DNA from: Litoreibacter albidus
GTDB taxonomy: Bacteria; Pseudomonadota; Alphaproteobacteria; Rhodobacterales; Rhodobacteraceae
DNA: 64,000 nucleotides
Direction: 5' to 3'
Assembly: GCF_900107015.1 (NCBI RefSeq)
Contig: NZ_FNOI01000008.1
Span: 1-64,000, forward strand
The position numbers and the translations under genes were made by a program. The notes beneath the pieces were generated by a model, which was not told where the DNA came from, did no database searches, and worked only from the letters and a program-made list of their open reading frames with translations. Positions 1 through 64,000 of the stretch are shown here, one piece after another; position 1 is the first letter of the stretch, and each line of letters opens with the position of its first letter.

Positions 1-315
1 CGCGCACCTGCAAAAGGCTGCATCCATCATACCGACCGTGGCAGCCAATATTGCTCACACGATTACCAAAAAATCCTGCGCCAGCATGGCTTCAAAGTAT
101 CCATGTCTGGCAAAGGCAATTGCTATGATAATGCCGCCGTCGAAACCTTCTTCAAAACCATCAAGGCAGAATTGATCTGGCGCGATAACTGGGGAACCCG
201 CAGGAAGGCTGAGATGGTGATCTTCGAATACATCAACGGCTTCTACAATCCACGACGACGCCATTCAACATTAGGTTGGAAAAGCCCTGTCGCATTCGAA
301 CGAAAGGTGGCCTAA
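1..315 (+). CDS. IS3-family transposase OrfB, C-terminal part (truncated by window edge)
   Basis: This is the C-terminal 104 residues of a DDE transposase (integrase core) that moves an IS3-type insertion sequence. The frame is open from base 1, so the gene starts outside the window. The motif HTDRGSQY (residues 10-17) carries the second catalytic Asp (D12), and E48 in DNAAVETFF lies exactly 35 residues further on, giving the classic D,D(35)E spacing. The tail with NPRRRHSTLG and SPVAFE is typical of IS3 OrfB. The first catalytic Asp and the OrfA frame are not in view. Whether the element is intact cannot be judged. Confidence 0.93.
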   Translation, partial: RAPAKGCIHHTDRGSQYCSHDYQKILRQHGFKVSMSGKGNCYDNAAVETFFKTIKAELIWRDNWGTRRKAEMVIFEYINGFYNPRRRHSTLGWKSPVAFERKVA

Positions 316-352
316 ACGAGCACCAGGGGCGGCACGAAAGCGCGACAGGTCC
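1..352 (+). mobile_element. Right portion of an IS3-family insertion sequence
   Basis: The transposase fragment ends at 315. The following bases up to about 352, ending in ACAGGTCCA, would fit the terminal inverted repeat of an IS3 relative. The left end lies outside the window, so the repeat cannot be matched and the right boundary is a guess. The IS sits next to the island cargo operon and may mark its left part as a site of repeated insertion. Confidence 0.45.
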
Positions 353-418
353 ATGCCGAGAAGCGGCTGACCGAGAGCTAGACGCGAGAGATAGCCACCG
401 CAGCGCGGGGCATTCGCT

Positions 419-637
419 TTAACGCAGCTCGAGACTACAGAGAGGTGAAACACTCAAAACGTCAACAGTTTGCACCAACCCTGAAGCCAAGGGTGTTTCG
501 GTTCGTTTGCACCGTTTCGAGCGGAGCAAGTCGATGGCTCTCTTTAATTCGCGTAACAGGTGACTGAAGAAAATGAATGTCGTGACAACGGGAAGAATTG
601 CAAAGGTGAGAAAAATAAAGAACGAGCTACCGCTCAC
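419..637 (-). CDS. Doubtful small membrane protein, 72 aa
   Basis: This short ORF begins 15 bases downstream of the big NTPase gene, on the same strand, with a GTG start. Its first about 26 residues are strongly hydrophobic (SSFFIFLTFAILPVVTTFIF), followed by a basic stretch, as in a single-pass inner-membrane protein with a cytoplasmic tail. No clear ribosome binding site precedes it and I recognise no family. It could be the last gene of the island operon or a chance ORF. It occupies most of the otherwise empty 316-652 stretch, in which I see nothing else certain. Confidence 0.28.
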   Translation of the reverse strand: MSGSSFFIFLTFAILPVVTTFIFFSHLLRELKRAIDLLRSKRCKRTETPLASGLVQTVDVLSVSPLCSLELR

Positions 638-652
638 CTACACCACAGAAAA

Positions 653-3600
653 TTAAACGGTTTCCGACGGTTTCTCTGAAATGTCGCGGGTCACGGCAAT
701 TACTCTTTTACCTTCAGGAAGCCCATCGTTCACTTCGGCACACTTGGCATCTACACGTTCTATAAGGCCTTCAAAGTCAACTGGTTGGCCGTCTACATTT
801 TTGCGGAACGCACTCCGTCTGACTTTCTTTGTCTTCTTATCCTTCTCAACTTTTCTAGGGCGAGCAGCATTCACGAGAACATAAATGCCGGTGTGGGATG
901 AAGGCTCAAACAAATACTGCTTTGAGAGCTGCTTATCAGGAGTGTTGACCAGCTCATCCCCAGTCCAGTGTTTCATATCGGCAAGCTTAATCTCAACCGA
1001 TACCTTTCCCAACGCATCAGCTCTTGAGTGGATTCGGAGATCAGGCCGCTTCTCACCTGCGACTTCTTGCTCCCTGATTACCGTGTAGTAGCGCTCACCC
1101 GCGTCTCTGAGGCGAGCGGCCAGCCAATTTCTCAGATCGCCTTCTTTCGCTTCGCCACGCCGGAAGAATGCGCTTTCATCGTCATCGGAAGTGTGCAGTT
1201 TTTCGAGCAGTGTTTTTAGGTGCATTTGGCAGAGTTTCCTAAACTCTTCCACAGTCGCCGGTGGCTTGGATTGATCATTCAGAAATTGAATTGTCTCGTG
1301 AATTGAGAGTTCGGGTCTCCTCCCCGCCCCTCGTTTCATCAGCTCGATCTGATGTAAAAACGTATCTCGGTAGCTCGAAAGCTCCTTGGACTGAGCCAGT
1401 CTTCCAAATGCAATAACAACATCAGGCGTTTGAAACGCAGACAGCATATTGGTGTAGTTTCGCCGGTTCGTCTCGGCGTGGTCCTCTTTTCCCGGCGAGT
1501 AGACACTTTCGTGCTTCACATCCTTCTCAGGTGGCCATGCCAAGTACGATGCCCGAACCAGCCACTCCAGCAGAATTGAATCTCTCTCATACTCGCTTCG
1601 CACATGTTCTGAACCTTCTCCCAGAGCAGGCTTATTACCTTCGCGACCTAGATATTCGAAGAAGAGCGCTTTCTGTCCTGCGCTATGCAGATCTCCAAAT
1701 GTTGAGGCTAAAACATGTTTGGCGGCGTGTGAGTTCGCGTTCATTAGTCCGTCAAGCCAGACCCATGCCTCTCGGAAATCGAAACGGGTCCTCGCCGCCC
1801 GGTAGCCTGAGACAAGAAACCTGGAAAGACGGTTTCGCTCGACAGTTGGCGCTCGAGCTACAATGTCTAGGCAGAGCATTCTATCGCGACGGTTTCTTGG
1901 AAGACCTCGCATCATCATCCGCAGAAGCATAGGAGCTACCAGATTTCTCATCTCCAGACCAGAGTAGGCGATTTTGCTCAAGCAGTCCGATGCATGCTGG
2001 TCGCCGTCGCCGCGCGCAGAATCGAAGTCTACTAACAACGCATATTTGACCTCGGAGAAAAATTGGCTCGGGAAACTGACCGCCAATTCCTCGACCCACT
2101 CAGGAAAGCCGTTCAATTCGTGGAACGCGTAACGGAAGGCCTTTCGCACAAGGTTGGGGTCAACAGGCAGTTCGCCAAACGAGTAATCGAGATTCACGCC
2201 TGCCAGGCCTATGTGGCCAAGATATGTTCGTCGCTCAGAATAGCTCGTATCATTTATCTTCCAGTATTGCCGCAAGCCATTACTGAAAAGTTGGGCGATC
2301 TCGGACCCATACTCCTCATTGATCGCGCGGATTGTTCCATTTCCAAGATCATCTGGAGCTCGTTCAAACAGCCAAATTGCATTGCTGTTGTCGAACTCAC
2401 CAGCGGAAATCTCCTTGCGGTTGCTAGTGATGAACTTTCGATTGTTTCGGGCTGTTCTCCAAGACTGAAAGGCTTCCTTCTTGCCCTGGAACCACCTTTG
2501 GGTGTCATAGCGATATTGATTTTGGAAGCGTGATTTTGTTCGAAGAAACCAACCACGGATGCCGAATTGCCGTCGTTGATCCTCGTTCCCATATTTCCTG
2601 AGATACCCCCGGAACACACCTAGCGCATAGTCATGATCTTCTCCCCTGAGTTTGGCCAGAATGGTTTGTGCCAAGTCGAGTAGAAATGCCCGCTCGGACT
2701 GATCGGTAGCTTCCGAAGCAAGCTCGCAGTAGTGAGACACATCGGATTGATCGAAGACCTCTCCGTTTTCCTCTTTTTCATCAAACTCCAAAGGGTAGAT
2801 CACTCCAAACGGGACGCGGTGCTGCTGAACACGATCAGAGAAAAGAGCGACTCGTCTTTGAATGAGAGCGTGTTTGACTTCGGGCCGTGCCCGGAGTCTA
2901 TCGGCCAACCGCGTCGTCGGTGCCTTTCGTCCGAATACGTCAATCCTGTCGTCTTTGCCCATCGCCAACTCAACAGCGTTGAGCAAGTCGCTGTCGTCAG
3001 GAGGAACATCTTTATCATCAACTAGTTCAGACGCTAGTTGGATGATGGCTGGCACAAACCTTTTGTATCGTGCTGAAGCATCAGGCATGCGGTATCTGTT
3101 TTCGGCTCGGCCAGAAAATGTAAAACGCAACAAAATGGATAACCAAGTTCGCTTCTCAGGCCTCGACAAGCCTTCAAAAAGTTCGATCAAATACTGGGAT
3201 GTCGCGGACGAATAGTTTGAGCGCTCTCTTTGAATTCTTGAAAGAATGTTAATTCCGTCGAGCAGAGTGGCTTCGCCAAAGCCGTACTTCAATGCCTTCA
3301 ACTGGAACATGTTCCAGTTCGGCGCAGAATCAGAATCCTCTGCGTCCGGTGGTGTGGCCTTAAGGGCTTCTGACAATACATCAGCTCGGTAACGCAGGTC
3401 TCCCATCTCATCTAGGGCGGCGCACGCTTCTGCTTTGCTTCGATAGCCTAAACTTGCATCTCCAACAAAGCCCGCCAGCTTTGGAGCAAGTGGCTCCATT
3501 TGACCAAAGCGCGAGACCTCAATCAAAAAATCTGTCAATTCTGGAGAGCTCGAATTGTCGAGTAGTTCGCCGACTACCGACCACAATTCGGGATGTGTGA

Positions 3601-5023
3601 AGCGCTTGATGTCGTCGTGATAGAACCATTCGCCCCTAAATCGAAGGTGGTCATAGAGGCGCGCTTGGTGGCGCAGGGCGACCTCCTTGTCACCGACGGA
3701 CAATGATTTCGGGTCTCCCGTTTCAATGAGAAGTGCAGGCCTTACATTTGCCACAACGGTCTTCGCTGCGCTGTTCAAACTGGCTAGCCAACCCATTACA
3801 TGTTCAGTCGATTGTGGGATCGATCGCTGTCCCAAGCCCTCGGCAAGTAGTGGTGCGATTGTGTCCTCAGAGTTCGCCCTAGCTCGCAAGCTCTCGTCGA
3901 AATGCTCAGCTGCAAGGAAGTCCCGAATCTCTCGGTGCGCGAACCTGATACGCCCCCCGACAGAAGGCTGGAAGAGCCCGCAGGCAAGCAACTCGCGAAC
4001 TTCTGGCGCTGTCCATGAGTCTACGTCGGTGGACAGGACCTGAGCGGCATTGGTCGCATCACCTCCAGGCAACGCATGCACGGAAAAATCCTGTTTGCCA
4101 GACAAAACTACAAAAGCTGCAAGCTTGCCGGCAGCTTTCCTAGCTCTGATCAGATCAATGCTAAGTCTATCTTGACTTTCAGACCTGCCGAATAGCCGCC
4201 ACGTCACCAAATCACGCATTACTTGAAGTCGAGACTTGAACACTTCCTCAGGGGGGCGACCTTCATTAACAGCCTTTTTCCAAACATCCAAAAAAAGATG
4301 CGCATCCAACGGTTGCTGGATGAGCCCAGTAGAAAGATTGGCATTCACGGCGTTGATAAAGTCCGAAGGGTTCACACCGCGGGAATCTGCAAGTTTCTCG
4401 ATGTCCTCGTTCGCTAGCGGGGCGAGACGGTACATCTTGAAACTAGGACCGGAAGCCTCCAAGTCTTGCTCAGCATGCCTTGTCCTTCGAATGAATTGAC
4501 TGAGACGTCTTGCATCCCCGTCTCCGAGCCACTCACTGGGGCGACTTGTGACCACTACATGTATAGGCGCGTTTCGTCGCCCAATTTCGCGCGACACGAC
4601 TTCGAGGGCTTTCTCTAGAGCGCTCTCATTGCTTGATGAAGGCAGGCGAGCTTCGTCAAGCGCGTCAAAAAACAGTACCCCACCCTTTCTTGTGCGCTTC
4701 CATCTTTCGAACTTCTCGCCTTGCTCTTCGAGCTCAAAGTCGAATGCGCCAGATACCGAACCATCTTGAAGCGCTTCCAGCCGAAACAGAAACGCATCTT
4801 GCCCCGCCGCTATCATGCGCGTCACTTGATGTTGAAGCTCTGTAGTTTTGCCAGAACCAGCAGTGCCTAGAAGTACAGAAATGTCATTTGAGAGTATTTC
4901 ATCCCACGTGCTACCTTTATTTTGGCTGGCCAATGACGCCCAAATACTTTCTGGCTCGCTTTCGAAATCACCAGTAGTGACTTCCGCAAATCTTCGGGAC
5001 AAGGAGACATAATCAGTGGTCAA
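653..5023 (-). CDS. STAND/NACHT-like P-loop NTPase with C-terminal PD-(D/E)XK nuclease domain, 1456 aa
   Basis: Probable anti-phage or restriction effector. The N-terminal NTPase has Walker A GTAGSGKT (residues 53-60), Walker B VLFFDALDEAR (about 116-126) and a sensor-like VVVTSRPSEW (about 157-165), the layout of STAND/NACHT ATPases. A winged-helix-like segment with FAHREIRDFLAAEHF follows. About 900 mostly helical residues come next and could form a repeat or sensor array. The last about 150 residues carry a PD-(D/E)XK nuclease signature: D1328 in RPDLRI, then E1344-x-K1346 in VEIK, then KQLSKQY. The described Avs proteins carry their effector at the N-terminus, so a C-terminal nuclease is a different order. 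The gene lies 47 bases downstream of the Mrr-like gene in one minus-strand operon. The DNA is visibly more AT-rich than the core genome. NTPase and nuclease calls are firm; the defence role is inferred. Confidence 0.85.
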   Translation of the reverse strand: MTTDYVSLSRRFAEVTTGDFESEPESIWASLASQNKGSTWDEILSNDISVLLGTAGSGKTTELQHQVTRMIAAGQDAFLFRLEALQDGSVSGAFDFELEEQGEKFERWKRTRKGGVLFFDALDEARLPSSSNESALEKALEVVSREIGRRNAPIHVVVTSRPSEWLGDGDARRLSQFIRRTRHAEQDLEASGPSFKMYRLAPLANEDIEKLADSRGVNPSDFINAVNANLSTGLIQQPLDAHLFLDVWKKAVNEGRPPEEVFKSRLQVMRDLVTWRLFGRSESQDRLSIDLIRARKAAGKLAAFVVLSGKQDFSVHALPGGDATNAAQVLSTDVDSWTAPEVRELLACGLFQPSVGGRIRFAHREIRDFLAAEHFDESLRARANSEDTIAPLLAEGLGQRSIPQSTEHVMGWLASLNSAAKTVVANVRPALLIETGDPKSLSVGDKEVALRHQARLYDHLRFRGEWFYHDDIKRFTHPELWSVVGELLDNSSSPELTDFLIEVSRFGQMEPLAPKLAGFVGDASLGYRSKAEACAALDEMGDLRYRADVLSEALKATPPDAEDSDSAPNWNMFQLKALKYGFGEATLLDGINILSRIQRERSNYSSATSQYLIELFEGLSRPEKRTWLSILLRFTFSGRAENRYRMPDASARYKRFVPAIIQLASELVDDKDVPPDDSDLLNAVELAMGKDDRIDVFGRKAPTTRLADRLRARPEVKHALIQRRVALFSDRVQQHRVPFGVIYPLEFDEKEENGEVFDQSDVSHYCELASEATDQSERAFLLDLAQTILAKLRGEDHDYALGVFRGYLRKYGNEDQRRQFGIRGWFLRTKSRFQNQYRYDTQRWFQGKKEAFQSWRTARNNRKFITSNRKEISAGEFDNSNAIWLFERAPDDLGNGTIRAINEEYGSEIAQLFSNGLRQYWKINDTSYSERRTYLGHIGLAGVNLDYSFGELPVDPNLVRKAFRYAFHELNGFPEWVEELAVSFPSQFFSEVKYALLVDFDSARGDGDQHASDCLSKIAYSGLEMRNLVAPMLLRMMMRGLPRNRRDRMLCLDIVARAPTVERNRLSRFLVSGYRAARTRFDFREAWVWLDGLMNANSHAAKHVLASTFGDLHSAGQKALFFEYLGREGNKPALGEGSEHVRSEYERDSILLEWLVRASYLAWPPEKDVKHESVYSPGKEDHAETNRRNYTNMLSAFQTPDVVIAFGRLAQSKELSSYRDTFLHQIELMKRGAGRRPELSIHETIQFLNDQSKPPATVEEFRKLCQMHLKTLLEKLHTSDDDESAFFRRGEAKEGDLRNWLAARLRDAGERYYTVIREQEVAGEKRPDLRIHSRADALGKVSVEIKLADMKHWTGDELVNTPDKQLSKQYLFEPSSHTGIYVLVNAARPRKVEKDKKTKKVRRSAFRKNVDGQPVDFEGLIERVDAKCAEVNDGLPEGKRVIAVTRDISEKPSETV

Positions 5024-5070
5024 AAAAACTCTCTCGCTATTGCATCACTCAAGTGATCTTGCTTCGAACT

Positions 5071-5652
5071 TCAACCGCGCTTGCGTACTGGTTTGAACCA
5101 ATCTGCCAATGGGTTGATCCGGTCATCTGTAATGGTCGAAATTGTGGTTATATTGCCCTCAGACCGTATCATTTGCCCTGCGAAATCTGGCAGATCAGGT
5201 GGATAGCTTGCTTCGGACAACGGCTCTTTGCTGCGAGTGACATAGGTCAGTTTGCCGTCCACGAAGATTACAAGTGCAATACTGGCAGACGAGGCAAACT
5301 CAACAGCTCCTCTCTGAAAGCCCGAGGTTGAAAACACTATGGACTTTTGCGCTCCAATTTCTTGGGCCTTTGCGTGCACGCCCAAAATGACGTCTCTTTC
5401 AACCGGCCGTCCACGTCTTTTACATTCGACCAGGACGCAGACCTTGGCGCCCCCGAGGACTTCGAACTCAACCCAACCATCAATGCTGTATTCACCACTA
5501 CTTCCTTGTATCTTTTTCAAGTGAGAGACGGAAAACTCCAGAAGTCCGGCTCCAGCAGATTTCAGCCAAGAAATAACCTGTTTCTCATACTCTTCTGGCG
5601 TAACCTCAACGGGGTTCTCGGGATTCCACTTCGGGCTGTTCTTTTCTTTCAA
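5071..5652 (-). CDS. Mrr-like restriction endonuclease, PD-(D/E)XK fold, 193 aa
   Basis: Small nuclease of the Mrr_cat type that should cut DNA, perhaps modified or foreign. After a short helical N-terminus (EEYEKQVISWLKSAG, about 20-34) come the catalytic D58 in YSIDGW and E76-x-K78 in VECK. The typical Mrr helix/strand FSTSGFQRGAVEFA follows at about 107-120. The about 70-residue C-terminal tail is not part of the core. There is no separate winged-helix DNA-binding domain as in E. coli Mrr. The only start that keeps the full domain is TTG at 5652, just after the TAA of the upstream 66-residue ORF in the same frame. It sits between the DUF3800 and NTPase genes, probably co-transcribed. Family call strong, target unknown. 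Confidence 0.87.
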   Translation of the reverse strand: MKEKNSPKWNPENPVEVTPEEYEKQVISWLKSAGAGLLEFSVSHLKKIQGSSGEYSIDGWVEFEVLGGAKVCVLVECKRRGRPVERDVILGVHAKAQEIGAQKSIVFSTSGFQRGAVEFASSASIALVIFVDGKLTYVTRSKEPLSEASYPPDLPDFAGQMIRSEGNITTISTITDDRINPLADWFKPVRKRG

Positions 5653-5655
5653 CGC

Positions 5656-5856
5656 TTAATACTCGTCATACTCGCCGGTCCATTGTTGCTCATAGGGTCT
5701 CGCGTTTGAGTTGTAATGACAAGGACAACATACGACCGCTATTCGGCGCATTCTACCAAAGTCAGGTACCAGCCGGTTCAGCACAGAGCTGCCTTGACCT
5801 AAGTCACCGCTCGAATTTTTGCATTCAATGAATACAACCCAAGTAGTTTTCGCCAA
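5656..5856 (-). CDS. Hypothetical 66-aa protein in frame with the Mrr-like gene
   Basis: The ORF uses a TTG start inside the last 32 bases of the DUF3800 gene and ends in TAA. Only one codon separates that stop from the TTG of the Mrr-like ORF in the same frame. The peptide begins with WVVFIECKNSSGD, which resembles a nuclease-type ECK strand, and has a CCPCHYN cluster near its end. I recognise no family. It may be a small translated linker gene, the N-terminal part of a longer Mrr protein split by a nonsense mutation, or non-coding. The tight spacing in an otherwise gapless operon is the main argument for it being real. Confidence 0.4.
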   Translation of the reverse strand: MAKTTWVVFIECKNSSGDLGQGSSVLNRLVPDFGRMRRIAVVCCPCHYNSNARPYEQQWTGEYDEY

Positions 5857-6607
5857 AACGCTCCATCACAACAGGTGCGATCCGCTCGTTGACGCTCTCA
5901 TCAATGAATAGGCCCCAAGGGTAAACGTCTACGTTCGCAAGATCGAAATCATCTTTTGGGTTTCGCTTGTTTTGGCTGAGGAATGCGTAGCGGATTCCGG
6001 CCCACATCTCGAAGCCCAACTCAACTTCCAAGCCATCGTAAATGCTGTCGCCCGGTAAATCGAGCACCACCATTTTGGACAAAACTCCAAGAGCTTCTAA
6101 CAGCATGATACTGCACGTATGGGCCATGATGTCGGCCAGTTGGATACCCATTACCGCTTTGGAATCTTGTTCAAAGTAGAAGTTGCAGCCTGCAAAATCT
6201 TCGTCTCGTGCAGTTAAAGCCTCGGCCGCACTTTTGTGCTTGAAGAGACCTTCATCAAAAAAGACCTTATGTTGCCCACCCTTGAGCTGGGGATGCTTCA
6301 GCGCGTTACGCAAAAGCGCCAGGGAAGCGGGCCCTAAGTTTTTGGTGTCATCTGCGCTATCTACCACGCACAAGGCCATTTTGCAGTTTCGCGTGATGAA
6401 ACTTTTTAAACTGTTCCGCAGCGCTTGAAGATCATTGTCATCTTTCATTGACGCTGAAGACTTGAATTCGAACGTACTCGGATCGAAGCCGTGCTTGAGA
6501 AAAAGGGTGCCCATTTCTTCTGCGGGATCCGCATCACATATTGCAAATGCTGCAAGTGAAAATCCGGATCTATGGTGTTTACTGTCGTCCAAAAATAGAT
6601 AGGCCAT
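5825..6607 (-). CDS. DUF3800 family protein (predicted RNase H-like fold), 260 aa
   Basis: The protein shows the DUF3800 hallmarks: an N-terminal strand ending in acidic residues (LFLDDSK, D7/D8), an E47-x-K49 element in FEFKS, VFFDEG (D118) and the late QLADIMAH (156-163). These spaced acidic residues suggest a metal-dependent RNase H-like nuclease, though the biochemical function of the family is not settled. Its ATG overlaps the TAA of the HNH gene by one base (TAATG), which points to translational coupling in the island operon. DUF3800 genes are often seen on mobile elements and in defence contexts. Family call firm, role inferred. Confidence 0.85.
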   Translation of the reverse strand: MAYLFLDDSKHHRSGFSLAAFAICDADPAEEMGTLFLKHGFDPSTFEFKSSASMKDDNDLQALRNSLKSFITRNCKMALCVVDSADDTKNLGPASLALLRNALKHPQLKGGQHKVFFDEGLFKHKSAAEALTARDEDFAGCNFYFEQDSKAVMGIQLADIMAHTCSIMLLEALGVLSKMVVLDLPGDSIYDGLEVELGFEMWAGIRYAFLSQNKRNPKDDFDLANVDVYPWGLFIDESVNERIAPVVMERFGENYLGCIH

Positions 6608-7506
6608 TACTGCTTAAAACAATTCTCTCTGTGCCAGGTTACAAACTCAGTCCTTGGCCGGTTGGCGAGGCGATCCGGCACCAAGATCTTGCCGGATGAG
6701 TTGATCATCGATGTCACGGCTTCGATGTCGTTGCTTTGACGGGAAACCAGAATTGTCAGGTCGTCAGCCAATCCAACGAGACCCCGATCAAACATCCAAT
6801 GCGCCGTTCCAGAAAGGGCGAGCCCGTTGCTGACGATGTCGGGTCCGTCATGCTCGACTGGTCTGATATGAGCGGCTTCCACTTCAGCTCGGCCACCGCC
6901 ATTTATCAGACGTAAACCAGTGATGGCGCAGCGCTCGCCGTAGGCGCGCAGGATGTTCTTTCTGAAATTACGATCGCGAACCGCCCGGTTGGTCAGTTGG
7001 TTGACGCGTTCCCGTGCGGGCATGTGTTGGAAAGGCGTTTGCGCGTCCTGAAAACCTGGCAGGTGCATCGTGTCGCCCACGCGAGGCAGGATGTCCTCAT
7101 CTCGACCAAGTCCACGTTCGACGATTCGGGCAAAGTCTTCAGCTGAAAGAGTTCTTACTGCAGCCTGCGCGCGTCCGGATATCTTGCCTTGATCGTTCAG
7201 CAATCCTCTTTCGATGATTGAATTATCGTCCCGGAATGAAACTGGGTCGCCGAAATCAAGATACGTTCCCGGCTCAATCACCGCCAAAAACATGTCCTGC
7301 TTCCTTGGATCCGGAATGATTTCCTGAACCTTAGCGACAGCAAAGTACCCTTTGGTCTCTTTGACTTTGCTTGGCTCCAGGTAGACGATCCAATCCCCTT
7401 CGCACTGTTGGGCACGAGAGAGGTATTGCTTGGGAAACTGATACCGCTCCGAGGGAATGTCGTCGTAGATCGAGTCGCTGCGATGGATGAAGATACCGAA
7501 GGCCAT
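6607..7506 (-). CDS. HNH endonuclease with N-terminal reader-like domain, 299 aa
   Basis: The C-terminal half is an HNH nuclease of the HNH_2 type: C193 in CAITG, the catalytic His in AAHIRP (H213), N227 in SNGLAL and H236 in THWMFD. It should cleave DNA in a metal-dependent way. The first about 120 residues form a separate beta-rich domain (GDWIVYLEPSK, KGYFAVAKVQEI, DFGDPVSF). I read it as a PUA/ASCH- or EVE-like fold, of the sort used to read modified bases; this is a fold guess from pattern, not a match. The gene starts four bases after the small membrane protein gene and overlaps the DUF3800 start by one base, so the three are one transcript. A modification-dependent restriction role is possible. 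Confidence 0.86.
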   Translation of the reverse strand: MAFGIFIHRSDSIYDDIPSERYQFPKQYLSRAQQCEGDWIVYLEPSKVKETKGYFAVAKVQEIIPDPRKQDMFLAVIEPGTYLDFGDPVSFRDDNSIIERGLLNDQGKISGRAQAAVRTLSAEDFARIVERGLGRDEDILPRVGDTMHLPGFQDAQTPFQHMPARERVNQLTNRAVRDRNFRKNILRAYGERCAITGLRLINGGGRAEVEAAHIRPVEHDGPDIVSNGLALSGTAHWMFDRGLVGLADDLTILVSRQSNDIEAVTSMINSSGKILVPDRLANRPRTEFVTWHRENCFKQ

Positions 7507-7510
7507 CGGA

Positions 7511-7810
7511 TCACCCGCGTTGAAGACGTTCCAGTTTTCGATCGGCCGCGCGTAAGGTCAGCACCGCACCTGTCAAAAATGGAAGTGCCAAGCCTGCTGT
7601 GGCGATGGCAAAAATCATGATGGCGGCCAAAACCGAGTATTCGGTGGGCTGTTGCGCCAACGATAGTTGGCCGAAACCAATCAGGTAGAACACGCTGGTT
7701 CCTAGGAAGATCAGGTAAAGCGGATCAAAGGGTTCAATCACCTCACGACGAGTGCGCTCCAAGACCGAATTTCGCAACATGTTCCAGCGTTTGCTTGCCT
7801 TGTTCACCAA
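7511..7810 (-). CDS. Small two-helix membrane protein, 99 aa
   Basis: No family is recognised. The protein has a basic N-terminus and two hydrophobic segments, about 31-50 (LYLIFLGTSVFYLIGFG) and about 60-87, so both ends probably face the cytoplasm. The track-style start is TTG at 7810; GTG at 7807 is equally good. It begins within a few bases of the XRE stop and ends four bases before the HNH start, so it is an integral part of the operon. In defence modules such small membrane proteins can be effectors, immunity partners or anchors, but nothing here decides which. Confidence 0.65.
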   Translation of the reverse strand: MVNKASKRWNMLRNSVLERTRREVIEPFDPLYLIFLGTSVFYLIGFGQLSLAQQPTEYSVLAAIMIFAIATAGLALPFLTGAVLTLRAADRKLERLQRG

Positions 7811-7811
7811 A

Positions 7812-8234
7812 TCATTCCCTTACCAACTCGATCCATGTGTGCACGTCGTCATCCGTCACTTCACGGCCTTCGACATGCGATTGATACCAACGAGCCACGA
7901 TGGCCCCGCGCTTTTCGCTTTTGATCTTCATGCCCTCTTCGGTGAGGTGCTGATCCAGTGAGCTTTCGATGTGTTTGAGGGCATCGAAATCATGCCCCGC
8001 CCGAATGGATTTGGTGCCGAGTAGCAGCCAGGGCACGTCCACCTCGAACCGTTCACCCATCGCGACCAAGGCTTCTACAGGCATTCCGCGCTGGCCCTTT
8101 TCGTAGCTGTGATACGCGCGCGGTGAGACACCGATAGCTTCCGCCATGGCCGCTTGTGAGAAGCCGATTTCATTGCGAGCAATGGTGAGACGAGCACCCA
8201 TTGCAGCAAAAAGATCAGCAGGTTTCTGCGGCAT
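7812..8234 (-). CDS. XRE-family transcriptional regulator, 140 aa
   Basis: A helix-turn-helix DNA-binding protein of the lambda-Cro/XRE type. The HTH spans about residues 10-65, with IGFSQAAMAEAIGVSPRAYHSYEKG as its core (split here for length: FSQAAMAEAIGVS, then YHSYEKGQRG). The C-terminal half is helical and may dimerise. I chose ATG at 8234, which begins just before the conserved helix. A longer reading frame to 8348 adds 38 residues of non-conserved sequence over the divergent promoter region. It heads the nuclease operon and faces the excisionase/integrase genes, so it probably controls both directions and its own expression through sites in 8235-8389. Confidence 0.88.
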   Translation of the reverse strand: MPQKPADLFAAMGARLTIARNEIGFSQAAMAEAIGVSPRAYHSYEKGQRGMPVEALVAMGERFEVDVPWLLLGTKSIRAGHDFDALKHIESSLDQHLTEEGMKIKSEKRGAIVARWYQSHVEGREVTDDDVHTWIELVRE

Positions 8235-8310
8235 CTGAATTTTCCAATTGACCACTTCGCCGAAATTCGCGAACTTTGCAAAAAATGACGAACATTTACA
8301 GTTAATCACA

Positions 8311-8325
8311 TCTGACCACGTCAGA
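8311..8325. promoter_or_regulatory. Candidate operator, perfect 6-3-6 inverted repeat
   Basis: TCTGACCACGTCAGA is a perfect palindrome with 6-base arms and a 3-base centre, located in the 155-base gap between the divergent XRE and excisionase genes. That is the expected place and size for an XRE dimer site controlling the island genes. A second, weaker symmetric element (TTCGCGAA) lies at about 8267-8274. Binding is inferred. Confidence 0.5.
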
Positions 8326-8389
8326 AGGTGCAGAACAAGCGATTCCATGCGTGTCGCTGATTCAACTTAAGCGGACAAGGACGACTGAA

Positions 8390-8737
8390 ATGGCAGAGAC
8401 CAACTATTCAGACAGCTCTCAGATCCTGGGGCTTGGGAAAACGCCCGCGCAGTGGGTCGAAGTCATGGCCGGGATGGGGATCGATATTTCGGAACGCACC
8501 TTGCGCGAACGCGCCAATGAGACGGGTGCATTTTATCGCCTTGGGCGAACCATGCTGATCACCCCCGCGCAGATTGATACGATTTTTGAAGGAGGCCAGT
8601 CATGCCGCTCCAAATTTACAAGAGGGGCCACGTTTACTGGGCCAAGGGGTGGATCGAATACAACGGCAGGCCAATCGCCGGCCCATACCGGCGAAGCACT
8701 AAGGCATCTACAGAAGAGGGCGCACGGGACTGGATAA
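8390..8737 (+). CDS. Excisionase-like HTH protein (recombination directionality factor candidate), 115 aa
   Basis: The segment at about residues 15-65 (TPAQWVEVMAG, ISERTLRERANETG, FYRLGRTMLITPAQIDTIF) looks like the winged-helix fold of Xis/AlpA-type proteins that bend att-site DNA. ATG at 8390 gives the compact form; an upstream in-frame ATG at 8351 lacks support. The frame continues 136 bases into the integrase gene in another frame. The overlapping tail (GGSNTTAGQS, ALRHLQKRAHGTG) seems protein-like rather than random. It is transcribed with the integrase and divergently from the XRE gene. Confidence 0.72.
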   Translation: MAETNYSDSSQILGLGKTPAQWVEVMAGMGIDISERTLRERANETGAFYRLGRTMLITPAQIDTIFEGGQSCRSKFTRGATFTGPRGGSNTTAGQSPAHTGEALRHLQKRAHGTG

Positions 8738-9696
8738 ACCATGAGACCGAACGGCAGATCCGTCGCTATGTCGTGGGCGACGAACCGAGCAAGACGTTCT
8801 CCGATGCAATTATGCTCTACAACGCGTCCCCAAAAGCAGCGAAGCAGTTGATCCCGATTGTCGAAGCAATCGGCGACCTGTCGCTGGGCGCAATTTCTGG
8901 TGCACTATTGAAGAGCCTTGGACCAAAGCTGAAACCCAAGGCGTCGACCGATACCTGGTGGCGCGAGATCGTGACGCCAGCGAGTGCGGTGATCAACAAT
9001 GCGCACGAGCTGGAGGGGACGCCGCTAATCCGCGTGAAGCCCTACGACAAGTTTGAGCGGATCGCTCAGGACAAGCGGCGTGGGAAGCTCAGCCGCGTGG
9101 AGCGCACGCCAGCCGACAAGGAATGGATCGAAGCGTTTTGCCGTGCGGCAGATCCATACAATGCAACACTGGTCCGTTTCATGTTTGAAACGGCTGCGCG
9201 GATTGATCAGGCCGTATCGTTGGAGCCTGACGACCTTCGGCCGCATGAAAACAAAGTCCGAGTGAAAGCTCAAAAGGGGCACCCGGAATGCTGGATTACT
9301 GTGTCGCCTCAAATGATGGACGAGCTTCTTGCGTTACCGCCGAAACGCCCGAAGAACCGGAAGACTGGCAAACTGATGAAGGCGCGTGTTTTCGGCTATG
9401 GCAGTTCCACCGGTTACAACACGCGCTGGAAGACGATCTGCCAACGCGCGGGCATTCCGTACCTGTCGGCGCATCCCGCCGGTCGGCATGGGTTCTTCAC
9501 TGAGCTAGTCGTGCGCCAAGGTGTAGACCCGGTCACCGCAGCCAAGGCTGGCGGCTGGTCAGACCCAAATTTGCCCATGCGGATCTATGCCCACGCAGAG
9601 ACCGACGAGGCCGACATCAGGGCGCGTTTTCGTACAAACCACGTACAGGATGACGCTGTACAAATACCCAACTCTAAGAAATCACAAAAGGAATAG
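8602..9696 (+). CDS. Tyrosine site-specific integrase of the island, 364 aa
   Basis: Phage-type tyrosine recombinase that would insert and excise the island at a tRNA gene. Catalytic residues in order: R200 in ETAARIDQA, K225 in VKAQKGHPE, the HxxxRH box HPAGRH (291-296), W319 in GGWSD, and the nucleophile Y329 in MRIYAH. An N-terminal SAM-like core-binding domain precedes them. ATG at 8602 has a good GGAGG ribosome binding site seven to ten bases upstream, inside the excisionase frame. The gene ends 14 bases before the tRNA-derived att sequence at 9711, the usual position for a tRNA-targeting integrase. The family call is secure and the gene looks intact. Confidence 0.95.
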   Translation: MPLQIYKRGHVYWAKGWIEYNGRPIAGPYRRSTKASTEEGARDWINHETERQIRRYVVGDEPSKTFSDAIMLYNASPKAAKQLIPIVEAIGDLSLGAISGALLKSLGPKLKPKASTDTWWREIVTPASAVINNAHELEGTPLIRVKPYDKFERIAQDKRRGKLSRVERTPADKEWIEAFCRAADPYNATLVRFMFETAARIDQAVSLEPDDLRPHENKVRVKAQKGHPECWITVSPQMMDELLALPPKRPKNRKTGKLMKARVFGYGSSTGYNTRWKTICQRAGIPYLSAHPAGRHGFFTELVVRQGVDPVTAAKAGGWSDPNLPMRIYAHAETDEADIRARFRTNHVQDDAVQIPNSKKSQKE

Positions 9697-9710
9697 CGCT
9701 ATGAACGCAT

Positions 9711-9757
9711 CCCTCCTAAGGGGCAGGTTACTGGTTCGAATCCAGTCGGGGCCACCA
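9711..9757 (+). other. Island attachment site: 3'-end fragment of tRNA-Arg(CCT)
   Basis: The sequence holds an anticodon loop CTCCTAA (anticodon CCT), variable region, a complete T arm (ACTGG, TTCGAAT, CCAGT), the acceptor 3' strand CGGGGCC, discriminator A and encoded CCA. The matching 5' acceptor GGCCCCG and the D arm are absent upstream, and the 5' side of the anticodon stem does not pair. It is therefore a partial duplicate, not a working tRNA. Its orientation says the intact tRNA gene lies at the other end of the island, to the left of this window. Confidence 0.88.
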
Positions 9758-9761
9758 TTTC

Positions 9762-10661
9762 TCATGGGCGTTCCAGGATGTGGTCAGGCTTGATACCGGA
9801 TTTGGCGATGGCGCTTTCCACGTTTTGGCCTGCGAAAAATCCGTAGCCAGCTATCAGGGCAGAGGCGACGCCAGCGTTCTGCGCTCCAAGGATGTCGGTG
9901 TGTAAGCTGTCGCCGACCATCAACACACGTGCGCGCTTAATCTCGGGGGCGAGCCGTTGGAACGCCAGATCGTATATATCTAGGAACGGCTTGCCGAAGA
10001 AACGTGGCGTGACGCCGGTCCCATTCGCGAGGCGATGTGCGAAGTGGCCCGGTTCAATAGAGAAACCTGTCTCACGGGGGGCGACGATGTCGGGATTTCC
10101 GACCCAGACAGGGCGCGGGCGATCCCTTAGCGCGGCAGTCAACAGGGCTTGGCGATGCTCCGTCCAAACGGCGCTGCCGATCATCAGAAAGCCGTCGACC
10201 TGCGTGTAGATGGCAGGATCATCGTCCAGATAGGTCACGTCCAGCCCTTCGAAGTCCTGCAAGCCAGCACTTGGCGTGGCCATTAAGCCCCATTTCATAG
10301 GTCCGGCTGGTTGCGGCGCCGCCAGAAGGGCCGCGCGGCTGGTTATGACATCTTCGGGTGCAAAGCCGTAGCCAAGGCGATGGTACTTTTCCATCAACGT
10401 CGCATGCGGGAAGCCCGCGGCGTTGGAGACCACTATAACACGTTTCCCGCGCGCTTTGAGGCTGGCGACCCGCTCAACGACGCCGGGAATTGCGGTCTCT
10501 CCGATATTCAGGACGCCAAAGGCATCTAGGAAGAACGCGTCGTAGCTGTCTGCAACGTCGTCCAGTGTTTCCGAGCGAGTGGCGGCTTTACGCCCAGTTG
10601 CAGGACTCGGCAGGCGGTGCCGAACCGCCTCATAGGCCGCGAAGGCGGTTTCAGTATCCAT
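9762..10661 (-). CDS. HAD-superfamily class IIA phosphatase (TIGR01459-like), 299 aa
   Basis: A sugar- or glycerol-phosphate type phosphatase of the NagD/pyridoxal-phosphatase branch. HAD motif I is DAFGVL (in AFFLDAFGVLNIGE), motif II is VIVVSNAAG, the Lys motif is GKPFLDIY and motif III is VLMVGDSLHTDILGA. ATG at 10661 begins five bases after the preceding permease stop, so it is the last gene of the phosphonate-type transporter operon. A longer frame to 10703 would overlap that permease. It probably releases phosphate from whatever organic P compound the transporter brings in. The substrate is unknown. Confidence 0.85.
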   Translation of the reverse strand: MDTETAFAAYEAVRHRLPSPATGRKAATRSETLDDVADSYDAFFLDAFGVLNIGETAIPGVVERVASLKARGKRVIVVSNAAGFPHATLMEKYHRLGYGFAPEDVITSRAALLAAPQPAGPMKWGLMATPSAGLQDFEGLDVTYLDDDPAIYTQVDGFLMIGSAVWTEHRQALLTAALRDRPRPVWVGNPDIVAPRETGFSIEPGHFAHRLANGTGVTPRFFGKPFLDIYDLAFQRLAPEIKRARVLMVGDSLHTDILGAQNAGVASALIAGYGFFAGQNVESAIAKSGIKPDHILERP

Positions 10662-10666
10662 GCCGC

Positions 10667-11482
10667 TCAAATGATTGCCCCGCGCACTTTTGCCGACACC
10701 CATTCACTGATCACCACGGCTGCGAGGATAACCAGCAGGATCAGGCTGACTTGCGGCCACGCCAGAACATTCAGGGATGCCGACAGTTGCAGGCCGATCC
10801 CACCGGCACCGACAAGGCCCAGCACGGTCGACTCCCGAATGTTGATGTCCCAGCGGAACACGGCGATGCCCGCGAAGGCTGGCATGATCTGCGGCACGAT
10901 ACCGAACGCCATAACCTGCCAGCGGGACGCACCCGTTGCGGTGATCGCCTCGACTTGGACGGAATCAATCTCCTCAATCGCCTCGTATAGCAACTTTGCG
11001 CAAAACCCGATCGATCGTATCGCGATGGCGACGACGCCCGCAAAGACGCCGGGGCCGATGATGGCGATAAGCAGAAGCGCCCAGATCAGAGAGTTGATGG
11101 ACCGTGTCGCGACGATGATGAACAGGGCGACGGGCCGGATGAAAAGTTTGGAGGGTGTTGTATTGTGCGCCGCTAGAAAGGCCACCGGCACGGCCAAGCA
11201 TAGCGAGATCAGCGTGCCCAGCGTCGCGATGTTCAACGTGTCCCAGATGGGGCGACCCAACTGGGTGATGTATTCCCATTTTGGTGGCGTTGCGCGTGAC
11301 CAGATATCGCCTGCAATGCGCGGTGCATCCCACACGAAAAACCACGTGGTGGAATTTGATATCTGCATCCAGCAGTAGGCGAATACGGCCAACCCGCCGA
11401 GCCACATCGCGGAGTGTGCCAGGGTTTGTTTAAACGTGCGCCGGTGCCAGACGGTGGTGTCGTCGTGTTGCGTTACAGGCAT
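10667..11482 (-). CDS. phnE: Phosphonate-type ABC transporter permease (second PhnE), 271 aa
   Basis: Inner-membrane permease of a PhnE-type importer with about six transmembrane helices. The EAA-type loop that contacts the ATPase reads GASRWQVMAFGIVPQ, and it is followed by [15 protein letters not shown], a hallmark of PhnE. Its ATG overlaps the stop of the first permease by one base (TAATG), so the two are translationally coupled and probably form a heterodimer. Paired PhnE genes are common in alphaproteobacteria. Confidence 0.92.
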   Translation of the reverse strand: MPVTQHDDTTVWHRRTFKQTLAHSAMWLGGLAVFAYCWMQISNSTTWFFVWDAPRIAGDIWSRATPPKWEYITQLGRPIWDTLNIATLGTLISLCLAVPVAFLAAHNTTPSKLFIRPVALFIIVATRSINSLIWALLLIAIIGPGVFAGVVAIAIRSIGFCAKLLYEAIEEIDSVQVEAITATGASRWQVMAFGIVPQIMPAFAGIAVFRWDINIRESTVLGLVGAGGIGLQLSASLNVLAWPQVSLILLVILAAVVISEWVSAKVRGAII

Positions 11483-12294
11483 TACTGGACCCTCGCGCGA
11501 ACTATGCCGGAGATATATTCCAGCGCCATGACGATCACGATGATCAAGATAAGGATCGCGGCAGCGGTGTCGTACTCATACCGATCGAAGGCTGTATTCA
11601 GAGTAGCCCCGATCCCACCGGCACCAACCAGCCCCAAGATAGCACTTTCACGGAAATTGATGTCCAAGCGGTAGATGGACAGGCCTACGAGCCGCGGCAT
11701 GACCTGCGGTTGTACCCCGTAGTTGACCCACTGCGCCCAACGCGCACCGGAGGCACGAATGGCCTCGACCTGAACGCGGTCCATGCTTTCGATGTCTTCG
11801 GCGAGCAGCTTGGACAGGAAGCCGATGGTGGCGAAGCTAAGCGTTAAGAAACCCGCAAGCGGGCCAAAGCCAAAGATTGCGACCAGCAGGATCGCCACGA
11901 TAATTTCTTGCAGCGCACGGCTGATAGCTACGATGCCACGACAGATCAGGTAGACTGGTAGCGGCGCGATGTTGCGTGCCGCGCCTAAACCGATGGGGAT
12001 AGAGATCAAAATGCCAACGACGGATGCGGCCACCGTGATGATGATGCTTTCCATCAGCCCGCCCCATATGTCGGAGGACCGTGAGGTGAAGTCAGGACTG
12101 GTGAACGCCAGCACGAACTGCGCGCCGCGATCCAGCCCCGCGTAGACGCGGGCCCAGTTGATGTCGATCGTCATGTAAGCGGCGATCAAATAGGCAAAAA
12201 ACGCGATGACCAAACCCCACCGTAGGATCGGGTTTGATATGAAGGGCGGCCGCTTCCACGGCTGGCCAATTACGGTGTCTAGATGCGTGCTCAC
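11482..12294 (-). CDS. phnE: Phosphonate-type ABC transporter permease (first PhnE), 270 aa
   Basis: Integral membrane permease with an N-terminal helix (about 27-45) and the PhnE-type core. It contains [18 protein letters not shown]-like loop sequence ([18 protein letters not shown]) and [15 protein letters not shown] near the C-terminus. It is clearly paralogous to the next gene. Its ATG overlaps the phnC stop by four bases (ATGA). Together with PhnC and PhnD it imports phosphonate, phosphite or a phosphate ester. Confidence 0.92.
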
Positions 12295-13073
12295 TGGGCG
12301 ACCTCTTCGTCGTCTTTCTTGATGGTCGCTTCCCAGTCTTCCTCGCCGTAGATGGTGGTCAAGACGTCCGGCACCAAAGCTTCTGGCGGGCCGTCGAATT
12401 CAACGGCTCCGAACCGCAAGCCGACCACGCGTTGCACAAACATCTGTGCAAGGGCGACGTCGTGAATGTTGATGATGGCCGCTAGTCCGCGCTCTGCGCA
12501 AAGCTCGCAAATCAGGCGCATGATCTGGCGGCTGGTTTTCGGGTCGAGGGATGCTGTTGGCTCATCCACAAGCAGCAGCTTGGGATTTTGGATCAGGGCG
12601 CGGCAAATGCCAACGCGTTGGCGCTGGCCGCCTGATAGCTCGTCCGCGCGTTTGTCAGCCATTGCCAAAAGGCCAACACGGTCAAGCAACCTGAATGCTT
12701 CATCTACGTCGGACTGTGGAAAGCGGCGGGTTAAGCTGCGCCAAAACCCGACATACCCCAATCTACCGGACAGTACGTTTTCCATGACCGTCAACCGTTC
12801 GACCAAGGCGTATTCTTGAAAGATCATGCCCATTTCGCGCCGCGCACGGCGAAGACCGGATGAGTTCAGTTTGGTCAGCTCTGTATCGCCAAGCCAGACC
12901 TCGCCCGACGTTGGCTCTACAAGGCGGTTGATGCACCGGATCAGCGTCGACTTACCAGCACCCGATGGTCCGATCAGCGCAAGCACTTGGCCCTCCGGCA
13001 CTTCGAGTTCGATTGATTTCAAAGCCTGATCGCCCGTGGCGTAGGTTTTCACGAGCTTCTTGAGTTTCAGCAT
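12291..13073 (-). CDS. phnC: Phosphonate-type ABC transporter ATP-binding protein PhnC, 260 aa
   Basis: Cytoplasmic ATPase that powers the importer. Walker A is GPSGAGKST, the Q-loop is in [12 protein letters not shown], the ABC signature is [15 protein letters not shown] and Walker B is [12 protein letters not shown], followed by the switch His (NIHDVALA). The loop [13 protein letters not shown] is typical of PhnC. ATG at 13073 starts at the conserved [10 protein letters not shown] strand; the frame is open to 13109 but the extra 12 residues are not conserved. It is separated from phnD by a hairpin-containing gap. Confidence 0.93.
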
Positions 13074-13101
13074 ATCCAGCCTCAGTTGACTTAGGTTTAT
13101 A

Positions 13102-13127
13102 GGCGGCACCCTTCGTCGGGCACCGCC
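13102..13127 (-). promoter_or_regulatory. Intercistronic hairpin between phnD and phnC
   Basis: GGCGG (13102-13106) pairs with CCGCC (13123-13127), and the inner CCC/GGG adds three more pairs across a two-by-two internal loop. No T-run follows on the minus strand, so it is not a standard terminator. A hairpin here commonly protects the upstream binding-protein mRNA and so lets it be made in excess of the transporter core. That role is inferred. Confidence 0.5.
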
Positions 13128-13140
13128 ATTTGTTATTCGC

Positions 13141-14118
13141 TTACTGGCAGGAGTAGCTTACACCGTTGGCCGCATCGATCTTGCGGATTACGTCCCAAAA
13201 TTCCTTGTAGTTCATTTCAAGGAACTGCTCTTCGCCGGATTTTTTGAACTCTTCCTGAAGGGTGGTCCCCTCCCAATCAAAGCTGAAGAAAGCATCTTTG
13301 ATCTTGGCCTGAAGCTCTGGCTTGAGATTGTAAACAGTACCAAATCCGGTCGTCGGGAATGTTTGCGATTTGTAGATCGATACCACCTGTTCTGGCTTGA
13401 TGACGTCACGCTCAATCATCCGTTGCATGACGGAGTTTGCAACAGCACCGGCCATGTAATCTTTGTTGGCTACGCCGAGGATGGTGTTGTCATGCTTGCC
13501 AGAGAACGCAGGCTCGAAGTCGCGCTCTGCGACCAGATCGTATTCGGACTTCAGGATTGCAGACGGTGCCTTGAAGCCGGAGTTGGACGTCGGCGAAGAA
13601 AACGCAAGTTGCTTGCCTTTAATGTCTTCTACACCCGCGATGCCGGACTCTGGATAGGTGATGATTTCCATCTCATACCCGAAATGCCCATCTTTGGAGG
13701 CCATGATTGTGAACGGTCTGAAGCCGGCACAGTTCACCGCGAGCGGGTTGGAGCCGGTGTTGAATCCGGAGATATGCAACCTGCCGGAGCGCATCGCTTC
13801 GATCTGGGCGGCGTTGGATTGAACAGGGAAGAACACAACGTCTTTGCCAGTGGTTTCCTCTAGGTGCGACAGGAAATCAGACCATGCGGTTTTGTACACG
13901 GCTGGGTCTTCAACCGGCGTGTATGCAAAGATCAGCGGGTTAGGGTCCAGCAGTTCGGATGCGTCCTCTGGAATGTCCGCGATCAAGTCGCCGTCACGGT
14001 CACAATAGCGTGCATCCAAGTCGCCGTGCGGGCAGTCTTGCGCCCACGCACCTGTTGCAGAGATCGTCAGGGCCGCTACGGCGCCTGTCGCTGCGAGTAT
14101 TCGTTTTAGTACAGTCAT
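13141..14118 (-). CDS. phnD: Phosphonate/phosphite-type ABC transporter substrate-binding protein PhnD, 325 aa
   Basis: Periplasmic binding protein with a Sec signal peptide ([20 protein letters not shown], cleavage near AWA-QD). It has the PhnD-like core: [43 protein letters not shown] and [10 protein letters not shown], which form the anion pocket at the hinge. Between signal peptide and core lies an acidic insert with [11 protein letters not shown], resembling a calcium-binding DxDxDG loop; two Cys (CPHG and YCDRD) flank it. It heads the transporter operon just downstream of the DeoR gene. The exact ligand cannot be told from sequence. Confidence 0.92.
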
Positions 14119-14177
14119 TTTTCTTCTCCCTTGGTTTTATTAACGCGCCTGCCGTCCTCCCAGCGGGCGCGGTCGTC

Positions 14178-14990
14178 TTATCGTGCCACTAACACCTCGA
14201 CGTTTGAATGCCGCAGTGATTTCGCGAGTTCGGCCGTCGGGTCCTGATCCGATACGACCGATGTGAGGTCCGATAGGTTGCCGATCTGGGCGAGGCCTTC
14301 ACGCCCGAACTTCCGCCCGTCAATGAGCAGGTGGGACATGCGGCACTGGCGAAGCATTGTCCGCTTTACAGCTGCAAACCCGCGGATGGTTTCCGATGGT
14401 CCTCCCTCCGACAGACCAGATGCGCCGATAAGGCACCTGTCCACGGAGTGACGCTGAAGAAACTCGACGGCGTCGGTCCCGACAACGGCGGACTCGGATG
14501 ACAGGTAATCGCCCGGACACACCACAACGTTCGCAGCGTCACTTTGGCCTAGGGCCATAGCCACGGGAAAACTGTTGGTGAACACGGTGCAGGGCGTGCC
14601 ATCAAACGCCAGAAAGCGGGCCAGCTGTAGCGTCGTGGCGCCGGAATCGACCATGAGTGTTTCACCGGGTTGCACTAAATTTGCGGCCAATCGGCCTATG
14701 CGCTCACGCTCGTTCACGCGGTCTGTTGCGCGTTCATTAAATGACGGGTAGCGGCCAGAGATAATGGCGGATGCGCCGCCATGTGCGCGGTCAAGAAGCC
14801 CGTCGTCGCTAAGCTTTCCGATATCGCGCCGCACCGTTTCTGCAGAGACCCGAAAGTGATCGGCCAGTTCCGAAATCCTGACGTGAGGGCGCAACCTTAG
14901 CTCAAGCAAGATGTGCTTGCGCCGCTCTTGCTTACGCAGCTTTGGCCGCGTTTCAAGGTCAACATCGGTTGGTATGTTACCCACTGGCAT
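14178..14990 (-). CDS. DeoR-family transcriptional regulator, 270 aa
   Basis: An N-terminal winged HTH (about 24-75: ISELADHFRVSAETVRRDI, then DGLLDRAHGGA) is followed by the DeoR sugar-phosphate sensor domain with MVDSGATTLQLAR, CTVFTNSFPVA and DRCLIGASGLSEGG. Such regulators respond to phosphorylated intermediates, which fits an operon ending in a HAD phosphatase. It lies 59 bases upstream of phnD on the same strand and divergent to the Na/Pi symporter, so it may control both. No Pho box was recognised nearby, which leaves this regulator as the likely control. Confidence 0.9.
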   Translation of the reverse strand: MPVGNIPTDVDLETRPKLRKQERRKHILLELRLRPHVRISELADHFRVSAETVRRDIGKLSDDGLLDRAHGGASAIISGRYPSFNERATDRVNERERIGRLAANLVQPGETLMVDSGATTLQLARFLAFDGTPCTVFTNSFPVAMALGQSDAANVVVCPGDYLSSESAVVGTDAVEFLQRHSVDRCLIGASGLSEGGPSETIRGFAAVKRTMLRQCRMSHLLIDGRKFGREGLAQIGNLSDLTSVVSDQDPTAELAKSLRHSNVEVLVAR

Positions 14991-15041
14991 TTATGTCAGA
15001 ATCCCCCACCTCGTAATCAAAACTGTGAGGTTCCCCACATT

Positions 15042-15058
15042 ATTGCAAGAAATAATGT
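15042..15058. promoter_or_regulatory. Candidate operator in the deoR / Na-Pi symporter intergenic region
   Basis: An AT-rich imperfect palindrome (ATTATT, five bases, AAATAAT) lies in the 185-base gap between the divergent deoR-like and symporter genes. TTGCA half-sites occur nearby. It is the most symmetric element there and could be the DeoR site or part of overlapping promoters. Support is weak. Confidence 0.3.
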
Positions 15059-15175
15059 TGCATATTGCAGATTTAGATGCTCCGATTAGGTGGATAGCCG
15101 CCGCGTAGCGCCTTGGGCGCACGGTGACCACGTGGCATCGGATTGTGTTTCTCAACTTGAATCGGACGAAGCCCA

Positions 15176-16825
15176 GTGATCCAAATCATCGGAAATCTAG
15201 CGGGTGCGATCGCGCTTTTGTTGTGGTCCGTCAGACTGGTGCGCACGGGTATAGAGCGTGGCTTCTCCGGTCCGCTGCGCACGGGTGTGCGGCGCGCGTC
15301 CCAGAACAATGCGACCGCCGCCGGAAGCGGCCTGATCGCTGCGATTGCGATGCAGAGTTCCACCGCGGTTGCCATGCTGGTTGCCGGATTTGTCTCCGCA
15401 GGAGCATTGCCGCTGGGCAGCAGCCTTGCCGTCATCTTGGGCGCGGATTTGGGGTCTGCTATTGCCGCAAGAATTTTGCTAACGCCGATCTCTGCCTTGG
15501 TCCCGCTGCTGCTGGTGATCGGTGTCACCTTCTTTTTAAAAGGACGCACAAGACGGGCAAAGCAATCGGGCCGCATTGTGATCGGTATCGCATTGGTGCT
15601 GACCTCATTGTCGATGATCCGCGTGGCGACTGCCCCGCTGCAGGACAGTCAGGCGACAGAAGTTGTGTTTTCCTATCTCGCGCAGGATCTATTGACGTCG
15701 TTCCTGATCGGGGCGGTGTTGGCATGGGCCACGCATTCAAGTGTCGCAACAGTCCTCGCGGTAGTAGCGATGGCGTCGGAAGGCCTGCTGTTGGCACCAG
15801 TTGCGGCAGCCATTGTTTTGGGGGCCAACTTCGGTGGGGCGACCATTCCGGTCTTGCTTACCCTAACAGGCACGCAGGCGGCGAAATGCGTGATGCTCGC
15901 CAATCTGTTCATACGTGGCGGCGGCGCATTGCTAGCGTTACTTGCCCTTCTTCAATGGCAGGCGTTGATTGCATTGCTTGGGTCAACCGCCGCTGTGCAG
16001 TCGATCAATTTGCACCTCGCGTTCAATGCGGTCGTCCTCTTTGCAGGTATGGTTTTTATCCGTCCCGCATTGCACATCGTCTCCGCGGTTTTACCAAAAG
16101 CAGCCCCGTCCAAGCCGCGCCGTATTAGCGCGCTAGACCCGACATTAACCGACCTCGACCGCGCGCTGGCCTGCGCCGCGCGTGAGGTGCTGGAGATGGG
16201 GGAGCAGGTTCACGGTATGCTAACGCCCGTTCTTGGGCTGTTTCGCGATTGGGATGAGGATGTCCTGACCGCTATCCGCGAGAGCGAGGATGAAGTTGAC
16301 CGCATGCACTTCGAGGTGAAGCTCTATATTGCGCGGCTTCAGGAGGGGGTTTTGACCGCGGACCAAGCACGCCGTGCGATGGATATTGCGAGTATCTCGA
16401 ACCACCTTGAGGACGCAGGGGACCAAGTCTCCACAAATCTGATCGACTTCGCCCAACGCCTCCATGCGAACGGGCTGTCGTTTTCGGATGAGGGCTGGCG
16501 CGATCTGTGTGATTTCCACGATCAGGTGCTGTCCAACGTCCAGCTTGGGCTGAATGTGCTCATGACCGGCGACGCGGAGGCGGCAATCCAGCTGGTAGAA
16601 GAGAAAGACCGTGCCCGCGAGGCGGAGCAACGGCTACAAGCCCATCACCTAGATCGGTTGCGTAGTGGTAATACCGCGAGCGTGGAGACCAGCAGCCTGC
16701 ACCAAGAAACCATTCGGGCCCTCAAGCAAGTCAACACCGCATTCACCTACGTGGCCTATCCTATTGTGGAAGCCACTGGTGGCCTGCTGTCGAGCCGCCT
16801 TGCGACACCGGACGACGCATCCTAA
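15176..16825 (+). CDS. Na/Pi cotransporter family protein with PhoU-like domain, 549 aa
   Basis: Inner-membrane phosphate symporter of the NptA/YjbB type. The N-terminal about 310 residues hold two inverted Na/Pi repeats with the characteristic QSSTA motif (IAMQSSTAVAM) and its partner THSSVAT (AWATHSSVATVLA). After about residue 330 comes a cytoplasmic helical PhoU-like domain. The start is a GTG at 15176 with only weak ribosome-binding sequence. It is divergent from deoR-phnDCEE, consistent with a shared phosphorus role. In E. coli the YjbB relative favours phosphate export under some conditions, so direction is open. Confidence 0.9.
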   Translation: MIQIIGNLAGAIALLLWSVRLVRTGIERGFSGPLRTGVRRASQNNATAAGSGLIAAIAMQSSTAVAMLVAGFVSAGALPLGSSLAVILGADLGSAIAARILLTPISALVPLLLVIGVTFFLKGRTRRAKQSGRIVIGIALVLTSLSMIRVATAPLQDSQATEVVFSYLAQDLLTSFLIGAVLAWATHSSVATVLAVVAMASEGLLLAPVAAAIVLGANFGGATIPVLLTLTGTQAAKCVMLANLFIRGGGALLALLALLQWQALIALLGSTAAVQSINLHLAFNAVVLFAGMVFIRPALHIVSAVLPKAAPSKPRRISALDPTLTDLDRALACAAREVLEMGEQVHGMLTPVLGLFRDWDEDVLTAIRESEDEVDRMHFEVKLYIARLQEGVLTADQARRAMDIASISNHLEDAGDQVSTNLIDFAQRLHANGLSFSDEGWRDLCDFHDQVLSNVQLGLNVLMTGDAEAAIQLVEEKDRAREAEQRLQAHHLDRLRSGNTASVETSSLHQETIRALKQVNTAFTYVAYPIVEATGGLLSSRLATPDDAS

Positions 16826-16832
16826 CGGGCCG

Positions 16833-17534
16833 TCAAAGCATCTTGATCGCAGTAGGTTCCACCGCCAGCACGTAACCTTTGCGGGCGATGTTCTTAATCA
16901 GCAACTCGCTCATCATCTGGTTGCCTAGGTGATCGCGCAGCCGCTTGATCCGCGTAGCACCCGAGGCCTCGTCGCAATCAATCTCGGGTTTGCCAGAAAT
17001 CATCGCCTCAATTTCCAAGCCGGACAATATGTCATCGTCCAATCGGGCCTCTGCCAGCACAGACAATGTCTCCAGCGCGGCTTCGGTGAGCTTGAACACC
17101 ATGTCATTGATCTGGACGACACGCTCATCACGGCTCACGATCAGTGAGTTCACCTGAATACCGCTCTTTTCAATCTCGGCCATGCGACGGGCGAGAGTGA
17201 CGAGAAACACGATCGATACCAGCGCGGCGACCAGCAACGCGGTGGCAAAGACCAACAGCACAAAGATAATGAACCGGTAGGACGCCAATGTGTCAGAGAA
17301 CGCGGTGCCGGACTGTGCTAATATTTCCAGCAAGCGGACTTCGCCGCCTTGGGTCAGGGCATCGTTCTCTATGAAGATGCGCTCGACCCGCATGTTAAAG
17401 GCATTGGCGTCGGGTAGGTTCAGGAACAATACTAGCGCCGCCACGACCAGAATACTGACAATGACGGCCATGCCCACGATGATGACCTGCGCCGGCGACG
17501 GTACTTTAGAAGCGGAGGAAGTAAGGTCCGGCAT
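16833..17534 (-). CDS. Membrane-tethered OmpR-type winged-helix protein, 233 aa
   Basis: Two transmembrane helices (about 17-40 and 88-114) bracket an about 47-residue periplasmic loop. The cytoplasmic C-terminal part (about 140-226) reads as an OmpR/PhoB winged helix: VVQINDMVFKLTEAALETL, then ATRIKRLRDHLG and the wing IARKGYVLAV. A DNA-binding domain C-terminal to the membrane part is the reverse of ToxR/CadC, whose wHTH is N-terminal. It would be a one-component, membrane-bound regulator. It converges on the symporter gene with a gap of 7 bases and overlaps the next gene by 29 bases. No family name is recognised. Confidence 0.72.
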   Translation of the reverse strand: MPDLTSSASKVPSPAQVIIVGMAVIVSILVVAALVLFLNLPDANAFNMRVERIFIENDALTQGGEVRLLEILAQSGTAFSDTLASYRFIIFVLLVFATALLVAALVSIVFLVTLARRMAEIEKSGIQVNSLIVSRDERVVQINDMVFKLTEAALETLSVLAEARLDDDILSGLEIEAMISGKPEIDCDEASGATRIKRLRDHLGNQMMSELLIKNIARKGYVLAVEPTAIKML

Positions 17535-17802
17535 TGGCTTTCCTCCCGTTCAGGCCGCTGTCGTCAAACAGGGACACGATGTTCAGTAATGTCCAGCCAG
17601 CGGCGGACAACCTTGGTGCAATGGCCTTGGCCGCAGCCCTTGGCGAGGTACACGCGCCATCCGGCACGGCGGCAACGCCGTAATGCAGTTTTAGCGGGTT
17701 ATCCTTCTTGGCCTTGTAATCGACGTAGCAGGCGGCAGTCGCCGTCGTTGCCATCGCGGACAGCCCAAAGCCAAGGGCGAGTGTGTAAATAGCATGTTTC
17801 AT
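17506..17802 (-). CDS. Small secreted protein, 98 aa, unknown function
   Basis: It has a clear signal peptide (MKHAIYTLALGFGLSAMATT, cleavage near ATA-AC) followed by a short mature domain with two Cys (ACYVDYKAKK, DGACTSPRAA) that could form a periplasmic disulfide. The pattern of RAAAKAIAPRLSAAGWTLLNIVSLFD suggests one amphipathic helix plus strand. I do not recognise the family. Its 3' end overlaps the start of the membrane wHTH gene, so the two are probably one transcript; the secreted protein might be a ligand or partner for the periplasmic loop of that regulator. Confidence 0.8.
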   Translation of the reverse strand: MKHAIYTLALGFGLSAMATTATAACYVDYKAKKDNPLKLHYGVAAVPDGACTSPRAAAKAIAPRLSAAGWTLLNIVSLFDDSGLNGRKANAGPYFLRF

Positions 17803-17820
17803 GCGCCGACCATGATCCGC

Positions 17821-17873
17821 AGCGGCGCGTTATTCAATATCAAGTGGCGATAGCGGCGGGTTATCCAATAACC
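17821..17873. promoter_or_regulatory. Direct repeats plus palindrome in a divergent promoter region
   Basis: Two 19-base copies starting AGCGGCG and continuing to CAATA (17821-17839 and 17852-17870) match at 17 positions and lie 31 bases apart, close to three helical turns. The second copy contains a palindrome GGTTATCCAATAACC (17859-17873). The element lies between two divergent genes for small secreted proteins and is a strong candidate binding site for a regulator, perhaps the membrane wHTH protein next door. Confidence 0.5.
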
Positions 17874-17961
17874 ACGGGACGTCATTGAGTGACAATGGCC
17901 ACGACGGTCAAAGTCTTCCTATCGAAAGCCCGCCACCGTGGGCACAACGGAAGGAAAGACT

Positions 17962-18417
17962 ATGACACGCCAATTTATCGCCGCTTTGTTGAGCCTCTCG
18001 ATTGGATTTAGCGCAATGGCCACGGCGCCAGCGCGCGCAGATGAAGATGTAGTAAAGGTAATCGCGGGGCTGGCATTGCTCGGCATCCTTGCCAATGCTG
18101 CCAAGGACAACAAGCGTGAGGTCGCAACGCAACGCGCGCATAAACCTTACCGCGCGCAACGCGCTCATCCGCGCCATGCCCAGAAAGCGAAACCGCGCCG
18201 CGCCAAATCCAACCGCGCGCGCAAGGTTGCCCCTCGTCGGTGCCTGCGTGAGCAATGGACGCATAATGGCGTCCGTGATGTCTACGGCGCGGGGTGTATG
18301 AAGAACAACGCTCGCCATGCGTTGCCGCGTAACTGTAAGCGCGTTGTTGAAACCCGTAACGGGGTGCGCCGGTTCTACACCCCGAACTGTCTTCGCAAGC
18401 ACGGCTGGAAGGCCTAA
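17962..18417 (+). CDS. Secreted basic protein with two Cys-NGVR repeats, 151 aa
   Basis: The protein has a signal peptide ([20 protein letters not shown], cleavage near ARA-DE), then a hydrophobic patch ([12 protein letters not shown]) and a very Arg/Lys/His-rich linker at about 55-100. The C-terminal 55 residues contain two tandem units with identical spacing, C-x7-NGVR-x2-Y-x3-C ([12 protein letters not shown] and [12 protein letters not shown]), each probably closed by a disulfide. ATG at 17962 has a GGAAGGAAAG ribosome site. The basic linker suggests binding to LPS, peptidoglycan or nucleic acid. No family is recognised. Confidence 0.82.
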
Positions 18418-18520
18418 GCTATTTCTACAATCGAGCAGCAGGGCGGACCGCAGGGTTCGCCCTTCCTTGTTTAGGGACAAGCTGTTGCGCCCGCCCGCGA
18501 ATCCACGTCTTTGTAGCCGC

Positions 18521-19135
18521 ATGACAGCACCAGATTTTACATATGAGTATGCCCTGATCGCCCAAGGCATTTTAACCGTCGCAGGCACCGATGAGGTGGG
18601 GCGTGGCCCCTTGGCGGGGCCCGTTGTGGCCGCTGCCGTCATACTAGACCCGCACAACATTCCGGACGGATTGAACGACTCCAAAAAGATAAGCCTGAAG
18701 AAGCGGGAGGTTCTGTTCGACCAGATCGTCAACTGCGCGCGCTTTTGCATCGCGGAGGCTTCGGTGGAAGAGATCGACGCCTTGAACATTTACCACGCCT
18801 CGCATCTGGCGATGTGCCGCGCGGTGGAAGGCCTGGGCAATGTTGAACACGTGCTTGTCGACGGCAACAAAATCCCCCGCGATATGCAGCCACCGGCCAC
18901 GGCGATCGTGAAGGGCGACGGCAAATCACAGTCAATTGCCGCCGCTTCTATACTGGCCAAGGTGACGCGCGACAGACACATGGATGCACTTGCGCAACAA
19001 TACCCGGGCTACGGGTGGGACAAAAATGCCGGCTACCCGACAAAGGGTCACATTTCTGCACTAGCTGAGCTTGGTGTGACCCCACATCATAGACGTAGCT
19101 TTAAGCCCGTACACAATATCTTGTGTCATCAATAA
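18521..19135 (+). CDS. rnhB: Ribonuclease HII, 204 aa
   Basis: Removes ribonucleotides and RNA-DNA hybrid stretches from the genome. The acidic active site is visible: D24-E25 in [13 protein letters not shown], the Asp in [10 protein letters not shown], and the Asp in [29 protein letters not shown] is the usual conserved C-terminal block. ATG at 18521 starts directly before the conserved N-terminus; a longer frame to 18317 overlaps the upstream gene in another frame and is not conserved. It precedes ccrM, an order seen in other Rhodobacterales. Confidence 0.96.
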
Positions 19136-19162
19136 TTTTCAACTCATTGAAATATAAAGATT

Positions 19163-19191
19163 TTGACAGGGAATCCCCTTTGACTCATCTT
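19163..19191 (+). promoter_or_regulatory. Probable ccrM promoter with two GANTC sites in the spacer
   Basis: A -35-like TTGACA (19163-19168) is followed about 17 bases later by CATCTT as a weak -10. Between them lie GAATC (19171-19175) and GACTC (19182-19186), 11 bases apart and so on the same DNA face. Both are targets of the CcrM enzyme encoded downstream. In Caulobacter the ccrM promoter is methylation-sensitive through GANTC sites, which makes self-regulation likely here. The promoter assignment is by inspection. Confidence 0.55.
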
Positions 19192-19234
19192 TAGAGCAAC
19201 ACAGCAAATAAGCACGAAACGTGCATCAGCTTGA

Positions 19235-20344
<1,110 letters not shown>

Positions 20345-20401
20345 ACACACCGAAATTCAACAGTTACCGCCAGTGTCTTCGGGTCTCCGAAGGCACACAA
20401 C

Positions 20402-20437
20402 TGCCCCGCCCTAACCCAAGGTGCGGGGCATTTTTTT
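20402..20437 (+). terminator. Rho-independent terminator after ccrM
   Basis: The stem TGCCCCGC (20402-20409) pairs with GCGGGGCA (20423-20430) and is followed directly by seven T residues. It separates ccrM from the next methyltransferase gene. Confidence 0.9.
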
Positions 20438-20535
20438 CACGCGGTTTCACAGCCTGTGGTACTGGTCACAGCAATCACTAATGTCTAACCTGTTCGTATA
20501 TTGTTTATTAAGTACCTTGTCAGAACGGCCTTAAA

Positions 20536-21585
20536 ATGACCGAGCTAGAAAAAATTGAAGCTGAGCTTGCGCAGTTAACAAAGCAACTGGCCCAATTCCT
20601 ATCCCTTCCACCGGCTGAACGTAGCGTACCGGGATTTGCCAAAATCTGGCGCCCAATTTCGCGGTATCGCGTCAAGCTGCGGTCCGCGTTGCAAGCCCAA
20701 GGCTCGGTCCTATCCGATCCTAGATATCACGGCGCAGGAAAGTCTGAAATGGAACGGCGCGTCGATTACAACGCCGCGCATCGGCGGCTAAGACTTTGGC
20801 CTAGTATTGAGGACATGGTGAACAAGCAAGTGACGCCCGCACGGACACAGCTCATGCCGCGGCCTGCCGACTACATGGAAGGCGCGCACAACCGATATGT
20901 GAACCACCTGTACTCGGCGCTTCATACTTTGGCCCTGCCGTCGGCGGAGGCGATGATGAACCTCCTGTCCGACGCACATGCCGATATCGCGCTGCCTGCT
21001 ACACATTTTGAGGCCTTGATGCACGCCGCCTACCGCATTTGCCTTGCTCAAGAACGTAGCAAGCCACCAAGGTTCCTAGATGTCGGCTGTGGGGGGGGCA
21101 CCAAGATATGGGCGGCCCTTCCATTCTTCCCGAATGCCTGCGGCTTGGAGAACAACCCTACGCAAGTGCAGGTTGGCGCAGCTGCAATGGCAAAGCTGAA
21201 CGCGCCGGAAAATTGTATTCTGCAAGCAGACGCCCGCTGTTTTACGGACTACGCAAGCTACGATGTGATTTACTTCTACCGCCCGCTGAAAGACCCCGTC
21301 GGCCTCAAGGACATGGAAGACACGATCATGGCGCAGGCCCGCCCCGGAACGCTGCTGATCGCGCCGTATCTAGGGTTCTCGGCGGAGCAGGACGACGACA
21401 GATGTGCCAAAATTGCACCCTCCATCTATGTGGTGGGAATGGCACCTTACCAAGCAGAGGCCTTACGGGATCGCGCAGAGATGATCGGCACCGAAGCGCC
21501 CTCCCACAGCAGTTCGACGGATGCTTCTTTAGGGTACTGGCGGCCGCTGGTCGAGGCCTCGCGCCGCAACGGCTATGCGTTGTAG
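20536..21585 (+). CDS. Class I SAM-dependent methyltransferase of unknown target, 349 aa
   Basis: The C-terminal half is a Rossmann methyltransferase with motif I FLDVGCGGGTK (about 181-191), the acidic post-motif CGLENNP and QADARCF. It is followed by YDVIYFYRPLKDP in the place of motif IV. The N-terminal about 100 residues start with a coiled-coil-like helix (LEKIEAELAQLTKQLAQ) and are unlike common families. The gene follows the ccrM terminator and lacks a clear ribosome site (CCTTAAAATG). It converges with alkB with a gap of three bases. The substrate, whether protein, lipid or small molecule, cannot be told. Confidence 0.75.
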   Translation: MTELEKIEAELAQLTKQLAQFLSLPPAERSVPGFAKIWRPISRYRVKLRSALQAQGSVLSDPRYHGAGKSEMERRVDYNAAHRRLRLWPSIEDMVNKQVTPARTQLMPRPADYMEGAHNRYVNHLYSALHTLALPSAEAMMNLLSDAHADIALPATHFEALMHAAYRICLAQERSKPPRFLDVGCGGGTKIWAALPFFPNACGLENNPTQVQVGAAAMAKLNAPENCILQADARCFTDYASYDVIYFYRPLKDPVGLKDMEDTIMAQARPGTLLIAPYLGFSAEQDDDRCAKIAPSIYVVGMAPYQAEALRDRAEMIGTEAPSHSSSTDASLGYWRPLVEASRRNGYAL

Positions 21586-21588
21586 CGC

Positions 21589-22728
21589 CTAACGGGGCAT
21601 CGGGTTGGTCGCGGTCTTATACGGGGCCCAATCGGTGATTTCAGGATAGTACATTGCCCGCCATTTGCGAACACGCGGATTCATGATGCGGCGATAGATA
21701 GGCGGGACCATCGCCGCCATTGTCATAACGGGATACCCGAAGGGCAACTGCGGCGCCTCGTCTTCCGTATAGTTTTGCAAAAGCGGGAAGCGGCGGTCCG
21801 GTTTGTAATGGTGGTCGGAGTGGCGTTGGAGGTTTATCAAAAGCCAGTTGGAGGCTTTATGCGCCGCATTCCATGAATGGCGCGGCTGTACATGTTCATA
21901 TTTTCCGTCGCCAAGGTGTTTACGGGTCAGCCCGTAGTGCTCGATGTAGTTGACCAATTCCAACTGCCAGATGGCCACGAAGGCTTGGAACACGAACAGC
22001 CCAACCCCGGCCCAGCCGCCAGCAAGCAACGCGAGCAGCAGCATCCCACCCTGAAGCGCCGCGTAGCGATAGAACGGATTGGACGTGTCTGACACGGGCA
22101 AATCCCTGCGCGCGAGCATCGCCTTTTCGGCCTTCCAAGACGATAAAATGCTCTGACGCAGGACGCGCGGGAAGAAGCGGTGAAATCCCTCATTGTACCG
22201 CGCCGTCACCGGATCCTTCGGGGTCGCCACATACCGATGGTGGACCAACAGATGCTCGGACCGGAAATGCGAATACAGGACGCTCGCCAGCAGGAGATCA
22301 CCCAACCAGCGTTCGAGCTTGTTTTTCTGGTGCATCAACTCGTGGCTGTAGTTGATCCCGATGGTGCCCGACACAACACCAATACCGAAGAACAGCGCGA
22401 TTTTCTCGCCGCCCGACAGATGCTCGGCACGGGTCGCAAAAGCGATCATGCCAAAGATCAAAAGGAACTGCAGGGGAAACCACATCATAGTTATCATGCG
22501 GTACCAAAGCAGGTCGTCCTGATCGGCATCTGGATCGGCGTTATCAAGGTTGAGCCCGAGAATCGCATCCAGCACCGAGAACATCCCCCAGCCATAAAGC
22601 GGAAGCAGTGCCAGCCACCAACCACCTTGCGTCGCGCCTACTATCGCAAGCGGGACCATCAGCAGGGACAGCCAGAATGGCACCGCCGCGCTGAATTTAG
22701 AAACTTCTGTGGTCGGTAAAACTGCCAT
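21589..22728 (-). CDS. alkB: Alkane 1-monooxygenase (AlkB-type non-haem di-iron hydroxylase), 379 aa
   Basis: Integral membrane hydroxylase that oxidises medium-chain n-alkanes to primary alcohols. All His boxes are visible: HELMH, EHLLVHHR, LQRHSDHH, and the AlkB-specific NYIEHYGL. The N-terminal half holds several transmembrane helices (SLLMVPLAIVGATQGGWWLALLPL and others). Length is close to the family norm of about 400. No rubredoxin or rubredoxin reductase gene lies beside it, so electron supply must be encoded elsewhere. Confidence 0.94.
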   Translation of the reverse strand: MAVLPTTEVSKFSAAVPFWLSLLMVPLAIVGATQGGWWLALLPLYGWGMFSVLDAILGLNLDNADPDADQDDLLWYRMITMMWFPLQFLLIFGMIAFATRAEHLSGGEKIALFFGIGVVSGTIGINYSHELMHQKNKLERWLGDLLLASVLYSHFRSEHLLVHHRYVATPKDPVTARYNEGFHRFFPRVLRQSILSSWKAEKAMLARRDLPVSDTSNPFYRYAALQGGMLLLALLAGGWAGVGLFVFQAFVAIWQLELVNYIEHYGLTRKHLGDGKYEHVQPRHSWNAAHKASNWLLINLQRHSDHHYKPDRRFPLLQNYTEDEAPQLPFGYPVMTMAAMVPPIYRRIMNPRVRKWRAMYYPEITDWAPYKTATNPMPR

Positions 22729-22786
22729 GACGCACCTTTCGCGTATCCGGTATGTGGGCGGATACTACGCGGTTATTCGGGGGCAC

Positions 22787-23839
22787 TCAATTCTGCTCAA
22801 AGCGGTGTTTCGCCGCGTCAAAAACCTTGCGCATCACTGTCGGCAGATCAGTGGGGCGAAACTTAGCATGAGGCACGAATTTACCCACGTTAGGGTCTGA
22901 ATCGGCGTTGGCCGTCATGACATCAAGGATGAGGTGGAAGTGGGTGAATGTGTGGCGAACCTCCACTTCGACGCGCTCCCAGTCCGTATCGGCGGGTGGC
23001 GTAGGCACAGGCGCGTCATTCCATTCCGATCCGGGCCACCCCAGCATTCCGCCCAGCAGCCCTTTTTCGGGGCGGGTCTCCAACAGCCAGTCGCCAGCCG
23101 GATTACGCAGAACATACGCTATGCCGCGCCGAACGGGTTTGGCCTTCTTGGCAAGTTTGCGCGGCAGTTCAGTGGCAATCCCGGATGCTCTTGCTTCGCA
23201 TGGGTCGCGCCAAGGACAGATACCGCATGCAGGGTTCTTCGGAGTGCATATTGTGGCGCCGAGGTCCATCACAGCCTGTGCGTAGTCGCCAGCCCTTTTG
23301 GGCGGTGTTAGAGCCTGTGAAAGCGCCATCAGTTCGGGTTTGGCAGTGGGTAGCGGGGTCTCTATGGCATAGAGCCGCGCCATCACCCGTTCCACGTTTC
23401 CGTCCAACACGGCCTCGGGCAGATCGTAGGCGATGGAGGAAATCGCGGCGGATGTATAGGGACCAATGCCTGGTAGCGCTTGCAAGCCCTCGCGCGTGGT
23501 AGGGAAAATGCCGCCAAGCTCCGTGGTAACGACGCGCGCGCATTTCAGTAAATTCCGCGCCCGCGCATAATAGCCCAGACCCGCCCACGCGGCCATGACA
23601 TCTGCGTCCTCGGCTGCGGCAAGGTCCACCACAGTTGGCCAAAGGCTGGTAAACTTTACAAAGTAGTCCTTTACAGCTGCGACGGTTGTTTGCTGAAGCA
23701 TCACCTCGCTAAGCCAGATGCGGTAGGGATCAGGGGCGATGCCTTTCGCGCGGTCTTGGGGCGGAACACGCCAAGGCATCTGCCGCGCGTGACGATCGTA
23801 CCACGCCAAAAGATCGTCGGAGGAAGCAGGCTCACGCAA
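22787..23839 (-). CDS. mutY: A/G-specific adenine glycosylase MutY, 350 aa
   Basis: Base-excision repair enzyme that removes A opposite 8-oxoG. It shows VMLQQTTVAAV, the helix-hairpin-helix LPGIGPYTSAAI with catalytic Asp in VLDGNVERVMAR, and an iron-sulfur ligand set with C-x6-C-x2-C-x5-C spacing in CTPKNPACGICPWRDPC. The C-terminal part from about 230 is the MutT-like domain that senses 8-oxoG (ETRPEKGLLGGMLGWPG, HTFTHFHL). It is divergent from dciA with an 83-base gap. Confidence 0.96.
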   Translation of the reverse strand: MREPASSDDLLAWYDRHARQMPWRVPPQDRAKGIAPDPYRIWLSEVMLQQTTVAAVKDYFVKFTSLWPTVVDLAAAEDADVMAAWAGLGYYARARNLLKCARVVTTELGGIFPTTREGLQALPGIGPYTSAAISSIAYDLPEAVLDGNVERVMARLYAIETPLPTAKPELMALSQALTPPKRAGDYAQAVMDLGATICTPKNPACGICPWRDPCEARASGIATELPRKLAKKAKPVRRGIAYVLRNPAGDWLLETRPEKGLLGGMLGWPGSEWNDAPVPTPPADTDWERVEVEVRHTFTHFHLILDVMTANADSDPNVGKFVPHAKFRPTDLPTVMRKVFDAAKHRFEQN

Positions 23840-23922
23840 AGTTTATACCCTTATCTGGTCGCTTTTGTCTGACAGCACGCCGACGAAGCGTTAGGTTCGT
23901 CGCGCAACTTAGGGCAATTCAC

Positions 23923-24477
23923 GTGACTCGCAAGCCGACGCCATATTCCGCGCCTAACACGAAGGGCCGCCCGCCGTTTCGCCGGCGCGGGTCTAAAGGG
24001 TTTTCTGCGATGTCCGGTTTCATTGACGGGCAGGTCCGTAAGGCCGGTGAGCAGCGTGGTTTCGCCGTGATGCGGCTGCTGACCCATTGGAACGAAATTG
24101 TCGGTGAAGATACGGCAAAAATGGCGCGGCCCGTGGATGTCGGTTACGGCCGCGAAGGGTTCGGGGCGACACTAACGGTGCTTTGCACGGGGTCTGCCGC
24201 ACCATTGGTCCAGCAGATGCTGCCGCAAATTCGTGAGAAAGTTAACGCTTGTTATGGGTACTCGGCGATTAGCCGTGTCCGTGTAACACAAACCGCGCCG
24301 GTCGGGTTCAGCGAGGGGCAGATGGCTTTTCAATCCGCGCCCGTGCAAAAAGCGCCCCCACCCGCGCATGTTATAGCCGCTAGCAAAGAGCTTGCCAGCG
24401 ACGTCGAGAGCGACGGCTTACGCCGCGCATTGGAACGACTTGGTCAAAATGTTATGGCCAAGAAAAAGAGCACCTGA
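23923..24477 (+). CDS. dciA: DciA-like protein (DUF721), replicative helicase loader candidate, 184 aa
   Basis: The DUF721 core spans about 30-120: FSAMSGFIDGQVRKAGEQRGFAV, LLTHWNEIVGEDTAKMARP and LTVLCTGSAAPLVQQMLPQI, the KH-like fold of DciA. DciA loads DnaB in bacteria without DnaC or DnaI. A proline- and basic-rich N-terminus and a helical C-terminal tail flank it. It is divergent from mutY and 16 bases upstream of the DsbA-like gene, a common alphaproteobacterial arrangement. Confidence 0.85.
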   Translation: MTRKPTPYSAPNTKGRPPFRRRGSKGFSAMSGFIDGQVRKAGEQRGFAVMRLLTHWNEIVGEDTAKMARPVDVGYGREGFGATLTVLCTGSAAPLVQQMLPQIREKVNACYGYSAISRVRVTQTAPVGFSEGQMAFQSAPVQKAPPPAHVIAASKELASDVESDGLRRALERLGQNVMAKKKST

Positions 24478-24493
24478 GAAGGAATTGAACTAG

Positions 24494-25147
24494 ATGAACC
24501 GCAACATCCTGATTGCCATTGTTGGCGTTCTGGCCATCGGCCTTGGCGCATTTGTGCTGACTGGCACGTCGCCTGAACCCGTGTCGCCGCTGAATGCGCA
24601 AACCGCTGAGGCCAGCGAAATCGACACCTCGGGTGTGAAAGAAATGTTTATCGGCGACGAAAACGCGCCGATCACGCTGATCGAATACGCCTCCTTCACA
24701 TGCCCGCACTGCGCAACCTTCCACAAGAACGTCTTCAAGGATCTGAAGAAGGACTATGTAGATACCGGCAAGGTTAAGTTCGTGTTCCGCGAAGTATACT
24801 TCGACCGTTACGGCCTGTGGGCGGGAATGGTTGCACGTTGCGGCGATGGCGCGCGTTACTTTGGTATCACAGACCTGATTTTCGAGAACCAGCGCGATTG
24901 GGCACAGGGTGAGCCGGCACAAATCGCAGGTAAGCTTCGCAAGTTTGGCAAGCAAGCCGGATTGGACGACGCAACGCTAGACGCTTGCATGACCGACGGC
25001 GACAAAGCTGCGGCGATGACTGCGGTTTACCAAGAGAATGCAAAGGCGGATGGCATCCGCTCTACGCCGTCTTTGGTGATCAACGGCAAGTTGCACGAGA
25101 ACATGAGCTACAGCGACCTGAAGAAAATTCTCGACGCCGAACTGTAA
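24494..25147 (+). CDS. DsbA-family thiol:disulfide oxidoreductase, 217 aa
   Basis: Periplasmic, membrane-anchored thioredoxin-fold protein. An N-terminal signal anchor (ILIAIVGVLAIGLGAFVLTG) is followed by the active site CPHC (C69/C72) in SFTCPHCATFHK, the DsbA helical insert and a cis-Pro loop in STPSLVING. It resembles the BdbD/DsbA-like proteins placed next to dciA-mutY in Rhodobacterales. A GAAGGA ribosome site precedes ATG. No DsbB partner is adjacent. It converges with lpxK with almost no gap. Confidence 0.92.
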   Translation: MNRNILIAIVGVLAIGLGAFVLTGTSPEPVSPLNAQTAEASEIDTSGVKEMFIGDENAPITLIEYASFTCPHCATFHKNVFKDLKKDYVDTGKVKFVFREVYFDRYGLWAGMVARCGDGARYFGITDLIFENQRDWAQGEPAQIAGKLRKFGKQAGLDDATLDACMTDGDKAAAMTAVYQENAKADGIRSTPSLVINGKLHENMSYSDLKKILDAEL

Positions 25148-25149
25148 GC

Positions 25150-26127
25150 CTAAAACAAACTGGTCAGCGCATCATCTAGCGCTGACCAGTCTTCTATTTC
25201 TAGACGGACTGGAACCGTCAAAACTTTGGCGCGAAACTCGTCTGGCAAACGGGTCGCATCCTTTTCGGTGGTGACCAACTGCGCCCCAAGAAGCATCGCC
25301 TCGTTCTCTAGGCGCGCCATTAAGGCGGAGGACAGGGGCTGGTGATCCTCCAATGCTTCGGATTTCACAACTTCCGCGCCCAAGTCTTTAAGTGTCGCGA
25401 AAAACTTCTGCGGATGCCCTATGCCCGCAAATGCCAGAACGCGACTGCCTTGCCAGTCCATCCCCGTTTGAAGCGGTGTCAGCCGACCTTTCAGGTGTGG
25501 GCAGGGCGGGGCGCCCCACGCATCTAAAAAGTGGGTTTGCGCCTTATTAGGGCCTATACTTAGCAACAAATCCGCACGGGCAAGCCCTGTTTTCATGGGT
25601 TCACGCAAGGGGCCTGCGGGTATAACCTTGCCGTTCCCGAACCCGCGCGCAGCGTCGACAACGACGAGTGATAGGTCTTTGTATAATCCAGGATTTTGAA
25701 AGCCGTCATCCAGAACGATAGCGTCGGCCCCTGCCTGCACGGCGAGCTGTGCGCCCTTGGTGCGATCCGGTGATACCCATGTCGGCGCGAAAGCAGAGAG
25801 CAACAAGGGCTCGTCTCCTACATCGGCAGCGCGGTGGGTTCGCTCATCGACCTGCACGGCGTCCGTAACGGTGCCACCGTATCCACGTGATACGATGTGC
25901 GGCGTGTGACCTTGGGCCTGTAACCGCTGCACAATGGCGACGACTGTGGGCGTTTTGCCGGTCCCGCCAGCGTTGATGTTGCCCACACAAATAACCGGTA
26001 CGCCCAGTCGTAATGGTGTGCCGCGCGCAAGGCGCCGCGCCGTTCCCATCGCATAAAGCGCGCCAAACGGCGCAAGTACGGTCGAAAGTAGACCCGCTGG
26101 CCTGTGCCAAAACTGAGGCGGTTGCAT
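25150..26127 (-). CDS. lpxK: Tetraacyldisaccharide 4'-kinase LpxK, 325 aa
   Basis: Phosphorylates lipid A disaccharide at the 4' position in the inner membrane. It has an N-terminal membrane-associated helix (LSTVLAPFGALYAMG) and the Walker A loop GNINAGGTGKTP. ADAIVLDDGFQNPGL, ARGFGNGKVIPAGPLREP and LVTTEKDATRLP are standard LpxK blocks. Its ATG shares one base with the waaA stop, so translation is coupled. It is the last gene of the minus-strand LPS cluster. Confidence 0.96.
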   Translation of the reverse strand: MQPPQFWHRPAGLLSTVLAPFGALYAMGTARRLARGTPLRLGVPVICVGNINAGGTGKTPTVVAIVQRLQAQGHTPHIVSRGYGGTVTDAVQVDERTHRAADVGDEPLLLSAFAPTWVSPDRTKGAQLAVQAGADAIVLDDGFQNPGLYKDLSLVVVDAARGFGNGKVIPAGPLREPMKTGLARADLLLSIGPNKAQTHFLDAWGAPPCPHLKGRLTPLQTGMDWQGSRVLAFAGIGHPQKFFATLKDLGAEVVKSEALEDHQPLSSALMARLENEAMLLGAQLVTTEKDATRLPDEFRAKVLTVPVRLEIEDWSALDDALTSLF

Positions 26128-27419
26128 CAGCGGCCCCCTGTCGCCTTGCCAAGCGCGGCATTGATTTCCACGAATGCCGCTTCAGCGGCATGTGCGCCTT
26201 GGCTGCTCAGCTCCCACGCGGCGTGGGCAATGGCAGCCGACTTTTGCGGCTCTAGAAGGTCAATGACCGCCGCGCCAAGCTCTTGCGGGGTCTTAACCAG
26301 CCTTGCGGCTTCTGCCTCGTCCAATCGGTCGTAAACATCTTGGGCGTTTTGAACATGCGGCCCGTGAATGATTGCGGAGCCTAATGCGGCAGGCTCATAC
26401 GGGTTGTGCCCGCCGATATCGACAAGGGAACCGCCCAAAAAGTTGATCGGGGCGATGCGGTACCATAGCCCCATCTCACCAAGGGTGTCGGCGATATAGA
26501 TGTCGATGACGGCATCTGGCGGCGCTCCTTCGGATCGCAGCGCGACGCGCCATCCGGCGTTTCGCAGCTTGGCGGCAATATCGGGGCCGCGTTCGGGGTG
26601 TCGGGGAGCAATAATCAAAAGCAGCCGCGGAGACGCGCGCCGCGCGATGCGCTGTGCTTCGGCGGCCATCTCATCCTCACCCGGGTGGGTGCTGGCGGCA
26701 AGCCAGACGGGACGGGTTTCCAAGGCGGCGGATATTTCCTGACGCTGCTCCTCGTTGTGGGGCAGGGCTGCGCTGCTTTCTTTCAGCGACCCGCTGATGC
26801 GGACTTTCTTTGAAGGTGCACCCAGCCGCAGCAAATGCTTTGCTGTTACGCGGTCCTGCGTCAAAAACAGATCGAAGTTGCCAAGCAACGCGCGCGCGGC
26901 GCCGCGTACACGACGCCATTTGTTAAACGACTGTTGCGACATCCGTGTGTTGAGCGAGATCATCTTGATGCCACGCTCGTGAGTCTCATGGATCAACGCG
27001 GGCCAAAGCTCGCTTTCGGTCCAGATCGCGACATCCGGCTTCCAGTGATCAAGGAACGACCGAACGAAGGGGCGAGCGTCTAGTGGCACAAACTGGTGAA
27101 TGGTCTGATCTGGCAGGCGCGCGCCCAGAAGGTCGGCAGAGCTGCGCGTTCCGGTGGTGATCAGCACGTTCAGATCAGGGTGCTCGTCAATGAGCGATTC
27201 GATAAGGTCCAGCAGCGAGAGGGACTCACCAACGGATGCCGCGTGGAACCAGATCAGCTCTCCGTTCGGGCGCGGCTGCGACGCAGCTCCGCGCCGCTCC
27301 TCAATCCGGTTCGGATCTTCCTTGCCCTCCGCCAAGCGAGAGGCCAGCTTGCGATTGGCAAGCGGAACCATCCAGCGCGACGCAGCCAGATAAAGTGCCA
27401 GCATGGGGGAAAAAGCCAT
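26127..27419 (-). CDS. waaA: 3-deoxy-D-manno-octulosonic acid (Kdo) transferase WaaA, 430 aa
   Basis: Adds Kdo residues to lipid IVA. The N-terminal domain shows GELIWFHAASVGESLSL with the catalytic Glu, and the C-terminal GT-B domain has WLAASTHPGEDEMAA, LLIIAPRHPERG and GGSLVDIGGHNPYEPA. A membrane-anchor helix lies at the N-terminus. Length is typical. It lies between DUF4170 and lpxK in the usual alphaproteobacterial order. Confidence 0.95.
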   Translation of the reverse strand: MAFSPMLALYLAASRWMVPLANRKLASRLAEGKEDPNRIEERRGAASQPRPNGELIWFHAASVGESLSLLDLIESLIDEHPDLNVLITTGTRSSADLLGARLPDQTIHQFVPLDARPFVRSFLDHWKPDVAIWTESELWPALIHETHERGIKMISLNTRMSQQSFNKWRRVRGAARALLGNFDLFLTQDRVTAKHLLRLGAPSKKVRISGSLKESSAALPHNEEQRQEISAALETRPVWLAASTHPGEDEMAAEAQRIARRASPRLLLIIAPRHPERGPDIAAKLRNAGWRVALRSEGAPPDAVIDIYIADTLGEMGLWYRIAPINFLGGSLVDIGGHNPYEPAALGSAIIHGPHVQNAQDVYDRLDEAEAARLVKTPQELGAAVIDLLEPQKSAAIAHAAWELSSQGAHAAEAAFVEINAALGKATGGR

Positions 27420-27439
27420 AACGGACCGCGCGGCCTAAC

Positions 27440-27685
27440 CTAGTTGCCGAGTTCTTCGGTAGAGGAAGCTTCGATCTTCTCATCCCGAAGACGGTGAATA
27501 TGCGCGATGAAATAGCGCATGTGGGCGTTGTCCACGGTCTTTTGCGCCTCGGACTTCCATGCGTCGTAGGCGGTTTCGTAGTTCGGGAACATGCCGACGA
27601 TGTGGATGTCGTTGATGTCCTTGAACGCGTTCTTGGTTGGATCAATGAGTTCGCCGCCAAAGACGAGGTGCAAGCGCTGTGTCAT
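27440..27685 (-). CDS. DUF4170 domain protein, 81 aa
   Basis: The short conserved domain reads RLHLVFGGELIDPTKNAF, DIHIVGMFPNYETAYDAWKS and HMRYFIAHIHRL. ATG at 27685 begins at the conserved strand; a frame extending to 27739 adds 18 unconserved residues. The family is found almost always between cysQ-like and waaA genes in alphaproteobacteria, hinting at a role in LPS assembly, but no activity is known. Confidence 0.88.
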   Translation of the reverse strand: MTQRLHLVFGGELIDPTKNAFKDINDIHIVGMFPNYETAYDAWKSEAQKTVDNAHMRYFIAHIHRLRDEKIEASSTEELGN

Positions 27686-27754
27686 GGAAGTGCTCCGGTG
27701 TTGGTACATATTTTGCGGCGACAATAGGCGATGGCTCAAGAGAGCGACAGTGGC

Positions 27755-28540
27755 TTATTGCGGCTCCGGTTGGCGAATACGTGCTTGCAGCGCCTTATGC
27801 AGACTAGGCCCCGCCGCGTGGCATCCCTTGGTTTTCGGACGGGGGCTGTTGAAATACAGCGGGCCGTTGTGGCGGTCCGTCACTGTTCCACCTGCTTGGC
27901 GAACGATCAGGTCACCCGCGGCGATATCCCATTCCCAACAGTCGCGCAGCGTCAGCATCGCGTCGTAGCGGCCTTGCGCAACCAAGCAAAGGCGATAGGC
28001 CAGAGAGGGTCTAAACTTGCGCTTTACGGGTGGCACGTCGCCGATCCAGAACTCCGGCTGCATGTGCGGCTTCGTGGCGAGGACGGTCGCACCCTCAAGT
28101 GCCGACTGGTCGGAAGTGTTGATAATTTCCCCGTTTAGGGTCGATTTTTGTCCTTCGCTGGCCGCGAACATCAGGTCCATCATGGGAACATATACAACCG
28201 CAGTCGTGATGCGCCCCTCTTGCGAAATTGCAAGCGAGTGGGAAAAATGCTGCTCTCCCGCGATAAAGGCGCGGGTGCCGTCGATAGGGTCTACAATGAA
28301 CACGCGCTCGTTCATTAGACGGTCTTGGGTGTCTTCGGTTTCCTCCGACAACCAGCCATAGTTCTGCCGCGCGGCTAGCAGATCGGTTCTGAGCATCGTG
28401 TCGATGGCCAGATCAGCCTCTGTCACCGGACCGGCGTTGCCAGCCTTATCCCACACTTCAGGCTCTGCGTTGAAGAATTTGCGTGCGATATCGCCGCTGG
28501 CATAGGCCGCATCAATCAACAGTTGAAGGTCGTCAGTCAC
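27755..28540 (-). CDS. cysQ: Inositol-monophosphatase-fold 3'(2'),5'-bisphosphate nucleotidase (CysQ-like), 261 aa
   Basis: Mg-dependent phosphatase. The metal-binding motifs are GPVTEADLAID, WLSEETED, DPIDGTRAF and CWEWDIAAGDLI, in family order. I prefer GTG at 28540 because it overlaps the pmbA stop (GTGACTGA) as in coupled genes; TTG at 28546 is the alternative. It might act on PAP or on a sugar phosphate of LPS synthesis, given its cluster. Confidence 0.9.
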   Translation of the reverse strand: MTDDLQLLIDAAYASGDIARKFFNAEPEVWDKAGNAGPVTEADLAIDTMLRTDLLAARQNYGWLSEETEDTQDRLMNERVFIVDPIDGTRAFIAGEQHFSHSLAISQEGRITTAVVYVPMMDLMFAASEGQKSTLNGEIINTSDQSALEGATVLATKPHMQPEFWIGDVPPVKRKFRPSLAYRLCLVAQGRYDAMLTLRDCWEWDIAAGDLIVRQAGGTVTDRHNGPLYFNSPRPKTKGCHAAGPSLHKALQARIRQPEPQ

Positions 28541-29879
28541 CGGCAAGGGTCAGCCCCTCTACCAATAGGCTGGGCACAACGCGGGATAGGTGGGGTTTAG
28601 CGTCGTTCGCAGGTCTGATGCGTTGCAACATGTCCAGCAAGTTCCCGGCGACAGTGCACTCGTTGATGGCGTATTGGGGTTCGCCATTCTCGACCCAAAT
28701 GCCCGATGCACCGCGCGAATAATCGCCGGTGTTTGGGTTGATGGTGGAGCCGATCATTGATGTGATCCAAAGCCCTGTGCCCATGTCCGCCATAAGCTCC
28801 GCGAGGCTCTGGTCACCCTGCGTGAGCGCAATGTTAGAGACTGTCGGGCTGGGCGGGCCGGAGGTGCCGCGCGCCGCGGATGCGGTGCTGCTCATGCCCA
28901 GTTTGCGCGCCGTGGCAAGGTCCAGCGTCCAACCTTGCAGGACACCGTCTTGGACAATGTCGCGCGGCTGGGTCGCAAGCCCTTCGCCGTCAAACGGCTT
29001 GGAACCTGACACGCGCGGGCGGTGAGGGTTTTCAGTAACGGACAATCCGGCTGGCAATATTTGCTCGCCCAGTTTCCCCATCAGCCAAGAAGAACCGCGC
29101 GCGATCATGGCGCCGTTCGACGCCGCCAGTAAATGACCTATCAAAGATGAGGAAATGCGCTCATCGAAAATGACTGGATAAGACCCTGTTTTGGGGCGAC
29201 GCGCGCCGGTGCGTGCCACTGTACGCTCCGCGGCGATGCGGCCGATGTCTTCGGGGCTTGGTAGCTCGTTTTGGAAGATGCGGCCCTCGCCGCAGTAATC
29301 CCGCTCCATATCGGCGCCCTCACCGGATATGGCCACGCACGACAGACTCCGGCTGGAGCGCTGATAGCCGCCGGAAAATCCGTTCGATGTGGCCAAATGG
29401 ATGCGGCGTTGTCCGTAACCTGCGGAGGCGGACTGCACCTGACTGATCCCATCAAAGGACAGCGCTGCGGCTTCTGCGCGCTTTGCGTCGTCCTCCAATT
29501 CGGATGCCTTGGGCTCCGGCGTCGGGTCAAATAACTCCAGCGCATCCACGTCCCAAGACGCGGCCAGTTGCGATGTATCTGCCAAGCCGATGTAGGGGTC
29601 TTCTGGGGCCTCGGTGGCCATTGCTACGGCGCGCTCTGCCATTGTGTCCAGCGTTGCGTCGTCGAACAGAGACGATGACACAACCGCCTGCTTTTGCCCG
29701 ATCATAACCCGCAAGCCAATGTCGACCCCTTCGGAACGCTCAGCGTGCTCCAACTTGCCGCCAAGCACGTCGATAGACACGGATGTGCCGTCAACGGCCA
29801 TTGCATCAGCGCTTTCTGCACCGGCCTTTCGGGCGGCTAGCAGCATGCGGTCTGTTAGGGCGGATAGATCTTGGGACAT
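28533..29879 (-). CDS. pmbA: TldD/PmbA family metalloprotease, PmbA-like, 448 aa
   Basis: Homologue of PmbA (TldE), the non-catalytic partner of the TldD/TldE protease that processes microcins and antitoxin CcdA. Visible blocks are DGTSVSIDVLGGKLEHAERSE, GYQRSSRSLSCVAISG, PVIFDERISSSLIGHLLAA and the C-terminal GDYSRGASGIWVENGE. TldD-type HExxxH Zn motif is absent, as expected for PmbA. It is the first gene of the minus-strand pmbA-cysQ-DUF4170-waaA-lpxK cluster. Confidence 0.92.
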   Translation of the reverse strand: MSQDLSALTDRMLLAARKAGAESADAMAVDGTSVSIDVLGGKLEHAERSEGVDIGLRVMIGQKQAVVSSSLFDDATLDTMAERAVAMATEAPEDPYIGLADTSQLAASWDVDALELFDPTPEPKASELEDDAKRAEAAALSFDGISQVQSASAGYGQRRIHLATSNGFSGGYQRSSRSLSCVAISGEGADMERDYCGEGRIFQNELPSPEDIGRIAAERTVARTGARRPKTGSYPVIFDERISSSLIGHLLAASNGAMIARGSSWLMGKLGEQILPAGLSVTENPHRPRVSGSKPFDGEGLATQPRDIVQDGVLQGWTLDLATARKLGMSSTASAARGTSGPPSPTVSNIALTQGDQSLAELMADMGTGLWITSMIGSTINPNTGDYSRGASGIWVENGEPQYAINECTVAGNLLDMLQRIRPANDAKPHLSRVVPSLLVEGLTLAGD

Positions 29880-30009
29880 AACGTGCTCCGGTAATTCTAT
29901 GATTGGAGGTAGTCTGATGGGACGCTGCTTGCAAGGCAGCTCCCGTAACGATCTCTTGCAACTGGGTGCCTCTACGGGTCAGATAGTGCGAACAAAGAGG
30001 GAGCTGATG

Positions 30010-30765
30010 ATGGTCGATCTTACTGGAAAAACAGCGCTGATCACCGGCGCAAGCAGGGGCATTGGTGCGGACACCGCGCGGGTCATGGCGGGGGCAGGTG
30101 CCCATGTAGTGCTGATGGCGCGCAGTGGCGAAGAGCTGGAAAAGCTTGCCGCCGAGATCGGGCCGCAGGCCAGCGTTTGCAAATCCGATGTGGCGGATTT
30201 TGGCGACTGGACCAAAGCGGTGGACCTTGCGCTAGAAAAGACCGGCCGCGTCGACATTCTGGTCAACAACGCAGGGCTTATCGACCCAATAGCGCGTTTG
30301 GAGGACAGTGACCCCGCCGCGTGGAGCACATTGATAGATGTGAACCTGAAAGGTGTCTATTACGGCGTAAAAGCCGTTTTGCAGACCATGACGTCCCAAG
30401 GTTCAGGCACTATTTTGAACATCAGTTCTGGCGCGGCGCACGGGCCGCTGGAAGGGTGGAGCGCTTATTGTTCCTCCAAGGCTGGCGCAGCCATGCTGAC
30501 GCGCTGCATCCAAGCAGAACACGGCGGGACAGGCATTCGGGTCATGGGGTTGTCCCCGGGAACCGTCGCGACCGACATGCAGGTGAAGATCAAGGCCAGC
30601 GGCATTAATCCAGTCAGCGAGTTAGACCCGGCCGTGCACATCCCCGCAGATTGGCCCGCGAAGGCATTGCTGTGGATGTGCGGCGAAGACTCAGACAGCT
30701 ATCTAGGTGAAGAAATCTCGCTGCGGGACGAGGAGGTGCGTAGGCGCGTGGGCCTTGGGGAATGA
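30010..30765 (+). CDS. Short-chain dehydrogenase/reductase, 251 aa
   Basis: NAD(P)-dependent oxidoreductase with the Rossmann motif TGASRGIG (about 11-18), NNAG (in ILVNNAGLID), the catalytic Ser in ISSGAAHG, and YCSSKAG with Tyr-x3-Lys. ATGATG at 30007-30012 follows an AGAGGGAG ribosome site, so either ATG could be used. A much longer open frame to 29614 runs antisense to pmbA and is rejected. It overlaps the next gene by four bases, which suggests a joint function in acyl-CoA or fatty-acid metabolism. Confidence 0.92.
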   Translation: MVDLTGKTALITGASRGIGADTARVMAGAGAHVVLMARSGEELEKLAAEIGPQASVCKSDVADFGDWTKAVDLALEKTGRVDILVNNAGLIDPIARLEDSDPAAWSTLIDVNLKGVYYGVKAVLQTMTSQGSGTILNISSGAAHGPLEGWSAYCSSKAGAAMLTRCIQAEHGGTGIRVMGLSPGTVATDMQVKIKASGINPVSELDPAVHIPADWPAKALLWMCGEDSDSYLGEEISLRDEEVRRRVGLGE

Positions 30766-31373
30766 TCGACGTGAGCAAGGATGACGCCATCTGGATCATC
30801 AAGATCAACCGGCCAGAGAAGGCCAATTCACTGACACGCCGTATGCTTCGGGATTTGGCACTGGCCGTGGAGGCCGCTGCGGGCGAAGCGCAAGCCATAA
30901 TACTGACCGGCGAAGGGAAGGTGTTTAGTGCGGGTGCCGATCTGGAGGCGGCGAAAGAGGGGCTCGCCACAGACCCGATCTGGGAACGCCTCTCGAAAGC
31001 CGTTGCGGATTTTCCGGGATTGAGCATCGCCGCGTTGAACGGAACGCTTGCTGGTGGCGCGATGGGTATGGCGCTGGCGTGTGACATGCGCATCTGCGTC
31101 CCCACGTCAAAATTTTTCTATCCTGTGATGAAGCTGGGGTTCTTGCCCCAACCCTCCGACCCGCAACGCCTGTCTGCGCTGATCGGTCCTGCGCGGGCGA
31201 AGGTGATCTTGATGGCTGGCCAGAAAATCGAAGCGGAGGAGGCGTTGGCGTGGGGTTTGGTCGACCGGATCGTGCCCCAAGTCGAGCTTGTGGATGCCGC
31301 GACAGCTTTGGCGGCGGACGTCGTGTCCGCGCAGGCTGACCACGTGACGGCGATCAAGGCGATGTTGGGTTAG
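30762..31373 (+). CDS. Crotonase-fold (enoyl-CoA hydratase/isomerase) protein lacking the catalytic glutamates, 203 aa
   Basis: It has the crotonase core: oxyanion-hole strand GKVFSAGADLEAA and the second loop AGGAMGMALACDMR. At the two hydratase Glu positions it carries Gly (in GGAMGMALACD, where hydratases have GGGCELAMMCD) and Val (in FYPVMKLGFLP, where they have PE). It is short (about 200 against about 260), lacking much of the C-terminal helical part. It may be a different isomerase, hydrolase or decarboxylase, or a non-catalytic homologue. Its start overlaps the SDR stop by four bases. Confidence 0.85.
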   Translation: MIDVSKDDAIWIIKINRPEKANSLTRRMLRDLALAVEAAAGEAQAIILTGEGKVFSAGADLEAAKEGLATDPIWERLSKAVADFPGLSIAALNGTLAGGAMGMALACDMRICVPTSKFFYPVMKLGFLPQPSDPQRLSALIGPARAKVILMAGQKIEAEEALAWGLVDRIVPQVELVDAATALAADVVSAQADHVTAIKAMLG

Positions 31374-31449
31374 GCGTCAAAAGCTTCCTTTGCGCGTGCT
31401 GAGCGATTAGAGAAAGTCGGGTTAGGTACAAGGACCGAGGGCGCGTGAC

Positions 31450-32760
31450 ATGCTAGAAAACCCATTCATTCAGAAAATGCTTGGCTACGCGGAGCAAGGG
31501 ATGGACTTGGCCCTTGGCTGGCTGACAAGCCCCGCGGCTTGGTCCCAGTTCGGGCTGTTGGTCGTCGCCTTTGGCTTGGCTTGGTATCTAAGCCGTCGCT
31601 TGAACAAAGCGATCAGTCCCCTTCTTACTCCGGCGGAAGATGCAGTCGGGTTGGTGGCGACATCACGGCGCTTCGTTTTAGGATTCCTGCCGCTATTGCT
31701 GCCATTGCTCGCCTATGTGTTCACCGCAATCGGGGAGCAAGTGGTGCGCTCCCTGTTCGACAGCGGTGCGGTGATTGCGTTCGGCAAGCGCCTGTTTCTA
31801 TTCTTGGCGGCGCGCATCCTGGTGCAGCGGATCATAACCGACCCGTTCCTGAAACTACTTGGCAAATTCATCCTGATCCCGATCGCAGCACTCTACGCTC
31901 TGGGCTTGTTAGACACTGCTTCGGCGGCACTGAGCGAGTTTCAAGTGGGTGTCGGCAACATCTCGTTCTCGCTGATGGCACTGGTGCGCGGTGTTATCGC
32001 GGGCTCCTTGCTGTTCTGGCTGGGCCGCTGGTCAAATGATCAAAGCGCAGCACTGATCGGCAAAAAAGAAGAGTTGCGACCTGCCACGCGGCAACTGGCG
32101 GTGAAGGCCGTTGAAATCGCGATCTTCGGCTTGGCGTTCCTGCTGCTGATGAACATTATGGGCATCAATTTGGCCAGCTTGGCCGTGCTGGGCGGGGCCG
32201 TTGGTGTGGGTCTTGGTTTTGGTCTCCAAAAGATCGCGTCGAACTTCATCTCCGGCGTGATCCTCTTGCTGGAGGGGCAAGCCACGGTTGGCGACTTCGT
32301 GGAACTTGACGGCGGGGAGGCGGGTACGATCGTAAAGATGACCGCCCGCGCGATCATCTTGGAAACCTACGACGGGCGTTGGATCGTCGTCCCGAACGAA
32401 GACTTCATCGTCACGCGGGTCATTAATTACAGCGACCAAGGTTCTGCCAACCGTTATGAGGCCGAGTTCTCCGTGTCTTATGACACCGATATCAACACGG
32501 TCCCTGCGATTGTTGAGGCGGCAGTTCAAGGCCACCCAGACGTCTTGTTAGAGCCTTATCCTGCCGATTGCGAGCTGCGTGGTTTTGGCGAAAGCGGCAT
32601 AGATTTCTCGGTCGAGTTCTGGGTGAACGGTATCGACGACGGGCGACATAAATACACGTCCGACGTGCTGTTCCTGATCTGGAATGCGCTGAAAGACAAC
32701 GGTATCGAAATCCCCTATCCGCACCGCGTTGTGGAATTCAAAGGCGAGATGCCGAAGTGA
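31450..32760 (+). CDS. Mechanosensitive ion channel of the MscS family, 436 aa
   Basis: Inner-membrane tension-gated channel with several N-terminal helices. The pore helix and beta domain of MscS follow: ASLAVLGGAVGVGLGFGLQKIASNFISGVILLLEG, cited here in parts as AVLGGAVGVGLGFGLQ and NFISGVILLLEG, then VGDFVELDG and IVVPNEDFIVTRVINYS. The C-terminal alpha/beta domain closes with DVLFLIWNALKDNGIEIPYP. It is longer at the N-terminus than E. coli MscS (286). It overlaps the next gene by four bases. Confidence 0.94.
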   Translation: MLENPFIQKMLGYAEQGMDLALGWLTSPAAWSQFGLLVVAFGLAWYLSRRLNKAISPLLTPAEDAVGLVATSRRFVLGFLPLLLPLLAYVFTAIGEQVVRSLFDSGAVIAFGKRLFLFLAARILVQRIITDPFLKLLGKFILIPIAALYALGLLDTASAALSEFQVGVGNISFSLMALVRGVIAGSLLFWLGRWSNDQSAALIGKKEELRPATRQLAVKAVEIAIFGLAFLLLMNIMGINLASLAVLGGAVGVGLGFGLQKIASNFISGVILLLEGQATVGDFVELDGGEAGTIVKMTARAIILETYDGRWIVVPNEDFIVTRVINYSDQGSANRYEAEFSVSYDTDINTVPAIVEAAVQGHPDVLLEPYPADCELRGFGESGIDFSVEFWVNGIDDGRHKYTSDVLFLIWNALKDNGIEIPYPHRVVEFKGEMPK

Positions 32761-33920
32761 GTGACACGCTTGTCATTGGTGGCGGCCCTGCGGGGCTAAT
32801 GGCGGCTGAAATGCTGGCTGACGCGGGTCACAGAGTGACGGTGGCGGATCAAAAGCCGTCGGTTGGCCGGAAGTTCCTGATGGCGGGAAAATCGGGTCTA
32901 AACTTGACGAAAGACGAGCCAGAGGACCTGTTTTTCGCGGCGTTCAATGCTGACTGGCTGCTGCCCGCCCTGCGCGAGTTTGGCCCAGTGGAGGTGATGG
33001 CATGGGCGGAAGATCTGGAGCAGCAGATATTCACCGGCTCCAGCGGTCGGGTGTTTCCGACCGTGATGAAGGCCTCCCCGTTGTTGCGTGTGTGGTTGAC
33101 GCGGTTGCGGGCGAAGGGTGTTGTTATAAAGACGCAGTGGCGCTGGCAGGGTTGGGACGGCGAAGCCGCAGTTTTCGCGACGCCCGATGGCCCCGCGTCG
33201 CTTTCTCCCAAAGCAACCGTTTTGGCGCTTGGGGGGGCATCTTGGGCCAAGTTAGGATCTGATGGTGTATGGTCAACGCATTTCTCTGAGGATCAGTTGC
33301 GCGCTTTCAAACCTGCAAATATGGGCTTTGAGGTCGCTTGGTCTAGGCATATGGCGGACCATATGGGCGCGCCGCTAAAGAACATCGCGCTGAACGGCAC
33401 TAAACGTGGGGAGGCCGTAATTTCCAAGCGCGGTCTGGAGGGCGGCGGCATTTACGCTGTATCCGCGGCGGTACGAGACGGGGCTCCGCTTACGATCGAC
33501 TTGCTGCCTGACCTTAGCTTTAAAGACGTGGTAAGCCGCCTGAGCCGGAAGCGCGGCAAGAACAGCCTGACGAACCATTTACGTAAACACCTAAGGTTAG
33601 AGCCTGTGAAGCTGGCGCTTTTACAGGAATTCGCGCGACCGTTGCCTGATGATGCGACCGCGTTGGCGGCGACAATCAAAGCACTGCCAGTCAGCCATAA
33701 TGGTCCGCGCCCGATGGATGAGGCGATCTCGACCGCGGGCGGATTAGCGGCGAGCGCCCTCGATAGGAACCTGATGCTGCGTGATCGTCCCGGCGTTTTT
33801 GCCGCCGGTGAAATGCTAGATTGGGAGGCCCCGACGGGTGGTTACTTGATCACCGGATGTCTGGCGACAGGCCGCTGGGCGGGACAGGCGGCCGCAAGCT
33901 ATGCGACACGGCAGCCGTGA
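32757..33920 (+). CDS. NAD(P)/FAD-dependent oxidoreductase, HI0933/YhiN family, 387 aa
   Basis: Flavoprotein with an N-terminal FAD motif VIGGGPAGLMAAEMLADAGH and the family-specific GRKFLMAGKSGLNLT. GAPLKNIALNGTKRGEAVISKRG and the C-terminal APTGGYLITGCLATGRWAGQ are also typical. Start GTG at 32757 overlaps the MscS stop (GTGA). The physiological substrate of this family is unknown; E. coli YhiN has no settled role. Confidence 0.9.
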   Translation: MSDTLVIGGGPAGLMAAEMLADAGHRVTVADQKPSVGRKFLMAGKSGLNLTKDEPEDLFFAAFNADWLLPALREFGPVEVMAWAEDLEQQIFTGSSGRVFPTVMKASPLLRVWLTRLRAKGVVIKTQWRWQGWDGEAAVFATPDGPASLSPKATVLALGGASWAKLGSDGVWSTHFSEDQLRAFKPANMGFEVAWSRHMADHMGAPLKNIALNGTKRGEAVISKRGLEGGGIYAVSAAVRDGAPLTIDLLPDLSFKDVVSRLSRKRGKNSLTNHLRKHLRLEPVKLALLQEFARPLPDDATALAATIKALPVSHNGPRPMDEAISTAGGLAASALDRNLMLRDRPGVFAAGEMLDWEAPTGGYLITGCLATGRWAGQAAASYATRQP

Positions 33921-33930
33921 CGGAGCCGGC

Positions 33931-34518
33931 TTATTCAGCGCGGGCGGCGATATGGGCGGGCCGCGCCCGCATAGCGGCGTGGTACTCGGCCAAACGCGGC
34001 TGCGACACGCCAAAGCCCGCTTTAACGGCCCAGTCCAGACAGTGACACAGAACGATGTCGGCTATTGTGAACTCCGCGCCCATCAGGAATGGCCCGTCGC
34101 CCATCTGCGATACAAGTAACTCCTCCGATCGTGCGAACTCCCAACGCAAGGATGGCTTCACGTCGGGGACGCGTTTGTCTTCGGGCAGAACAAAACTGTG
34201 GCGCGCAGCCGTCCATAACGCGGCGTCAAATTCGTCCAGCACCATGTTGGTGAAGCCGTCTTGGCGCGCCCGTCCCAATGTGCCTGCCTTTAGCGTCAGG
34301 GCGTTATGATGGTCCGCCAAGTAGGTAATGATCGCCGTGCTGTCTGTGAGCGTGGCACCGTCTACGATCAGCACGGGCACCTTGCCCGACGGGGCGTGTT
34401 CCCTTGCCTCCGCAGAACGGGGGGCTGCTGGCAGCTGCGTGTAGGGAACGCCCAGTTCTTCAAGCGCCCATTTCACGCGCAAGGCGCGGGTTTGGTTCGC
34501 CCCGATCAGAGTGTACAT
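33931..34518 (-). CDS. Glutathione S-transferase family protein, 195 aa
   Basis: The N-terminal thioredoxin fold has MYTLIGANQTRALRVKWALEELG and GKVPVLIVDGATLTDSTAIITYL with the SNAIL-like glutathione loop. The C-terminal helical domain has GAEFTIADIVLCHCLDW. It converges with the flavoprotein gene with ten bases between. It starts ten bases after holA on the same strand. A detoxification role is likely but the substrate is unknown. Confidence 0.9.
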   Translation of the reverse strand: MYTLIGANQTRALRVKWALEELGVPYTQLPAAPRSAEAREHAPSGKVPVLIVDGATLTDSTAIITYLADHHNALTLKAGTLGRARQDGFTNMVLDEFDAALWTAARHSFVLPEDKRVPDVKPSLRWEFARSEELLVSQMGDGPFLMGAEFTIADIVLCHCLDWAVKAGFGVSQPRLAEYHAAMRARPAHIAARAE

Positions 34519-34528
34519 TAGGTCATCC

Positions 34529-35551
34529 TCATCGGCGGTTCATCATGGCGAGCCGTATCAGAGCGCGTTCCATCAATGCCATTTGTGGCGCAGTGCTTGC
34601 TGATCGAAGTTGTAAGTCGGTGTCCGTCAGTAATCGCAATGCATTCTCTAGTTTGTGGGTGCCCCAACTGCGCGCCTGACGCAGCATACGGTCTTTGCGT
34701 TTGAACGGGATGGGCGGGCGAGAGCGGGCGATACCAGCCTCCGGTCCCTTCGGGTCGCTCGCCGCAAGATGCAGCTTGCGAAAGTGCTGCGTGGCCCCGA
34801 TGCATAGGCGGACGGCGGCAACGCCTTGCGCCTCCAGCTTAGTCAGGATCGGCCCGATTTCTTGAAAGCGGCCCTCGGCGACGATGTCCAACGCGTCGTC
34901 CAGCGACGCCTCAGAGGTGGCGGGCGCACAGTTGGCGATATCATCCGACGTCACGGGGGTCGCATCCCCGTGTTTATAAAGAGACAGCTTCTCAACGGTT
35001 TGACGGAAGTCACCGGGCTCCAACACGCGACCTAAATCCATTAAATCGCCCATTGCATCCGGCGGAATGTCTGTGACACCAGCGTTGCGCAGCTCCGCCT
35101 CGATCTCGTCACGGCCGGGCGGGTCGGCGTAGATCGCGGCGGCGTAGGCGTTGTTGTGCCCCTCGAACGTTTTGCGAATGGCGGAGCGCGGGGTGAGCTG
35201 CCCACAAGTCACTAGGATCGTCGCGTCGCCCTGACGCCATTCTTTCAGCGCGGCCTCTATCGCCTTTGCGACAGTGTCCGTAGCATCTTCAACGAAAGCG
35301 ACGCGGTGTCCGGGGAAGAAACCCTGCGCCTTGATGGCGTCCATCAACATTGCCGGATCTTTGCGCAATTCCGACGCTGGAATGCGCGTCAGGCGCATCT
35401 CTTCCTCACCTTGCTTGCCAACGAGAGCAGCGATGACTTCCTGTCGGCGCATCGCGATGCGCATCGCGTCGGGGCCGTAGATCAATAGTCCGGCGCGGGT
35501 CGGGTCGGGTTTGGCGAAGAACGCGCGGGCGTCTTTCGGGGCCAGCTTCAT
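34529..35551 (-). CDS. holA: DNA polymerase III subunit delta, 340 aa
   Basis: Clamp-loader subunit that opens the beta sliding clamp. The protein has the alphaproteobacterial HolA blocks AGLLIYGPDAMRIAMRRQEV, ALKEWRQGDATILVTCGQL and ELRNAGVTDIPPDAMGDLM, plus the C-terminal lid domain MLRQARSWGTHKLENALRLL. The P-loop is degenerate, as expected for delta. It starts one base after the lptE stop, forming leuS-lptE-holA, a conserved gene string. Confidence 0.92.
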   Translation of the reverse strand: MKLAPKDARAFFAKPDPTRAGLLIYGPDAMRIAMRRQEVIAALVGKQGEEEMRLTRIPASELRKDPAMLMDAIKAQGFFPGHRVAFVEDATDTVAKAIEAALKEWRQGDATILVTCGQLTPRSAIRKTFEGHNNAYAAAIYADPPGRDEIEAELRNAGVTDIPPDAMGDLMDLGRVLEPGDFRQTVEKLSLYKHGDATPVTSDDIANCAPATSEASLDDALDIVAEGRFQEIGPILTKLEAQGVAAVRLCIGATQHFRKLHLAASDPKGPEAGIARSRPPIPFKRKDRMLRQARSWGTHKLENALRLLTDTDLQLRSASTAPQMALMERALIRLAMMNRR

Positions 35552-35552
35552 G

Positions 35553-36035
35553 TCAAAACTTGCCGGAGTTTAGCAGCAGGTCCGATGTTATTTTGTCCGC
35601 AAGGGCACTCATCAGCCGTGCATTGGCGTCACGTTCGGCGGCCAAAGTTGCCACGGGTTGCACCGACGCTGAATAAGCGGTGAATGTGTTCACGCTGCCT
35701 TTGTAGAGCTCATCGTCGGTGGCAAGGTCACGCAGGACGTAGTCGGCGCGCCCGAGTATATTGTAGCGCGTAATGTTGTTGGTGTCCGAGATCGCGAGGC
35801 CCTTTTCTTCGACGCTGAGGGCGACACTCATGCCGTAGACCGGCGCTTGCGCACGGCCTAAACGTTGTTCCAACTGCGCCACTAGGTTGAAGCTGTCGCG
35901 GGTGGTCGGCGCGTCCACGAGGATGGAGCCGCGCAGGCCCTCCGCGCTGCCCCCCGTGCCGTAGACGGGTTCAAACCCGCAGGCGGCAAGGGCAGGCAAT
36001 GCCAATAGCAGAAAGCGGCGGTTAAATGACAACAT
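35553..36035 (-). CDS. lptE: LPS assembly lipoprotein LptE, 160 aa
   Basis: Outer-membrane lipoprotein that plugs the LptD barrel for LPS export. It has a lipoprotein signal with lipobox LAAC ([16 protein letters not shown], Cys about 19) and the small LptE domain with [23 protein letters not shown]. The start overlaps the leuS stop by 14 bases. The position between leuS and holA is diagnostic even though the sequence is poorly conserved. Confidence 0.92.
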
Positions 36036-38553
36036 TGATAATCCGACCCGGTACCACGATGAGTTTCTTCGGCTCGCGACCTTCGAGAGCCTTCACCACA
36101 GCATCATGCGCCAGGGCCAGCTTTTCAACCTCTTCCTTCGAGGCTTCCGCCGCTACGTCGATTTCACCACGACGTTTGCCGTTGATCTGAATCGGCATTG
36201 TGATGGTGTCTTGCACCAACAGTGCTTCGTCGGCGATAGGCCAAGGGGCGTTCGCGATCAGCCCTTCACCACCCAAATGGGACCAAATCTCTTCGGAGAG
36301 GTGCGGGGTCATCGGGGACATCAGCTGCGCCAACACCTTGACGGCTTTGCGCTTCGCGCCGGGGCCAGCCTTGGATTTGGAGATCGCATTGGCGAACTCA
36401 TAGAGTTTTGCCACCGATTTGTTGAAGCCGAAAGTCTCAATTCCAAGCGTCACTTCGTTGATCGCGATGGCGCTCGCGCGCTCTAGATCCTGATCGGTGT
36501 CGTCACCGTCGCCCAATTCGGCGGCCAAGCGCCATACGCGGCCAAGGAACTTCCACGACGCTTCCGCGCCGGAGGCTGTCCATTCAACATCCCGTTCTGG
36601 TGGGCTGTCGGACAGCACGAACCAGCGGGCCGTATCAGCGCCGTATTGATCGATGATATCAACTGGATCGACCACGTTCTTCTTGGATTTCGACATTTTG
36701 GCGGAGGGGATCACCTCCACCGTTTCGCCCGTCGCGCGCAGTGTCGCGTTCGTCTCGTCCACATCTTCTGGCAGGTGATACACAGGCCGCCCGTTGTCGT
36801 CGCGGGTCTGGTAAATCGCGTGGGTCACCATGCCTTGGGTAAACAGCGCGTTAAACGGCTCCTTGGCGGACGCGGGCAAGTGGCCCGTCTCCTGCATCGC
36901 GCGAGCAAAGAAGCGGGAATAAAGAAGGTGCAGGATCGCATGCTCAATGCCGCCGATATACTGGTCAACGTTCATCCAGTATTCGGCGTCCGCCATGTCG
37001 GTGGGCGTTTCGGCCCGTGGCGAGGTGAAGCGCGCGTAATACCAAGAGCTATCGACGAAGGTGTCCATCGTGTCAGTTTCACGCGTCGCGGGCTTGCCGC
37101 AGGACGGGCAAGGCGTGTTGCGCCACGTGGGGTGACGGTCCAGCGGGTTGCCGGGAATGTCGAAAGACACATCGTCGGGCAGCTCGACCGGCAGGTTCTC
37201 TTTCTTCTCGGGGACCACGCCGCAGTCATCACAATGGACGACAGGGATCGGGCAGCCCCAATAGCGCTGGCGGGACAGGCCCCAATCGCGCAAGCGGTAT
37301 TGCGTGACGCCTTTGCCCCAGCCGGCCTTCTCGGCGAAGTCGATTGTGGTGTTCACGGCGTCTTCACCTGTGGCGACGTCAAGCCCCGCGAAATGGTCGA
37401 CCCATTTCACTTTTTCAGTTTTCAAAGGCACGAAGGCAGTATTTTCGACTGGGCTCGTGTCATCCAACGCAAAGAAAGTGTCGATCACTGGCAAGTCATA
37501 CTTACGGCAGAAGTCCAAATCGCGCTGGTCATGGGCGGGGCAGGCGAAGATCGCGCCCGTGCCGTAGTCCATCAAGATGAAGTTGGCGACCCAAACCGGC
37601 AGCTCCCAATCGGGGTTCAGGGGGTGCTTCACCTTTATACCGGTGTCAAAGCCAAGCTTTTCGCCGGTCTCCAACGCTTCCGCGGTAGTACCGCCCTTGC
37701 GGCATTCGGCAATAAAGGCGGCGGCTTCTGGGTTGGAGGCTTCCAACTCCTTCGCCAGCGGATGGTCGGGGGAGATGCCAACGAAGCTGGCGCCCATCAA
37801 TGTGTCGGGGCGCGTGGTGTAGACCTCAATCGGCGCGCCGCCGTCCGTGCGTTCAAAGCCGAATTGCAAGCCGCGCGATTTGCCGATCCAGTTGGCCTGC
37901 ATCAGCTTTACTTTGTCGGGCCAGTTATCCAGCCCGTCTAGCGCGCCCAAAAGTTCCTCGGACCAGTCGCTGATCTTGAAGAACCACTGCGTCAACTCGC
38001 GGCGCTCCACCGGTGCGTCGGACCGCCAGCCTTTGCCGTCAATCACCTGCTCGTTCGCCAGAACCGTCATGTCGACCGGATCCCAGTTCACGGTGGCATT
38101 CTTGCGGTAGACCAGGCCCTTTTCCATCATGTCGAGGAACAGGGCCTGCTGCTGGCCGTAGTATTCTGGGTCGCAGGTCGCGAATTCGCGGGTCCAGTCA
38201 ATTGACAGGCCCAGCGGTTTCATCTGGTCGCGCATCGCGGCGATGTTGCCATAGGTCCATTCCTTGGGGTGGCCGCCGATGGCCATCGCGGCGTTCTCTG
38301 CGGGCATGCCGAAGGCGTCCCAGCCCATCGGGTGCAACACGCTAAAGCCACATGACGACTTATACCGCGCGATCACGTCGCCCATCGTGTAGTTCCGCAC
38401 GTGGCCAATGTGGATGCGGCCGGACGGGTAGGGGAACATCTCTAGGACGTAGTATTTCTCGCGGGACTCGTCGCGCGTGGCGAGGAAGGTTTGGGCGTCG
38501 TCCCAAGCTTTTTGCCATTTGGGTTCTACGGTGCGGGCATTGTAGCGGGACAT
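36022..38553 (-). CDS. leuS: Leucyl-tRNA synthetase, 843 aa
   Basis: Charges tRNA-Leu. It is a class I synthetase with HIGH motif in [19 protein letters not shown] (about 45-60), a CP1 editing domain, a zinc-like Cys cluster ([16 protein letters not shown]) and KMSKS in [13 protein letters not shown]. An anticodon-binding helical domain and C-terminal extension follow. ATG at 38553 begins at [14 protein letters not shown], the usual start; a 40-residue extension to 38673 is unconserved. Length is normal. Confidence 0.97.
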
Positions 38554-38635
38554 TTTGTCTTCCTCAGATACGAAAAGCGCCGGGCGATGAGGCCCGGCGC
38601 ATGTAATAGGGGTGCAACTGGACTTGGTCCAGTGG

Positions 38636-39157
38636 TTAGAGCTTGCCGTCGGCGATGCGCAACTGGCGCGCACGTGTCAGGATGGCGTCTTCCACGGCGC
38701 GGGCAGTCTGGTTCGACACGGCGGCGCCGCCAGCACCCTGCAAGGACACGCGCAGGGACCGCGCATCAAGCGCCGGATCCGTGATAAACACGGTGGCGCG
38801 GTAGGCGCGGCCACCGCCTTGCGGGCGGCCATAGCCCATCGCGATGGTGCCGGTGAACGGGTCAGCGGCTTCCACGGGCATAAAGTTGAGCACGTCCAGC
38901 GACGCCTTCCAAAGGTATTTGTTCACCTTCAGGGTCACGTTTGGATCGTCGTTGTTGGTGAACAGGTCAGCCAGACGGCTGCCCTTCTTTACCGCGTTGG
39001 CGCGGGCGGCGCTGTCGTAATCGCGCGAGAAGCCGTTGGCGTCGTTCTCACGCCGCTCGTTCTTGCCTTTGCCAAAAATGCCGCTTCCGCCGCATGCGGA
39101 CAGTGCAAAGACCAGCGTGCAAACTGTGGTCGCCTTCAAGATACGGGTGATCGCCAT
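38636..39157 (-). CDS. DUF3576 lipoprotein, 173 aa
   Basis: The protein has a lipoprotein signal with lipobox LSAC ([15 protein letters not shown]) and the DUF3576 domain: [44 protein letters not shown] and the later [21 protein letters not shown] at 39157 precedes the hydrophobic signal; a frame to 39217 adds unconserved residues. The family sits beside leuS in alphaproteobacteria and is presumably an envelope protein. Its function is unknown. Confidence 0.9.
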
Positions 39158-39359
39158 GGATAAATGCTCTCGGCCTGTTGTTTTCCCTGTCATATCGGAC
39201 AGGGCGGGGTGGAACAAGAAAGAATAGCTGTATGGGCATATCGCCCAGGATATGGGCCAGAAAACCGACTGTGGCGAAGTTGCATCAATTTGGCCGGCAA
39301 ACTCCGCGTTAGGGTCAGTTGGCTTGAATTGCGGGGCCGTCCGTAAGAAACAAGGTCAG

Positions 39360-39375
39360 ACTCAGTTCGGATTCC
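39360..39375 (+). promoter_or_regulatory. Paired GANTC sites upstream of the first porin
   Basis: GACTC (39360-39364) and GATTC (39371-39375) lie 11 bases apart in the 264-base region ahead of the porin gene, the same spacing as in the ccrM promoter. They are CcrM targets and could make porin transcription depend on methylation. The rest of 39158-39421 holds the porin leader with a GAGGGAAAA ribosome site; I see no other clear element there. Confidence 0.4.
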
Positions 39376-39421
39376 CTGAATTGAGGTGCACCTAAGTTAT
39401 TAACTCTCGAGGGAAAACGAC

Positions 39422-40474
39422 ATGAAAAATGTTCTCTTCGCATCCACAGCACTGGTAGCCTTCGCTGGCGCCGCTTCTGCTGATGTTGCTCTGTCCGGCC
39501 GCGCCGAAATGGGTATCTTCAAAGCTGACTCCGTAGCCAACACTGGCGTTGTCACTACAAACGGCGCTCAGTTCTTCACCGACATCGACGTGACATTCAC
39601 AATGTCCGGCGAAACAGACAACGGTCTGACATTCGGTGCGTCCGTTGATCTGGACGAAGGCGGCGGCACAGACAACATTCAAGCTGGTGGCGTTACGGCC
39701 CCAGGTCTGTCCACTCAGAACCGCGCAACTGGCGACAACTCCGACGATGGCGGCGCAACGATCTTCGTATCCGGCGCATTCGGCACAGTCACAATGGGCG
39801 ACACAGACGGCGCGCTTGACTGGGCAATGACTGAAGCTGGCAACGTGGGCAACCCAGGTTCCATCGCGGATGACGAAACTTCGCACGCTGGTTACCTCGG
39901 CGCGTACCTCGATGGTTCGAGCGATGGCCAGATCCTGCGTTGGGATTACACTTCGGGCGCATTCGGCGTTGCAGTCTCCTTGGAAGACGACAACGGCTCC
40001 AAAGCAGCTAACACTGGCGTAGGCTACGCGATTGGTTTCAAATACGCTCTGGACCTGTCCGGCACGACTGTTAACTTCGGTCTGGGTTACCAGAAGGCGT
40101 CAGACAATGGCGTCGGTGGCGCAACTGTAAATGACGCAAAAGCAACCGGTGTTTCCGTGTCCGCAACTTTCGCTAACGGCCTGTCCGCTGGCGTGACTTA
40201 CACAGACATGAAAAACATGGTTAACGACAAGCACTACTCCATCGGCTTGGGTTACACCACTGGCGCGTTCTCCGTACACGCCAACTACGGTAAGTTCACC
40301 GGTCAAGGTACTCAGGTTGATGTTGACGGCTTCGGTCTGGCAGCAGCTTACGACTTGGGCGGCGGTGCCGTTGTACACTTCGGTTACGGCTCCGGCGACA
40401 CAACCAACGCAGCTGGTACTGCACTGGTTGACACATCCAAAACAATGTCCTTGGGTCTTGGCCTGAGCTTCTAA
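39422..40474 (+). CDS. Gram-negative porin, first of a tandem pair, 350 aa
   Basis: Outer-membrane general-diffusion porin of the Rhodobacter type. A signal peptide (MKNVLFASTALVAFAGAASA) is followed by ADVALSGRAEMGI and alternating amphipathic strands, ending in the C-terminal Phe (SLGLGLSF) recognised by the BAM complex. Length fits a 16-stranded barrel. It has 16-residue-scale near-identity with the second copy through most strands, differing mainly in loops around residues 30-45 and 215-235. A strong terminator follows. Confidence 0.95.
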   Translation: MKNVLFASTALVAFAGAASADVALSGRAEMGIFKADSVANTGVVTTNGAQFFTDIDVTFTMSGETDNGLTFGASVDLDEGGGTDNIQAGGVTAPGLSTQNRATGDNSDDGGATIFVSGAFGTVTMGDTDGALDWAMTEAGNVGNPGSIADDETSHAGYLGAYLDGSSDGQILRWDYTSGAFGVAVSLEDDNGSKAANTGVGYAIGFKYALDLSGTTVNFGLGYQKASDNGVGGATVNDAKATGVSVSATFANGLSAGVTYTDMKNMVNDKHYSIGLGYTTGAFSVHANYGKFTGQGTQVDVDGFGLAAAYDLGGGAVVHFGYGSGDTTNAAGTALVDTSKTMSLGLGLSF

Positions 40475-40501
40475 GCTCAACCACCTAAGCGATAGACTAC
40501 T

Positions 40502-40529
40502 AAAGGCGGGCCTTCGGGCTCGCCTTTTT
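40502..40529 (+). terminator. Rho-independent terminator after porin 1
   Basis: AGGCGGGCC pairs with GGCTCGCCT across a TTCG tetraloop (one G-T pair), followed by T residues. The compact TTCG hairpin suits a highly expressed porin gene. Confidence 0.92.
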
Positions 40530-40673
40530 CCGTTTTAGGAATTGTTGCAAAAAAGCGCCTATTTTGTGGCGCGAAGTTCCAACCGCTTTCACACGGAACG
40601 GTTTCTATATATCAACGTTCTGGAAATACATGCGTCGACTCATTGGCGCAGCAACTCACAAAGGCATAATGTC

Positions 40674-41687
40674 ATGAAAAAAATTCTTATCGCATCCACA
40701 GCGCTGGTATCCACCGCTGGTGTAGCTGCCGCTGACGTTGCCCTTTCCGGCCGCGCCGAAATGGGTATCTACCAAGTTTCCGGAACTGACGCTCAGTTCT
40801 TCACCGACATCGACGTGACATTCACAATGTCCGGCGAAACAGACAACGGTCTGACATTCGGTGCGTCCGTTGATCTGGACGAAGGTGGCGGCACAGACAA
40901 CGTTCAAATTGGTGGCGTTACGGCCCCAGGGTTCTCCACTCAGAACCGCGCGACTGGCGACAACTCTGACGACGGCGGCGCAACGATCTTCGTATCCGGC
41001 GCATTCGGTACAGTCACAATGGGCGACACAGACGGCGCGCTTGACTGGGCAATGACTGAAGCTGGCAACGTGGGCAACCCAGGTTCCATCGCTGATGACG
41101 AAACTTCGCACGGCGGCTACCTTGGCGCGTACCTTGACGGTGCTCAAGACGGTCAAATCCTGCGTTGGGATTACACATCGGGCGCATTCGGCGTTGCAGT
41201 CTCCTTGGAAGACGACAACGGCTCCAAAGCTGCTAACACAGACGTAGGTTACGCTGTTGGTTTCAAATACGCTCTGGACCTGTCCGGCACGACTGTTAAC
41301 TTCGGTCTGGGTTACCAAAAAGCAGCTGGCGCAATCGCAGCTGGCTTCACTGACCAAGGTAGCGCAACTGGTGTTTCCGTGTCCGCGTCCTTCGCAAACG
41401 GCCTGTCCGCTGGCATGACTTACACAGACATGTCCGACATGGCGAACGACAAGCACTACTCCCTTGGTCTGGGCTACACCACTGGTGCGATCTCGGTACA
41501 CGCCAACTACGGTAAGTACACAGACAACGCAGCAGTTGCTGGCGGCGCTGACGTTAAAGGCTACGGTCTGGCAGCAGCTTACGACCTGGGCGGCGGCGCA
41601 GTTGTACACTTCGGTTACGGTTCTTCGAAGCCAACCGGTGGCGTATCTACTAAATCCGCATCGCTGGGTCTTGGCCTGAGCTTCTAA
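40674..41687 (+). CDS. Gram-negative porin, second of a tandem pair, 337 aa
   Basis: Paralogue of the preceding porin with signal MKKILIASTALVSTAGVAAA and C-terminal SLGLGLSF. ATG at 40674 starts at the signal peptide; the frame is open to 40542 but that part covers the promoter region, which contains a GANTC (GACTC, 40637-40641). It has its own terminator and promoter region, so the copies can be expressed separately. Loop differences against copy 1 suggest selection by phage or substrate. Confidence 0.95.
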   Translation: MKKILIASTALVSTAGVAAADVALSGRAEMGIYQVSGTDAQFFTDIDVTFTMSGETDNGLTFGASVDLDEGGGTDNVQIGGVTAPGFSTQNRATGDNSDDGGATIFVSGAFGTVTMGDTDGALDWAMTEAGNVGNPGSIADDETSHGGYLGAYLDGAQDGQILRWDYTSGAFGVAVSLEDDNGSKAANTDVGYAVGFKYALDLSGTTVNFGLGYQKAAGAIAAGFTDQGSATGVSVSASFANGLSAGMTYTDMSDMANDKHYSLGLGYTTGAISVHANYGKYTDNAAVAGGADVKGYGLAAAYDLGGGAVVHFGYGSSKPTGGVSTKSASLGLGLSF

Positions 41688-41715
41688 GCTCCACCACCAC
41701 CTACTAATTAAGAGA

Positions 41716-41739
41716 GAGCGGGCTTCGGCCCGCTCTTTT
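41716..41739 (+). terminator. Rho-independent terminator after porin 2
   Basis: GAGCGGGC (41716-41723) pairs perfectly with GCCCGCTC (41728-41735) across TTCG, followed by TTTT. Confidence 0.93.
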
Positions 41740-41792
41740 CTTTTGTGCGGGTCTATGTTGGATGTAGGTAAGACCACGTTCAGGAGCCGCCG

Positions 41793-42452
41793 ATGTCCCT
41801 ACCCGAAATACTCACCCGCATCACAGCCGCCGATAAAAACGCTGGCCGCCCCGAGGGGACTACCAAACTGATCGCGGTGTCCAAGGTGCAACCCAATGAG
41901 CGGGTCGAGGCCGTTCTGAAGGAAGGCCACCGCGTTTTCGGCGAGAACCGCGTGCAGGAGGCGGCCCAAAAGTGGCCAACGTTCCGCGACAGCTACGATG
42001 GCGTGGAGCTACACCTTCTCGGTCCGTTGCAAACCAACAAAGCGCGCCAAGCGATGGAACTGTTCGACTGTATCCACACGCTCGACCGCTCCAAGCTGGC
42101 CAAGCGCATCGCAACGCTCGCTTCGGAGCTAGGGCATTGCCCGTCGCTGTTTATTCAAGTCAACACCGGCAACGAGCCACAAAAAGCGGGCGTCTCGGTC
42201 GAAGATACGGATGCGTTCGTGGCAGAATGCCGCGCGTTGGGCTTGCCCGTCATCGGCCTGATGTGCATCCCCCCTGCGGATGAAGATCCGACACCGCACT
42301 TCGCGCAACTGCGCGCACTCGCCGCGCAAAACAATCTGGCGGAACTCAGCATGGGGATGAGTGGCGATTTCGAGTGCGCCATCGCGCAAGGCGCCACATG
42401 CGTGCGCGTGGGCTCTGCTATCTTTGGCGAAAGGGTGGCACCTACGGCTTAA
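41793..42452 (+). CDS. YggS-family PLP-binding protein (PLP homeostasis protein), 219 aa
   Basis: Cytoplasmic PLP-binding TIM-barrel protein that controls free pyridoxal phosphate. Visible blocks are LIAVSKVQPNERVEAVLKEGHRVFGENRVQEA (in parts: AVSKVQP with the PLP Lys, FGENRVQEA), HLLGPLQTNKA, FIQVNTGNEPQKAG and LSMGMSGDFECAIAQGATCVRVGSAIFG. All typical features are present. It ends inside the L,D-transpeptidase gene end, tail to tail with an 11-base overlap. Confidence 0.94.
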   Translation: MSLPEILTRITAADKNAGRPEGTTKLIAVSKVQPNERVEAVLKEGHRVFGENRVQEAAQKWPTFRDSYDGVELHLLGPLQTNKARQAMELFDCIHTLDRSKLAKRIATLASELGHCPSLFIQVNTGNEPQKAGVSVEDTDAFVAECRALGLPVIGLMCIPPADEDPTPHFAQLRALAAQNNLAELSMGMSGDFECAIAQGATCVRVGSAIFGERVAPTA

Positions 42453-42939
42453 CGATAACGCGGGTGCCGATGTCGACGTTGTGGGCAATCCAGTGCAGAT
42501 GCCGCTCGCTGAACGCCACGCAGCCTTCCGTCGGGTGACGGGGTTTGCGCCACCGGTGAATGAAAATAGCTGACCCCTTGCCAGGCGTCGCATCCGGGTA
42601 ATTCCAATCGGTCAGCAGCACCAAGTCGTACAGTGGATCGGCCCGCCGAAGGGCCTCGTGACTGTGCGCGTAAGGCACACGCACAGGAAGATTATACGCC
42701 GCGTCCGTCGGGTCGTCAGACCACAGGTCGGCGGGGCCAATCGGCGTGGCCCAAGTAGCAGGTCGGCGTACACGGTCGGGCCTATACAGCATCCCCGCGA
42801 TCCGGTGCGTGCCCACCGGTGTCGCGCCGTCACCTTCGCGTTTACCCGCTGAGATACCGCCCGAGCCGATGCTACAGGGAATATCGCGGCCCAAAAAACG
42901 CGCGCCCCATCTTGTCACGACAAGGTCGTTGGGGCTCAC
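42442..42939 (-). CDS. L,D-transpeptidase family protein (YkuD-type), 165 aa
   Basis: Peptidoglycan cross-linking enzyme family. The catalytic cluster reads FIHRWRKPRHPTEGCVAFSE, with His and the nucleophilic Cys in TEGC. I see no obvious signal peptide at the chosen start, which is unusual for a periplasmic enzyme; ATG/GTG choice may need upstream review. Its start overlaps the ribA stop by four bases. The catalytic pattern is of the subgroup with TxGC rather than SHGC. Confidence 0.85.
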   Translation of the reverse strand: MSPNDLVVTRWGARFLGRDIPCSIGSGGISAGKREGDGATPVGTHRIAGMLYRPDRVRRPATWATPIGPADLWSDDPTDAAYNLPVRVPYAHSHEALRRADPLYDLVLLTDWNYPDATPGKGSAIFIHRWRKPRHPTEGCVAFSERHLHWIAHNVDIGTRVIVKP

Positions 42940-44015
42940 AACAGGTGCCCCGATTTCGCCGCCTTGGTGGCCAGATAAGCGCTGTTGTGACGGCTTTCGC
43001 CAACCTTCAACGGCACACGCTCCACCACCTCCAAGCCATTTGCCTCAAGCATAGCGATCTTGGCAGGGTTATTTGTCAGTAAGCGCACTTTGCTAAAGCC
43101 CATGGACTTCAAAATACCGGCGCCAATGCGGAAATCACGCTCGTCATCCTCAAAGCCGAGGCGGTGGTTGGCCTCAACCGTGTCGAACCCTTGGTCCTGT
43201 AGTGAATAGGCGCGCATTTTGTTGGCAAGCCCGATCCCGCGCCCTTCTTGGTTCAGGTATAGCAGGACGCCTTGTCCTTCCGTGCCCATTTGTGACAACG
43301 CCCCGCGCAACTGCGGGCCGCAATCGCATTTTAAGGAGCCGAGCAAATCCCCAGTGAAGCAGGCGGAATGCAGGCGGGTCAGCAGCGGTTCGGTTCGCGA
43401 CGGCTGGCCGATCTCAATCGCGTAATGCTCCTCGCCGCCGTCCTCAGGGCGAAACACGTGTAGGCGCCCCGCCTCGTTCACTTCCAACGGCAACCTTGCG
43501 CTTACCAACGGGTGCAGCGGGCTTGGCGCGCTAAACGTCTTCTCCAGCGCGTCGGCGTTTAGCATCGTGAGGCTGTGGCTCGCTGCATATTCACGCGGGG
43601 CGTCAAGCCGCGCAACGACGGCGGCGGGTAGCAGGCGGGCGTCTTTAGTTAACTGGATCGCAAGGCGCGCATCCGTGGCGTCGTCGTCGCGCAGGGTCTG
43701 AAGCGGTCCTTTCATCGGGGCGTTCAAATCGTCGGCGGGGTCCGCAATAGCGGTGATCCAATCGACAGGCGCATCTTCCGGCACGACAACGCGCGCGATG
43801 TCGGTGTCATACGCACGCGCCTTTAGCGTCCGCGCGCGCCAGTCGGTGATTGCCAGAACAAGTGGCGTTCCGGTGATCTGCAAAGCACGCAGACGGGTCT
43901 CATTCAACGTCTCTGCCGCAAGGATAAGGGACGAACCAATCACAACTGGAACCCCCATTCGCAGGTCTGCGCGGGCGCGGGCGGTTAGTTCAATTATGTC
44001 AGGTGCCAGTGTCAT
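42936..44015 (-). CDS. ribA: GTP cyclohydrolase II with extended N-terminal domain, 359 aa
   Basis: First step of riboflavin synthesis. The C-terminal about 200 residues are RibA: zinc ligands in CFTGDLLGSLKCDCGPQLRGAL, the catalytic LYLNQEGRGIGLANKMRAYSLQ and LTNNPAKIAMLEANGLEVVERV. About 150 residues precede it (TARARADLRMGVPVVIGSSLI, ARVVVPEDAPVDWI). They lack the metal-binding signature of DHBP synthase, so this looks like a degenerate RibB-like or accessory domain. It is divergent from the response regulator gene. Confidence 0.92.
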   Translation of the reverse strand: MTLAPDIIELTARARADLRMGVPVVIGSSLILAAETLNETRLRALQITGTPLVLAITDWRARTLKARAYDTDIARVVVPEDAPVDWITAIADPADDLNAPMKGPLQTLRDDDATDARLAIQLTKDARLLPAAVVARLDAPREYAASHSLTMLNADALEKTFSAPSPLHPLVSARLPLEVNEAGRLHVFRPEDGGEEHYAIEIGQPSRTEPLLTRLHSACFTGDLLGSLKCDCGPQLRGALSQMGTEGQGVLLYLNQEGRGIGLANKMRAYSLQDQGFDTVEANHRLGFEDDERDFRIGAGILKSMGFSKVRLLTNNPAKIAMLEANGLEVVERVPLKVGESRHNSAYLATKAAKSGHLL

Positions 44016-44040
44016 GGGATCAATTTTGTAACAAAGTCAG

Positions 44041-44067
44041 CTTCCTTTTACGCGAAATGAAAGGAAG
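44041..44067. promoter_or_regulatory. Inverted repeat between ribA and the response regulator
   Basis: CTTCCTTT (44041-44048) and AAAGGAAG (44060-44067) form an 8-base inverted repeat with an 11-base spacer in the divergent gap. A second palindrome, TCTTGT-AACTA-ACAAGA (44147-44163), lies just before the response-regulator ribosome site. Either could be a control site for one of the two genes, for example for autoregulation. Confidence 0.4.
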
Positions 44068-44176
44068 TTGAAACAAAACACCCATATTGCGACACGAGGC
44101 TGTGAATAACGCCGCCGTGAGTTGTTTCTGAGGGGATCAGCACACATCTTGTAACTAACAAGAGAGGACACTGAAC

Positions 44177-44863
44177 ATGACGACGCTGAAAAAGATTCTA
44201 CTGGTTGACGACGACGAGGACCTGCGCGAAGCGCTTTCCGAACAGTTGGTTATGACCGAAGATTTCGACGTGTTCGAAGCCGCAAACGGCGCTGACGCGA
44301 TGCAGAAGGCGAAAGAGGCAATTTACGACCTCGTCGTGCTTGATGTTGGCCTTCCAGATACCGACGGGCGCGAGCTGTGCCGCCTGATGCGCAAGCAAGG
44401 CGTTAAGTGTCCCATTCTGATGCTTACAGGTCATGACAGTGATGCCGATACGATCTTGGGTCTTGATGCCGGCGCAAATGACTACGTGTCCAAGCCGTTC
44501 AAATTTCCCGTCCTCTTGGCCCGTATTCGCGCCCAGTTGCGCCAGCACGAGCAGTCCGAAGATGCTGTGTTCCAGCTTGGGCCGTATACCTTCAAGCCCG
44601 CGATGAAAGTGCTGATCACGGAGGACGAGAAGAAGATCCGTCTCACGGAAAAAGAGACCAACATTCTGAAGTTTCTCTACCGCTCCACAGATGGCGTGGT
44701 GCCGCGCGATGTCCTTCTTCACGAGGTGTGGGGGTACAACGCAGGTGTCACCACGCACACGCTGGAGACACATATTTATCGCCTTCGCCAGAAAATTGAG
44801 CCAGATCCGTCAAATGCGCGCCTTCTTGTGACCGAATCCGGCGGATATAAGTTAAACTCCTAA
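44177..44863 (+). CDS. Orphan OmpR/PhoB-type response regulator (CenR-like), 228 aa
   Basis: Receiver domain with acidic pocket DDDEDLRE, phospho-acceptor Asp in DLVVLDVGLPDTDG and the Lys in YVSKPFKFPVL. A C-terminal winged helix with RLTEKETNILKFLYRSTDG and HTLETHIYRLRQKIEPDPS follows. No histidine kinase gene adjoins. It resembles the CenR-type orphan regulators that control envelope genes in alphaproteobacteria, but this is from memory of pattern only. It is divergent from ribA and has its own terminator. Confidence 0.9.
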   Translation: MTTLKKILLVDDDEDLREALSEQLVMTEDFDVFEAANGADAMQKAKEAIYDLVVLDVGLPDTDGRELCRLMRKQGVKCPILMLTGHDSDADTILGLDAGANDYVSKPFKFPVLLARIRAQLRQHEQSEDAVFQLGPYTFKPAMKVLITEDEKKIRLTEKETNILKFLYRSTDGVVPRDVLLHEVWGYNAGVTTHTLETHIYRLRQKIEPDPSNARLLVTESGGYKLNS

Positions 44864-44931
44864 GGGGTTCCTTAGGCAAAGTTCCCCTGACCGCGACGGG
44901 GTTATGTTGCGGTATCCTCCCTGTTGGACTT

Positions 44932-44958
44932 GCCCGGGCAAACGCCCGGGCTTTTTTT
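44932..44958 (+). terminator. Rho-independent terminator after the response regulator
   Basis: GCCCGGGC (44932-44939) pairs perfectly with GCCCGGGC (44944-44951) across a 4-base loop, followed by seven T residues. Confidence 0.93.
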
Positions 44959-44968
44959 GCGCAGTGGC

Positions 44969-46222
44969 CTAGGTTCTCGGCAGTCGCAAACGTAAGGCCC
45001 CGTACAGGGCCAGCCCAACACATACGATTGCGCCAAAGACGTAGGGCGTCCGGAGTGCGGCCTCCCGCCCGATATCTCCCTCTAACGTCGTGACCAGAAA
45101 GCCCGCGAAGAGTGCGCCCAGCGGGATCGAACCCCAGCCAAAGAAGCGGTAGATCGAATTCACGCGCCCCAAAAGGGCGTCTGGGATCAAACGCTGGCGC
45201 AGGGAGACGGTGACGACGTTCCACGTGATCCCGCTCGCCATCTCCAAGAATAGCGCGCAGCCAGCGAGCCACGCGTTCGATGTGAGGGCTAGGATAACGA
45301 ATGGGAGCGGGAAGATTGCCAGCGCGCCCAAGACACAGGCTTGCGCGCCGAAGCGACGTACCAGCCGTGGGCCGACCATGCCGCCAAAAACACCGCCTGC
45401 CGCCCCTGCGGTTAGCAAAAATCCGTGGCCAGCGGCATCTAGCCCCATAATCTCTTGCGACAAAAGCACCAGCATTGTCGCGCTCATCATGATCACAAAG
45501 TTCAGCACGCCTAGCATCAATGCCAGGCGAAGGATCAACGGCTGTCCTTGCATCCACACTGCCCCCTCGCGCAGTTGCGACCAGAAGCCATCCACCGTGT
45601 GAACCCGCACGCGCGGCATCATTGCGATTTGCCAAACAAGGAAGGCGGCAACCCCGAATGTTGCGGCATCCACAAGAAACGGCGCAGGTACCGCGAGTGC
45701 GATCAGCAGGCCAGCCACCGGAGGGCCGACAAACTGCCCCATGATCTGCTCAATGCTCCAAAGCTGCCCGTTGGCGCGTTCCAGATCTTGTTTGTCCACG
45801 ACCGAGGGCAGGGCGGTTTGCGCCGCGTTGTCGCGCAGCACTTCTGCGCTTCCGAGCAGGAAGGCCGCCGCGCATAGACCAATGATCAAGGACAGGGCTT
45901 CGGCAGCATCATTTGCCAAGGGCATAGGAGGGGCCGATAGAATCAGCCCGATTACGCCCATCGTTAAAACCGTGCGCAGCACATCTGCACCGACCATCAG
46001 GCGCTGCCGGTCCATCCGGTCCGTGATCACGCCTGCGGGCAGTGAAAACAGCAACCATGGCAGCCGTGTGGCAGCCGCCACAGCGGCAATTAACAGCGGA
46101 TCGCGGGTGATTAGGGTCGCAAGCCACGGAAATGCCAGCGCAGAAATGCCATCGCCTAAATTGGAAACTGCGGTGGCTGAAAACAGCAAGCGATAGTTCC
46201 GGTTGGCAGCAAATAGCGACAT
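44969..46222 (-). CDS. MFS transporter, 417 aa
   Basis: Major-facilitator permease with 12 predicted helices. The cytoplasmic loop GVITDRMDRQRLMVGAD is the MFS motif A analogue, and LPSVVDKQDLERANGQLWSIEQIMGQFVGPP, seen here in parts, matches the EntS/MFS-3 type of exporters. It shares the intergenic region with xthA divergently. Substrate unknown; drug or siderophore export is plausible for this branch. Confidence 0.9.
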   Translation of the reverse strand: MSLFAANRNYRLLFSATAVSNLGDGISALAFPWLATLITRDPLLIAAVAAATRLPWLLFSLPAGVITDRMDRQRLMVGADVLRTVLTMGVIGLILSAPPMPLANDAAEALSLIIGLCAAAFLLGSAEVLRDNAAQTALPSVVDKQDLERANGQLWSIEQIMGQFVGPPVAGLLIALAVPAPFLVDAATFGVAAFLVWQIAMMPRVRVHTVDGFWSQLREGAVWMQGQPLILRLALMLGVLNFVIMMSATMLVLLSQEIMGLDAAGHGFLLTAGAAGGVFGGMVGPRLVRRFGAQACVLGALAIFPLPFVILALTSNAWLAGCALFLEMASGITWNVVTVSLRQRLIPDALLGRVNSIYRFFGWGSIPLGALFAGFLVTTLEGDIGREAALRTPYVFGAIVCVGLALYGALRLRLPRT

Positions 46223-46292
46223 AAAATGTTTCCCTGTGGTGCTGAAGCGAACGTCGGACTAATCTCGCGCCAAGTCAAACCGGAGAACAGCT

Positions 46293-47081
46293 ATGTCATT
46301 CACGCTCGCCACTTGGAATATCAACTCCGTCCGTCTGCGCGAGGAGTTGGTGCTAAAACTGCTCAGCGAGGAGGCGCCGGATGTTTTGTGCCTGCAAGAA
46401 TGCAAAAGCCCCGTCGATAAGATCCCGCTGGAGGGGTTTCAGGCGCTTGGATACAATCACATCGTAGCGCGCGGCCAAAAGGGCTATAACGGCGTCGCAA
46501 TCATCTCTCGGCTGCCGATGGTTGAGGCGGGCGCGGAAGATTACGCATCCTTGGGCCACGCGCGCCACATCGCGGGTCGTTTGGAAAACGGCGTGACGAT
46601 CCATAACCACTATGTTCCGGCGGGCGGCGATGTACCTGACCGCGCCGTGAACGACAAGTTTGGCAACAAGCTCGACTACCTAACCGAGATGCGTGACGCC
46701 TTCCACGCCGATAAGCCCAGCAAATCCATCCTAGTGGGCGACCTTAACATCGCACCACGGGAGGATGATGTATGGTCCCACAAGAAGCTGCTGAAGGTCG
46801 TCAGCCACACGCCCATTGAGGTAGAGCATTTCGGCGAGGTCATGGACGCGGGTGGCTGGTCCGACGTGACGCGCAACGATATTCCCGACGGTCTGCTATA
46901 TTCATGGTGGTCTTACCGCGCCCGCGACTGGGACGCGGCAGACAAGGGCCGCCGGTTGGACCACGTCTGGGCAACCCCCGATATCGCATCGGCTGGTCAC
47001 TCCTCGCGGATCGTGCGCACCGCCCGCGGGTGGGAAAAGCCCTCCGATCACGCGCCGGTATTTGCGACATTTGATCTTTGA
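46293..47081 (+). CDS. xthA: Exodeoxyribonuclease III / AP endonuclease, 262 aa
   Basis: Base-excision repair nuclease of the EEP fold. It has LATWNINSVRLR, DVLCLQECKSP (metal Glu), YNGVAIISR, LVGDLNIAPREDDVWSH and the terminal RLDHVWATPDI with PSDHAPVFATF (catalytic His). All catalytic motifs are intact. ATG at 46293 directly precedes the first strand. The YbbN-like gene follows after 53 bases. Confidence 0.96.
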   Translation: MSFTLATWNINSVRLREELVLKLLSEEAPDVLCLQECKSPVDKIPLEGFQALGYNHIVARGQKGYNGVAIISRLPMVEAGAEDYASLGHARHIAGRLENGVTIHNHYVPAGGDVPDRAVNDKFGNKLDYLTEMRDAFHADKPSKSILVGDLNIAPREDDVWSHKKLLKVVSHTPIEVEHFGEVMDAGGWSDVTRNDIPDGLLYSWWSYRARDWDAADKGRRLDHVWATPDIASAGHSSRIVRTARGWEKPSDHAPVFATFDL

Positions 47082-47134
47082 GCAAAGAGCGCACATATAC
47101 AGGGCAACTTAGCCTAAACTCCGAGGAACAGAGC

Positions 47135-48052
47135 ATGCTTGAACTCAACGTAGGTGGCATTCCCGCTGGCGGGACCGACCTGATTAAGGACACCAGCGAA
47201 GCAACTTTCATGGTCGATGTTGTCGAAGCGAGCCATGAAGTCCCTGTGATTGTTGACTTTTGGGCGCCTTGGTGTGGCCCGTGCAAGACTTTGGGCCCTG
47301 CGCTGGAAGCCGCCGTAAAAGACGCCAAAGGCGCCGTGAAGATGGTGAAGGTCGACGTCGACCAGAACCAGCAAATCGCGGCCCAGTTGCAAATCCAGTC
47401 CATCCCGACCGTCTATGCATTCTACAAAGGGAAGCCGATTGATGCCTTTCAAGGCGCGCTTCCTGCAAGCGAAATCAAAGGGTTCATCGACAAGCTGATC
47501 GCCGAATCCGGTGGTGAAGTAGACGACGGCTTGGGCGAGGCCATCGCCGCCGCTGAAGCCATGTTGGAAGACGGCGACGTAGCCGACGCCGCCCAAACCT
47601 TCGAAGCCATTCTGGGCGAAGAGCCGAACAACCCTGCTGCCTACGCGGGCCTGATCCGCGCGCAATTGGCGCTGGAAGATCTCGACAAAGCGTCCGAATT
47701 GCTGGCCAACGCGCCGGCAGAGCTGAACGGCTTGCCGGAAATCGAATCCGTGCGCGCGCAATTGGAACTGTTGCAACAAGCCGCAGACACCGGCCCCGCA
47801 GCGGAGCTTCAAGCTGCGGTTGATGCAAACGCCGATGACCATCAGGCACGGCTGGATCTGGCCGTTGCGCTGCACGCGGCAGGCGATGCCGCGGGGGCTG
47901 TTGATCACTTGCTGGAACTGTTCCGCCGTGATCGCGAATGGAACGATGGCGCGGCTAAGGCACAGCTCTTCACCGTCTTCGACGCGCTGAAGGCCGATGA
48001 TCCAGTTGTTCTGAATGGTCGGCGTAAATTGTCGTCGATGATATTTGTCTGA
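47135..48052 (+). CDS. YbbN-like thioredoxin with TPR domain (co-chaperone family), 305 aa
   Basis: The N-terminal thioredoxin fold has FWAPWCGPCKTLGP at about 42-55, so it keeps the redox Cys pair that E. coli YbbN (CnoX) lacks. SIPTVYAFYKG gives the cis-Pro. The C-terminal about 160 residues are helical tetratricopeptide-like repeats (DVADAAQTFEAILGEEPNN, AYAGLIRAQLALEDLDKAS). ATG at 47135 follows GAGGA; the longer frame to 47078 overlaps xthA. Probably protects proteins under oxidative stress. Confidence 0.92.
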   Translation: MLELNVGGIPAGGTDLIKDTSEATFMVDVVEASHEVPVIVDFWAPWCGPCKTLGPALEAAVKDAKGAVKMVKVDVDQNQQIAAQLQIQSIPTVYAFYKGKPIDAFQGALPASEIKGFIDKLIAESGGEVDDGLGEAIAAAEAMLEDGDVADAAQTFEAILGEEPNNPAAYAGLIRAQLALEDLDKASELLANAPAELNGLPEIESVRAQLELLQQAADTGPAAELQAAVDANADDHQARLDLAVALHAAGDAAGAVDHLLELFRRDREWNDGAAKAQLFTVFDALKADDPVVLNGRRKLSSMIFV

Positions 48053-48073
48053 TGGCGCGGGCGGGCTAAGTGC

Positions 48074-48721
48074 ATGCGTATGATGAACCCAGCAGACCTC
48101 CCAGATACCATTCCGCTTTTCCCTTTGCCCGGCGCGCTTTTGCTGCCTCGGGCAAGGTTGCCACTGCAACTTTTTGAACCTCGCTACTTGCAGATGTTTG
48201 AGGACGTCCTGAAGACGCCTCAGCGTTTGATCGGCATGGTGCAACCGCTGCGTACGGTGGACGGCGACGATAAGTTGCATACTGTCGGCTGTGCGGGGCG
48301 TGTGACCCAGTTTTCCGAAACCGAAGACGGGCGCTACATGATGACCCTGACCGGTGTCTCGCGGTTTGAAATCGCGCAAGAGGTGACGGGATTTAGCGCG
48401 TACCGCAATGCGGATGTGATGTGGTCGGCGTTCGGGCGCGATTTGGGGAAAGCCGAAACCGACGCGGGTTTTGATAGACCTAAGTTCATGAACCTGTTGA
48501 AAAAGTTTTTCGACGCGGAGGAGCTACGCACCGACTGGGACGGCCTGAAAGAAGCCGAGACAGAGATGTTGATCAACACGCTCTCGATGCTTTGCCCGTT
48601 CGAGCCGGAAGAGAAGCAAGCCCTGCTAGAGGCGCCAACACTGGCCGCGCGACGCGAAACATTGACGACGTTGATTGAATTCTCACTACGTGGCGGCACC
48701 GCCGAGGAGACCCTGCAATGA
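48074..48721 (+). CDS. Lon N-terminal (LON substrate-binding) domain protein, 215 aa
   Basis: The N-terminal LON domain alone, without ATPase or protease: [31 protein letters not shown], cited in parts as [15 protein letters not shown] and [11 protein letters not shown], then [28 protein letters not shown] helical C-terminal bundle follows. Start could also be the ATG at 48080 or 48083. It overlaps the Trm112-like gene by four bases, and the order ybbN-lon_N-trm112 is common in alphaproteobacteria. Function unknown. Confidence 0.9.
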
Positions 48722-48897
48722 CTGAAACAAGCTTTGACCGACACATGCTTGAAGGTTTGGTGTGCCCCGTCACGCAGGCCACGCTGTCTTACGACGCGGA
48801 CAAGCAGGAGCTGGTTTCCAAGGGCGCAAAACTGGCGTTTCCCATCCGTGGCGGCATTCCCATCATGTTAGTCGACGAAGCCCGCAAGCTGGATTAA
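48718..48897 (+). CDS. Trm112-like protein, 59 aa
   Basis: This short gene is too small for most ORF cut-offs. It begins [20 protein letters not shown] and ends with [19 protein letters not shown], both hallmarks of the Trm112/YcaR family (zinc-ribbon-like fold). One Cys is visible where the family often has more, so zinc binding may be lost. Such proteins act as small partners, for example of methyltransferases. Its ATG overlaps the preceding stop (ATGA) and it ends tail to tail with the UbiH-type gene, four bases overlapping. Confidence 0.9.
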
Positions 48898-50120
48898 AGC
48901 GCGCGCCCCTGTAGCAATCGAGGCAAGTCACCAGTTAGGCCCGCCGCCTCTCGGATAAAGTTGCGGCGCAAGGCTGGGAAGGCATTCACCAGACCCATGC
49001 CAATATCGCGACCTGCGCGGAGTATTGGGTTATCGTTTGAAAACAGACCGTTAAAGCTGTTCGTCGCCATCGCGAGTGTCGCGGTGTCAAAGCGTCGCCA
49101 CTCCGCATAACGGGCCAAAACCGCGTCGGTGCCGATGTCTTCGCCACGCCGACGCGCTTCTACCAGCACCTCTGCCAAGGCACCAATATCGCGCAGCCCA
49201 AGGTTTAGCCCTTGGCCCGCAATTGGGTGAACCCCGTGCGCAGCATCGCCGACCAAGACCAAACGCTGATCCACCAGTCGGCTCGCAAGAGTCAGGTTCA
49301 TGGGGTAGGAGAATCGCGCACCCGCGACGTGGATATCACCCAGAAAATCACCGAACGCAGGGCGCAACGCGTTGATGAAGTCGTCGTCATCTAGCGCCGA
49401 CAGCTCCGCCGCTCGGGCATGGGTTTCGGCCCAGACGATAGACGACCTGCTGCCTGTCAAAGGCAAGATCGCCAGTGGTCCCGCAGGCATGAAAAATTGA
49501 TGCGCTATGCCGTTGTGCGGAAGAGCGTGGCCGATCGCTGCCACCAAGGCGGTTTGGCCGTAATCCTTGAAACTGCGGGTGATGCCCGCACGCTCTGCCA
49601 CGCCGCTGCGCCGACCATCGCACCCTACCAGCAAGCGCGCGCGGATGGTTTTACCCGACGCCAGCGAAATGCGCGCGCCAGTGTGGTCGACGGATTGCGC
49701 AACCACGGTGTCAGGCGTCACATGCTTGATGCGCGTGTCGGATGCGATTTTTGCCAGAAAGGCACGCCTCAGATGGCGGTCCTCTACCATGTAGCCCATC
49801 GGACCTTCTTCGATCTCGGCGTGGTCGAAATGCATCCAGAACGGCGACGGGCCTTCGCCCGCACGACCGTCAGTGACCTTAATTTCCAACATGGGCTGGG
49901 CATCTGCGGCGATGTCCGCCCAAAGCCCCACAGCTTCAAGCAGGCGTTTAGATGCCAGTGCAAGGGCGTAGGACCGCCCGTCAAAACTGTCACTTTTCGC
50001 CGTGTCGACGGCAAGGCTATCCACCAAGGTGACCGAAAGCCCGCCGCTAGACAGGGCAATGGCAAGGGCGCAGCCGTTTAAGCCGCCGCCGACAATCGCG
50101 ATTTCGCTATCATATTCCAT
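48894..50120 (-). CDS. UbiH/UbiF-type FAD-dependent monooxygenase, 408 aa
   Basis: Flavin hydroxylase of the ubiquinone pathway type. FAD motif [19 protein letters not shown] is at the N-terminus, [13 protein letters not shown] in the middle, and [26 protein letters not shown] near the end, all as in UbiH/F/VisC. ATG at 50120 begins at the first strand; a longer frame to 50243 runs over the spacer. Ring position specificity cannot be told. It probably hydroxylates a ubiquinone precursor at the membrane. Confidence 0.9.
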
Positions 50121-50367
50121 ACCCCTCAATATGAGTGGATGCGCCGGATTGTCCATGCGCTGTGCTGACGCGTTCCAACTGGCCTGTGGGTATTGGCAGC
50201 CCCGACAGTTCCCCTCTACGAAGCTAAAGGGCCAAAAAGTCACAGGCGTGTGACCACATTGCTGAAATCACGGTCCTTTTTCTGGACGATACGCCGTTCG
50301 GTGGGATAGCTTGGGGGTAACGGGGCAATAATGATCCCGATCCTTGAGGCAGTAAAAGTAGGTCCCA

Positions 50368-51540
50368 ATGACCTTTCCTGAGCGGTTTTCGAACCTGCCA
50401 CCATATGCATTTCCGCGTTTGCGGTCGCTTCTCGCCGGCATAGAGCCGGGCGGAGTGCCTGTGGACATGACGATCGGATCGCCATTGCATCCGTTCCCGC
50501 ATTGGATCACCGACATTGTTGTGGAGCACGCGGCCGGTTTTGGTGGCTACCCGCCAAACGACGGAACGCCAGAGTTGCAGTCCGCAATTGCGGCTTGGAT
50601 TGCGCGCAGATACGGCGTTGCCGTTGATGCGGCGACGCAGATATTGCCTTTGAACGGCACGCGTGAAGGGCTGTTCAACGCGGCGTTGGCGCTGTGTCCT
50701 GAAGACAAGAACGGCACGCCGGTCGTGCTTATGCCGAACCCGTTTTACCAAGTTTACGCGGTTGCGTCTCTCGCCGCTGGTGCGGAACCGATTTACGTGC
50801 CTGCAACGTTGGACACAGGATTTCTGCCTGATTTCGCGGCGCTGCCAGCCGATGTGTTGAACCGCACGGCTGTGGCGTACCTATGCTCGCCCTCCAACCC
50901 GCAAGGCGCGGTTGCGACCGCAGAGTATTGGGCTGACCTGCTGGCGCTGGCCGAAAAATACGACTTCAAGATTTTCGCGGACGAATGCTATTCGGAGATT
51001 TACCGTGAGGCGGCGCCAATGGGCGCGCTGACGGCGGGCAAGGATCTGGACCCCGAACGCGTGGTTCTGTTCAACTCGCTCTCCAAACGCTCCAACCTTG
51101 CGGGTCTTCGGTCCGGCTTCGTGGCAAGCGGCCCTGAGAACATGAAACGCCTGAAGGCGCTGCGGGCCTACGCCGGCGCACCTTTGCCACTGCCGCTGCA
51201 ACGGGTTGCGGAAAAGGTTTGGGCGGACGAAGAACACGTAAAAGCCAACCGCGCGCTTTACCGTGAGAAGCTGGATTTCAGTGACACGCTGTTTGACGAG
51301 ATAGACGGTTACAAATCGCCCGAGGCTGGCTTCTTCTTGTGGTTGCCCGTCCCAGACGGGGAGGCGGCGACGACCCAGCTTTGGTCCAAGACCGGCGTGA
51401 AAGTGTTGCCCGGGGCGTATCTGGGCCGCGATTATCAGGGCACGAACCCTGGACAGAATTATATCCGGGTGGCGTTGGTCGCCCCAATGAACGAACTGCA
51501 GCCAGGGCTAACCCTGCTCAAGAGCTGCATATACGGTTGA
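50368..51540 (+). CDS. Class I/II PLP-dependent aminotransferase (DapC-like candidate), 390 aa
   Basis: Fold-type I aminotransferase with [53 protein letters not shown] and the PLP-Lys in [26 protein letters not shown] holds the substrate-binding Arg. The gene is directly before ftsK in Rhodobacterales and may be the succinyldiaminopimelate transaminase of lysine/cell-wall synthesis, but the sequence does not separate this from aspartate- or alanine-type enzymes. Followed by ftsK after 16 bases. Confidence 0.88.
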
Positions 51541-51556
51541 AGGTGAGGAAGTAGTT

Positions 51557-54364
51557 ATGGCGTATCAGGCAAGGCCACGCGATCCGTTTTTGGACAGCGA
51601 TATGCAAGCAGCAATCGAGAAGAGGGGCAAGGAGCTCTTCGGCTTCGGTCTGCTCGCGATCGGCGTCATGGTAACCATGTTGCTGCTGTCTTACGTGCCA
51701 GAGGACCCAAGCTGGATGTCCGCCACCGACGAGCCTGCGAAAAACTGGCTGGGCCGCTACGGCGCATACCTCGCGAGCCCGTTGTTCATCATCGTCGGTT
51801 TCGGCGCGTGGGCCATTCCGTTCGTCGCCATCGTGTGGGGGCTTCGTTTCGTCATGCATCGCGGTGAAGACCGCGCGATCAGCCGCCTGATCTTTGCGCC
51901 GTTGGCCATTGCCTTGGCATCGGTTTACGCCTCCACTCATGTTCCGGTTAGCGAATGGACGCACTCCTTCGGGTTGGGCGGTTTGTTCGGGGACACTGTT
52001 CTGGGCGCGATTCTGGGCGTTGCACCAATTAGCGCCACCTTTGGCCTGAAGGTCTTGGCGTTCATCGTGTTCTTCGGCCTGATTTTCCTGTCCTTGTTCG
52101 TGCTTGGCTTTGACCGCGAGGAAATCAAAACCGCCGCGCGTTTCATGTTGGTTGGTGTCATCCTGACCTACGCCAGCATCATGAAAATTTTGGGCTCCAC
52201 AGGTAAGGGCGCTGTCTTTGCGGCGGCTAAGGCCAATGATATTCGCCTCCAGCGCAAAGAAGCACGGATGAACGCTGCGGTTGAGACGTACCAAGACGAC
52301 GTGCCGATTGAAGGCCCATCCCTGCGCCGCGCCCCTATCGTGCACGCGCCGCAACCTGTTGCTGATACCTACCAAGATTTAGAACAGCCCGTGGCCAAGC
52401 CCAGCCTGCTGGCGCGCCTGCCGGGTCTGAAACCCTTGTTAGAGCCTGATTACGATGATGAACCCGCTGTGATCCATGACGATGTGGACCCAGAGGATCG
52501 CATCAAGTCCAAGATCTCGGACGTGATCAAAAACCGTGGTCGCCGGACCAAACCGCTGGAATACGTGGAGGAGCCAGCCCTACGGCCGGAGCCTCAGCTT
52601 ACTCGTGGTCGTGGGCCCGAACCGCTTCGCATAGAGCCTAAACTGCGTGAAACACCTGCACCAGAGTACATGCAAGATGACCACGACGCGGTGATCGAGC
52701 CTGCTCCGGCAGCACCTGCGCCGACCATCAACCGGATGAACGCACCGCTGACCAAACCCGTCGTGCAACAGCCCGTCCGCAAGCCCGTCGCGCAATCTAA
52801 ACGTGCCGAAGCCGAGGCGCAGCCCGCGTTGCAGTTTGAAGACAGCGCGTCGGATTTCGAGTTGCCGCCGCTTAGCCTGTTGACCCCAGCCTCCACCGTA
52901 GAACGCCACGTTCTTAGTGACGAGGCATTGGAAGAAAACGCGCGGATGCTGGAAGCCGTCCTTGATGACTACGGCGTAAAAGGGGAGATCGTGTCCGTTC
53001 GCCCCGGCCCAGTTGTTACCATGTACGAGTTGGAACCAGCGCCCGGCCTGAAAGCATCCCGCGTGATTGGTCTGTCTGACGATATCGCACGGTCCATGTC
53101 CGCGCTGTCGGCGCGTGTGTCTACTGTACCGGGTCGCACGGTCATCGGGATCGAATTGCCCAACGATAAACGCGAAATGGTCGTGCTGCGCGAAATCCTC
53201 GCCGCGCGTGACTTCGGCGACGGCAACCAGAAGTTGCCATTGGCACTGGGTAAGGACATCGGCGGTGACCCTGTCGTGGCCAACCTCGCGAAAATGCCTC
53301 ACCTCCTGATCGCGGGGACAACCGGTTCCGGTAAATCTGTGGCAATCAACACGATGATCCTGTCGCTACTCTATAAGCTGACGCCGGATGAATGCCGCCT
53401 GATCATGATCGACCCTAAAATGCTGGAACTCAGCGTCTATGACGGCATCCCACACTTGCTTAGCCCAGTCGTAACAGACCCTAAGAAGGCCGTTGTGGCC
53501 CTCAAGTGGACTGTGGGCGAGATGGAAGAGCGCTACCGCAAAATGTCCAAAATGGGCGTGCGCAACATCGACGGCTATAACAGCCGCGTCAAAGATGCGC
53601 TTGCTAAGGGTGAGATGTTCACCCGCACCGTCCAGACAGGTTTCGACGACGAGACAGGGGAACCGATTTTCGAGACCGAAGAGTTCCAGCCCGAAACCAT
53701 GCCATACATCGTGGTTGTGGTGGACGAGATGGCCGACCTGATGATGGTTGCCGGCAAGGAAATCGAAGCCTGTATCCAGCGCCTTGCACAGATGGCGCGG
53801 GCGTCCGGTATCCACCTGATCATGGCGACGCAACGCCCTTCGGTCGATGTTATCACTGGTACGATCAAGGCCAACTTCCCGACGCGTATTTCCTTCCAAG
53901 TGACGTCGAAAATTGACAGTCGCACAATCCTTGGTGAAATGGGGGCGGAGCAGCTCTTGGGTATGGGCGACATGTTGTACATGGCCGGTGGCTCCAAGAT
54001 TACGCGTATTCACGGGCCATTCGTGTCGGATGAGGAGGTTGAGGAAATCGTCAACCACCTGAAATCATTCGGGCCACCATCTTACATGTCCGGCGTGGTC
54101 GAAGGGCCGGCAGACGAAAAATCCAACGACATCGACATGGTGCTTGGCCTTGGCGGCAACACCGACGGCGAAGATGCGCTCTATGACACGGCGGTGCAAA
54201 TCGTCCTGAAGGACCGCAAGTGTTCCACCTCCTATATCCAGCGCAAGCTGGCGATCGGCTACAACAAGGCAGCCCGCCTTGTGGAGCAGATGGAGGAGGA
54301 GGGCGTTGTCTCCCAAGCCAACCATGTTGGTAAACGTGAGATACTTGTGCCAGAGCAGCACTAG
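51557..54364 (+). CDS. ftsK: DNA translocase FtsK, 935 aa
   Basis: Septum-bound motor that clears chromosome dimers at division. The N-terminal about 200 residues hold four membrane helices, followed by a low-complexity Pro/Glu linker. Then comes the RecA-like motor: [18 protein letters not shown] (Walker A about 587-594), [13 protein letters not shown] (Walker B) and [15 protein letters not shown]. The C-terminal gamma winged helix, about 65 residues ([20 protein letters not shown]), reads KOPS sites. The linker is short compared with E. coli (1329 aa). Confidence 0.96.
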
Positions 54365-54403
54365 CCTTTGCGCAATATTGCGCTCTATGTCAGCTTCGTG
54401 AAG

Positions 54404-54431
54404 GGCCGAGGGTTTAAACCCCCGGCCTTTT
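54404..54431 (+). terminator. Terminator after ftsK
   Basis: GGCCGAGGG (54404-54412) and CCCCCGGCC (54419-54427) pair with one mismatch around TTTAAA, followed by TTTT. It separates ftsK from lolA. Confidence 0.75.
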
Positions 54432-54446
54432 GCCTATCTTGAGCTT

Positions 54447-55052
54447 ATGATGATTAAACAACTGATCCTTGCCCCCATTCTGTCGCTCGCTTTGGCAGTG
54501 CCAGCTATGGCCGATAAGATTTCGCTCTCCGAAGTCTCGAAATACCTCAACAGCTTTCAAACCGCTAAGGGGGAGTTCACCCAGATCAATGGTGACGGCT
54601 CCGTCACCACCGGCGAGATCCTGATCAAACGTCCGGGCCGTATCCGCTTTGACTACGCGGCACCAGACAACAGCTTGGTGATTGCCGGCGGTAGTCAGGT
54701 GGCTGTGTTTGACCCGAAATCGAATGTCCCGCCGGAGCAGTTCCCGCTAAAGCGGACGCCTTTGAACCTGATTCTGGCACGTAAGGTTGATTTCAGCCGT
54801 TCCAACATGGTTGTTGGTCACCGCGACGATGGCACAGCCACTGTGGTGAAGGTTCAAGACCCGCAGCACCCAGAATACGGGAACATCCAGCTAAAGTTCA
54901 CCGATAATCCGGTGCAACTGCGCCAATGGGTCATCACCGATGACGCAGGCGGCCAGACGACGGTTATTCTGGGCGATCTGAAGACAGGTGTGAAAATCGG
55001 TGCGCGCCCGTTCAACATCCCACAGGAAATACAGGCACGGGGGCTTAACTAA
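54447..55052 (+). CDS. lolA: Outer-membrane lipoprotein carrier protein LolA, 201 aa
   Basis: Periplasmic chaperone that ferries lipoproteins to the outer membrane. Signal peptide LILAPILSLALAVPAMA is followed by FQTAKGEFTQINGDGSVTTGEI, RPGRIRFDYAAPDNSLVIAGG and LRQWVITDDAGGQTTVIL, all LolA blocks. ATGATG allows starts at 54447 or 54450. It is a normal family length. Confidence 0.95.
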   Translation: MMIKQLILAPILSLALAVPAMADKISLSEVSKYLNSFQTAKGEFTQINGDGSVTTGEILIKRPGRIRFDYAAPDNSLVIAGGSQVAVFDPKSNVPPEQFPLKRTPLNLILARKVDFSRSNMVVGHRDDGTATVVKVQDPQHPEYGNIQLKFTDNPVQLRQWVITDDAGGQTTVILGDLKTGVKIGARPFNIPQEIQARGLN

Positions 55053-55056
55053 GCCC

Positions 55057-55641
55057 CTACGCTTTCCCGCATCTGATCAATTGGTTGCGGTACATCTCTG
55101 AGCGGTCGGCAACGGCCTGCGATACGCGCAACAGCCAGGACTTGGCGTTATACGATCCACGGGCGAAGCCGGTACGGCCTTCATGATAGGCAAGGTACTG
55201 GCTTCGTGCGTCGTATTTGGAAATGCCCAAACGCTCTGTGCTGCCGTGCATATACCAGCCCATAAAATCGACCGCGTCGCGGAATTTTTCGCGCTTGGCG
55301 CCGAACCGGCGCTGGTCAACTTGGTATTCTTTCCACGTTGCATCCAACGCTTGGCTGAAGCCGTATGCAGAGCTTTGACGCCCCATAGGAATCACGCCAA
55401 TGGCATAGCGGAACGGCGTGCGCGCATCGCTCACGAATTTGCTCTCTTGGTGAATAGTTGCCATTTGCACGTGGACGGGAATGCCCCATTTGCGCTCCAC
55501 GGATTTCATGTCGCTCAGCCAGCTTGCGCGCTGCGATACGATCGAGCACGCGTTGTCTAAGTTCCGTGGCGGTGTGCCGCCACCGCCGCCGCATGCGGAC
55601 ACGATCAAAACTAACGCTAACGCGGTGAATATCTTTTTCAT
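55057..55641 (-). CDS. Lytic-transglycosylase-like lipoprotein (SLT-related), 194 aa
   Basis: Lipoprotein signal with lipobox VSAC (ALVLIVSACGGGGG), then a lysozyme-like domain. It has GIPVHVQMATIHQESKF with the catalytic Glu and SSAYGFSQALDATW in place of the GLMQ motif, then WYMHGSTERLGISKYDA and YLAYHEGR. It probably cleaves peptidoglycan near the outer membrane. ATG at 55641 starts at MKKIFTALAL; the frame extends further upstream to 55689 without support. It converges with lolA, four bases apart. Confidence 0.88.
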   Translation of the reverse strand: MKKIFTALALVLIVSACGGGGGTPPRNLDNACSIVSQRASWLSDMKSVERKWGIPVHVQMATIHQESKFVSDARTPFRYAIGVIPMGRQSSAYGFSQALDATWKEYQVDQRRFGAKREKFRDAVDFMGWYMHGSTERLGISKYDARSQYLAYHEGRTGFARGSYNAKSWLLRVSQAVADRSEMYRNQLIRCGKA

Positions 55642-55735
55642 GGTACCTGCTCGCCTTGATTTGGCTTTGTGCCTTTTTGGCTTTGCCAAATCTTAACGTA
55701 AATTCCACGTTACGCAAACTGCACAATCGTCAAGA

Positions 55736-56617
55736 TTAGATCAAAAACGCCAATGTGAGCGGTATGTAGCCAACCGACAGCAGCGTGGAAACCACCACAA
55801 GCCCCGCAACAACATCGCTATCCGCCTCGTATTTCACCGACAACAGGTAGGAGGTCACCGCAACCGGTGTCGACACTTGCAACACCAGTACCGCGAATGG
55901 GATCGGTGGCAATTCAAACCACATGCCCGCGGCGGTGGCCGCTGCGACGCAAATCCCTGCCTTTATGGTTGAGGCCACGACAGCTTTGCCCACGCCTTGG
56001 GGCTTCAGGCGTGCCACCGCGACGCCCAAAGTGATCAGCATCATTGGAATGGCCATCTGCCCGATAAGCTCAATCGAATTTGTTAGAAAGCGCGGGGTTT
56101 CCCAATCCATCACCAAAAACAACGCGCCCAAGATAGTTGACGCCACGAGAGGTTCCTTCAAAACTTTACTCAAAGAGCCGCCGCCAGACACCAGCCAGAC
56201 GCCGAAGGTGAACGAGTAAATCGCCATGATCGCGAAGATCACAACGGCGTAGCCTAACCCCTCATCGCCAAATGCGAACAAGGCGAGTGGCAAGCCAAGG
56301 TTGCCTGTGTTTCCGAAAATAAGCGGGGCCAGATAGGTGCGAACGTCCATCCGGCCAAGCTTGACCAAGACGAAACATGCAATGGTAACAATGCCGTAGG
56401 CTGCAACTGCCGCCAAAGACACGATGGTCAAAGCGTCCGGTGCGATCTCCGTGCGCATTAGCGCGGAGAAGATCAAACATGGCACAGACAGGGTCATCGC
56501 AAGACGAGTTACGAACTCGATCCGGTAGTCAAAACCAAGCTTTACCCACGTGAAGCCGATAGCCGCCAAGATGAAAACGGGGGCCACAATCTCCAAGACC
56601 GTAAGAAGTATGTTCAC
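55736..56617 (-). CDS. AEC (auxin efflux carrier) family transporter, 293 aa
   Basis: Inner-membrane permease with about ten helices: EIVAPVFILAAIGFTWV at the start, then FGNTGNLGLPLALFAFG (the crossover motif) and STPVAVTSYLLSVKY near the end. I chose GTG at 56617 because AAGGAA sits seven bases upstream; a longer ATG frame to 56701 crosses the hspQ leader. Substrates of bacterial AEC proteins are mostly organic acids such as malate; unknown here. Confidence 0.88.
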   Translation of the reverse strand: MNILLTVLEIVAPVFILAAIGFTWVKLGFDYRIEFVTRLAMTLSVPCLIFSALMRTEIAPDALTIVSLAAVAAYGIVTIACFVLVKLGRMDVRTYLAPLIFGNTGNLGLPLALFAFGDEGLGYAVVIFAIMAIYSFTFGVWLVSGGGSLSKVLKEPLVASTILGALFLVMDWETPRFLTNSIELIGQMAIPMMLITLGVAVARLKPQGVGKAVVASTIKAGICVAAATAAGMWFELPPIPFAVLVLQVSTPVAVTSYLLSVKYEADSDVVAGLVVVSTLLSVGYIPLTLAFLI

Positions 56618-56660
56618 AGACTGTTTCCTTGAAAATTGCTGCCCATTCATGGACAAACCA

Positions 56661-56771
56661 CCCCCTGAAGGTCTATCTAGAGGGTGTAAAGGTTGCAACA
56701 TTATGCTGAAAACTCAGGCTAAATTCACATTGGGCCAGATCGTGCGCCATAAAAAACACCCCTTCAGGGGG
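56661..56771 (+). promoter_or_regulatory. hspQ leader with inverted repeat into the coding region
   Basis: CCCCCTGAAGG (56661-56671) in the leader is the exact reverse complement of CCTTCAGGGGG (56761-56771) in the early hspQ coding region. The downstream arm can also fold on itself (CACCCC-TTCA-GGGG). Pairing of the two arms would enclose the start codon in a loop, while local folding would free it, as in a switch. Such a role in a heat-shock gene is an inference. Confidence 0.4.
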
Positions 56772-57032
56772 GTGATTTTTGACGTGGATGCAGAGTTTTC
56801 GAACACGGAAGAATGGTACGACAATATCCCGAAGGAAAGTCGCCCGCACCGTGATCAACCATTCTACCACCTGCTCGCGGAGAACGACGAAAGCTATTAC
56901 GTCGCTTATGTTTCGGAGCAGAATCTGGCCGCCGACATGACCGGAGAGCCGGTTGACCACCCAGACCTTGACGCCATGTTCGGTGCCTACGACGGACGCG
57001 GTAAATACCCGTTGCAGTTCGACTTTAACTAG
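56703..57032 (+). CDS. hspQ: Heat-shock protein HspQ, 109 aa
   Basis: Small stress protein that stimulates Lon or DnaA turnover. Sequence AKFTLGQIVRHKKHPFRGVIFDVDAEFSNTEEWYDNIP, seen here as FTLGQIVRHKKHPFRGVIFD and EEWYDNIPKESRPHRDQPFYHLL, matches HspQ. YYVAYVSEQNL and the C-terminal DGRGKYPLQF complete it. ATG at 56703 starts at the conserved strand; the longer frame is leader. Its leader overlaps the start region of the AEC gene. It ends four bases inside the ggt gene end. Confidence 0.95.
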   Translation: MLKTQAKFTLGQIVRHKKHPFRGVIFDVDAEFSNTEEWYDNIPKESRPHRDQPFYHLLAENDESYYVAYVSEQNLAADMTGEPVDHPDLDAMFGAYDGRGKYPLQFDFN

Positions 57033-58609
57033 TAGCCCAACGCGCAGCCGTCTTTGCGCGGGTCCGACGCCCCGTGAAGCACGCCATTTTCGCGGTCGAT
57101 ATAAATCGCCTGCGCGCCGCCGATCGGGCCACTGTTTGTCACAACGTTATGCCCCAAATCGCGCAATTCTTGCTTAACGGTGTCCGAGTAGCCGCTCTCA
57201 ACCCGCATTCCGCTGGCCTCTGAGAAGCAGCGCGGTGCGTCGATTGCGTCCTGTGGGGTCATTTCATAATCCACAAGGTTCGTTAAAAACCGCACGTGCC
57301 CGTTCGGCTGATATGCGCCGCCCATCACGCCGAACGGCATGATGACCTCGCCATCCCGCCGCAGCAGGCCCGGAATAATTGTGTGCATTGGGCGTTTGCC
57401 ACCGCCTGCTTCGTTTGGATGCCCCTCTTCAATGGTGAAACCCGCACCGCGGTTTTGAAACAAAATGCCAAACTTATCGGAGGCCAACCCAGAGCCGAAG
57501 CTGTGGAAAATCGAATAGATAAGCGACACAGATGTCAGATCCTTGTCGACCACCGTGATATAGACGGTATCCTTGTGGACCTGCTCGGACACTGCCGCAG
57601 GGCTCTCCATCGCCTTTTTAGGGTCTATTAAAGCGGCCAAACGTTGCGCTGTTTCGGGGGCCAACATGTGGTTCACTCGGGTGGTGTGATCGGCGTCTGC
57701 CAAAAACCGGTTGCGAGCGTCATAGGCCAGTTTGGTGGTCTCGGCCTCGATGTGGGCGCGTTCTGCGCCGAACGGGTCCATAGACGGCAGGTCAAACTGC
57801 GCCAGCATGTTGTTCATCAAGATTGCAGTTGCACCCGTGCCATTCGGTGGGTGTTCCACCAGTTCGGTGCCTTTGTAGGTGCCGGATATCGGCGTCGTAT
57901 AATCGCAGCTGGTGGCGGCGAAATCATCAAGCGTGTGGCAGCCACCCGCTGCGTTTAACGACGCAACCATGTCTTCCGCGACTTCGCCCTCATAGAACCC
58001 CGCGCGCCCGAACTCCGCGATCTGGCGCAACACCTTGGCTTGTTCCGGCGCGCGGAATATCTGACCAGCAGTCGGCACCTTTCCATCTAGCAGGTAGAAC
58101 TGCGCGGCTGACCCTTTAAGAACCGTTGCGTCGTTCTTCCAGTCAAAGCTGGTGCGCGGGGCGACAGGCACACCTGCCTCGGCGTAGTAAATGGCGGGCG
58201 CAAGGACTGCCTTCAGACCCAGCTTGCCGTGATCCTTGCTGAGTTTGCAAAATGCATCGATTGCACCCGGGATCGTCACGGCGTCTGGCGTGTCCAGCGG
58301 GACTGTCTTCAACCCACGGTCCCGCATTTCCGCGCTAGACGTGCCCATGGCCGCGCGGCCCGATCCGTTCAACGCGATGGCATCCGTGTCCCCTGTCTTT
58401 TGCATAAGCACAAAGCAGTCGCCGCCAATCCCGGTCATCTGCGGCTCGCAAATCCCCAACAAAACCGCGCCAGCGATTGCGGCGTCTACCGCGTTGCCGC
58501 CGGCTTCCAGCATTTGCACGGCCACCTTCGCGGCCAGCGGGTGTGATGTAGCGCACATGCCGTTGGTGGAAAAAACCGTTGATCGCCCCGGCTGTTGAAA
58601 GTCGCGCAT
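57029..58609 (-). CDS. ggt: Gamma-glutamyltransferase family protein, 526 aa
   Basis: Ntn-hydrolase that cleaves gamma-glutamyl compounds such as glutathione. The large-subunit part has MTGIGGDCFVLM, PGAIDAFCKLSKDHGKL and EHPPNGTGATAILM. The self-cleavage Thr is in KDTVYITVVDKD (usual TTHYSVVD), so the small subunit begins there; GGKRPMHTIIPG and GVMGGAYQPNGHVRFL follow. No signal peptide is visible, so it is likely cytoplasmic, unlike E. coli GGT. The shifted Thr context suggests a specialised subfamily. Confidence 0.92.
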   Translation of the reverse strand: MRDFQQPGRSTVFSTNGMCATSHPLAAKVAVQMLEAGGNAVDAAIAGAVLLGICEPQMTGIGGDCFVLMQKTGDTDAIALNGSGRAAMGTSSAEMRDRGLKTVPLDTPDAVTIPGAIDAFCKLSKDHGKLGLKAVLAPAIYYAEAGVPVAPRTSFDWKNDATVLKGSAAQFYLLDGKVPTAGQIFRAPEQAKVLRQIAEFGRAGFYEGEVAEDMVASLNAAGGCHTLDDFAATSCDYTTPISGTYKGTELVEHPPNGTGATAILMNNMLAQFDLPSMDPFGAERAHIEAETTKLAYDARNRFLADADHTTRVNHMLAPETAQRLAALIDPKKAMESPAAVSEQVHKDTVYITVVDKDLTSVSLIYSIFHSFGSGLASDKFGILFQNRGAGFTIEEGHPNEAGGGKRPMHTIIPGLLRRDGEVIMPFGVMGGAYQPNGHVRFLTNLVDYEMTPQDAIDAPRCFSEASGMRVESGYSDTVKQELRDLGHNVVTNSGPIGGAQAIYIDRENGVLHGASDPRKDGCALGY

Positions 58610-58706
58610 GACTGCTCCGTCCTTTTGAATTCGATCAAGAGGATAGGCGGTGAGGCTCGATTGTCTATGAGGTATTGCGCGGCAGAGGACGTTTCATTGG
58701 GGTGTC

Positions 58707-58752
58707 CTCGGCGTCACGCATCTGGGTGGGGGCTGATAAACGTGACGCCGAG
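58707..58752. other. Unexplained 12-base perfect inverted repeat in the ggt/rsbW gap
   Basis: CTCGGCGTCACG (58707-58718) and CGTGACGCCGAG (58741-58752) are exact complements around a 22-base G-rich loop. The 221-base gap 58610-58830 holds no convincing gene. No T-run follows on either strand, so it is not a normal terminator; it may be an operator pair, mRNA 3' stabiliser of rsbVW or a small RNA. Confidence 0.5.
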
Positions 58753-58830
58753 TGAAGCTCTGCAGCTACCCTATGTGGATGGCATCGGATTAAGGCGCCC
58801 TCACGGGGGGTATGTGGCAATTTTGCGTGC

Positions 58831-59364
58831 TTAATGCGGCAAAAAGTGGGCGTCGGCGATGGGCAGATTTGCTCTGGCGAGATCGCTTTGTTCCGCGGAT
58901 GCTGTAGGTATTTGAACGCAAAAGATATTTTGCGTCCCCGTGCGGCGATATTCCAGATGTGACGACAGGCTTCGGATGAAGAACCATCCGAAGCCCCCTT
59001 CCGGCAAATCCTCTACATCCATTGGTATCTCTTCCAACTCAGAATCAGGCGGGGAGAGCCCCGGCATGGGCACGCCGAAGTCGCGCGTCTCGATAGAGAT
59101 CATATCATCCGTGCACAGCACAGAGATCGTCACATCCCCGAGGTTGGATGCCTGATAACTGTGTTCCGAAATGTTGTTAAGAACCTCTGCCAGCACAATT
59201 TCTGTGCTGATAACGCCTTCGGATTGTGACGGAAACTCGTGTTGCAGCCGTTCCATAATCTGAAGAATGGTTTCGCGCACGGTTATTGGATCGGCGTTGA
59301 TAACTTCCTCAAAGTGAAGGCGCGGCGCGCCTAAACTTCGTGGTTGAGTGGCTAGATTGCTCAC
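58831..59364 (-). CDS. RsbW-like anti-sigma factor / HATPase serine kinase, 177 aa
   Basis: GHKL-fold ATP-binding protein of the partner-switch type. The N box is in AEVLNNISEHSY and the G1 region in ETRDFGVPMPG, and EGGFGWFFIRSL gives G2. It should phosphorylate and bind the STAS protein encoded just upstream. Overlap of four bases with that gene shows coupling. No sigma factor gene is adjacent, so its partner is elsewhere or it acts on another target. Confidence 0.88.
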   Translation of the reverse strand: MSNLATQPRSLGAPRLHFEEVINADPITVRETILQIMERLQHEFPSQSEGVISTEIVLAEVLNNISEHSYQASNLGDVTISVLCTDDMISIETRDFGVPMPGLSPPDSELEEIPMDVEDLPEGGFGWFFIRSLSSHLEYRRTGTQNIFCVQIPTASAEQSDLARANLPIADAHFLPH

Positions 59365-59714
59365 GCGGCGTTGGCACCTTCGGGGCCGTCGCTCGCCAAA
59401 GCTTGCTCCACCGTGGGGTGGATCGGGAAGACTTTGTTCATGCGGGTCAGCCTGAAGACCTTATCAACCGCTGCCGTCAGCCCGCAAAGTTCCAAGCTTT
59501 TGCCTTGCAGGGACTTCAGTGCAGCCACCATCGCGCCAAGGCCGCTGCTGTCCATGAAGGTCACGGCAGACAGGTCCATAATGACCCGCCCTGACGTATC
59601 TGCGGTGGCTTCCCTGAAGCTATCCTTGAAATGAATGGCGCTGGCCGCATCAATGCGGTTGGCGGTTAGGGTCAAGACCAGAAGGCCGTCCGTGGTTTGG
59701 GTGATTTGTAACAT
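59361..59714 (-). CDS. STAS-domain anti-sigma factor antagonist (RsbV-like), 117 aa
   Basis: Single STAS domain with RVIMDLSAVTFMDSSGLGAMVAALK; the phosphorylatable Ser is S56 or S57 in FMDSSGLG. When unphosphorylated, it would sequester the kinase/anti-sigma factor. It heads the two-gene minus-strand operon. No PP2C phosphatase is nearby to reset it. Divergent from the thiolase gene with a 97-base gap. Confidence 0.9.
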   Translation of the reverse strand: MLQITQTTDGLLVLTLTANRIDAASAIHFKDSFREATADTSGRVIMDLSAVTFMDSSGLGAMVAALKSLQGKSLELCGLTAAVDKVFRLTRMNKVFPIHPTVEQALASDGPEGANAA

Positions 59715-59811
59715 GGTCCGCTCTCCTGATCTTTTCAGGGTCTTGGACTAGACGTCAAAGGTTACCATTCTGTATGCATTCGTCAGTCGCTCTCAGCAAA
59801 GGTGTTTCAAA

Positions 59812-60978
59812 ATGTCCGTATATATCACTGGTGCAAGCCGAACCCCGATGGGCGGCTTCCAAGGCGCGCTTGCCACGGCCGATGCGCCACAACTGGGCGG
59901 GGCGGCGATCAAGGCGGCGTTGGCGCAGTCCGGCCTGACCACCGTTGACGAATTACTGATGGGCTGTGTTTTGCCCGCAGGTCAGGGGCAGGCCCCCGCG
60001 CGACAGGCAGGCTTCGCGGCAGGTCTTGGTGAGGAAGTTCCGGCCACGACCCTTAACAAAATGTGCGGCTCTGGCATGCAGGCGGCGATGATGGCGTTCG
60101 ATCAACTGGCGCTTGGCCACAGCCAAACCATGGTTGCGGGCGGCATGGAAAGCATGACCAACGCGCCCTACCTACTGCCGAAAATGCGCGGCGGGGCCAG
60201 AATTGGCCACCAAGCCGTGCAGGATTCGATGTTCCTCGACGGGTTGGAGGACGCTTACGATAAGGGGCGCCTGATGGGCACCTTTGCCGAAGATTGCGCC
60301 GAATCCTTCCAGTTCACCCGCGAGGCGCAGGATGAATACGCGCTGCGGTCCCTGTCGAACGCGTTGGCGGCGCAAGAAAGCAACGCCTTCGTAAATGAGA
60401 TCGCTGCTGTAGAAACAGGCGGTCGCAAGCCCGTCACCGTGTCTGAGGATGAACAACCAGCCAAAGCGCGCCCAGAGAAGATACCGAACCTGAAACCGGC
60501 GTTCCGCGAAGGCGGCACCGTGACGGCGGCAAACTCTTCGTCTATTTCTGACGGTGCGGCGGCGCTGGTGATGGCGTCAGAGGCGGGCGTGAAGGCCCAC
60601 GGGCTGACGCCGCGCGCACGGGTTGTGGGCCACGCAAATCACGCGCAGGCGCCGGGCCTGTTCACGACCGCGCCCGTCCCCGCCGCCCGTAAGCTGCTGG
60701 ACCGCATCGGTTGGAGCGTGTCCGACGTTGATCTTTGGGAGGTAAACGAAGCCTTCGCCGTGGTGCCAATGGCTTTCATGCACGAAATGGGCGTGGAGCG
60801 GGACATCGTGAACGTCAACGGCGGCGCATGTGCGCTGGGGCATCCCATCGGGGCGTCCGGCGCGCGTATCATCGTGACCTTGTTGAACGCACTGGAAACC
60901 CGTGGCTTGAAGCGAGGCGTTGCGGCAATCTGCATCGGCGGCGGTGAAGGCACGGCAATCGCGATAGAGCGCGTCTGA
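59812..60978 (+). CDS. Acetyl-CoA acetyltransferase (thiolase), 388 aa
   Basis: Thiolase that joins or splits acetoacetyl-CoA. Nucleophile C85 lies in LNKMCGSGMQAAMM, the second active-site part in NVNGGACALGHPIGASGA (His), and the acid Cys in AAICIGGGEGTAI. All three are intact. Context gives no polyhydroxybutyrate or ketone-body operon, so a specific symbol (phaA/atoB) is not justified. The next gene begins with its last base (TGATGG region). Confidence 0.94.
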   Translation: MSVYITGASRTPMGGFQGALATADAPQLGGAAIKAALAQSGLTTVDELLMGCVLPAGQGQAPARQAGFAAGLGEEVPATTLNKMCGSGMQAAMMAFDQLALGHSQTMVAGGMESMTNAPYLLPKMRGGARIGHQAVQDSMFLDGLEDAYDKGRLMGTFAEDCAESFQFTREAQDEYALRSLSNALAAQESNAFVNEIAAVETGGRKPVTVSEDEQPAKARPEKIPNLKPAFREGGTVTAANSSSISDGAAALVMASEAGVKAHGLTPRARVVGHANHAQAPGLFTTAPVPAARKLLDRIGWSVSDVDLWEVNEAFAVVPMAFMHEMGVERDIVNVNGGACALGHPIGASGARIIVTLLNALETRGLKRGVAAICIGGGEGTAIAIERV

Positions 60979-61430
60979 TGGTCGATTATCCAACGCTGGC
61001 CAAAACAGTCGCGGCGCTGGTCGACGGCGAAGACGACGCGGTTGCCCTGATGGCGACCGTGGCTTGCGAGGTGCATCACGCCGACGACCGCTTTAACTGG
61101 ACGGGGTTCTACCGCGTGGTCGCACCCGAGGTGCTGAAGATCGGGCCCTATCAGGGTGGGCATGGATGCTTGGTGATCCCGTTCTCGCGCGGGGTGTGCG
61201 GTGCGGCGGCGCGTTTGGAGCAAACGCAGCTGGTGGCTGACGTCGACGCCTTCCCTGGCCATATCGCGTGCGCGTCCTCAACGCGTTCAGAGCTGGTGCT
61301 GCCTGTTTGGAACAAGGCGGGCCAGCTTATCGCGGTCTTTGACATCGACAGCGACACGCCGGATGCCTTCACTGCCGAGGACGCGGACCAGATGGCGAAG
61401 ATTTTGAAGGATGTTTTCGACCAAGTTTAG
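60978..61430 (+). CDS. msrC: Free methionine-R-sulfoxide reductase (GAF fold), 150 aa
   Basis: Repairs oxidised free methionine. The GAF domain carries all three family cysteines: in GGHGCLVIPF, SRGVCGAAA and PGHIACASSTRSE. These match the catalytic and resolving Cys set of E. coli fRMsr. FNWTGFYRV and VFDIDSDTPDAFT complete the family pattern. ATG shares bases with the thiolase stop, so the two are coupled. Confidence 0.93.
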   Translation: MVDYPTLAKTVAALVDGEDDAVALMATVACEVHHADDRFNWTGFYRVVAPEVLKIGPYQGGHGCLVIPFSRGVCGAAARLEQTQLVADVDAFPGHIACASSTRSELVLPVWNKAGQLIAVFDIDSDTPDAFTAEDADQMAKILKDVFDQV

Positions 61431-61439
61431 CGCGCGTGA

Positions 61440-61503
61440 TCAAATTTCACTTGCGCGACTCGTGCATTTTGTACTTTGGTGAAAAAAAGTCGTCAAATTT
61501 CAC
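61440..61503 (+). promoter_or_regulatory. Candidate autoregulatory sites before the XRE-cupin gene
   Basis: TCAAATTTCAC occurs twice as an exact 11-base direct repeat (61440-61450 and 61493-61503), and GTGAAA (61480-61485) forms an inverted half-site with the second TTTCAC. They fill the 82-base gap before the XRE-cupin gene and are the natural place for its own binding. Confidence 0.5.
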
Positions 61504-61512
61504 GAAAGTCGG

Positions 61513-62085
61513 ATGAAGCATACCCAACCAACCCAAACTGTGACCTTAGGCGCGGACCTGCGGGCGTTGCGGAAGGCGCGTGGGTTGAACCTTGCGGACT
61601 TGGCGGAAACGCTTGGCCGCTCGGTGGGGTGGCTCAGTCAGGTGGAGCGTGACATGTCCGAGCCCTCCATCACCGACCTGCGCCACATGGCGAAAGCGTT
61701 AAACGTGTCGGTGTCCAGCCTGTTCCGTCAGGCGGCGTCCACCGTTAAAGAACAGGGCCTGATTGTCAGGGCAGGGTCGCGCAGACCCATCGGCTCCCGC
61801 GAGGCGGGACTGACCGAGGAGCTGTTGTCCCCCGACCTGACTGATGACTTCGAGATGGTCCACTCCACCTTTGAGCCGAACAGCCAGATCACAGAGCCCG
61901 TGTGCCGCCCGACGCAAGAAGTCGGTTACGTGGTGTCCGGCAAGCTGGATCTATGGATTGCGGGAAACACCTTTTCCCTCGATGTGGGCGACAGCTTCCG
62001 CATCCGTGGGGAGCCGTTTCGCTGGATCAACCCTCACCCGACACCCGCCGTGGTGATCTGGGTCATCGCGCCGCCGGTGTATTGA
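61513..62085 (+). CDS. XRE-family regulator with C-terminal cupin sensor, 190 aa
   Basis: The N-terminal HTH (about 13-67: LRALRKARGLNLADLAETLG, then WLSQVERDMSEPSITDL) is followed by a cupin_2 domain (about 115-188) with EVGYVVSGKLDLWI and DVGDSFRIRGEPFRW. This is the architecture of PuuR-type regulators of amine or amino-acid catabolism. It lies before a LysE exporter and a sarcosine/dimethylglycine-type dehydrogenase, which suggests control by methylated amines. Confidence 0.93.
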   Translation: MKHTQPTQTVTLGADLRALRKARGLNLADLAETLGRSVGWLSQVERDMSEPSITDLRHMAKALNVSVSSLFRQAASTVKEQGLIVRAGSRRPIGSREAGLTEELLSPDLTDDFEMVHSTFEPNSQITEPVCRPTQEVGYVVSGKLDLWIAGNTFSLDVGDSFRIRGEPFRWINPHPTPAVVIWVIAPPVY

Positions 62086-62086
62086 G

Positions 62087-62707
62087 ATGTCTTGGGAGGG
62101 ATGGATCATATTCGCGCTGTTCTGGGTCGTCTTTGTGGCAACCCCTGGACCAAACGCGGTAAACTGCATCCAGAACGGCATGGCGCACGGCTTCAAGCGC
62201 TCTATGTGGGGCGTCGTGGGGATACTGACGCAAGCGTCGCTGTTCCTGCTCCTCTCCGCGGCTGGGGTCACAGCATTGCTCGCCAACGCGCCGGAGGCCT
62301 TCTTTTGGGGCAAGCTCATCGGTGCTGGCTTCTTGGTTTTCCTTGGCGTGCGCGGCCTTTTGAATGCGAACAAGCCCGTGTCCCCGCGCCACGTCTCCGC
62401 GCGGTCCATCTACGGGCGGGCATTCCTGATCGCGACAATCAACGTCAAATCCGTGGCGGGCTATTTCGCCGCTTTCACCCAGTTTGTGCAGCCCGACATT
62501 CCGGTTTGGTCGCAGATGTGGGTGATCATGCCCACGGCATTGGTGATCACAACACTAAGCTACACAGGCTTCACCGCAATTGGCGCGGGCCTCGGGCGGG
62601 CGGCCATCGGGGCGGTTCTGAATGTCTGGGTCAGGCGCGTGATGGCCATATGTTTTATCGTTTATGGCGTGCTGCTTGGCAGCTCTCCAGTACCACAGCG
62701 GGCGTAA
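62087..62707 (+). CDS. LysE/RhtB family exporter, 206 aa
   Basis: Inner-membrane amino-acid exporter with about six helices. The hallmark ATPGPNAVNCIQNGMAHGF (about 21-39) is at the N-terminus, and ATINVKSVAGYFAAFTQF is the central block. One base separates it from the regulator stop. It probably exports an amino acid or betaine-like metabolite linked to the following oxidoreductase. Confidence 0.93.
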   Translation: MSWEGWIIFALFWVVFVATPGPNAVNCIQNGMAHGFKRSMWGVVGILTQASLFLLLSAAGVTALLANAPEAFFWGKLIGAGFLVFLGVRGLLNANKPVSPRHVSARSIYGRAFLIATINVKSVAGYFAAFTQFVQPDIPVWSQMWVIMPTALVITTLSYTGFTAIGAGLGRAAIGAVLNVWVRRVMAICFIVYGVLLGSSPVPQRA

Positions 62708-62806
62708 TGAACACGCCCGTCAGACCAAGTTTAGACAGTTATAAAATTCGCCGTATTGGGCGCACATCAACACATGCGGACCATGTCCGTCAGGAGGAGC
62801 AAAACC

Positions 62807-64000
62807 ATGAGTGATTTCCCTACAACCGCACGCGTTGTCATTATCGGGGGCGGCGTCGTCGGCACATCGACCCTGTACCACCTTGCGAAGGCAGGCTGGA
62901 CGGATTGTGTCCTTCTGGAAAAGAACGAGCTCACCGCGGGCTCCACTTGGCACGCGGCAGGCAACTGCCCCAACTTCGCGCCGAACTGGGCGGTGATGAA
63001 CATGCAGCGCTACGGGCTGGAAATGTACCGTACCTTGGCGGACGACGTCGATTATCCGATGAACTACAACGTGACCGGTGCCGTCCGCTTGGCACATACT
63101 AAGGACCGGATGAAGGAGTTTGAGAAAGTAGCCTCCCAAGCCCGTTATCAGGGTCTGCAAATGGATATCTGCACCCCCGCAGAGCTGAAAGAGCACAACC
63201 CCTTCATGGATATCCACGATCTGGAGGGCGGTCTGTGGGATCCGCTTGATGGCGACATTGATCCGGCGCAGTTGACGCAGGCCTTGGCCAAAGGCGCGCG
63301 CGCTGCCGGTGGCCGGATCGAGCGGTTCTGCCCCGTAACAGGTGTGGACCGTGACGGCGATGAGTGGATCGTGAAGACCGTCAAAGGCGAAATTCGTGCG
63401 GAGTTCGTCGTGAACTGTGCAGGATACTACGCGCAACGCGTAGGCGAGATGTTCAAGCCTTTCGGCGGGCGCACGGTGCCACTGGTCGTGATGTCACACC
63501 AATACTTCCTGACCGAACCAATCGCAGAGATCGAGGCTTGGACAAAAGAGAACGGCCGCAAGATGCCGATGATCCGCGACGTGGACGTCAGCTACTACCT
63601 GCGCCAAGACAAATACGGCCTGAATCTCGGCCCATACGAGCGCAACTGTAAGGCGCATTGGGTCACCCCAGAAGACCCTATGCCAGAGGATTTCTCGTTC
63701 CAACTCTACCCCGATGATCTCGACCGGCTGGAATATTACATCGAGGACGCGATGGAGCGTGTGCCGTCTTTGGCAACCGCAGGCATCGGGCGCAACATCA
63801 ACGGCCCCATCCCCTACGCACCTGACGGCCTGCCAATGATCGGCCCAATGCCCGGCGTCAAAAACGCGTTTGAGGCGCACAGCTTCACCTTCGGCATCGC
63901 GCAAGGTGGCGGTGCCGGTAAGGTGCTGTCCGAATGGATCATGCACGGCGAAACCGAAATGGACATGTGGGCCGTCGATCCGCGCCGCTACACCGATTAC
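62807..64000 (+). CDS. FAD-dependent oxidoreductase, sarcosine/dimethylglycine dehydrogenase-like (truncated by window edge)
   Basis: The open frame runs off the right edge without a stop, so no complete ORF is seen. ATG at 62807 follows a strong GGAGGAG site. The N-terminus has the FAD motif RVVIIGGGVVGTSTLYHLAK, then the covalent-flavin-type TAGSTWHAAGN and later INGPIPYAPDGLPMIGP and FTFGIAQGGGAGKVLSEW. These mark the dimethylglycine/sarcosine dehydrogenase branch, which often carries a folate-binding GcvT C-terminus beyond the edge. Together with the XRE-cupin and LysE genes it suggests a methylated-amine catabolic locus. Confidence 0.92.
   Translation, partial: MSDFPTTARVVIIGGGVVGTSTLYHLAKAGWTDCVLLEKNELTAGSTWHAAGNCPNFAPNWAVMNMQRYGLEMYRTLADDVDYPMNYNVTGAVRLAHTKDRMKEFEKVASQARYQGLQMDICTPAELKEHNPFMDIHDLEGGLWDPLDGDIDPAQLTQALAKGARAAGGRIERFCPVTGVDRDGDEWIVKTVKGEIRAEFVVNCAGYYAQRVGEMFKPFGGRTVPLVVMSHQYFLTEPIAEIEAWTKENGRKMPMIRDVDVSYYLRQDKYGLNLGPYERNCKAHWVTPEDPMPEDFSFQLYPDDLDRLEYYIEDAMERVPSLATAGIGRNINGPIPYAPDGLPMIGPMPGVKNAFEAHSFTFGIAQGGGAGKVLSEWIMHGETEMDMWAVDPRRYTDY

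Follow-up and report, generated by a model that had tools for sequence, protein, structure and literature searches.

Near the beginning of contig C11 in the genome of Litoreibacter albidus, a member of the Rhodobacteraceae, six open reading frames follow one another on the minus strand, from an XRE-type regulator to a large NTPase. The 64,000-nucleotide stretch of DNA that we analysed (hereafter, the window) is the start of that contig. An initial annotation saw in the row a candidate new defence operon, leaving open whether it was one multi-part system or two systems side by side. Do these genes form a single antivirus operon, or have they been brought together as separate pieces?

The list of open reading frames places all six frames where they were first reported, with the XRE frame (7812–8348) upstream of the row as described. 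Most of the names given to the genes hold as well: XRE, HNH_2, DUF3800 and Mrr_cat all score above their Pfam cut-offs, whereas NTPase-type Pfam domains match the last protein (653–5023) only below cut-off. The tight packing, described as gaps or overlaps of 1–47 bases, is found for four intervals (1, 4, −1 and 47 bases, with the HNH and DUF3800 genes joined by TAATG) but not between the DUF3800 and Mrr genes. There the interval is 172 bases, unless an open frame of 66 residues (5656–5856, minus strand) that overlaps the end of the DUF3800 gene is taken as a gene. This frame has no match at E ≤ 1 in Pfam, PADLOC or NCBIfam, and a 59-residue part of it has none among plasmids; we rejected it as a real gene on these grounds, and it is probably no gene at all, or a remnant. 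A search for sigma-70-like promoters was uninformative (0 found, 5.7 expected in shuffles).

As a whole, the set matches no named multi-gene system in PADLOC. Single proteins give scattered matches: HNH for the HNH protein, mREase_IV and PDC-S02 for Mrr, PDC-S68 and mad8 (both weak) for the NTPase, and RmrA, HTH_VI, capH and PDC-M69A for XRE. PADLOC has no match for the DUF3800 or the membrane protein.

The flanks of the row are those of a mobile element. A tyrosine integrase of 364 residues (8602–9696, plus strand; PF00589, 42 bits) is followed by 47 bases of the 3′ part of tRNA-Arg(CCT) (9711–9757, plus strand). This end repeat of the element matches the intact tRNA-Arg in L086 imperfectly, at 42 of 47 bases; since only the 3′ part of the tRNA lies in the window, ARAGORN finds no tRNA there. 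The intact tRNA-Arg(CCT) stands at the end of another contig of the same genome, C4, where it is followed by a gene for 322 residues (no Pfam match), a MobC/NikA gene identified by Pfam, and a relaxase gene. The C4 relaxase is 87% identical to that of a sister element on contig L021, which itself scores just above the Pfam Relaxase cut-off. The homology of C4 to L021 stops at L021 position 16287 and that of the window starts at 16288, in a short piece homologous to the end region of the sister relaxase gene (window 355–418, minus strand; 84% over 64 bases to L021 16288–16225). Between the abutting homologies, on the window side and at the contig edge, sits part of what we take to be an IS3-type insertion (1–354, plus strand), whose open frame 103–315 matches rve_2/rve_3 in Pfam. 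As the two ends of the element lie on two contigs, we infer its continuity: C4 and C11 would be neighbours in the genome, parted by the IS3-type insertion, which apparently sits in the 3′ end of the relaxase gene.

The integrase and tRNA repeat, together with the relaxase and MobC on C4, point to an integrative mobilizable element in tRNA-Arg(CCT). The suggested tRNA-targeted island is thus borne out by the tRNA 3′ part next to the integrase and the intact tRNA on C4. Three further genes complete the picture. An excisionase-like protein (8390–8737, plus strand) overlaps the start of the integrase and has weak Pfam matches below cut-off, its putative role being read from its place beside the integrase. 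The XRE-type regulator (HTH_31/HTH_3 in Pfam) has 140 residues from a probable start at 8234, chosen from the length of its relatives (7812–8234, minus strand). Finally, a small protein of 99 residues (7511–7810, minus strand) was judged by eye to be a membrane protein. Compared at the sequence level, the chassis runs from the tRNA through the 322-residue gene, MobC, the relaxase, the cargo, the membrane protein (with some reserve) and XRE to the divergent excisionase-like gene, the integrase and the tRNA 3′ repeat.

Integrative mobilizable elements, like other islands with defence cargo, are a known kind, and the present locus resembles them in its tRNA insertion, integrase, relaxase, MobC and exchangeable defence genes. 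Among the open-licence papers listed, we recognised no description of this tRNA-Arg(CCT) lineage, and the accessible portion of PMC13386836 names no such element.

Seventeen of 295 genomes of the family, the own genome included, carry the integrase at E ≤ 1e-60. An intact tRNA-Arg(CCT) is found at ten loci (own C4, G148, G362, G010, G149, G126, G289, G037, G046 and G240), and an excisionase-like homologue adjoins the integrase at 16 of the 17, the exception being G240. XRE is present with more than 70% identity at 11 integrase loci, six of which have no HNH gene (G010, G126, G289, G037, G171 and G046); it falls to 32–35% identity in G227 and G300 and was not found at the integrase loci of G149, G379, G256 and G240. 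Homologues of the membrane protein, at 30–41% identity, occur in five of the relatives without HNH (G010, G126, G037, G171 and G046), in a comparison that covers matches of at least 30% identity or with E ≤ 1e-10. Because relatives keep XRE with unrelated cargo, it belongs to the chassis of the element; the same may be said, more weakly, of the membrane protein.

The HNH gene is rarer. It covers at least 94% of its length at five of the 17 integrase loci (own, G148, G362, G035 and G211), the copy in G211 carrying a stop. The comparison used for the membrane protein also gave an integrase fragment with a 41-residue HNH piece in G240, and HNH together with the integrase of this tRNA-Arg element on the viral contig L117. 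In G369 and G244, the latter with tRNA-Phe, HNH and XRE sit beside different integrase-like genes, which were named by eye and align at 25% with E 1e-13.

The cargo slot itself is filled differently from one sister element to the next. It holds KAP/PDC-S49 and Dsr1 in G148; PtuA and PtuB (Septu) with Avs3a/b in G362; a two-component hybrid in G035; a C5 methyltransferase in G010; PDC-S06, PDC-M03A and an IetA-like protein in G149; Mza proteins in G126; Mza-like genes (named by eye), a methyltransferase and Vsr in G227; PD-Lambda-4 in L117; and in G046 an EruA-like protein, with 940 bits against a cut-off of 1000. The tested proteins of G037 (two), G171 (one) and G289 (one) had no match in PADLOC. 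These family tests cover chosen open frames in four sets: 10 proteins, seven of which are cargo or lie on the cargo side; 9, including five from the cargo of sister elements; 10; and 7; the cargo of G379, G256, G300 and G211 lies outside them.

Homology between the window and its relatives breaks off at different places. The DNA common to G148 and G362 extends from 5825, which is the DUF3800 stop and falls within the span of the 66-residue frame, to beyond the integrase. That common to G035 begins at 6553, to G211 at 6791, and G244 shares 6607–8348, from the HNH stop. Conversely, contig L073 of G256 shares 652–5640, just the Mrr and NTPase genes, and extends only 398 bases past Mrr. We thus distinguish two putative cargo blocks: HNH, with or without DUF3800, as block 1, and Mrr with the HyoA-like NTPase as block 2. 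As homology borders fall between them, the two blocks have separate histories.

Conserved co-occurrence of the whole set, the sign proposed for a new system, was found nowhere else in the data searched. What recurs are the parts: HNH with DUF3800 in three other genomes of the family, and Mrr with the NTPase at one of 11 informative relatives. By the reckoning of the initial annotation itself, homologues that do not recur together as a set speak largely against its proposal; of its two options, two systems side by side is supported and one new multi-part operon is not. Some observations count against reading the row as stacked cargo, namely the operon-like spacing of XRE, membrane protein, HNH and DUF3800, the imperfect tRNA repeat (42/47) and the short L073 flank of only 398 bases past Mrr.

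The HNH endonuclease-like protein of block 1 has 299 residues (6607–7506, minus strand; HNH_2, 36.9 bits in Pfam). It has matches in 89 of the 295 family genomes at E ≤ 0.001, 56 of them near full length (41–100% identity) and 13 of these 56 at 67% identity or above. HNH_2 is present in all 18 aligned relatives, in which H213, N227 and H236 are invariant. Its C-terminal part matches the profiles of 6ghs (TagI) and 6yex (VcaM4I), the latter over residues 169–299 with E 1.1e-7. For the structural model, whose mean pLDDT is 45.4, Foldseek returned VcaM4I as best match, along with YTH, THYN1 and 2eve (an EVE protein); the best E-value is 1.5e-3 and none reaches 0.001. This low-confidence model raises the possibility of a modification-dependent restriction enzyme of the EVE/YTH-HNH kind, similar to VcaM4I. 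According to the available part of PMC7897488, VcaM4I is an EVE-HNH enzyme with affinity for 5mC/5hmC DNA; EVE-HNH type IV enzymes are also mentioned in the excerpted text of PMC7641849. The likeness to VcaM4I lies in the C-terminal HNH, seen by profile, and in the best, though weak, fold match. It differs in that the EVE relation is unsupported by profile comparison and that HNH here adjoins DUF3800.

An EVE domain was sought separately by profile. Pfam EVE has no match in 18 HNH relatives, and hhalign gave the N-terminal part probabilities of 0.9% and 2.7% against EVE, with 1.4% for an unrelated control, values not clearly above that control.

The DUF3800 protein (260 residues; 5825–6607, minus strand; PF12686, 25.8 bits, cut-off 21) may be RNase-H-like, as its own low-confidence model suggests (pLDDT 58.7): its top six Foldseek matches are RNase HII/H2, with E from 2.1e-4 to 0.036 and TM of 0.33–0.40 by query length. 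An RNase-H fold is reported for DUF3800 in the accessible part of PMC10910872, which deals with DUF3800 and TPR-DUF3800 proteins of Cas12a2-linked loci. Our protein shares with those the Pfam DUF3800, and its RNase H matches answer to the fold described there; in contrast to them it adjoins HNH, with no Cas12 or TPR partner among the listed genes of the window.

DUF3800 occurs in seven of the 295 family genomes, five times at full length; the partial copies are an 18-codon stub in G035 and, in G294, a terminal fragment where a contig begins. In a sample of the class, the own genome is the only one of 367 that carries it at E ≤ 1e-20. Four of the five full-length loci of the family sample (window, G148, G362 and G386) have it next to HNH; TAATG joins the two genes at three of these loci, and in G386 the order is reversed and the gap is 125 bases. 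This adjacency speaks for a tentative proposal, to which we give somewhat less than even chance, that HNH and DUF3800 work together as two nucleases of one modification-dependent restriction system. Three of the four pairs belong to one element lineage, and full-length DUF3800 is present at only four of the 13 near-full-length HNH loci with at least 67% identity, the other nine being without it. Moreover, DUF3800 is found apart from HNH: in G380, where it adjoins Gabija-type genes, on a Tritonibacter plasmid, on two viral contigs and, by annotation, on Rhizobium and Agrobacterium plasmids (seven plasmid records matched, three of them examined).

Block 2 is dominated by the NACHT NTPase of 1456 residues (653–5023, minus strand). 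Residues 8–1442 match NCBIfam NF058534, a NACHT domain-containing antiphage protein (HyoA), over positions 1–1421 of 1430 (E 1.6e-179, 599 bits). As this remains below the curated cut-off of 1200 bits, we call the protein HyoA-like and not HyoA; three of its relatives score 566–592 bits. It resembles HyoA in a match that runs nearly end to end, and in that most of its relatives have no Mrr; it differs in bit score and in the Mrr neighbour present here. Walker A occupies residues 51–60 and a DALDEA Walker B residues 120–125, and near the C-terminus lies a PD-(D/E)XK-type motif (RPD to D1328, VEIK to K1346). All three are preserved in 12 of 12 aligned sequences, an alignment that omits the truncated relatives L020 and L096. 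The predicted C-terminal nuclease is our own assignment from these motifs: that part of the protein has no supporting Pfam or PDB profile match, its single Pfam hit being DUF2333 below cut-off (E 0.19), in one of five proteins.

Ten relatives of the NTPase came from a scan of genome contigs with two peptide patterns, which finds a part of those that exist. Further copies lie on plasmids of Phaeobacter inhibens and Rhizobium phaseoli, among 64 matching plasmid records of which four were examined, two of these being IS-broken or truncated. STAND and bNACHT proteins are described, in the available text of PMC12169576, with the effector N-terminal of NACHT. bNACHT25 from the same portion of that paper likewise joins a NACHT ATPase to a PD-(D/E)XK-type nuclease, but the order here is inverted, with NACHT first and the nuclease motif last. 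We found no paper on the antiphage HyoA among the open-licence papers listed, and the accessible part of the DefensePredictor paper names no Hyo gene. In those papers the name EruA belongs to a regulator of E. coli that is unrelated, and HyoA stands for other things.

The Mrr_cat endonuclease-like protein (193 residues; 5071–5652, minus strand) is encoded 47 bases upstream of the NTPase gene. Its PF04471 catalytic domain (41.5 bits, cut-off 21) and a D…ECK motif seen by eye are those of Mrr-type endonucleases, from which it departs in being short, in having no second recognised domain and in adjoining a NACHT gene. Homologues are present in five of the 295 family genomes, with G256 the only strong one besides the own genome, and in six plasmid records; in the two plasmid records examined, the annotation names no NACHT or NTPase neighbour. 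Viral contigs have none.

Could Mrr and the HyoA-like protein be a true two-gene NLR system, with Mrr as second nuclease or modulator? We think this unlikely, while noting that window and G256 share the gene order, a gap of 47 or 48 bases, protein identities of 66% and 80%, and the continuous DNA homology across both genes described above. Mrr is present at just one of the 11 informative NTPase loci, L088, which appears to be G256; the other ten relatives, at 38–78% identity, have no Mrr match, and L096, having no upstream DNA, is outside this count. Neither was Mrr found beside the truncated plasmid copy L020 or in the distant relatives L028 and L029, and the two loci bearing the pair may go back to one transfer event.

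That the cargo genes have lost their function and are decaying as passengers is very improbable. The apparent IS3-type insertion in the relaxase 3′ end, the stop in the HNH match of G211 and the DUF3800 stub of G035 are signs of decay, but the cargo frames of the window are open, have about the lengths of their relatives and preserve the HNH and NTPase motifs. Least credible of all is a single multi-gene system in which XRE-controlled HNH, DUF3800, Mrr and NACHT act jointly, the membrane protein included: the common strand, the gaps of −1 to 47 bases (save the 172-base one) and the suitability of the HNH, Mrr and NTPase families for defence speak for it, but none of the other genomes searched has the full set, the blocks turn up separately, the shared DNA breaks between them, and we reject it as homology borders and partner genes differ among relatives.

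We consider it likely that this locus represents the cargo region of a tRNA-Arg(CCT) mobilizable element, holding two independently working, defence-like blocks as exchangeable cargo. The six-gene row is probably not one new antivirus operon.

We infer the following functional steps for this two-block cargo. In block 1, an EVE/YTH-like domain at the N-terminus of the HNH protein would recognise a modified base in DNA brought in by a phage or plasmid, and the HNH domain would do the cutting, as in type IV restriction. DUF3800 would help as a second, RNase-H-like nuclease whose substrate is the product or RNA-DNA hybrids. In block 2, the long middle region of the HyoA-like protein would sense a phage product, the NACHT ATPase would drive assembly, and the C-terminal PD-(D/E)XK-type domain would cut DNA, leading to abortive infection. 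Mrr would be an optional neighbour that works as a type IV enzyme in its own right or plays an accessory part. Each block would act on its own.

A wider and rather doubtful possibility is that this tRNA-Arg element lineage is a platform for the exchange of defence genes. A semi-fixed first slot would hold the EVE-type HNH and DUF3800, a two-nuclease system cutting modified DNA with the RNase-H-like partner processing the product; a free second slot would repeatedly take in genes of NLR-like or STAND-like type (HyoA-like, EruA-like, Avs3) as well as different ones, Dsr1 among them. If so, restriction and abortive-infection layers would travel as one unit.

The locus illustrates how closely spaced genes of a mobile element may look like an operon although they are stacked cargo. 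The list of sister elements provides slots with known and candidate defence genes, and the NACHT-first, nuclease-last order contrasts with that of NLR-like proteins with N-terminal effectors. HNH-DUF3800 and Mrr-HyoA-like are two candidate gene pairs that make simple test cases. Altogether, the most useful outcome is a family of defence-cargo elements, together with these two candidate pairs.

In the sister element of genome G046, the cargo slot is occupied by an EruA-like NACHT protein of 1367 aa (locus L133, 5980-10083), scoring 940 bits against a cut-off of 1000. The slot in G010 carries a C5 methyltransferase, an 833-aa protein and a 309-aa gene (L125, 3182-9187), possibly an unnamed system; a PADLOC search with the 833-aa protein returned nothing at E ≤ 1e-8. 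The cargo of G037 includes two genes of 330 and 823 aa (L131, 3081-6541): PADLOC gave nothing for either at E ≤ 1e-6, and we regard them as candidates for defence genes not yet described.

Mza-type gene sets were assigned by PADLOC at L127 (8138-16281) and by eye at L128 (3855-12070); both belong to this element lineage, and they come from two genera. On the chromosomal side, the element's insertion site in the window is flanked by a HAD-like gene and two ABC-permease-like genes (9762-12294, recognised by eye).

DUF3800 is also encoded in viral contig L124 (4069-4833), together with a gene resembling, by eye, Mu gp16, so this copy may be a prophage passenger. Finally, the XRE-membrane-HNH trio adjoins a different integrase-like gene near tRNA-Phe (L065, 9929-13377); these three genes may therefore be able to pass from one kind of element to another.
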